From a virus: DNA of 20,096 nucleotides. Below the pieces are notes generated by a model. That model was not told where the DNA came from. It did no database searches and saw nothing but the letters and a program-made list of their open reading frames with translations. Where the stretch lies: IMG/VR virus record IMGVR_UViG_3300043427_000396, positions 1 through 20,096 of that record; one strand, given 5' to 3'. Positions 1 to 20,096 of this stretch are shown here, piece after piece. The position numbers were made by a program, and so were the translations under genes. Positions within the stretch are counted from its first letter, which is position 1; each line of letters begins with the position of its first letter.

Positions 1-1
1 A

Positions 2-43
2 CAGCTAAGATTAATACACATAGATAAAACTATAGAGATATGA
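2..43 (+). CDS. Possible 3' end of an upstream gene
   Basis: The bases before the kinase start are open in the frame that begins at position 2 and ends with TGA at 41-43. This would overlap the kinase ATG (40-42) as an ATGA junction, the arrangement used at several other junctions in this window. A second frame ends with TAA at 25-27, so the true frame is uncertain. Too little is visible to name a product. Confidence 0.3.
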   Translation, partial: QLRLIHIDKTIEI

Positions 44-582
44 TTATCGGAATCAATGGTTATGCTGGTGCAGGTAAAGATGAGGTAGGCAAACTAATCG
101 TAAAGCATGCGCCAACATTTAGGGTTAAGAAGTTCGCAGGTAAGTTAAAGGAGATAGCTACGATACTTACAGGTATACCTACACATCACTTTGAGAGTCA
201 AATAATCAAGGAGAGCAGCTTATCTGGTTGGGACATGTCAGTACGTGAGCTGTTGCAGAGACTAGGTACGGAAGCTATTCGTGACGGACTCCACCCTAAT
301 GCTTGGATAAATGCTCTGATGGCTGACTACATGAGAGGTGACGATTGGGTGATAACAGATATGAGGTTCCAGAATGAGTACGATACGATATGCTCCTATG
401 GTGGCTACACTATACAAGTCTATAGGGCAGGAGTAAAGCCTCCTAACAATCACTCTTCTGAAGCAGGCATCACTAATGGTTGCTTCGACTACATCATCGA
501 TAACTCTGGCACTCTTGAAGAGCTAGAGGAAGAGGTTAAGAGAATCGTATCAGACATTATTGAAAAAGAAAAAAGAAAATGA
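40..582 (+). CDS. Deoxynucleoside monophosphate kinase
   Basis: Predicted cytoplasmic P-loop kinase that phosphorylates deoxynucleoside monophosphates for phage DNA synthesis. The 180-aa protein starts with a short beta strand and a Walker A loop, GYAGAGKD (residues 7-14). It then shows the arrangement of the phage dNMP kinase family: a helix with RELLQRLGTEAIRD (69-82), the strand and arginine motif ITDMRFQNE (105-113), and NNHSSEAG (136-143), where the family has an H-x-S-E motif. The length fits the family. The substrate base cannot be read from the sequence. The stop overlaps the next start as ATGA, so the two are probably co-translated. Family assignment comes from motif order, not from a search. 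Confidence 0.85.
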   Translation: MIIGINGYAGAGKDEVGKLIVKHAPTFRVKKFAGKLKEIATILTGIPTHHFESQIIKESSLSGWDMSVRELLQRLGTEAIRDGLHPNAWINALMADYMRGDDWVITDMRFQNEYDTICSYGGYTIQVYRAGVKPPNNHSSEAGITNGCFDYIIDNSGTLEELEEEVKRIVSDIIEKEKRK

Positions 583-806
583 GTACAATACACGAACTAA
601 AGTCTACCATTCCTGTTCATACACCACATGGTGTTGGGGAGGCTCTGATGATTATAGACTACGGACTAAATACAAATAGTGTTTGGGTTGTAAGGGTTAA
701 AGGTGGCAGGGTACTGCACTACTACTCTGATGACATAAGAGTATACGACAATCCTATGAATGGTGGTGGTTGGGATGTAGACATTCCAGAAGATTGGATA
801 AAATAA
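579..806 (+). CDS. Hypothetical protein, 75 aa
   Basis: I do not recognise this small protein. It begins at an ATGA overlap with the dNMP kinase stop, which supports the start and suggests translational coupling. The predicted product is soluble with short beta-prone segments (for example SVWVVRVKGGRVLHYYSDDI) and an acidic, Trp-containing C-terminus ending DVDIPEDWIK. The pattern suggests a small SH3-like or beta-barrel fold, but that is only inference. It is the last gene before a strong promoter on the same strand, so it probably closes the kinase transcription unit. Confidence 0.6.
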   Translation: MSTIHELKSTIPVHTPHGVGEALMIIDYGLNTNSVWVVRVKGGRVLHYYSDDIRVYDNPMNGGGWDVDIPEDWIK

Positions 807-808
807 AT

Positions 809-839
809 TTTGTAGTGTCAAACTATGTTCATAATTTTG
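809..839 (+). promoter_or_regulatory. Bacteroidota-type promoter for the small RNA
   Basis: TTTG at 809-812 is followed by a 19-nt spacer and TAATTTTG at 832-839. This matches the -33/-7 consensus TTTG-N19..21-TAnnTTTG known from Bacteroides and Flavobacterium. Transcription should begin 4-7 nt after the box, near 844-846. No start codon lies close downstream. A strong terminator follows about 90 nt later, so the promoter appears to serve an RNA gene. Confidence 0.75.
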
Positions 840-844
840 TCCTG

Positions 845-945
845 TCAATCCGAATTGATAGTCGCAATATGAATTCGGGTTTGATTTAAGAGAACCCTCT
901 TTTATTAGACCCACATAGTTGCGACCTGTGTGGGTTTTTTATTTT
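845..945 (+). ncRNA. Small structured RNA with predicted kissing loops
   Basis: About 100 nt lie between a consensus promoter and an intrinsic terminator, with no credible ORF. Three hairpins can be drawn by hand. H1 pairs 847-856 with 872-881 (10 bp, one G-U), then 858-860 with 868-870, leaving the 7-nt loop GTCGCAA (861-867). A middle hairpin pairs 888-892 with 897-901 around AACC. H3 pairs 909-918 with 926-935 (10 bp, one U-G), leaving the 7-nt loop TTGCGAC (919-925), and runs into a U tract. The H1 and H3 loops are exact reverse complements over all 7 nt, predicting a kissing-loop complex. The RNA family is unknown to me. A role in transcription control, dimerisation or host interference cannot be separated here. 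Confidence 0.7.
909..945 (+). terminator. Intrinsic terminator (H3 of the small RNA)
   Basis: The stem ACCCACATAG/CTGTGTGGGT (909-918 with 926-935) closes the loop TTGCGAC and is followed by a run of T to about 945. This is a standard rho-independent terminator. Its loop is the exact complement of the loop of the upstream hairpin at 847-881, so loop-loop contact could change terminator stability. Confidence 0.85.
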
Positions 946-1319
946 GACAGGGTCTTAGAACGGTTTCACCCCTGCTGTTGGTATCTAGATGCAGCTAATG
1001 AAAGATTACGAGTTCTTTAGAGAAAGCTATGTATGATTTGGACTAGGGGCTTGGCCTTTATGGGCCAGCCCTTGGAAGTGTTTTTCTACGTAGCAATATA
1101 GGTAAGACGAAAATCCATGCAATGTCCCTGACCTGACAACATGGTGCTGGAAGCTAGCAATAGTTCACATAGTCAAACGCCTACCGTCGCAGTAAACGGA
1201 TACTCTAAATAGCACTGAAGTAGAAGAATACCCATAGTTCTACTGAAAATTGCAGGATGTAGTGTTTTCCAGCAGTAAAGGTCTAAGTTTATCAATTAAG
1301 TAACTAAACCATCTATAAT
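946..1319 (+). ncRNA. Hairpin-rich non-coding region before ERF
   Basis: These 374 nt contain no convincing ORF on either strand but do contain a series of good stems. One pairs GGGCT (1047-1051) with AGCCC (1067-1071), then GGCC (1053-1056) with GGCC (1063-1066). A second pairs CCATG (1115-1119) with CATGG (1140-1144), and TGTC (1123-1126) with GACA (1135-1138). A third pairs AGTAGAA (1219-1225) with TTCTACT (1238-1244). A fourth pairs GAAAA (1245-1249) with TTTTC (1265-1269). CTGCTG (972-977) could close the whole domain with CAGCAG (1270-1275). It may be a standalone structured RNA or the long leader of the ERF mRNA. No consensus promoter was found inside it. The family is not recognised. 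Confidence 0.5.
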
Positions 1320-1871
1320 ATGAAGCATTTATTCAAAGCATTGTCAGAGTTCCAACAAGAGTGTCCTATCATTCACAAGGATACGCAAGGGTATGGCTAT
1401 AGCTATGCAGACCTCCCGTCAATCTTTACTATCATCAACCCTTTACTCAAGAAGCATGGTTTAGGTTTCACTCAACCTATCATTGGCTCTTCAATACAGA
1501 CCATAGTATTCCATGTAGAGTCCGGTGAGAGCATTAGTTCTGAGATACAAATTCAAGAAGGTGTAGTCCTGAAAGGAATGAATGAATTCCAAGTCTTAGG
1601 TAGCGCAATCACCTACCTCCGTAGATACGCATTATCTTCGATTCTAGGCATTGTAACAGATAAGGATACGGATGCAGCAGGAGAACAGGTAAAGCCTGCT
1701 GTAGCGTCTACAAATGCGTCTGATGATAAGCCATGGCTAAACGAGACAGATAGTGAGAAATGGAATAAGGTGGTAGAGTCACTCAAGAGTGGCTATACTA
1801 TGACTGATGTGAGGAAGAAGTATAAGGTATCTAAACCTGTAGAAACTAAGCTATTGTCACTGATAAACTAA
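1320..1871 (+). CDS. erf: ERF-family single-strand annealing recombinase
   Basis: This 183-aa protein carries the core of the ERF superfamily, phage proteins that bind single-stranded DNA and anneal complementary strands during recombination and genome circularisation. Visible hallmarks are GYGYSYADLPSI (24-35), the following helix with INPLLKKHGLGF (39-50), QVLGSAITYLRRYALSSILG (91-110), and a DKDTDA turn (114-119). A variable linker and a short basic helical C-terminal region follow. The likely partner is the RecE-like exonuclease at 4633-5394. The gene sits alone between two structured non-coding regions and lacks a Shine-Dalgarno sequence. The ATG follows an AT-rich leader. Confidence 0.9.
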   Translation: MKHLFKALSEFQQECPIIHKDTQGYGYSYADLPSIFTIINPLLKKHGLGFTQPIIGSSIQTIVFHVESGESISSEIQIQEGVVLKGMNEFQVLGSAITYLRRYALSSILGIVTDKDTDAAGEQVKPAVASTNASDDKPWLNETDSEKWNKVVESLKSGYTMTDVRKKYKVSKPVETKLLSLIN

Positions 1872-1929
1872 TTGCGTTATCGGGGTCATTAATCCCTTGA
1901 ACCTCAGCACTAAGGTTGGGTTAGACATA

Positions 1930-1991
1930 GGTATCCTGCGTATCTGTTCCACGATAACAGCACTCCTTCAGAGATTGCAGATAAGGATACC
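1930..1991 (+). other. Long imperfect hairpin in non-coding region
   Basis: GGTATCCT (1930-1937) pairs with AGGATACC (1984-1991) and TATCTG (1941-1946) with CAGATA (1978-1983). That gives 14 perfect base pairs with a single GCG bulge. The apical part holds a further possible CTGTT/AACAG stem. It lies between the ERF stop and the tRNA-like element, in a stretch without a credible gene, so it is probably part of a structured transcript. Confidence 0.6.
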
Positions 1992-2025
1992 AAGTGGGAG
2001 GCTACTGCCAGAGTGTAGCAAACAT

Positions 2026-2145
2026 GGTTGGGTGGCGGAAGGAGGGTGGTGTCCATCCTCGTGGAAGACGCTAAGCGTACTCAACAAAGGGATATGTGTT
2101 GTACTCGCAAAATATCTCATAAAGGTTCGAATCCTTTCCCAACCG
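2026..2145 (+). tRNA. tRNA-like element, Leu-like, no normal anticodon arm
   Basis: The ends look like a tRNA. The acceptor strand GGTTGGG (2026-2032) pairs fully with CCCAACC (2138-2144), next to a perfect T arm AAAGG-TTCGAAT-CCTTT (2121-2137). The 5' part TGGCGGAA and later GGAAGACGC resemble the D arm of bacterial tRNA-Leu. Two things are abnormal. The D loop holds an extra 7-bp hairpin (2042-2048 with 2054-2060). Where the anticodon arm should be there is a longer stem (2075-2080 and 2083-2086 with 2097-2104 and 2107-2108) with a 10-nt loop. I found no 5-bp/7-nt anticodon arm. It could be a tRNA with insertions, a decayed tRNA, or the tRNA-like end of a larger RNA. CCA is not encoded. Confidence 0.5.
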
Positions 2146-2149
2146 CTGA

Positions 2150-2226
2150 TACGCACGGCAACCGAAGGCATACATGTCACTGCTTAGGCAATGCGAACAA
2201 CCATACAGAGTACCTCACAGTGCGTA
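2150..2226 (+). other. 7-bp inverted repeat spanning tRNA-sized segment
   Basis: TACGCAC (2150-2156) and GTGCGTA (2220-2226) are perfect complements 77 nt end to end, directly after the tRNA-like element. The interior shows no T-loop motif and no convincing anticodon arm, so I do not call a tRNA. It may be another stem of the structured transcript in this region. A 5-bp stem, GTACG/CGTAC (2277-2281 with 2286-2290), also directly precedes tRNA-Trp. Confidence 0.35.
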
Positions 2227-2291
2227 GGTAAGTTTTAAGCTCTGTTGACAAGAGGGAAAGACCCTGCTTAACAAATGTACGTATGCGTACA

Positions 2292-2363
2292 GCCCGTATA
2301 GTTAAACTGGTAGAACGTCGGTGTCCAAAACCGAAGATGGTGGTTCGAGTCCACAGACGGGTG
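2292..2363 (+). tRNA. tRNA-Trp (CCA anticodon)
   Basis: A 72-nt cloverleaf is visible. The acceptor GCCCGTA pairs with GACGGGT (six pairs including a terminal G-U, plus an A-G mismatch at the base). The D arm is GTT/AAC with GG in the loop. The anticodon arm TCGGT/ACCGA has loop GTCCAAA, which places CCA at positions 34-36 and so reads UGG. The T arm contains GGTTCGAGTCC. The discriminator base is G, as expected for tryptophan tRNA. CCA is not encoded (GCT follows), so the host would have to add it. It probably supplements host tRNA-Trp during phage translation. Confidence 0.85.
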
Positions 2364-2387
2364 CTAAAACTTTTAAAAACAAATAGT

Positions 2388-2567
2388 ATGGAACAGGAAA
2401 AAATCAAAACAGTACTACCCTTAGACACACCTTTTAACATCCAATTTAATTGGAAGGAGGAAGCAATTAAAGTTGAATTAGAGCATGGCGAAGATGTCTT
2501 AAAGCTAGCTACAATATTCTCTAATATGCTTACAGCAAATAATATTCCTCACAAAGTAATAAAATAA
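2388..2567 (+). CDS. Small paralogous protein A, 59 aa
   Basis: The reading frame is open from further upstream, but that part overlaps tRNA-Trp. The ATG at 2388, after an A-rich leader, is therefore the likely start. The product is a small soluble protein of unknown function. It is clearly paralogous to the product of 3673-3909: both share DTPFNI, WKE, VKVELE or IKVELE, GEDVL, LATIFS, ML and IPHK in the same order. The shared block fills nearly the whole of this copy. Two copies in one early region suggest a dosage or partner-specific role, but no function can be assigned. Confidence 0.7.
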   Translation: MEQEKIKTVLPLDTPFNIQFNWKEEAIKVELEHGEDVLKLATIFSNMLTANNIPHKVIK

Positions 2568-2572
2568 ACAAC

Positions 2573-2902
2573 ATGGAAAGGCTACAAATCAATTCATCAT
2601 CAAGTGTAGGTTTAGCATCAACAGAACCAATCACATCTTCTAATCTATCTGGCTCAGGTATAACAAGTTCCTCTTACAGTACTCAAATTGTTCCAAATCT
2701 TATGTTTAGGGAACCAACAAAACAGGAACTACTTATGAGGTATAACATTAGTATAGAGTTTATTAGTGTTGGATGCATAGTATCTGTTGGATGTAAGAAG
2801 ATAGCATTTTCTAGTGTAGAAGAAGCTATGAAGAGCATCAATAAATATGTGAATAATCCTAAGCAGGAAGCTGAATATTGGGAAGGTATTTTTGGTAATT
2901 AA
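2573..2902 (+). CDS. Hypothetical protein, 109 aa
   Basis: I do not recognise this protein. The first 40 residues are rich in Ser and Thr and look disordered. The C-terminal half, roughly from RYNISIEF to YWEGIFG (residues 56-108), looks like a compact alpha/beta domain with two beta strands, a helix (SVEEAMKSINKYV) and an aromatic end. An internal Met at residue 55 could also start a shorter protein containing only that domain. The ATG at 2573 follows the A-rich leader typical here and lies 5 nt after the upstream stop, which favours the longer form. Confidence 0.6.
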   Translation: MERLQINSSSSVGLASTEPITSSNLSGSGITSSSYSTQIVPNLMFREPTKQELLMRYNISIEFISVGCIVSVGCKKIAFSSVEEAMKSINKYVNNPKQEAEYWEGIFGN

Positions 2903-2913
2903 AAATAAATAAT

Positions 2914-3117
2914 ATGGCACAATACATGGAAGGATTTAGAGTTTCAAACGACATAGACTATTGCGGACTTGAATCATCTATTGATGATAATGAAAGTAAG
3001 GAGGTTGTAAGGATACACGCAAGATTCTTTAACGTATCATATAAAGACCAAAGAGACGTACTTAAGCTACTTATATGGTGGTCTATAAGACACTACATTA
3101 AAATATTATTCAAATGA
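2914..3117 (+). CDS. Hypothetical protein, 67 aa
   Basis: Small protein of unknown function. The N-terminal half is polar and acidic; the C-terminal half contains a hydrophobic, Trp-rich segment (VLKLLIWWSIRHYIKILF) that could be an amphipathic helix or a membrane-associating end. The leader before ATG is A-rich (AAAAATAAATAAT) with no Shine-Dalgarno. The stop overlaps the next start as ATGA, so the two genes are probably coupled. Confidence 0.55.
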   Translation: MAQYMEGFRVSNDIDYCGLESSIDDNESKEVVRIHARFFNVSYKDQRDVLKLLIWWSIRHYIKILFK

Positions 3118-3341
3118 AACCAAAAGAAAAAGCAGAACAATTAGTAGACAAGTATCTAGAAGTTTTACCATCTAGAAACTCAATCATGTACATAGCTGAT
3201 GTAGAAACTGCACAAAAGTGTGCGATAATAGCAGTAGATGAATTGATTGAGTGTTCAATTAGCTACGACAATTATAATGCAACTTGGGCAAGTCAAGAGA
3301 ATTACTGGAAGGAAGTTAAAAACGAAATAGAAAAATTATAA
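3114..3341 (+). CDS. Hypothetical protein, 75 aa
   Basis: Small helical, acidic protein of a type common in early regions of Bacteroidota phages and prophages, with unknown function. Recognisable pieces are KEKAEQLVDKYLEVLP at the start, a central helix with AQKCAIIAVDELIE, and the end YWKEVKNEIEKL. The order of helices is typical of that group of small proteins. It starts at an ATGA overlap with the preceding gene and ends 3 nt before the next start, so it belongs to the same operon. The family resemblance is from memory of the pattern, not a search. Confidence 0.7.
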   Translation: MKPKEKAEQLVDKYLEVLPSRNSIMYIADVETAQKCAIIAVDELIECSISYDNYNATWASQENYWKEVKNEIEKL

Positions 3342-3344
3342 ACT

Positions 3345-3548
3345 ATGCCAGACATAACGAAATGCTGGGGTACTGGATGCCCTGCTAAAGAAAACTGTTA
3401 CAGATACACATCAGAAGCAAGTGATTATCAATCATACTTTATGAATCCTCCGCATAAAGATGGGAAGTGTGACCACTATTGGGGTGAGGCTCAAGAGTCT
3501 ATACTCAAACAGCTGACAGAAATAGTAAATGGTAATAAAAATGCATGA
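3345..3548 (+). CDS. Small Cys-rich protein, 67 aa
   Basis: The first half has a cysteine pattern: CWGTGCPAKENC (residues 7-18), then a Cys-His pair in KCDHYWGE (residues 42-49). That spacing could bind one metal ion or form disulfides. Tyr and Trp residues around the cysteines are characteristic. The C-terminal helix is polar. The function is unknown; the pattern resembles small proteins seen in other Bacteroidota phages, with no established role. It closes a tight run of small genes, and its stop lies inside an 8-bp inverted repeat. Confidence 0.65.
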   Translation: MPDITKCWGTGCPAKENCYRYTSEASDYQSYFMNPPHKDGKCDHYWGEAQESILKQLTEIVNGNKNA

Positions 3549-3570
3549 AATCTCATTGAAAATTCATGCA
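3542..3570. other. Perfect 8-bp inverted repeat over the stop codon
   Basis: TGCATGAA (3542-3549) and TTCATGCA (3563-3570) are perfect complements separated by 13 nt. On the minus strand the hairpin is followed by a run of T, but all genes here run on the plus strand, where it is followed by A. It is therefore more likely an mRNA 3'-end stability hairpin than a terminator for these genes. Confidence 0.5.
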
Positions 3571-3576
3571 AAAATC

Positions 3577-3656
3577 AGTCATATAATTCTGATTATCACC
3601 GAATTGTGTACTAAAACTTACCATAAAGTGTCATAAAAAGTAATATAATTCGGATT
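3577..3656. repeat. Pair of 18-bp direct repeats before paralog B
   Basis: AGTCATATAATTCTGATT (3577-3594) and AGTAATATAATTCGGATT (3639-3656) differ at two positions and start 62 bp apart. The second copy contains the reverse of AATCCGAATT, which also forms the 5' arm of the small-RNA hairpin at 847-856. CCGAATT occurs again at 3599-3605. The 124-bp gene-free stretch 3549-3672 holds these motifs and no consensus promoter, so they may be binding sites for a regulator. Confidence 0.45.
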
Positions 3657-3672
3657 TTAAAACAAATAAACT

Positions 3673-3909
3673 ATGGACAATTTAGAATTTAACAACGAAG
3701 ACGCAACAGTTGGTATGAATGAATCAAATCCAATTGGAACACTAACACTTGTGGATACACCTTTTAACATTGCATTTATCTGGAAAGAAAAAACAGTTAA
3801 AGTTGAATTAGAAAACGGTGAAGATGTTCTAAGATTAGCTACAATATTCTCTGATATGCTTACAACAAATAAAATACCACATAAAATAACACATGAAAGC
3901 AATAATTGA
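3673..3909 (+). CDS. Small paralogous protein B, 78 aa
   Basis: This is the second copy of the small protein encoded at 2388-2567. It has an extra N-terminal segment of about 20 polar residues before the shared block, which runs from LVDTPFNI through VKVELENGEDVLRLATIFSD to KIPHKIT. The paralogs are 1.1 kb apart, with four unrelated small genes between. The start ATG follows an A-rich leader (AAAACAAATAAACT). The function is unknown. The length and mixed alpha/beta pattern would suit a small binding protein. Confidence 0.7.
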   Translation: MDNLEFNNEDATVGMNESNPIGTLTLVDTPFNIAFIWKEKTVKVELENGEDVLRLATIFSDMLTTNKIPHKITHESNN

Positions 3910-4099
3910 ATTTGACCTAAACGACCCAGATGATTTGATGAGTTATAACTTGTGTAATAACGCATCTAATATGCATTCTTGCCTCCACGAGTTTGACCAG
4001 AAACTAAGGTCGATGTGCAAACACACTGACAATGAAGCTGCTTGTGAGATTAGAAAATTGTTATATGAATACTTGAACGAATATAATATACAGTTATGA
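3893..4099 (+). CDS. Hypothetical early protein, 68 aa
   Basis: Small protein with an N-terminal beta strand (KAIIEFDLNDPDD), a central helix region with HSCLHEFDQKLRSMCK, and a C-terminal helix, IRKLLYEYLNEYNIQL. This architecture recurs among small proteins in many phages of diverse hosts, but I know of no function. It overlaps the end of paralog B by 17 nt and the next small ORF by an ATGA junction, showing a tightly coupled operon. Confidence 0.7.
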   Translation: MKAIIEFDLNDPDDLMSYNLCNNASNMHSCLHEFDQKLRSMCKHTDNEAACEIRKLLYEYLNEYNIQL

Positions 4100-4179
4100 A
4101 AAAGATAATTGACTTCTTAACATGGTTAGAAGATTATAGAATTACATTAATGGAAAAATCAGGAACAGGTAAATTTTGA
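4096..4179 (+). CDS. Very small ORF, 27 aa
   Basis: The ORF starts at an ATGA overlap with the preceding stop and ends with TGA three nt before the next gene. It encodes an amphipathic peptide beginning MKKIIDFLTWLEDYRI. The exact packing between two genes supports translation, but at 27 residues it could be chance. No function is suggested. Confidence 0.4.
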   Translation: MKKIIDFLTWLEDYRITLMEKSGTGKF

Positions 4180-4182
4180 CAT

Positions 4183-4524
4183 ATGATGATGACATATAAA
4201 GCTATCGTAGAAAAGATAGTAGATGGAGACACTATTAAGATGAATATAGACCTAGGCTTTAGAGTTTGGATAAAAGCCAACTGTAGGCTGTATGGTATAA
4301 ATACTCCAGAACTTAACAGCAAAGATGAGGACGAAAGAAACAGGGCAAAGCAAGCTGTTTCACACCTATCAGAGCTAGTAACTGTTGGAGATAGATACAA
4401 CATTATCAGTCACGAACTAGATAAGTATGGTAGGCCTCTAGTTACTATACTTAAAAATGGAGTAGAGGATAGTGTAAATAATATAATGGTACAATCAGGT
4501 CACGCAATAAAATACAACCCATGA
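4183..4524 (+). CDS. Thermonuclease-like (SNase family) nuclease
   Basis: The 113-aa protein matches the staphylococcal nuclease fold, a Ca2+-dependent phosphodiesterase cutting DNA or RNA. Visible motifs are VDGDTIKM (13-20), CRLYGINTPE (34-43) with the catalytic Arg35 and Glu43 equivalents, and DKYGRPL (80-86) with the third catalytic Arg. The position equivalent to the Ca ligand Asp40 of the staphylococcal enzyme is Asn here, a variant I believe also occurs in other bacterial and phage homologs. There is no signal peptide, so it should act in the cytoplasm. Three ATG codons in a row begin the frame, so the start may be 4183, 4186 or 4189. The stop overlaps the next ORF as ATGA. Confidence 0.85.
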   Translation: MMMTYKAIVEKIVDGDTIKMNIDLGFRVWIKANCRLYGINTPELNSKDEDERNRAKQAVSHLSELVTVGDRYNIISHELDKYGRPLVTILKNGVEDSVNNIMVQSGHAIKYNP

Positions 4525-4646
4525 TTATAACAATAATTATCTGTATAGCATACGCATGGATATTCTACGAAGCAAAGAATGCTCCACTTGTTGATGACGA
4601 TGGAAATATTATAGAAGATAAAACCGAAAAACATGATAATAACTAG
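4521..4646 (+). CDS. Small single-span membrane protein, 41 aa
   Basis: The ORF starts at an ATGA overlap with the nuclease stop and overlaps the next gene start by 14 nt. The product has one hydrophobic segment at its N-terminus (IITIIICIAYAWIFY) and an acidic, polar tail, so it is a predicted inner-membrane miniprotein. No function is known. Its tight coupling between two nuclease genes makes it a credible gene despite its length. Confidence 0.6.
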   Translation: MIITIIICIAYAWIFYEAKNAPLVDDDGNIIEDKTEKHDNN

Positions 4647-5394
4647 ACAAACACTAGAAGAAAGACCTCTGAGTTTTAGCTCTATCAAAGAATTTGCTAA
4701 GTCTCCTAGACACTACCTTGACTACATATCAAAAGATAGGACACCACCTACTGATGCTATGAAGCTAGGGTCTATGGTACACTGCATGATTCTAACGCCT
4801 AAGTTATTCAATGAACAGTTTGCTGTTGCTCCTGATATTAACAAGAGAACTAATGCAGGCAAGGAAGAGTGGATTCAATTCGCTAACCTACATGCAGGTA
4901 AGACTATCGTAAATAACGAAGATTACGAACATGCTAGAAAGCTGGTAGATGGAGTTCTATGTAACGACTTGATATACGACACAGTTATGTCCTGCACAGA
5001 CTTTGAGAAAGAGTGGCGTGCAGAAGTAGACGGCCTACCATATAGAGGATTCTTTGATGGTGAGTCAGATGACTACATACTTGAAGTCAAGACAATAGCT
5101 GATGGACATCCTAAAGCTGTTATGAGTGACTTTATTAAACGTAAGTATCACATGCAGGCAGGCATCTACAATCAAGTATCAGGAAAGAAAGTTCTATATC
5201 TAATTGTAGAGACATCTTCTCCATATCTTTCCTATCTAGCATATGCTGATACAAGATATGTAGACTTAGGAAAGAAGGATGTATCAGAACTAAACAACAG
5301 ATTCCATAAGTGTCTTGAAAGCGGTGACTTCACAGGAGGATACGATTACAATAATGTAATTACAATAGACCTACCTTGGTCTGTGGAAAAGTAA
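4633..5394 (+). CDS. RecE/exonuclease VIII-like PD-(D/E)XK nuclease
   Basis: The 253-aa protein is a predicted 5'-3' double-strand DNA exonuclease related to the C-terminal domain of RecE. Motifs appear in order: GSMVH (46-50, the conserved His motif), FFDGE with Asp142, LEVKTI with Glu151 and Lys153 (the D...E-x-K core), and QAGIY (175-179). These are the metal-binding and catalytic residues of the family. It would resect DNA ends to give 3' single strands for the ERF protein at 1320-1871. The gene lies downstream of the thermonuclease and its small partner. The stop is followed within 5 nt by a promoter for the next gene. Confidence 0.85.
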   Translation: MIITRQTLEERPLSFSSIKEFAKSPRHYLDYISKDRTPPTDAMKLGSMVHCMILTPKLFNEQFAVAPDINKRTNAGKEEWIQFANLHAGKTIVNNEDYEHARKLVDGVLCNDLIYDTVMSCTDFEKEWRAEVDGLPYRGFFDGESDDYILEVKTIADGHPKAVMSDFIKRKYHMQAGIYNQVSGKKVLYLIVETSSPYLSYLAYADTRYVDLGKKDVSELNNRFHKCLESGDFTGGYDYNNVITIDLPWSVEK

Positions 5395-5395
5395 T

Positions 5396-5426
5396 TTTGC
5401 TGATAAACAAATCTTTTGTAGATTTG
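5396..5426 (+). promoter_or_regulatory. Bacteroidota promoter, probably giving a leaderless mRNA
   Basis: TTTG (5396-5399), a 19-nt spacer and TAGATTTG (5419-5426) match the consensus exactly. The ATG of the next gene lies at 5432, only 5 nt after the -7 box, where transcription should begin. The mRNA is thus predicted to be leaderless or nearly so. Confidence 0.75.
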
Positions 5427-5431
5427 CATAG

Positions 5432-5794
5432 ATGTCAAGATACGATTATATATATATCCATCATAAGCACTTTAACATAGGTGGTATGACTGAGGATGAT
5501 ATCCTAGACCTTATTGGACTTGAGTTTCAGACCAAGGACATGGATAGGGAGTATCTTACATTTATCATTGACGAAGATGGAGAGTTATTTTTTGATGACT
5601 ACCACTACGAATTAGTAGACTCAGATGGTGGACTATTCAGCAAAATACTACAGGTTGTAGAAGACGGACGTAAGCCATCAAAATTTACAGGTATTGTAAT
5701 ATTTTATGGTAAACCATACGAGAGTATGTATACATTTCAATGTAAGATTGTAAACGGTAAGCTGAAATACATCAAGCTGATATCAATAATATAA
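5432..5794 (+). CDS. Hypothetical protein, 120 aa
   Basis: I do not recognise this protein. It starts with a strand and histidine-rich turn (YDYIYIHHKHF), followed by an acidic helix (TEDDILDLIG) and beta-rich segments such as YLTFIIDEDGELFFDDYHY. The C-terminus again looks like beta strands. It is predicted to be soluble. The ATG coincides with the expected transcription start of the promoter at 5396-5426, so it is probably made from a leaderless mRNA. It is the first gene of a short unit that includes the next gene (1 nt away) and ends at the terminator at 6082-6112. Confidence 0.65.
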   Translation: MSRYDYIYIHHKHFNIGGMTEDDILDLIGLEFQTKDMDREYLTFIIDEDGELFFDDYHYELVDSDGGLFSKILQVVEDGRKPSKFTGIVIFYGKPYESMYTFQCKIVNGKLKYIKLISII

Positions 5795-5795
5795 C

Positions 5796-6065
5796 ATGAG
5801 CAGGGGAATAACCAAATCAAAACTGAAACAGAAGCACCCTAGACTCGCAGAAGTCTTGGACTCGATAGAGGCAACCAATAAGAAGAAGCACTATTGGTTC
5901 TTTGCCAACTACGATGGTAAGTACACCACACCTACAGGTGGGCCTAGAACAGTTTCTCTAGGTGCAATCATAGATGTAATTAACGAATATGGCATGGACG
6001 TAGAAATTAACGTAGTGCCAGACCCTACTAAGAAGAGGCTCTGGGAGCCCCTAGTCAAACCATAA
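5796..6065 (+). CDS. Hypothetical basic protein, 89 aa
   Basis: This is an unknown basic protein. The N-terminus is Lys/Arg-rich (SRGITKSKLKQKHPRLAEVL) and could touch nucleic acid. The middle has an aromatic YWFFANYDG segment, and the rest has a helix (SLGAIIDVINEYG) and a strand (DVEINVVPDP). It starts 1 nt after the upstream stop, so co-translation is likely. It is the last gene before an intrinsic terminator. Confidence 0.6.
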   Translation: MSRGITKSKLKQKHPRLAEVLDSIEATNKKKHYWFFANYDGKYTTPTGGPRTVSLGAIIDVINEYGMDVEINVVPDPTKKRLWEPLVKP

Positions 6066-6081
6066 GTTTCATAAGCAATAC

Positions 6082-6112
6082 GCCCGGCTTGTCTAGGCTG
6101 GGCTTTATTTTG
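6082..6112 (+). terminator. Intrinsic terminator
   Basis: GCCCGGC (6082-6088) pairs with GCTGGGC (6097-6103) with one G-U pair, around an 8-nt loop, and is followed by TTTATTTTG. It closes the two-gene unit 5432-6065 ahead of the replication genes. Confidence 0.85.
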
Positions 6113-6134
6113 TAATCAATTAAAACCAATAAAT

Positions 6135-6389
6135 ATGAGCGAAGCAAAAAGAAAATCAGAGTTTGGCATTTGGAAGAAAAATGTCAGAATGAAAGATGGT
6201 ACATCATCTGAAGTATTAAGTTTTTCAGTTAATGGAGTACGCTACACTGCATGGCCTAATAAGTACAAGAGTAGTGGCAAGTCTCCTGACTTTAACGTGT
6301 ACATCGATACATATGTAAAGCCAGAGTCTAATGAACAACCTGCTGTTTCTAACAACACTACAGCTAAGGTTGAAGACCTCCCATTCTAA
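6135..6389 (+). CDS. Small protein with SSB-like C-terminal tail
   Basis: An 84-aa protein just upstream of the primase-helicase. The N-terminal part (residues 8-58) is basic with beta-strand character and several aromatics (GIWKKNVRMK, SFSVNGVRYTAWPNKY, FNVYID). A low-complexity linker follows, and the last residues are VEDLPF. This acidic end with a terminal Pro-Phe resembles the tip by which bacterial SSB recruits replication and repair proteins (DDIPF in E. coli). A single-strand DNA binding or replisome-adaptor role is therefore inferred. A canonical OB fold cannot be confirmed by eye. The start ATG follows an A-rich leader after the terminator at 6082-6112. Confidence 0.6.
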   Translation: MSEAKRKSEFGIWKKNVRMKDGTSSEVLSFSVNGVRYTAWPNKYKSSGKSPDFNVYIDTYVKPESNEQPAVSNNTTAKVEDLPF

Positions 6390-6409
6390 ATTGAAAACTT
6401 ATATTGCTT

Positions 6410-8215
6410 ATGGTTACTATGTTTCAGGACATCCAGTCCATCACAAACCCCTACGTCGTAAATCTAGAAACTGTATTGGAGGCTATCAAGTCCGGTAAGT
6501 ATAAGGACAGGATAGAAGAGATACGTTCAGGTATAGATGACGACAGAAGGAGAAAGTTGAAATCAAAGCTACCATGCGTATTATTCTGTGGAGAATTTAC
6601 AAATGGAGTTGAGAAAGATAAGGATGGTATAAAGTATATATCATTCAGAGACGATAGGTCTCTAAAGAAACACAGTGGCTTCGTACCCATAGACATAGAT
6701 AAGCTAGATAACATAGATGCTAGAAGGGAGGAACTAAAAAGCCTCCCATTCATCTATGCTTTATGGAGGTCATCTTCTGGTCAAGGTCTACACGGATTAG
6801 TAAAGATTGCAGACCCAAACAAACACTCACAGCACTATCGAGCTCTTTCTAATCACATTCATGATTTAGATAAGACAGCACAAAACCCTTCAAGGGTTCT
6901 ATATGTATCTTACGACCCAGATATATATATAAACGATAAGTGTGATACGTTCTATGACATAGAAACAGAGCAGAAAGCAGCTGTTGTGTATGGCAAGGGT
7001 GATGGAAGCACTGACTATAGAAAGGTAGACATTGCTTGTAGGATGATACGCAATGCTCCTGATGGAGAGAAGCATAACACTCTATTAAGAGCAGCTAACC
7101 TTCTAGGTGGATTTGTAGCTACTGAAACTGTTGAGTACGATGTAGCAGAGTATTCTCTGAGACACGAGATTAGCAGGAGAAACGTAGACAACATAAACCT
7201 AGCATACTCTACAATTAAAGATGGATTGAAGCATGGGATGACTATGCCAATATCTAATATTGAATTAGAATATAAGGCTGCTATTGATGACCTAGGACTT
7301 ATGGAAGAGGAGCTAAACTTCCTCACAAATAACAAGGCTGATGAAGAGTATATACACAATTTCAGACTTGGATTAATACCTCAAGGTCTTCCATTAGGTC
7401 ACTATGCACTAGATGAACACGTGCTCTTAAAAGAGGGTGAGTTCTATGCAATACTTGGACACTCACACATTGGTAAGTCTACACTTACATTGTGGTTCTT
7501 GTTCTTGGCAGCACTAAGGTATAACTGGAACTTCATGGTATACTGTGGAGAGAACAGTTCAGCATCTGTTAAGATTAAGCTTATGCAGTTTCTTGTAGGC
7601 AAGAGGATACAGAAGTTTACAGAGTACGAGCAGAAGCTCTCACTCAAGTTTGTAGACGACCACTTCTTCCTGCTATCAAGCAATGAGCTGTACAGCTACA
7701 AGGATATTCTAAACCATGCCGTAAAGTTGATGGAGTATAAGTCGCTGAAAGGAATATTTATAGACCCATATAATTCACTTAAGATGGAGTTAGTTGGTAA
7801 TGCTAGTAAATATACCTACGACTATGAGGCATACAGTGCCATGCTTACATTTACTAAGAAGTACAACACTTCGCTATTTCTTTCTGTTCACACTACTACA
7901 GCTGCACAGAGAGAGAAGGATGGTCAAGGTAACCAAGTAATGCCACATGCAACAGATGCTGAAGGTGGTAGTGCACTGTACAACAGGTGTGACAACTTCA
8001 TAACCATACACAGGAAGATTAAAGATAACAATGAGTTCATGTATACTCAAGTATCTGTTGATAAGATTAGGAATGATGACACTGGTGGTAGGCCTACACA
8101 TAGAGCAGAGCCTGTAATACTTAGAATGGTAGACAAGGTAGAATTTGTAAATGAAGATGGCACACAGCCATTTAATAGAGAAAGAGAACTTTTAATTCAC
8201 GGATATAAGGTATGA
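6410..8215 (+). CDS. Fused primase-helicase (BT4734-like AEP + RecA helicase)
   Basis: Predicted replicative enzyme that makes primers and unwinds the phage genome. Residues about 50-185 resemble the BT4734-like domain of Bacteroidota, an archaeo-eukaryotic primase relative. PIDIDK carries the metal-binding Asp95 and Asp97, and SSSGQGLH (121-128) matches the second AEP motif ending in His. After a helical middle region, residues about 320-600 form a RecA-type helicase domain with Walker A GHSHIGKST (350-358), Walker B LKGIFIDP with Asp452, and a sensor-like LFLSVHTTT (489-497). The frame is open from a TTG at 6404. I prefer ATG 6410; ATG 6419 is also possible. The stop overlaps the next start as ATGA. 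No separate primase or helicase gene is seen in the window. Confidence 0.85.
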   Translation: MVTMFQDIQSITNPYVVNLETVLEAIKSGKYKDRIEEIRSGIDDDRRRKLKSKLPCVLFCGEFTNGVEKDKDGIKYISFRDDRSLKKHSGFVPIDIDKLDNIDARREELKSLPFIYALWRSSSGQGLHGLVKIADPNKHSQHYRALSNHIHDLDKTAQNPSRVLYVSYDPDIYINDKCDTFYDIETEQKAAVVYGKGDGSTDYRKVDIACRMIRNAPDGEKHNTLLRAANLLGGFVATETVEYDVAEYSLRHEISRRNVDNINLAYSTIKDGLKHGMTMPISNIELEYKAAIDDLGLMEEELNFLTNNKADEEYIHNFRLGLIPQGLPLGHYALDEHVLLKEGEFYAILGHSHIGKSTLTLWFLFLAALRYNWNFMVYCGENSSASVKIKLMQFLVGKRIQKFTEYEQKLSLKFVDDHFFLLSSNELYSYKDILNHAVKLMEYKSLKGIFIDPYNSLKMELVGNASKYTYDYEAYSAMLTFTKKYNTSLFLSVHTTTAAQREKDGQGNQVMPHATDAEGGSALYNRCDNFITIHRKIKDNNEFMYTQVSVDKIRNDDTGGRPTHRAEPVILRMVDKVEFVNEDGTQPFNRERELLIHGYKV

Positions 8216-8466
8216 AGGGATACGATTTTATTTTAGAGGACAGAGTGCCTGTCATTGTATATGATACTACAATAGAGAGTCTAGATGAGAGAAAGAAGAA
8301 AGCTAAGAACTATGAATCTATAAAGAAAGCATGTCAGGTTCTTGGCGTAGGTCACAACGCAATAAAAGGTGCTATAAAGAACAGGAGGAGAATATTCTCA
8401 CCAAACTTAAAAAAAGAAGTAGCAGTTCGTTATGAAACAGGTAGGAAGCTTTCAAAAGAACTTTGA
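8212..8466 (+). CDS. Small basic protein, possible HTH DNA-binding
   Basis: An 84-aa basic protein, translationally coupled to the primase-helicase by an ATGA overlap. After a short N-terminal beta region comes a helical block (YESIKKACQVLGVGHNAIKG) with the helix-turn-helix look of a homeodomain-like or NUMOD-type motif, followed by basic NRRR. It may bind DNA as a small regulator or helicase accessory. The family is not identified. It overlaps the next gene by 35 nt. Confidence 0.6.
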   Translation: MKGYDFILEDRVPVIVYDTTIESLDERKKKAKNYESIKKACQVLGVGHNAIKGAIKNRRRIFSPNLKKEVAVRYETGRKLSKEL

Positions 8467-8803
8467 CCTAGACCTTGAGTATGGAGAGGCAGGAGAATCT
8501 ATGCTGTTATCTATACTAAATGGTGCTAAAAAGGTTGAGGTAAAGACAGATAGGATGGCCCACACTACGGGAAATATAGCTGTTGAATTCAGATGTAATG
8601 GTAGGCTGAGTGGCATATCTACTACAGAGGCAGACTATTGGGCTTTTGTTCTAAGAGGGGGTACAATTGTAATACTCATAGAAACAGATAGACTAAAGAA
8701 AATAGCTAGGCGTAACTACCGTCTTGGTAATGTTATTTGTGGAGGTGATGGCAATAATTCAGAAATGGTACTTATAAAAATCAATCAATTATTCTTTAAT
8801 TAA
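8432..8803 (+). CDS. PD-(D/E)XK endonuclease, resolvase-like
   Basis: The 123-aa protein has the core of the PD-(D/E)XK nuclease fold. The first helix has GEAGES (18-23), then comes KVEVKTD (34-40) with Glu36-x-Lys38, a strand with GNIAVEF (47-53), and STTEADYWAFVL (63-74). The spacing is like small phage endonucleases and Holliday-junction resolvases that process branched replication intermediates. The classical first Asp is not obvious; Glu19 or Glu22 may help bind metal. The start lies inside the previous gene by 35 nt, which fits the packed operon. The specific substrate is inferred only from family and context. Confidence 0.7.
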   Translation: MKQVGSFQKNFDLDLEYGEAGESMLLSILNGAKKVEVKTDRMAHTTGNIAVEFRCNGRLSGISTTEADYWAFVLRGGTIVILIETDRLKKIARRNYRLGNVICGGDGNNSEMVLIKINQLFFN

Positions 8804-8812
8804 AAACAACAC

Positions 8813-9211
8813 ATGAAAGAAGTATTTAAGGACGCAGCACTACAGTCTGCATTTGAAAGAGCCGTAACAAGTTATGAAAGCTTTAGGTCTGTTGTTGCAA
8901 AACAGGTAGACTGTGCTAATCCAAGCGAGATTGTTGCTCACATGACAGAGCTTACAGGAGTCATGGCTATAGGGGCAACATGCAAAGCACAGTTCCAGTT
9001 TCTTACAGAGAAGCTATCTTTTCAGAAGATGATGAACCTAAATAACGATGATATGTCTGCTACAGAGAAGAAGGTTATTATAGCCTATGAGATTGGAGAT
9101 TGTTCGTTCTATAACAACCTTTGTGAGTACCTTATTAAAGAAGCTCACTACAAGCATGACCTTTTAAGAAGCGCAATATCCTATTGTAAATCTGAAATCA
9201 ATATGATATGA
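8813..9211 (+). CDS. Hypothetical helical protein, 132 aa
   Basis: This is an unknown, mostly alpha-helical protein. It begins with an amphipathic helix (KDAALQSAFERAVTSYESF) and contains six Cys residues spread without a metal-binding spacing. No catalytic motif is visible. The ATG follows an A-rich leader (TTAAAAACAACAC). The stop overlaps the next gene as ATGA. Its place between a resolvase-like nuclease and conserved small early genes suggests a role in DNA metabolism, but this is context only. Confidence 0.6.
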   Translation: MKEVFKDAALQSAFERAVTSYESFRSVVAKQVDCANPSEIVAHMTELTGVMAIGATCKAQFQFLTEKLSFQKMMNLNNDDMSATEKKVIIAYEIGDCSFYNNLCEYLIKEAHYKHDLLRSAISYCKSEINMI

Positions 9212-9450
9212 TTACAAGAGAAGACATAGCTATGTATAATCCAGATGCCATCATGTGGGATGGACTAGATGAAGCTATAATAGGCATGACTACAAACGGT
9301 CACGTAGTATACGACATCTCTAAGATTCATGAGTTATTGATGGCTAATAGCGAAATGACACTAGATGAAGCTATCGATTACGCAGAGTATAATATACTTT
9401 GTGCTCACGTAGGAGAATTCACACCAGTTCATATGACAACATTAAAATAA
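9208..9450 (+). CDS. Conserved small acidic phage protein, 80 aa
   Basis: The layout matches a small acidic protein found in many phages of different hosts, whose function is unknown to me. It has an N-terminal segment with NPDAIMWDGLDEAIIGM, a strand with HVVYDISKIHELLM, and a helix followed by the end YNILCAHVGEFTPVHM. The aspartates and the C-terminal VGEFTPV stretch are characteristic. It starts at an ATGA overlap with the preceding gene and is followed by a 5-nt gap to the next start. Confidence 0.7.
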   Translation: MITREDIAMYNPDAIMWDGLDEAIIGMTTNGHVVYDISKIHELLMANSEMTLDEAIDYAEYNILCAHVGEFTPVHMTTLK

Positions 9451-9455
9451 ATAAT

Positions 9456-9671
9456 ATGGCAAAGTATCAAGGAGAAAATTACGGAACAGTTATTACTATA
9501 GAGTTAGACAACGAACACACAGCAGAAGAGGCTGTTAGGGCTTTTGGTTCTATCATGAAAGCATTAGAATTTCACAATATGTCTATAGTAAATGCAATGT
9601 ACAGATACGCAGACGAAAACACACCTGCTGAACCGGGTAAAATAAGCTTCGACTTTGAAGAGGATAACTAA
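9456..9671 (+). CDS. Hypothetical acidic protein, 71 aa
   Basis: The frame is open from 9399, but the upstream part overlaps the previous gene. ATG 9456, preceded by the leader AAAATAAATAAT, is the likely start. The product is acidic with a strand (GTVITIELDN), a helix (AEEAVRAFGSIMKALEFH) and an acidic tail ending SFDFEEDN. The function is unknown. The last 17 nt overlap the start of the nuclease gene that follows. Confidence 0.6.
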   Translation: MAKYQGENYGTVITIELDNEHTAEEAVRAFGSIMKALEFHNMSIVNAMYRYADENTPAEPGKISFDFEEDN

Positions 9672-10020
9672 ACAGTATAAGTACGGAGAAAAGTTTGATT
9701 CAAAGCTTGAGTTATACTTTTATGAACTCCTTAAGAAGGAGAAGATAAAGTTTGACTTTCAAGTGACATATACCTTGCACCCATCATTCAAGTACAACAA
9801 AGCCACGGTTAGGGCAATGACCCTGACTGTGGACTTTGATTTTACAAAGCATGGTAAGAATATTATAGTAGATACAAAAGGATTTCAGAGAGCAGACAAT
9901 AAGCTAAAGTGGAAGCTAATCAAATATGTACTTTATCAGTCAGGTAAGACACCTGAGATACATTTCCCTAAAAATCAGAAAGAGTGTGGAGAAGTTTTAC
10001 AAATAATAAAAAAGTTGTAA
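9655..10020 (+). CDS. DUF1064-like PD-(D/E)XK nuclease, TTG start
   Basis: The 121-aa basic protein resembles the DUF1064 group of small phage nucleases (PD-(D/E)XK superfamily), proposed to resolve or trim branched DNA. Visible signs are KFDSKLELYFYELLK (13-27) with Glu19, the strand TLTVDFDF (56-63) with Asp60 and Asp62, and IIVDTKGF (70-77) with Asp73-x-Lys75, the metal-binding core. There is no in-frame ATG before the first motif. The only workable start I see is TTG at 9655, inside the end of the previous gene. This is the second short PD-(D/E)XK protein of the region; it probably has a different substrate from the 8432-8803 product. Confidence 0.75.
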   Translation: MKRITKQYKYGEKFDSKLELYFYELLKKEKIKFDFQVTYTLHPSFKYNKATVRAMTLTVDFDFTKHGKNIIVDTKGFQRADNKLKWKLIKYVLYQSGKTPEIHFPKNQKECGEVLQIIKKL

Positions 10021-10046
10021 TTTAGCAAACATCCAACACAACCAAT

Positions 10047-11078
10047 ATGCCTAAAAAGTTCAGACCTAGAATCACTGAAGATGAATTTAACATGCTTCTT
10101 CAGATAAGAAACAGACACACAGCACTAGAACAAGAATGTAAAGAAAAAGGTATACCTGTTGAAGATGTAAAGCACTACTGGTATAAAGGAGAGAACTTCT
10201 CCATCAACGTAAAGAATCCAATAGTATCCTACACAGATGTCAAAGACATGATTGTAGAGGAGATGAAGACATACGCTCCTAAGTATCCTGCCGTAAAGAG
10301 AGAGAAACATAAGTCTCCGCACTTATTAGTTATAGACCCTGCCGATATTCACATAGGTAAACTTGCCGTAAAGTCAGAAACTGGTGAAGATTATAATCCT
10401 GCCATAGCTATTACAAGAGTATCTACAGCTGTTAAGGATATACTTACAAAGTCTCAAGGCTTTAATGTAGACAAGATTATGTACATCATAGGTAACGATA
10501 TCTTACATACAGATACGCCTAGACGTACAACTACAAGCGGTACTCCACAGGATACTGAAGGCATGTGGCACGAGAACTTCTTGACTGCCAAGTGGTTACA
10601 TGTATCTGTTATTGAAATGCTTATGCAGGTAGCCGATGTATACGTACAATACGACCCATCTAACCACGATTATACATCAGGATTCTTTCTAGCAGATACC
10701 ATAAGTTCTTGGTTCTCGAACAGCAAACAAGTGACCTTCAATGTGTCTATAGCACACAGAAAGTACTTCAGATACCATAATAACCTTATAGGAACTACTC
10801 ACGGAGATGGAGCTAAGGAAACAGATTTAGCCCTACTAATGGCTCACGAGACTGGGGCAGATTGGTCTCAATGCAAGCATAAATACTTCTATACGCACCA
10901 CATACACCACAAGAAATCAAAGGATTATATGGGTGTTACTGTTGAGTCTATGAGAAGTCCATCAGGAACAGATGGGTGGCATTCACGAAATGGCTACCAG
11001 CATAGTCCAAAAGGTGTGGACGCCTTTATACACCACCCAGAACAGGGTCAGATAGCTAGGATATCACATATCTTCTGA
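10047..11078 (+). CDS. Calcineurin-like metallophosphoesterase
   Basis: The 343-aa protein has the five metal-binding blocks of the calcineurin-like phosphoesterase fold: DIH (100-102), GND (149-151), SNHD (205-208), THGDG (251-255) and HHIHH (284-288). The family includes Mre11/SbcD-type DNA nucleases, cyclic nucleotide phosphodiesterases and phosphatases. In this DNA-metabolism operon a nuclease or repair role is the best guess. About 90 residues precede the domain, basic at the start and with no assigned motif. The ATG follows a 26-nt gap. It is the last large rightward gene; leftward genes begin 30 nt later. Confidence 0.85.
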   Translation: MPKKFRPRITEDEFNMLLQIRNRHTALEQECKEKGIPVEDVKHYWYKGENFSINVKNPIVSYTDVKDMIVEEMKTYAPKYPAVKREKHKSPHLLVIDPADIHIGKLAVKSETGEDYNPAIAITRVSTAVKDILTKSQGFNVDKIMYIIGNDILHTDTPRRTTTSGTPQDTEGMWHENFLTAKWLHVSVIEMLMQVADVYVQYDPSNHDYTSGFFLADTISSWFSNSKQVTFNVSIAHRKYFRYHNNLIGTTHGDGAKETDLALLMAHETGADWSQCKHKYFYTHHIHHKKSKDYMGVTVESMRSPSGTDGWHSRNGYQHSPKGVDAFIHHPEQGQIARISHIF

Positions 11079-11093
11079 TTGTAAACAAAAAAG

Positions 11094-11125
11094 TTTGCAG
11101 AACTTGTCTAGTTAATGTTAATTTG
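11094..11125 (+). promoter_or_regulatory. Probable rightward promoter at convergence zone
   Basis: TTTG (11094-11097), a 20-nt spacer and TTAATTTG (11118-11125) match the consensus except for one base in the -7 box. Transcription would start near 11131 and run antisense through the leftward gene at 11108-11293, then into the small rightward ORF at 11311. Confidence 0.5.
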
Positions 11126-11293
11126 CATTAGCAAGAATGGGTCATTGTCATACGCAATGATTCCGTCATCACAAGAAATATAGTCGATATTGAAGTTCTG
11201 GATTTCATTCAGAACCGTCTCTGTCTCCTTTAGTGAACAAACATAAAGGAGCATATCTGACTTATTTTCTATTGGACGAACTAGATAAATCAT
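11108..11293 (-). CDS. Hypothetical protein, 61 aa
   Basis: This is a leftward ORF of unknown function. The frame opens with TTG at 11299, but ATG 11293 is preferred because a -7 promoter box ends only 3 nt before it. The product starts with a strand (IYLVRPIENK), has a central helix (SLKETETVLNEIQNF) and an acidic segment (CDDGIIAYDNDP); it looks like a small globular protein. It lies at the meeting point of the rightward and leftward gene sets and is crossed by a candidate promoter on the other strand, so antisense control is possible. Confidence 0.55.
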   Translation of the reverse strand: MIYLVRPIENKSDMLLYVCSLKETETVLNEIQNFNIDYISCDDGIIAYDNDPFLLMQININ

Positions 11294-11296
11294 GAC

Positions 11297-11304
11297 CAAA
11301 TATA
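11297..11304 (-). promoter_or_regulatory. -7 box directly before a leftward ATG
   Basis: On the minus strand TATATTTG is followed by GTC and then ATG at 11293. The -33 region is only T-rich (TTTAG), not a clear TTTG. If active, transcription would start at or just after the start codon, giving a leaderless mRNA. Confidence 0.45.
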
Positions 11305-11310
11305 TACATT

Positions 11311-11427
11311 ATGGAAGAGACTAAAAAAGACCAACTCATTAAGGAGTTGATGGAAAAGAAAAAAAAACTAGAAAAGATTCAAGATGAAATTGCAAAGCAA
11401 CTTAGAAAACTTATATATGCTAGATAA
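11311..11427 (+). CDS. Small charged coiled-coil ORF, 38 aa
   Basis: A rightward ORF in a gap of the leftward gene set. It encodes a highly charged helix with heptad-like Leu/Ile spacing (KELMEKKKKLEKIQDEIAKQ), so a short coiled coil is likely. The ATG follows an AT-rich leader. It could be expressed from the promoter at 11094-11125. Both its length and its orientation make it uncertain. Confidence 0.4.
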   Translation: MEETKKDQLIKELMEKKKKLEKIQDEIAKQLRKLIYAR

Positions 11428-11433
11428 CTATCA

Positions 11434-11706
11434 TCAAGCTTTAGAAGAGCCTGACTTTCCGTTTCTTGAACGGTTTATTCTTGCGAGCTCAAGCTTTAAC
11501 TTGCCTGATTTTTTATGACTCATATCCATACCATCACCATTACCATACGTACCAGCTTCTCTGTTGGCTTTATTAAGCTGTGCTCTATACCTCTTACGCT
11601 CTCTAGTTTGATGGTACTTCTTATCGTACGCTCTCTTTCTTTCTATTGAAGACTTACTCCATCCTTCGTAGCTAGGATGTTCTCCTGCTTTATTATTTTT
11701 TGCCAT
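11434..11706 (-). CDS. Basic HNH-like protein, 90 aa
   Basis: A very basic protein with a helix of RKRAYDKKYHQTRERKRY type (residues 23-40), then YGNGDGMDMSHKKSGKLKLE (54-73) and a basic tail ending SRNGKSGSSKA. The GDGMDMSHKKSGK segment resembles the core of phage HNH-type proteins (D-x-S/D-H followed by a G/N turn). The final His/Asn of an active HNH motif is not clear, so it may be a degenerate HNH protein or a DNA-binding or virion-associated basic protein. It overlaps the upstream membrane protein by 14 nt and is the last gene of the lysis-region operon. Confidence 0.6.
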   Translation of the reverse strand: MAKNNKAGEHPSYEGWSKSSIERKRAYDKKYHQTRERKRYRAQLNKANREAGTYGNGDGMDMSHKKSGKLKLELARINRSRNGKSGSSKA

Positions 11707-11884
11707 TTTTAGAGGCTTTAATTCTTTTCTCTACCCAGCCATACATCTGCATGCTTAACCATACAAGTGACATGACACTAACAAGCCCATTCAGTATGGG
11801 ACTGATAGATACGACGTTAAAAAACGCTAACCACGAGAGTATCGTTGAAGGTATTCCCAAAAAGTCTAATTCGTGGTTGTCCAT
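11693..11884 (-). CDS. Small membrane protein, holin-like, 63 aa
   Basis: This protein has two likely membrane-spanning stretches with a short loop (about residues 12-30, TILSWLAFFNVV..., and 32-49, LNGLVSVMSLVWLSMQMY), followed by a basic tail (EKRIKASKNGKK). Size, topology and basic tail fit a small holin or pore-forming accessory protein, and the gene sits beside the endolysin. A -7 box TATATTTG lies about 20 nt upstream, so it may also have its own promoter. Several membrane proteins share this cassette, so the true holin cannot be chosen from sequence alone. Confidence 0.6.
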   Translation of the reverse strand: MDNHELDFLGIPSTILSWLAFFNVVSISPILNGLVSVMSLVWLSMQMYGWVEKRIKASKNGKK

Positions 11885-11903
11885 TTTCTTAAATCATGTA
11901 TTG

Positions 11904-11911
11904 CAAATATA
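11904..11911 (-). promoter_or_regulatory. -7 promoter box before the 63-aa membrane gene
   Basis: TATATTTG on the minus strand matches TAnnTTTG, 19 nt upstream of the ATG at 11884. The -33 region is AT-rich without a clear TTTG, so this is a partial promoter call. Confidence 0.4.
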
Positions 11912-11913
11912 AG

Positions 11914-12072
11914 TCAGTCTACTTTAAATATAGACTTCCATTTGTTGTCTTGCATATGCTCCGCAGTGATAACAGAAAATAAAACTGTTAATGGTACAGC
12001 GAAGGCTAAAAAGTCTACGCCAAGTTCAAATCCAATGATGGTTACGATTGATAATAGGATGGTGAATTTCAT
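11914..12072 (-). CDS. Small membrane protein coupled to endolysin, 52 aa
   Basis: This short gene starts at an ATGA overlap with the endolysin stop, which supports real, coupled translation. The product begins with a hydrophobic helix (FTILLSIVTIIGFELG), then a second hydrophobic stretch (FLAFAVPLTVLFSVITA), and ends with a short charged tail. This topology is like a small holin, antiholin or other lysis regulator. The sequence does not match a family I know. It is easily missed because of its length. Confidence 0.65.
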   Translation of the reverse strand: MKFTILLSIVTIIGFELGVDFLAFAVPLTVLFSVITAEHMQDNKWKSIFKVD

Positions 12073-12581
12073 ATTAATACATAATTGTTTTTGTCTACCT
12101 TCTTATCGTTATACAACTTCCTTAGCTGCGGTGTTGTGTAACCAAAAGATTTTTCAAAGTGTGGGAAGTCCTTAAAAGACTTAAAGTCACCGCCCCACAA
12201 CCATCCGTACATCTTAAATACTTCTACAACTTCTCTCCACTCAGATGTTCCATCTTTATCATAGTCTTTTTTAATGTCCCAAGAAACCTCATCAAATACC
12301 CAATCATTGTTCTTGTCTATAATAAGGCAGAAATCAATTGCTAAACCGAAATTATGATAAGACTGGCCTCCACGTGCGTGGGTTACTACCTTACCCGGCT
12401 TAGTCCTTCCAAGGGCGTATAGGTCATCCTGCTCCTTAAATGTTCTTAAGGTATGGGTAAATCTACACCCAGCATTACCCGTTAATCTAATACAGATTTC
12501 ATCATAAATCTCCCTAACTTCTTCCCTAACCTTCGGATGGAGTAGCTCTATCCTCTGTAGTGTTACTTTGTCCTTTCTCAT
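12069..12581 (-). CDS. Endolysin, M15 L,D-type peptidase
   Basis: The 170-aa enzyme carries the M15 (VanY/L-alanyl-D-glutamate peptidase-like) zinc site: SYHNFGLAID with His76 and Asp83, and DFPHFE with His141, plus the conserved GWLWGGDF segment (126-133) before the last ligand. It would cleave peptide bonds in peptidoglycan for host lysis. There is no signal peptide or cell-wall binding domain, so export would depend on a holin. It overlaps the upstream holin-like gene by 56 nt and the downstream membrane gene by an ATGA junction, forming a compact lysis cassette. The exact bond cut (Ala-Glu or D-Ala-D-Ala) is not determined. Confidence 0.9.
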   Translation of the reverse strand: MRKDKVTLQRIELLHPKVREEVREIYDEICIRLTGNAGCRFTHTLRTFKEQDDLYALGRTKPGKVVTHARGGQSYHNFGLAIDFCLIIDKNNDWVFDEVSWDIKKDYDKDGTSEWREVVEVFKMYGWLWGGDFKSFKDFPHFEKSFGYTTPQLRKLYNDKKVDKNNYVLI

Positions 12582-12804
12582 TGCCGTATATTTTTTCTGC
12601 TACCTTATTAATCATACCAAATCCTAGACTTCCTGTACATATAAATACAACAGCATCTATGAGCCCTTCATGTGGGGTAATTTCCCTATGTGAGGCTGCT
12701 GATATAATTAAACATGCACATAAGGATAAACCTGACAATACGCCTACAAATCTGTTGGAGGAGTAGTTACCTTTCTCATCCCTAAATATCTCTAGTATCC
12801 TCAT
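12526..12804 (-). CDS. Holin-like membrane protein, 92 aa
   Basis: Two hydrophobic segments (about residues 19-37, VGVLSGLSLCACLIISA, and 49-66, IDAVVFICTGSLGFGM) are linked by a short polar loop. The N-terminus begins RILEIFRDEKGNYSSNR, and the C-terminal tail is polar. The position directly upstream of the endolysin and the topology support a holin. It resembles two-span phage holin-like proteins of Bacteroidota phages. The start overlaps the upstream spanin-like gene by ATGA. The last 56 nt overlap the endolysin start. Confidence 0.75.
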   Translation of the reverse strand: MRILEIFRDEKGNYSSNRFVGVLSGLSLCACLIISAASHREITPHEGLIDAVVFICTGSLGFGMINKVAEKIYGNEKGQSNTTEDRATPSEG

Positions 12805-13364
12805 AGCTTTATATTCATTCCTACACTATAAAATGGCTTTCCTCCACCTAAACTAAACGAACCACTGAATATCTTATTATTCTTAAGATACATCAAAGAA
12901 GGCCCTAAGAATATGCCACGTTCTGTTAAATCCATTCTAGAGCCCAAATAAAGCCCATTACGGAGCTGTTGACCTAGATATATAGTATCCCTATATGAAG
13001 GGAACATCAGGTCAGCAGATAGCATCCTATTGACTATAGAGTTACGACTTACTGTATCCTGAATATATAAATAGCCAAACTTACCTACACCTACCGTATC
13101 GATGTAAACAGATTTAGAATAATATTCCCTAAGAACAGAGTCAATCATAGCTGAATCTAGGTATGGTACATCCACGTAGATAGTAGTATCCTTAATCAAA
13201 GTGTCCTGTGGTAGGACAACCTTAAATGGTATATACTCTGTATCCTTGACAACTTTTAATACGTCGTATGGCTCTCCTTCAATAACGATAGGCTCCTTGT
13301 TACATTCTCTATATAAAAAGAAAGAAAGGCCTAGTATCGTAAGTATGAATATAATATCTCTCAT
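12801..13364 (-). CDS. Spanin-like membrane-anchored protein, 187 aa
   Basis: The N-terminus has one membrane helix (residues 3-17, DIIFILTILGLSFFLY) followed by a Cys and a long periplasmic part. That part has repeated Asp/Thr and Tyr-rich strands (DTTIYVDVPYLD, VYIDTVGVGKFGYLYIQDT) and a Gly-rich C-terminus (LGPSLMYL, SFSLGGGKPFYSVGMNIKL) that looks like transmembrane beta strands. First place in the lysis cassette suggests a spanin-type role in disrupting the outer membrane. This is inferred from context. A conventional i-spanin/o-spanin pair is not seen. The ATG at 13364 follows a -7 promoter box by 4 nt. Confidence 0.6.
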   Translation of the reverse strand: MRDIIFILTILGLSFFLYRECNKEPIVIEGEPYDVLKVVKDTEYIPFKVVLPQDTLIKDTTIYVDVPYLDSAMIDSVLREYYSKSVYIDTVGVGKFGYLYIQDTVSRNSIVNRMLSADLMFPSYRDTIYLGQQLRNGLYLGSRMDLTERGIFLGPSLMYLKNNKIFSGSFSLGGGKPFYSVGMNIKL

Positions 13365-13368
13365 AGTG

Positions 13369-13376
13369 CAAATTTA
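13369..13376 (-). promoter_or_regulatory. -7 box before the lysis cassette
   Basis: TAAATTTG on the minus strand matches TAnnTTTG and ends 4 nt before the ATG at 13364. There is no TTTG at the usual distance upstream; that position falls in the terminator stem at 13396-13417. If active, the mRNA would be nearly leaderless. Confidence 0.45.
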
Positions 13377-13385
13377 AGCTATTTT

Positions 13386-13417
13386 ACAAAAAATAGGGGG
13401 TCCTAGAAAAGACCCCC
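13386..13417 (-). terminator. Intrinsic terminator after the 150-aa gene
   Basis: On the minus strand GGGGGTC (13417-13411) pairs with GACCCCC (13402-13396) around an 8-nt loop and is followed by TATTTTTTG. It separates the 13446-13898 gene from the lysis cassette. Confidence 0.85.
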
Positions 13418-13445
13418 AATCAACAAACACATGAAAAACTATCTT

Positions 13446-13898
13446 TTATTCAGCTTCCATAGAAATTACTTGCGCTTCTTCTACTTCATCAGCTTCTACT
13501 TCTTGTTTAGGGAACTCAAGACCCTCTACCCATCCCTCAAGGAATCCATAAAGTTCAAGACCTTCATGAGAGAAGGTGAACTGGTAGAACTCAAATGTAT
13601 CTTCTAAAAGATTCTTAATATCTTTATTTAGTTTCTTAAGGCCATCCTTAGAGAACTTATAGCCACCCTTCTCATCAAGTACAAGAGCACCTGTACTGTC
13701 TGTATGAGCATTATCTAGTCTTAAATCTTCAAGCTTCTCGTTGTAGGTCTCTAGTTGAGCCTTAATCTTAGCTCCAATCTTCTGTAGCTTCTTTACACCC
13801 TTAGTGTTTTCAGCAACATGCTCTTTTGAGCCAGATAAAATGTTGATTGCATTTGCGAGCTGAATTAGCTCCTGATACGTTTTAGTTACTTTTGCCAT
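13446..13898 (-). CDS. Hypothetical coiled-coil protein, 150 aa
   Basis: This is an unknown, mostly helical protein. Residues about 5-65 form a charged amphipathic helix with likely coiled coil (NAINILSGSKEHV, VKKLQKIGAKIKAQLETYNE). The centre has KFSKDGLKKLNKDIKNLLED, and the tail is very acidic (EVEADEVEEAQ). It could be a small tail-associated, scaffolding or assembly protein, but no family is recognised. It is a single-gene unit with a full consensus promoter upstream and intrinsic terminators on both sides, so it is probably expressed at a level different from its neighbours. Confidence 0.65.
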   Translation of the reverse strand: MAKVTKTYQELIQLANAINILSGSKEHVAENTKGVKKLQKIGAKIKAQLETYNEKLEDLRLDNAHTDSTGALVLDEKGGYKFSKDGLKKLNKDIKNLLEDTFEFYQFTFSHEGLELYGFLEGWVEGLEFPKQEVEADEVEEAQVISMEAE

Positions 13899-13918
13899 GG
13901 TTTTTGGTATTTGTATAA

Positions 13919-13950
13919 CAAAAATAGTGCCAAACTTTCAATCTAACAAA
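13919..13950 (-). promoter_or_regulatory. Bacteroidota promoter, leftward
   Basis: On the minus strand TTTG (13950-13947), a 20-nt spacer and TATTTTTG (13926-13919) match the consensus exactly. The ATG at 13898 is about 14 nt after the predicted transcription start, with an A/C-rich leader. Confidence 0.75.
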
Positions 13951-13956
13951 TAAAAT

Positions 13957-13985
13957 AAACACAAAAACCTAGCATTTCTGCTAGG
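13957..13985 (-). terminator. Intrinsic terminator after the 89-aa gene
   Basis: CCTAGC pairs with GCTAGG (13985-13980 with 13973-13968 on the minus strand), loop AGAAAT, followed by TTTTTGTGTTT. It ends the tail-fibre transcript before the promoter at 13919-13950. Confidence 0.85.
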
Positions 13986-14012
13986 TAATGTGGGTTATCC
14001 TAAGGTAATTAC

Positions 14013-14282
14013 TTATTCTGCTTCTGGAACGTCAGGTACAATTACAAGACCCTTGTCAGCGGCTACGTAGTCATCCACTACTGAATTGTCTTCACCCCAA
14101 GTAGCATACTCCTCTTCAGTTAATTGATAATTCCAGCCCGGAATAACATCCTTACCATCATCGTCAAGTAGTCTGTTGTAGGTCTGTGCAGTAACATCAC
14201 TTGTCTTGAAAGGTAGTAATGTCACTTCTAGTTGAGTTCCAATTCCAACGTGTGGAATGTTAGTAGGTTGAACTTTTGCCAT
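14013..14282 (-). CDS. Hypothetical protein, 89 aa
   Basis: Small acidic protein of unknown function. The N-terminus contains beta strands (VGIGTQLEVTLLPF), followed by a segment with TAQTYNRLLDDDGKDVIPGW that looks like a helix-turn, and the end is acidic. A -7-like box TAAATTTG lies about 22 nt upstream of the ATG, but without a TTTG at the right distance. It lies between the tail-fibre cluster and a terminator, so it may be a small tail-associated protein, but this rests on position alone. Confidence 0.6.
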   Translation of the reverse strand: MAKVQPTNIPHVGIGTQLEVTLLPFKTSDVTAQTYNRLLDDDGKDVIPGWNYQLTEEEYATWGEDNSVVDDYVAADKGLVIVPDVPEAE

Positions 14283-14322
14283 TTTATTTTATTTTAAGTT
14301 TTACAAATTTAATTAATATAAT

Positions 14323-14745
14323 TTACAAAGATGTGAACGTAGCCCCACCATCATTAGACCTATACAGACCACTACTAGTGCCAGCTAAAATATATTGATT
14401 AGCACCAAAAAAGTTATCTATATCCACACACTGCCAAGCCCTAGAGCCACCTGCAGTAACATTCGAAATAGAAGCAAGACCTGTTATATCTTTTAGAAAA
14501 TCAGAGCCATAAGTATTTCCACTAAATGGCAAGAATATTGTAAAAGAATCTAAAGTCGCCCAATCACTTAAACAAACCTCTAGGAATTCACCACCACTGC
14601 CTGTTGTAACATTTTGCCAAGATATTCCATTACTAGACTTTACAATTCTAGGACCAATACTGGTAGTATAATTTGCACAAGCAACTACTGCTGTGCCAAA
14701 CTTAAACTTTATGTCTATAATCTTATCCTGAAAAATTGCTGCCAT
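14323..14745 (-). CDS. Asp-box beta-propeller protein, 140 aa
   Basis: The protein shows two Asp-box (BNR-like) turns, SSNGISWQNV near residue 38 and SNDGGATFTSL at the C-terminus, the beta-hairpin motif S-x-D-x-G-x-T-W/F found in sialidase-type propellers. At 140 residues it cannot form a full propeller on its own. It begins 13 nt after the stop of the larger Asp-box protein upstream and probably works with it or with the tail fibre at the tip of the tail. A sugar- or surface-binding role is inferred. No catalytic sialidase residues are evident. Confidence 0.65.
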   Translation of the reverse strand: MAAIFQDKIIDIKFKFGTAVVACANYTTSIGPRIVKSSNGISWQNVTTGSGGEFLEVCLSDWATLDSFTIFLPFSGNTYGSDFLKDITGLASISNVTAGGSRAWQCVDIDNFFGANQYILAGTSSGLYRSNDGGATFTSL

Positions 14746-14757
14746 TGTATATATGTT

Positions 14758-15903
14758 TTAAATTGAATAAGGAGTCCAATTTGTTCCACTACTAATAGAA
14801 AGATAATAAGATAACCCTACACCCATAAACAAACCAACTATGATTTGCTCTGAACCTGACTTAGTATCCCATACAGCTATTGCATGGTAGTCTTTATTAG
14901 TATCAGGAGTTATATCTGTCCATGTCCCCCCATTGTTGGTAGACTTAAATACTTTACCCTCTGTCGTACCATTTGTCTTTCTACAACATACGTACATATT
15001 AGCTCCAATATCAGCTCCACTCCAAACCCTTTGACCAAGAGAAGTAACTGCAGTCCAAGTTGCTCCAAAATTAGTTGACCTATAAAGAAAACCACTCTGA
15101 GAAGCAGCAAGAGCATATTGTCCATCATCAGATATAGATAACTTACAGAAGTTTCCTGTAACATTAGATTTAAACCAAGTAGCACCATAGTCAGATGAAT
15201 AACATATGTATCCACCCTTCTTAGCACATCTGTAAAATCCAGAAACATTATAATCCCATACACCTATCGCAGCTATCTGATATTGACCAGTAGTCTTACT
15301 TACAGCAACACAGTTTACAGGTGTAGTACCGAATGTAAAAGCACCAGAAGGAGGAACTGTACCAGAGTCTACCGCTATCTTTATTTCGTTAGTTGGAGAT
15401 ACATCGTTTGGCAAAGTTAAGGTAGCAGATGTTGCACCATTCTGAGCTATAGCCACACTCTGTATCAATACACTATTGATATATAGAGATACCCTTACAG
15501 GGCTAAGAACAGCATTACCTGTAAGCTCCACAAATATGTTTTGTGCAGGAATAATATTATTATACTGTCTTATTGTGTTAGAAGTTACATTAAAAGTAAA
15601 TGAAGGTAGATTAGTACCAGTCATGTTTGTAAATACCTTGCCATACTGAGGGTCTAATCTGAAATCTCCAACACTATATAAATCTTCCTTTGTTATAATT
15701 TGATTACCAGACTTAACTGCAAAAGAAGGATTGTTTATATTTTGAACATTAATAAAACCTTCACACCTAGATTTTGTGACACCTTTATTCTCAGTAGGAG
15801 ATGGAAACGCAGTTCCACCAGCAGTAAATACGCCAGTATCTACAGCATCCTTTAGATTGGTATCAGAAACAGTTTGATTATCTGTAAGACTAGACCAAGG
15901 CAT
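14758..15903 (-). CDS. Tail-tip protein with Asp-box propeller repeats, 381 aa
   Basis: The N-terminal part (about 1-190) looks beta-rich and tail-associated, beginning with [20 protein letters not shown]. The C-terminal half has four successive Asp-box turns: [24 protein letters not shown] and SISSGTNW. It therefore carries a partial or complete beta-propeller and may bind host surface polysaccharide. The gene overlaps the S74 tail-fibre gene by 14 nt and precedes a smaller Asp-box protein. I read it as part of the receptor-binding apparatus. Enzyme activity is not shown by the sequence. Confidence 0.7.
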
Positions 15904-18900
15904 TCAGTTTATTTTTAAGTTCTTTAATCTCTCTCTCTAGCGCAGCAATCTTTAGCGTATGAACATCAATGTATTTCACACCAAGAGCACCTTCATTGTT
16001 TACAAGTTCTGGAGCAATAGACATAATCTGTTGAGCTGAGTAGCCATATCTCACATCATTATCTCCCTTTCTAGTAAACTTAACAACGTCAATGCTTAGA
16101 TTAACATTTGGATTCACATCAATTACATTTTTATGCGTAATGTCTGAAGACTCAAAGTAAGATGTAGCGTACACAGAACCATTTACCTGTAATTTATATG
16201 TGCTACCTTGGCTTGATGCGTAACCAATTCTCATACCATTCTCAGAAGCATCCCACAAGAAGTTAGCACTTCCAGCAAAAGTTCCAGAACTGTTGTATTG
16301 AACCTGTCCACTAGAACCACCCGGAGTTCCACCTCCAGAAGGTATAGCCTGTGTAGATAGAACACCACTAGAATCTGCAACAACCATTCTCGTTCCAGAA
16401 CCTGCAAGAGAATGAATAGTTACAGATGAAGATAATGTCATGGTAGCAGAAGCATTATAGAAGAAAGCAATATTTGCAACATCTTCAGTAATAAACTCTA
16501 GTTGACCCGTACCTCTGTGAAGTATTTTTGAGAAAGAGTTAGGCCCTGCATCCATCCTGATTACCCTCAAACCATAATCTGTATATGTAGTATCCCCAAT
16601 TAAATCAAGATATGCATAACCATTTCCGCTTCTTCCTGTTCCTATCTCAAGAGCATACTCTGCAGCACTACCTCCAGCACCAATACAAATAATATTTCCA
16701 ATCTCTTGAAGTATGCTATTCCCTAATGTTGTAGAACCTGTAAACTTAGGTATGAAGTTTGTTGTTCCAGTTCCTGTAACCGGATTAGTTAGTGCATTTT
16801 GTTTGCCATTGAATGTATTCCAATCTGTTGAACTTAATGCACCATTTGTAGAACTGCTTGCTAAACCTAAGCTAAGTTGTTGTGTGCTTAAGCTTAATCC
16901 ATTGGCAGTACCTAGCGTTACAGCACTATGCCTTGCAGCTGTATTAGCAGCAACATTAGTGTTAGCGTTAACCCTAGCTTCTGTATAGTAAAGATTAGTT
17001 CCTTCACTAATATTGGTAGTAGTTAGCGTAACAGCTCCTGTTGAACCATTAACGCTTGACACACCTGTAACAAGTGCAGCTATATTACCATTCAATTTCT
17101 GAATAGCTGACAATACAGTATCACTTGATGTTATTGTGCCTGCACCACTTACATAGCCTGTTAATGTGCTTGCAATAGCTCTAGCATTAGTGAAATATAA
17201 GTTTCCACTCTCAGTAACCTGTGCTGTTGTATAGTCACCACTTGTAGCAACTACTGCTCCAGTCCTTCCAAAGACGCTTGTTACTGCATCTGTATTAAGG
17301 TCAGACCAAGAAGCTGTTACTGTTCCGCCGTCCTGCTGTGTTAATGTAAGAGTTTTAGTTGTTGTTCCTGTTACAGAAGCACTATTAATTTTATCATTGA
17401 ATGCAGAATCCCAATTTGATTGAGCTGCTATTGTAGGTAGAGCATATCCTGCAACATATCCTATATCTATATTACCACTAGATGTTACAGCACTACCCAC
17501 AGTAAATCCTGTTGGAACAGATGCATTCACACTGGTAACTGTACCTACATCCCAATTCCTGTTAGAGCTTAAGTCTAGTGAAGTTCCATTTATTGTTAAA
17601 ATTGTAGAAGAAGAAACACCACCCAAACCTGATAAGGTATAGTTAGGGATATTCAAAACCCCACCACTATAAGTAGCAGCACCACTAGAGCCAGACGTAG
17701 TCAAGCTTATTGCAGCCCTTGCCCTTGCATCAGTATAGTACAAATTAGTAACCTCAGTTATGTTTTCTGTTGTTAATACAACTGCACCAACCTGACCGTT
17801 TACTGATGTAACAGAGTCTGTATTATCAATCTTCTGCCATATAGTTCCATTAAATATAATCCAGTCTCCCACATCCCAGCTAGATACACCATCAATTGTT
17901 GTTGTACCTGCTGTACTTACAATGTAATAGTCACCAGCAGTACCTGTACCACTAGTAATTGTTGGGGTATTGGTAGAAGCATTCCAAGAGCCTTTATATG
18001 TAGAGCCACCTGACAAACCATTAATCTGTCCTTGAATCTTACCAAAAGCAGTAAGGATAGTATCAGATGATGTTATAGCACCTGAAGTTATAGATAGACC
18101 TGTTAATGCCTTACCTGTTACTGCTGTAGTACCAAGAGTAACCGAAACAGTTCCAGAACCAGTAGTTGAAACCTCTCCTGTCAATGAACTGATATACGTA
18201 GATGTAGGTTGAGTTGATAAATTACCAGCATTGTCTGTAACTACCATTCCTGTACCACTACCAGCTAATGTTTGTATTGAAACTGTACCGGTAACTAGAA
18301 GTCCGCCAGAAATCCTAGTATTACCATTTACATCTAATCTATAAGAAGGACTAGGGGCCGAACCTACACCAAGATTTCCAGCAGCGCTAAGCGTCATTGC
18401 TGTACCTCCATTAATATAAAATATTAGCGGAGAAGCAGTATATGTTCCAAGTATTGCACCAACAGCTGTTGTTGATGCTCCTACTCTAAAATCTGTACCT
18501 GCATTTCTTCTAAGCCTAATAGCAGGAGTAGAAGTATTAATTATATCTAAATCAGTTCCCGGTATAGCAGTACCAATACCAACAAATTTAGTAGTTGCAT
18601 CAACGAATAATGTACTAGTATCAACAGCTAGGTTACTCGTTATCTTAGCAGCACCATTTACTTGTAGAGATTCTCCTGTACTTGTGTTTGTATTTATTAG
18701 TACTGCACCTGAAACTGGGTTTAATGCTAAAGGATAATAACTAGCGCCACCCTGTGCGTGAGAAATAGATTGAATATAGTTGGCAAAAGGTGATGCATTA
18801 TATGTACCAAAGCTTAAGCCATTAGTTGTACTAAATGCAAGCTGAAATGAACCCTTATTAGTAGTTGATGGAGCACCAGCAATACTTGAAAATACTACTA

Positions 18901-20096
18901 AGTTAGAATTTACGGTTGTTGTACCAATACCTACTCTATTATTCACGGAATCAACAAATAGTGTATCAGTGTCAACAGTTAGGTTTCCATTAGCATTCAA
19001 AGTCATCTGTGCCGTTGATGAACCACCAGCAGCGAACTTGATGTTGCCTGTTGCGAAGTCGTTTAGTATTGAGATGTCACCAGCGACTGTACCATTATAA
19101 ATTTGTAAGTCAGAAAATGCAAGTGTTTTATAAGCCGTTGTACTTGATGACCTTTTCCCAAACAACCCACTCCCCGAAAGAGAATCAGAAATTACTTGAA
19201 AAGAAGGTGCTGAAAATGTACCAGCAGTGGTATTTGAAATCGTAAATTGTGTTGCTGCATTCTGATTAATAGATTGTGTTATGTTACCATTAGCTGCTAT
19301 TGTTAATTGTGCCGTTGATGAACCACCAGCAGCGAACTTGATTGAACCAGATGCGAAGTCGTTAAGTATTGATATATCTCCAGCAACTAATCCATTATAA
19401 AGTTGCAAATCAGAAGATGCAAGTGTTTTATAAACCGATGTACTTGATGACCTTTTTCCAAATGCACCATTACCAGATGAAGAATCAGACGTTATTTGAA
19501 GATTCGATGACGAAGAAGCACCAGCAGTTGTATTTGAAATTGTAAATTGTGTTGCTGCATTCTGATTCAAACTCAGCGTCATATTCCCCCCAAAGCTACT
19601 CGCCCCCGTTATCTTCGCAGTGCCAGTGACTTGTAGCTTCTCGCCTGTGTCGGACGTAGAACCAACAATAACATTACCACTTGGGTTTAACCTTAATTGA
19701 CTACCATTAATATCAATCCTATTAGCATTCCCAAAAGTTCCTATTTCTAAAAATGCACTTGCAGCAGTAGCGTTATAAATCCAAGCAAAAGCACCACTAT
19801 TTGTTCCACTTTGTCCAGCCCTAAATATTGCATTTGCATTTGACCTTCCAAATTGCACTTCATTTGCTGCACCAGCACCAGTACCTAATGTTACATCCCC
19901 GATAGATAATCTGTGTGTAGGTGTTAGACCTAAACCTAGATTGCCCGCCATATAGTTGTTGGCAGTTCCGTTCATATAGAGATTCCAACGACCAGTTGCG
20001 GCTGCTAAATCTCCATAGAAGCCGTAGTTGTTGGTTGCACCAGTTAAATTTGAATTTGCTCTAAATCCAAAATTATTAGTAACTGTACTTCCAGCA
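15890..20096 (-). CDS. Long tail fibre with S74 chaperone domain (5' partial)
   Basis: The frame is open to the end of the window (20096), so the N-terminus is missing; more than 1400 residues are visible. Much of it is Gly/Ser/Thr-rich fibre repeats, including VGIGT-type turns, three TTxNIxExTNLYYTxAR-type units and [10 protein letters not shown]. The last 85 residues are a Peptidase_S74 intramolecular chaperone: it starts SDITHKN, with the expected Ser and Lys, then YGYSAQQI and a final helix [12 protein letters not shown]. Such domains help the fibre trimerise and then cut themselves off, here predicted just before Ser-Asp (DNA near 16147/16148). Function: host attachment. A 300-bp tandem duplication occurs inside. 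Confidence 0.85.
18968..19567 (-). repeat. Two tandem 300-bp repeats in the tail fibre
   Basis: Units 19268-19567 and 18968-19267 start identically, with [16 protein letters not shown] in both, and keep [19 protein letters not shown] and [12 protein letters not shown] in step. They are exactly 300 bp (100 codons) apart, so the frame is preserved. Differences cluster in the middle of the unit. The nucleotide match is very strong around TGCCGTTGATGAACCACCAG on the plus strand. Confidence 0.85.

Follow-up and report, generated by a model that had tools for sequence, protein, structure and literature searches.

A putative RNA family of Bacteroidota phages with two complementary hairpin loops, one of them in an intrinsic terminator, upstream of large noncoding RNAs

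KR is a predicted RNA family of Bacteroidota phages, approximately 95 to 100 nt in length, that has not been described previously. Comparison of homologs establishes, at the sequence level, that the loop of its first hairpin (L1) pairs with the loop of its terminator hairpin (L2) over all 6 to 7 bases and that this pairing is under strict Watson-Crick selection. The same comparison supports a conserved RNA, its promoter and terminator, and a large noncoding RNA (ncRNA) predicted to follow it obligately downstream. The role of KR is inferred without transcript data. The reading favored here, tentatively and at somewhat less than even confidence, is that KR, with three hairpins, an intrinsic terminator, and a Bacteroidota-type promoter of its own, might act as the leader of the large RNA or as its attenuator.

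The element was recognized in IMGVR_UViG_3300043427_000396, a 20,096-base virus record referred to below as the window. An earlier note on this DNA had described the promoter, hairpins, loops, and terminator, and their coordinates all agree with the sequence and its predicted fold (Table 1). The folded stretch has a minimum free energy of -35.6 kcal/mol, far lower than that of shuffled sequences (z = -5.9). The transcription start near position 845 and the RNA 3' end at the terminator are inferred, in the absence of transcript data. In the window, an inverted repeat, CCTGTCAA/TTGACAGG (841-848/944-951), brackets the entire element. Such pairing of the 5' end with the sequence past the terminator is significant in only 24% of the members and was rejected as a conserved feature.

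Table 1. Predicted features of the KR locus in the window
Feature	Position	Strand	Details	Basis
Promoter, Bacteroidota type	809..839	+	-33 TTTG at 809-812; -7 box TAATTTTG at 832-839	Read from sequence
Hairpin H1	845..884	+	Arms 845-860/868-884; loop L1	Fold; compensatory changes in apical stem
Loop L1, GTCGCAA	861..867	+	Full complement of L2	Double changes at 7/7 pairs
Middle hairpin M	888..901	+	Variable, covarying stem; constant AACC(C) loop (letters partly set by scan pattern)	Double changes in 4/5 stem pairs (19-sequence alignment)
Hairpin H2 (intrinsic terminator)	907..937	+	Arms 907-918/926-937	Fold; covariation
Loop L2, TTGCGAC	919..925	+	Pairs with L1	Covariation in homologs
Terminator U-tract, TTTTTTATTTT	935..945	+	U-rich in every homolog	Sequence
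Large ncRNA, family A (GGGTCTTAGAACGG...)	950..1315	+	Approximate ends; precedes ERF gene at 1320	Conservation without ORF

Taken alone, the loop match in a single window is suggestive and not proof. The chance of 1 in 16,000 given in the earlier note applies to one given pair of loops and overstates the significance for a single window. With every hairpin pair counted, the expectation is about 0.05 per window: hairpin pairs within 120 nt having fully complementary 6- to 8-nt loops are found once on the plus strand of the window and twice in 40 dinucleotide-shuffled windows. The remaining doubt is removed by the covariation seen in homologs. Further versions of the locus were first obtained via protein neighbors, and the loops of the first relatives (GTTGCGT/ACGCAAC and GTAGGAG/CTCCTAC), with 3 to 5 positions unlike those of the window, are still exact complements. 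Three pattern scans of IMG/VR, in which L1 was never constrained against L2, brought the total to 58 loci, representing 44 distinct sequences over 95 nt. A 59th locus (L320), missed by the KR pattern, was located via landmarks of the large RNA alone and has the loops ATTACGG/CCGTAAT. L1 and L2 are exact Watson-Crick complements of 6 to 7 nt in all 44 distinct sequences and in L320. Among the 44 distinct members, 302 of 302 loop-loop base pairs are Watson-Crick, without a single G-U. There are 19 distinct L1/L2 pairs among the 58 loci (20 with L320). The loop lengths change jointly, 6 with 6 (in the GTAGAG members) and 7 with 7, which fits kissing loops with every loop base paired; in the TTCGCAG members an eighth loop-loop pair is possible.

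In an alignment of 19 sequences, the loop-loop pairs have changed on both sides at 7 of 7 positions, with 133 of 133 cells paired and no G-U, and the observed covariation score was never reached by shuffles. The apical stems of H1 and H2 covary too; in H2, covariation is seen at alignment columns 73/83 and 74/82, with one-sided changes at other pairs. The compensatory changes that the earlier note had proposed to seek in both stems and loops are thus present. Loops varying independently, which would have refuted the proposal, were looked for in the homologs and never seen. The strong covariation, together with a promoter at a fixed distance, bears out the idea of a compact RNA gene of about 100 nt with kissing-type loops, one of which is the terminator loop. 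The complementarity might, in principle, be maintained at the DNA level, by template switching between inverted repeats and without any RNA function of the match. The 3' arm of H1 and the 5' arm of H2 do form an inverted repeat adjoining the loops. However, the match is confined to the loop letters themselves, and the intervening stretches of 9 nt and 6 nt that separate the loops from the repeat are not homogenized. The stems also covary separately, and the promoter and terminator are conserved, all of which leaves this explanation with hardly any credibility.

The upstream promoter is also conserved. Of 50 distinct upstream regions, 43 have TAnnTTTG at a gap of exactly 5 nt from the start of the element, an arrangement expected in about 3% by chance. 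This motif corresponds to the -7 promoter element published for Bacteroidota (PMC7366714). Five of the remaining seven regions have TAnnTTCG at the same place; the other two deviate, with a degenerate box in L141 (ACTTTG at the box position, without the standard TA) and no promoter box in L167. The terminator is strong in all members.

At each of the 58 loci, the terminator is followed, on the same strand, by a stretch of about 300 to 450 nt that is conserved as DNA and belongs to family A (19 loci, including the window), B (32 loci), C (4 loci), or D (3 loci). In the window, the family A stretch shows 88 to 95% nucleotide identity to three relatives and contains no ORF. Examples of family B are found in L142, L150, and L152, those of family C in L141, L143, L161, and L178, and those of family D in L185, L186, and L191. 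Reverse scans relying solely on family A and family B landmarks found KR at 17 of 17 true family A matches and at every family B match with a contig long enough upstream; families A and B are never found without KR where upstream DNA exists. Three further matches (L318, L319, and L322) were discarded as chance matches in coding DNA, and two (L321 and L323) are interrupted by contig ends. These data point to at least four unrelated families of putative large ncRNAs, whose apparently obligate association with KR is new here. The earlier note was right about the small RNA and lacked both this downstream partner and the alternative fold considered below. The gene that follows the large RNA is not constant: by eye, it is an HNH endonuclease-like ORF after the family B RNA of L149 and a methyltransferase-like or other ORF at other loci.

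Two folds can be drawn for KR, and the favored leader/attenuator reading rests on an exchange between them. In fold A, consisting of H1, M, and the terminator with the two loops kissing, most transcripts would end as free KR. Fold B would be a rod: the L1-L2 pairing would be retained as its outer helix, and the 3' arm of H1 (GGGUUUGAU) and the terminator 5' arm (AUURRRCCC) would pair with each other. This would undo the terminator, so that transcription would continue into the large RNA. The L1-L2 pair would then serve as a hinge common to both folds, and the loops might diversify since only their mutual fit would matter (or, more speculatively, since cross-talk would be selected against). The mean energies calculated for 43 members are nearly equal, at -29.7 kcal/mol for fold A, with no bonus for kissing, and -31.5 kcal/mol for fold B. 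Fold B is 100% pairable in the 19 sequences, where the only changes are A to G opposite U, and a conserved purine run keeps it so. Its central helix shows one-sided changes only, and the lack of any double compensatory change there counts against the attenuator, as does the lack of conservation of the 5'-end pairing past the terminator. Because the apical stems of H1 and H2 covary and are not needed by fold B, the hairpins and the loop pair are both under selection. With covariation in the stems specific to fold A and only one-sided changes in the helix specific to fold B, fold A is supported by comparison and fold B is plausible.

In the lineage of the window, no promoter box is found between the terminator and the large RNA (0 of 17), which makes read-through from KR the simplest source. 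Overall, a TAnnTTYG box after the terminator is found in 18 of 47 distinct regions, versus 5.6% expected, including 10 of 10 family A members with a TTC-type terminator and 3 of 3 members of family D. Its prevalence in another lineage favors two separate RNAs and weighs against the attenuator, since such a box could drive the large RNA independently. KR could be a free-standing small RNA whose intramolecular kiss provides a compact, nuclease-resistant fold. It would act in trans, its target being either a protein or the large RNA, which would itself be a separate gene. This possibility, considered unlikely but not negligible, would agree with the strong terminator in every member, with the almost fixed spacing of L1 to L2 (55 to 59 nt), and with a tRNA-like gene that in L169 and L196 separates KR from the large RNA, an arrangement that also speaks against the attenuator. 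However, it leaves unexplained why families A and B are never found without KR and why a purine run that preserves the pairing potential of fold B is conserved.

Similar tRNA-like genes, with good acceptor and T arms and an odd core, are found at positions 2026-2144 of the window and in L151, L169, and L196. All of them were missed by standard ARAGORN. When introns are allowed, ARAGORN reports tRNA-Leu, tRNA-Met, tRNA-Phe, and tRNA-Ser with introns of 26 to 53 nt. The genes of the window and L151 contain an extra hairpin (GGAGGGTGGTGTCCATCCTC) in the D-arm region. On the minus strand, positions 15890-20095 of the window are occupied by a very long tail-fiber-like ORF that runs off the window; its C-terminal end resembles, by eye only, an intramolecular chaperone (S74-type) domain.

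Variability in the loops amounts to about 1.04 bits per column versus 0.08 at the 5' end. This contrast is inflated, since the scan patterns themselves partly fixed the basal arms on the 5' and 3' sides. In pairs of members that are less than 6% different outside the loops, a mean of 24% of the loop positions differ; L150 and L155 have a single difference among 80 positions outside the loops, versus 5 differences among the 7 loop positions. An identical loop pair can be seen beside different families of the large RNA, indicating that the loops are not matched to it, and a loop target inside the large RNA was ruled out on the same grounds. Either mutual fit alone counts or diversity itself is favored, and these data do not decide between the two. 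It could be speculated that selection against cross-talk among coinfecting phages drives the diversity.

Covariation cannot distinguish kissing in cis from kissing in trans, as the examples of GOLLD and ROOL show (PMC12286853). In an intermolecular arrangement, KR would form dimers or oligomers head to tail via L1 and the L2 of the next molecule, as phi29 pRNA does, and the loop diversity would reflect self-recognition among coinfecting phages. The layout of pRNA likewise places complementary, nonpalindromic loops on two separate arms (PMC7357161), and GOLLD and ROOL, encoded near tRNAs, assemble by intermolecular kissing loops (PMC12286853). The fast divergence of loops between near-identical copies, as in L150/L155, and the presence of a single copy per genome are also in line with it: each of 16 phage contigs of 33 to 64 kb has one KR copy, and more than one copy per phage was rejected. 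Nevertheless, pairing in cis across such a linker should compete strongly, and the steady spacing of the loops hints at a constraint in cis, so that this arrangement seems rather improbable. A related and more doubtful proposal is that KR is a self-identity tag, in which a lineage-specific loop pair would let molecules recognize their own kind by L1-L2 kissing, for assembly with the large RNA or for control of read-through.

ColE1 RNAI and RNAII also have two hairpins with fully complementary 7-nt loops that diversify between replicons, as the loops of KR do. However, the two ColE1 RNAs are transcribed from opposing strands of a single locus, whereas KR has both loops on one RNA and one strand. 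Besides, one loop of KR belongs to an intrinsic terminator, and KR is found in a phage gene context, with no replication origin or primer RNA. Hypervariable complementary 7-nt loops resembling plasmid incompatibility loops, and a second RNA downstream, might suggest autoregulation in trans, in which released KR would use L1 or L2 to pair with a nascent KR leader, altering terminator read-through, a copy-number-type feedback similar to plasmid antisense attenuation. However, KR would be its own target, and pairing in cis should outcompete pairing in trans, which makes this mechanism highly improbable.

Among other known RNAs, phi29 pRNA is a phage RNA of about 100 to 120 nt with two complementary nonpalindromic loops on different stem-loops (PMC7357161). 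It differs from KR in its 4-bp loop match, its three-way junction, and the lack of an intrinsic-terminator loop, and KR, in turn, has a large ncRNA downstream; the Rfam pRNA model gave no match to KR at the gathering score. GOLLD and ROOL are ncRNAs of phages or prophages that often lie close to tRNAs, and covariation supports their kissing loops (PMC12286853). They are much longer single RNAs than KR, and their Rfam models had no match at the gathering threshold in the window or in 15 other loci. The guanidine-II riboswitch has two leader hairpins for which an intramolecular contact between the loops has been proposed (PMC7357161). That contact is a 2-bp ACGR interaction that binds guanidine and precedes coding genes, whereas KR has hypervariable loops pairing over 6 to 7 bp and precedes ncRNAs. 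The stem-plus-terminator layout of the trpB motif (RF04312; PMC11109978) gives KR full-length matches of 29.5 and 33.9 bits, far below the cutoff of 59, and the reported alignment omits the loop-loop match. This match and those to Hrs10, ncr1241, and LPR10, all subthreshold, were set aside as generic stem-plus-terminator similarity or chance. No Rfam match at the gathering threshold was found for KR or families A to D in the window and 15 loci, in agreement with the earlier claim that no such RNA family has been described; at an E value of ≤1, the stretches of families B and C yielded no more than one match, at chance level.

Searches elsewhere were also negative. Nothing in the 50,697 cultured-phage records matches KR or family B better than expected by chance, and the first 5.4 kb of the window match cultured phages only at tRNA-Trp. 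A covariance model run against 395 genomes of the bacterial phylum of L277 found no KR; its single match (L324) seems to be two ordinary terminator-like hairpins that happen to lie together. Among the matches listed from a pattern scan of GTDB, most are Comamonadaceae sequences of an unrelated kind. No description of KR was found in the open-access literature, coverage of which was incomplete.

KR is a clean natural example in which covariation proves a loop-loop pairing with an intrinsic terminator hairpin as one partner, and the phages that carry it belong to a phylum in which RNA biology has been little explored. It also points to at least four families of large ncRNAs (A to D) that have no Rfam match at threshold and travel with it. 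The diversity of its loops offers a natural test set, in which about 20 matched pairs should work and mismatched combinations should fail. If KR is a self-identity tag, its fast-changing self-complementary loops would constitute an orthogonality code in phages.
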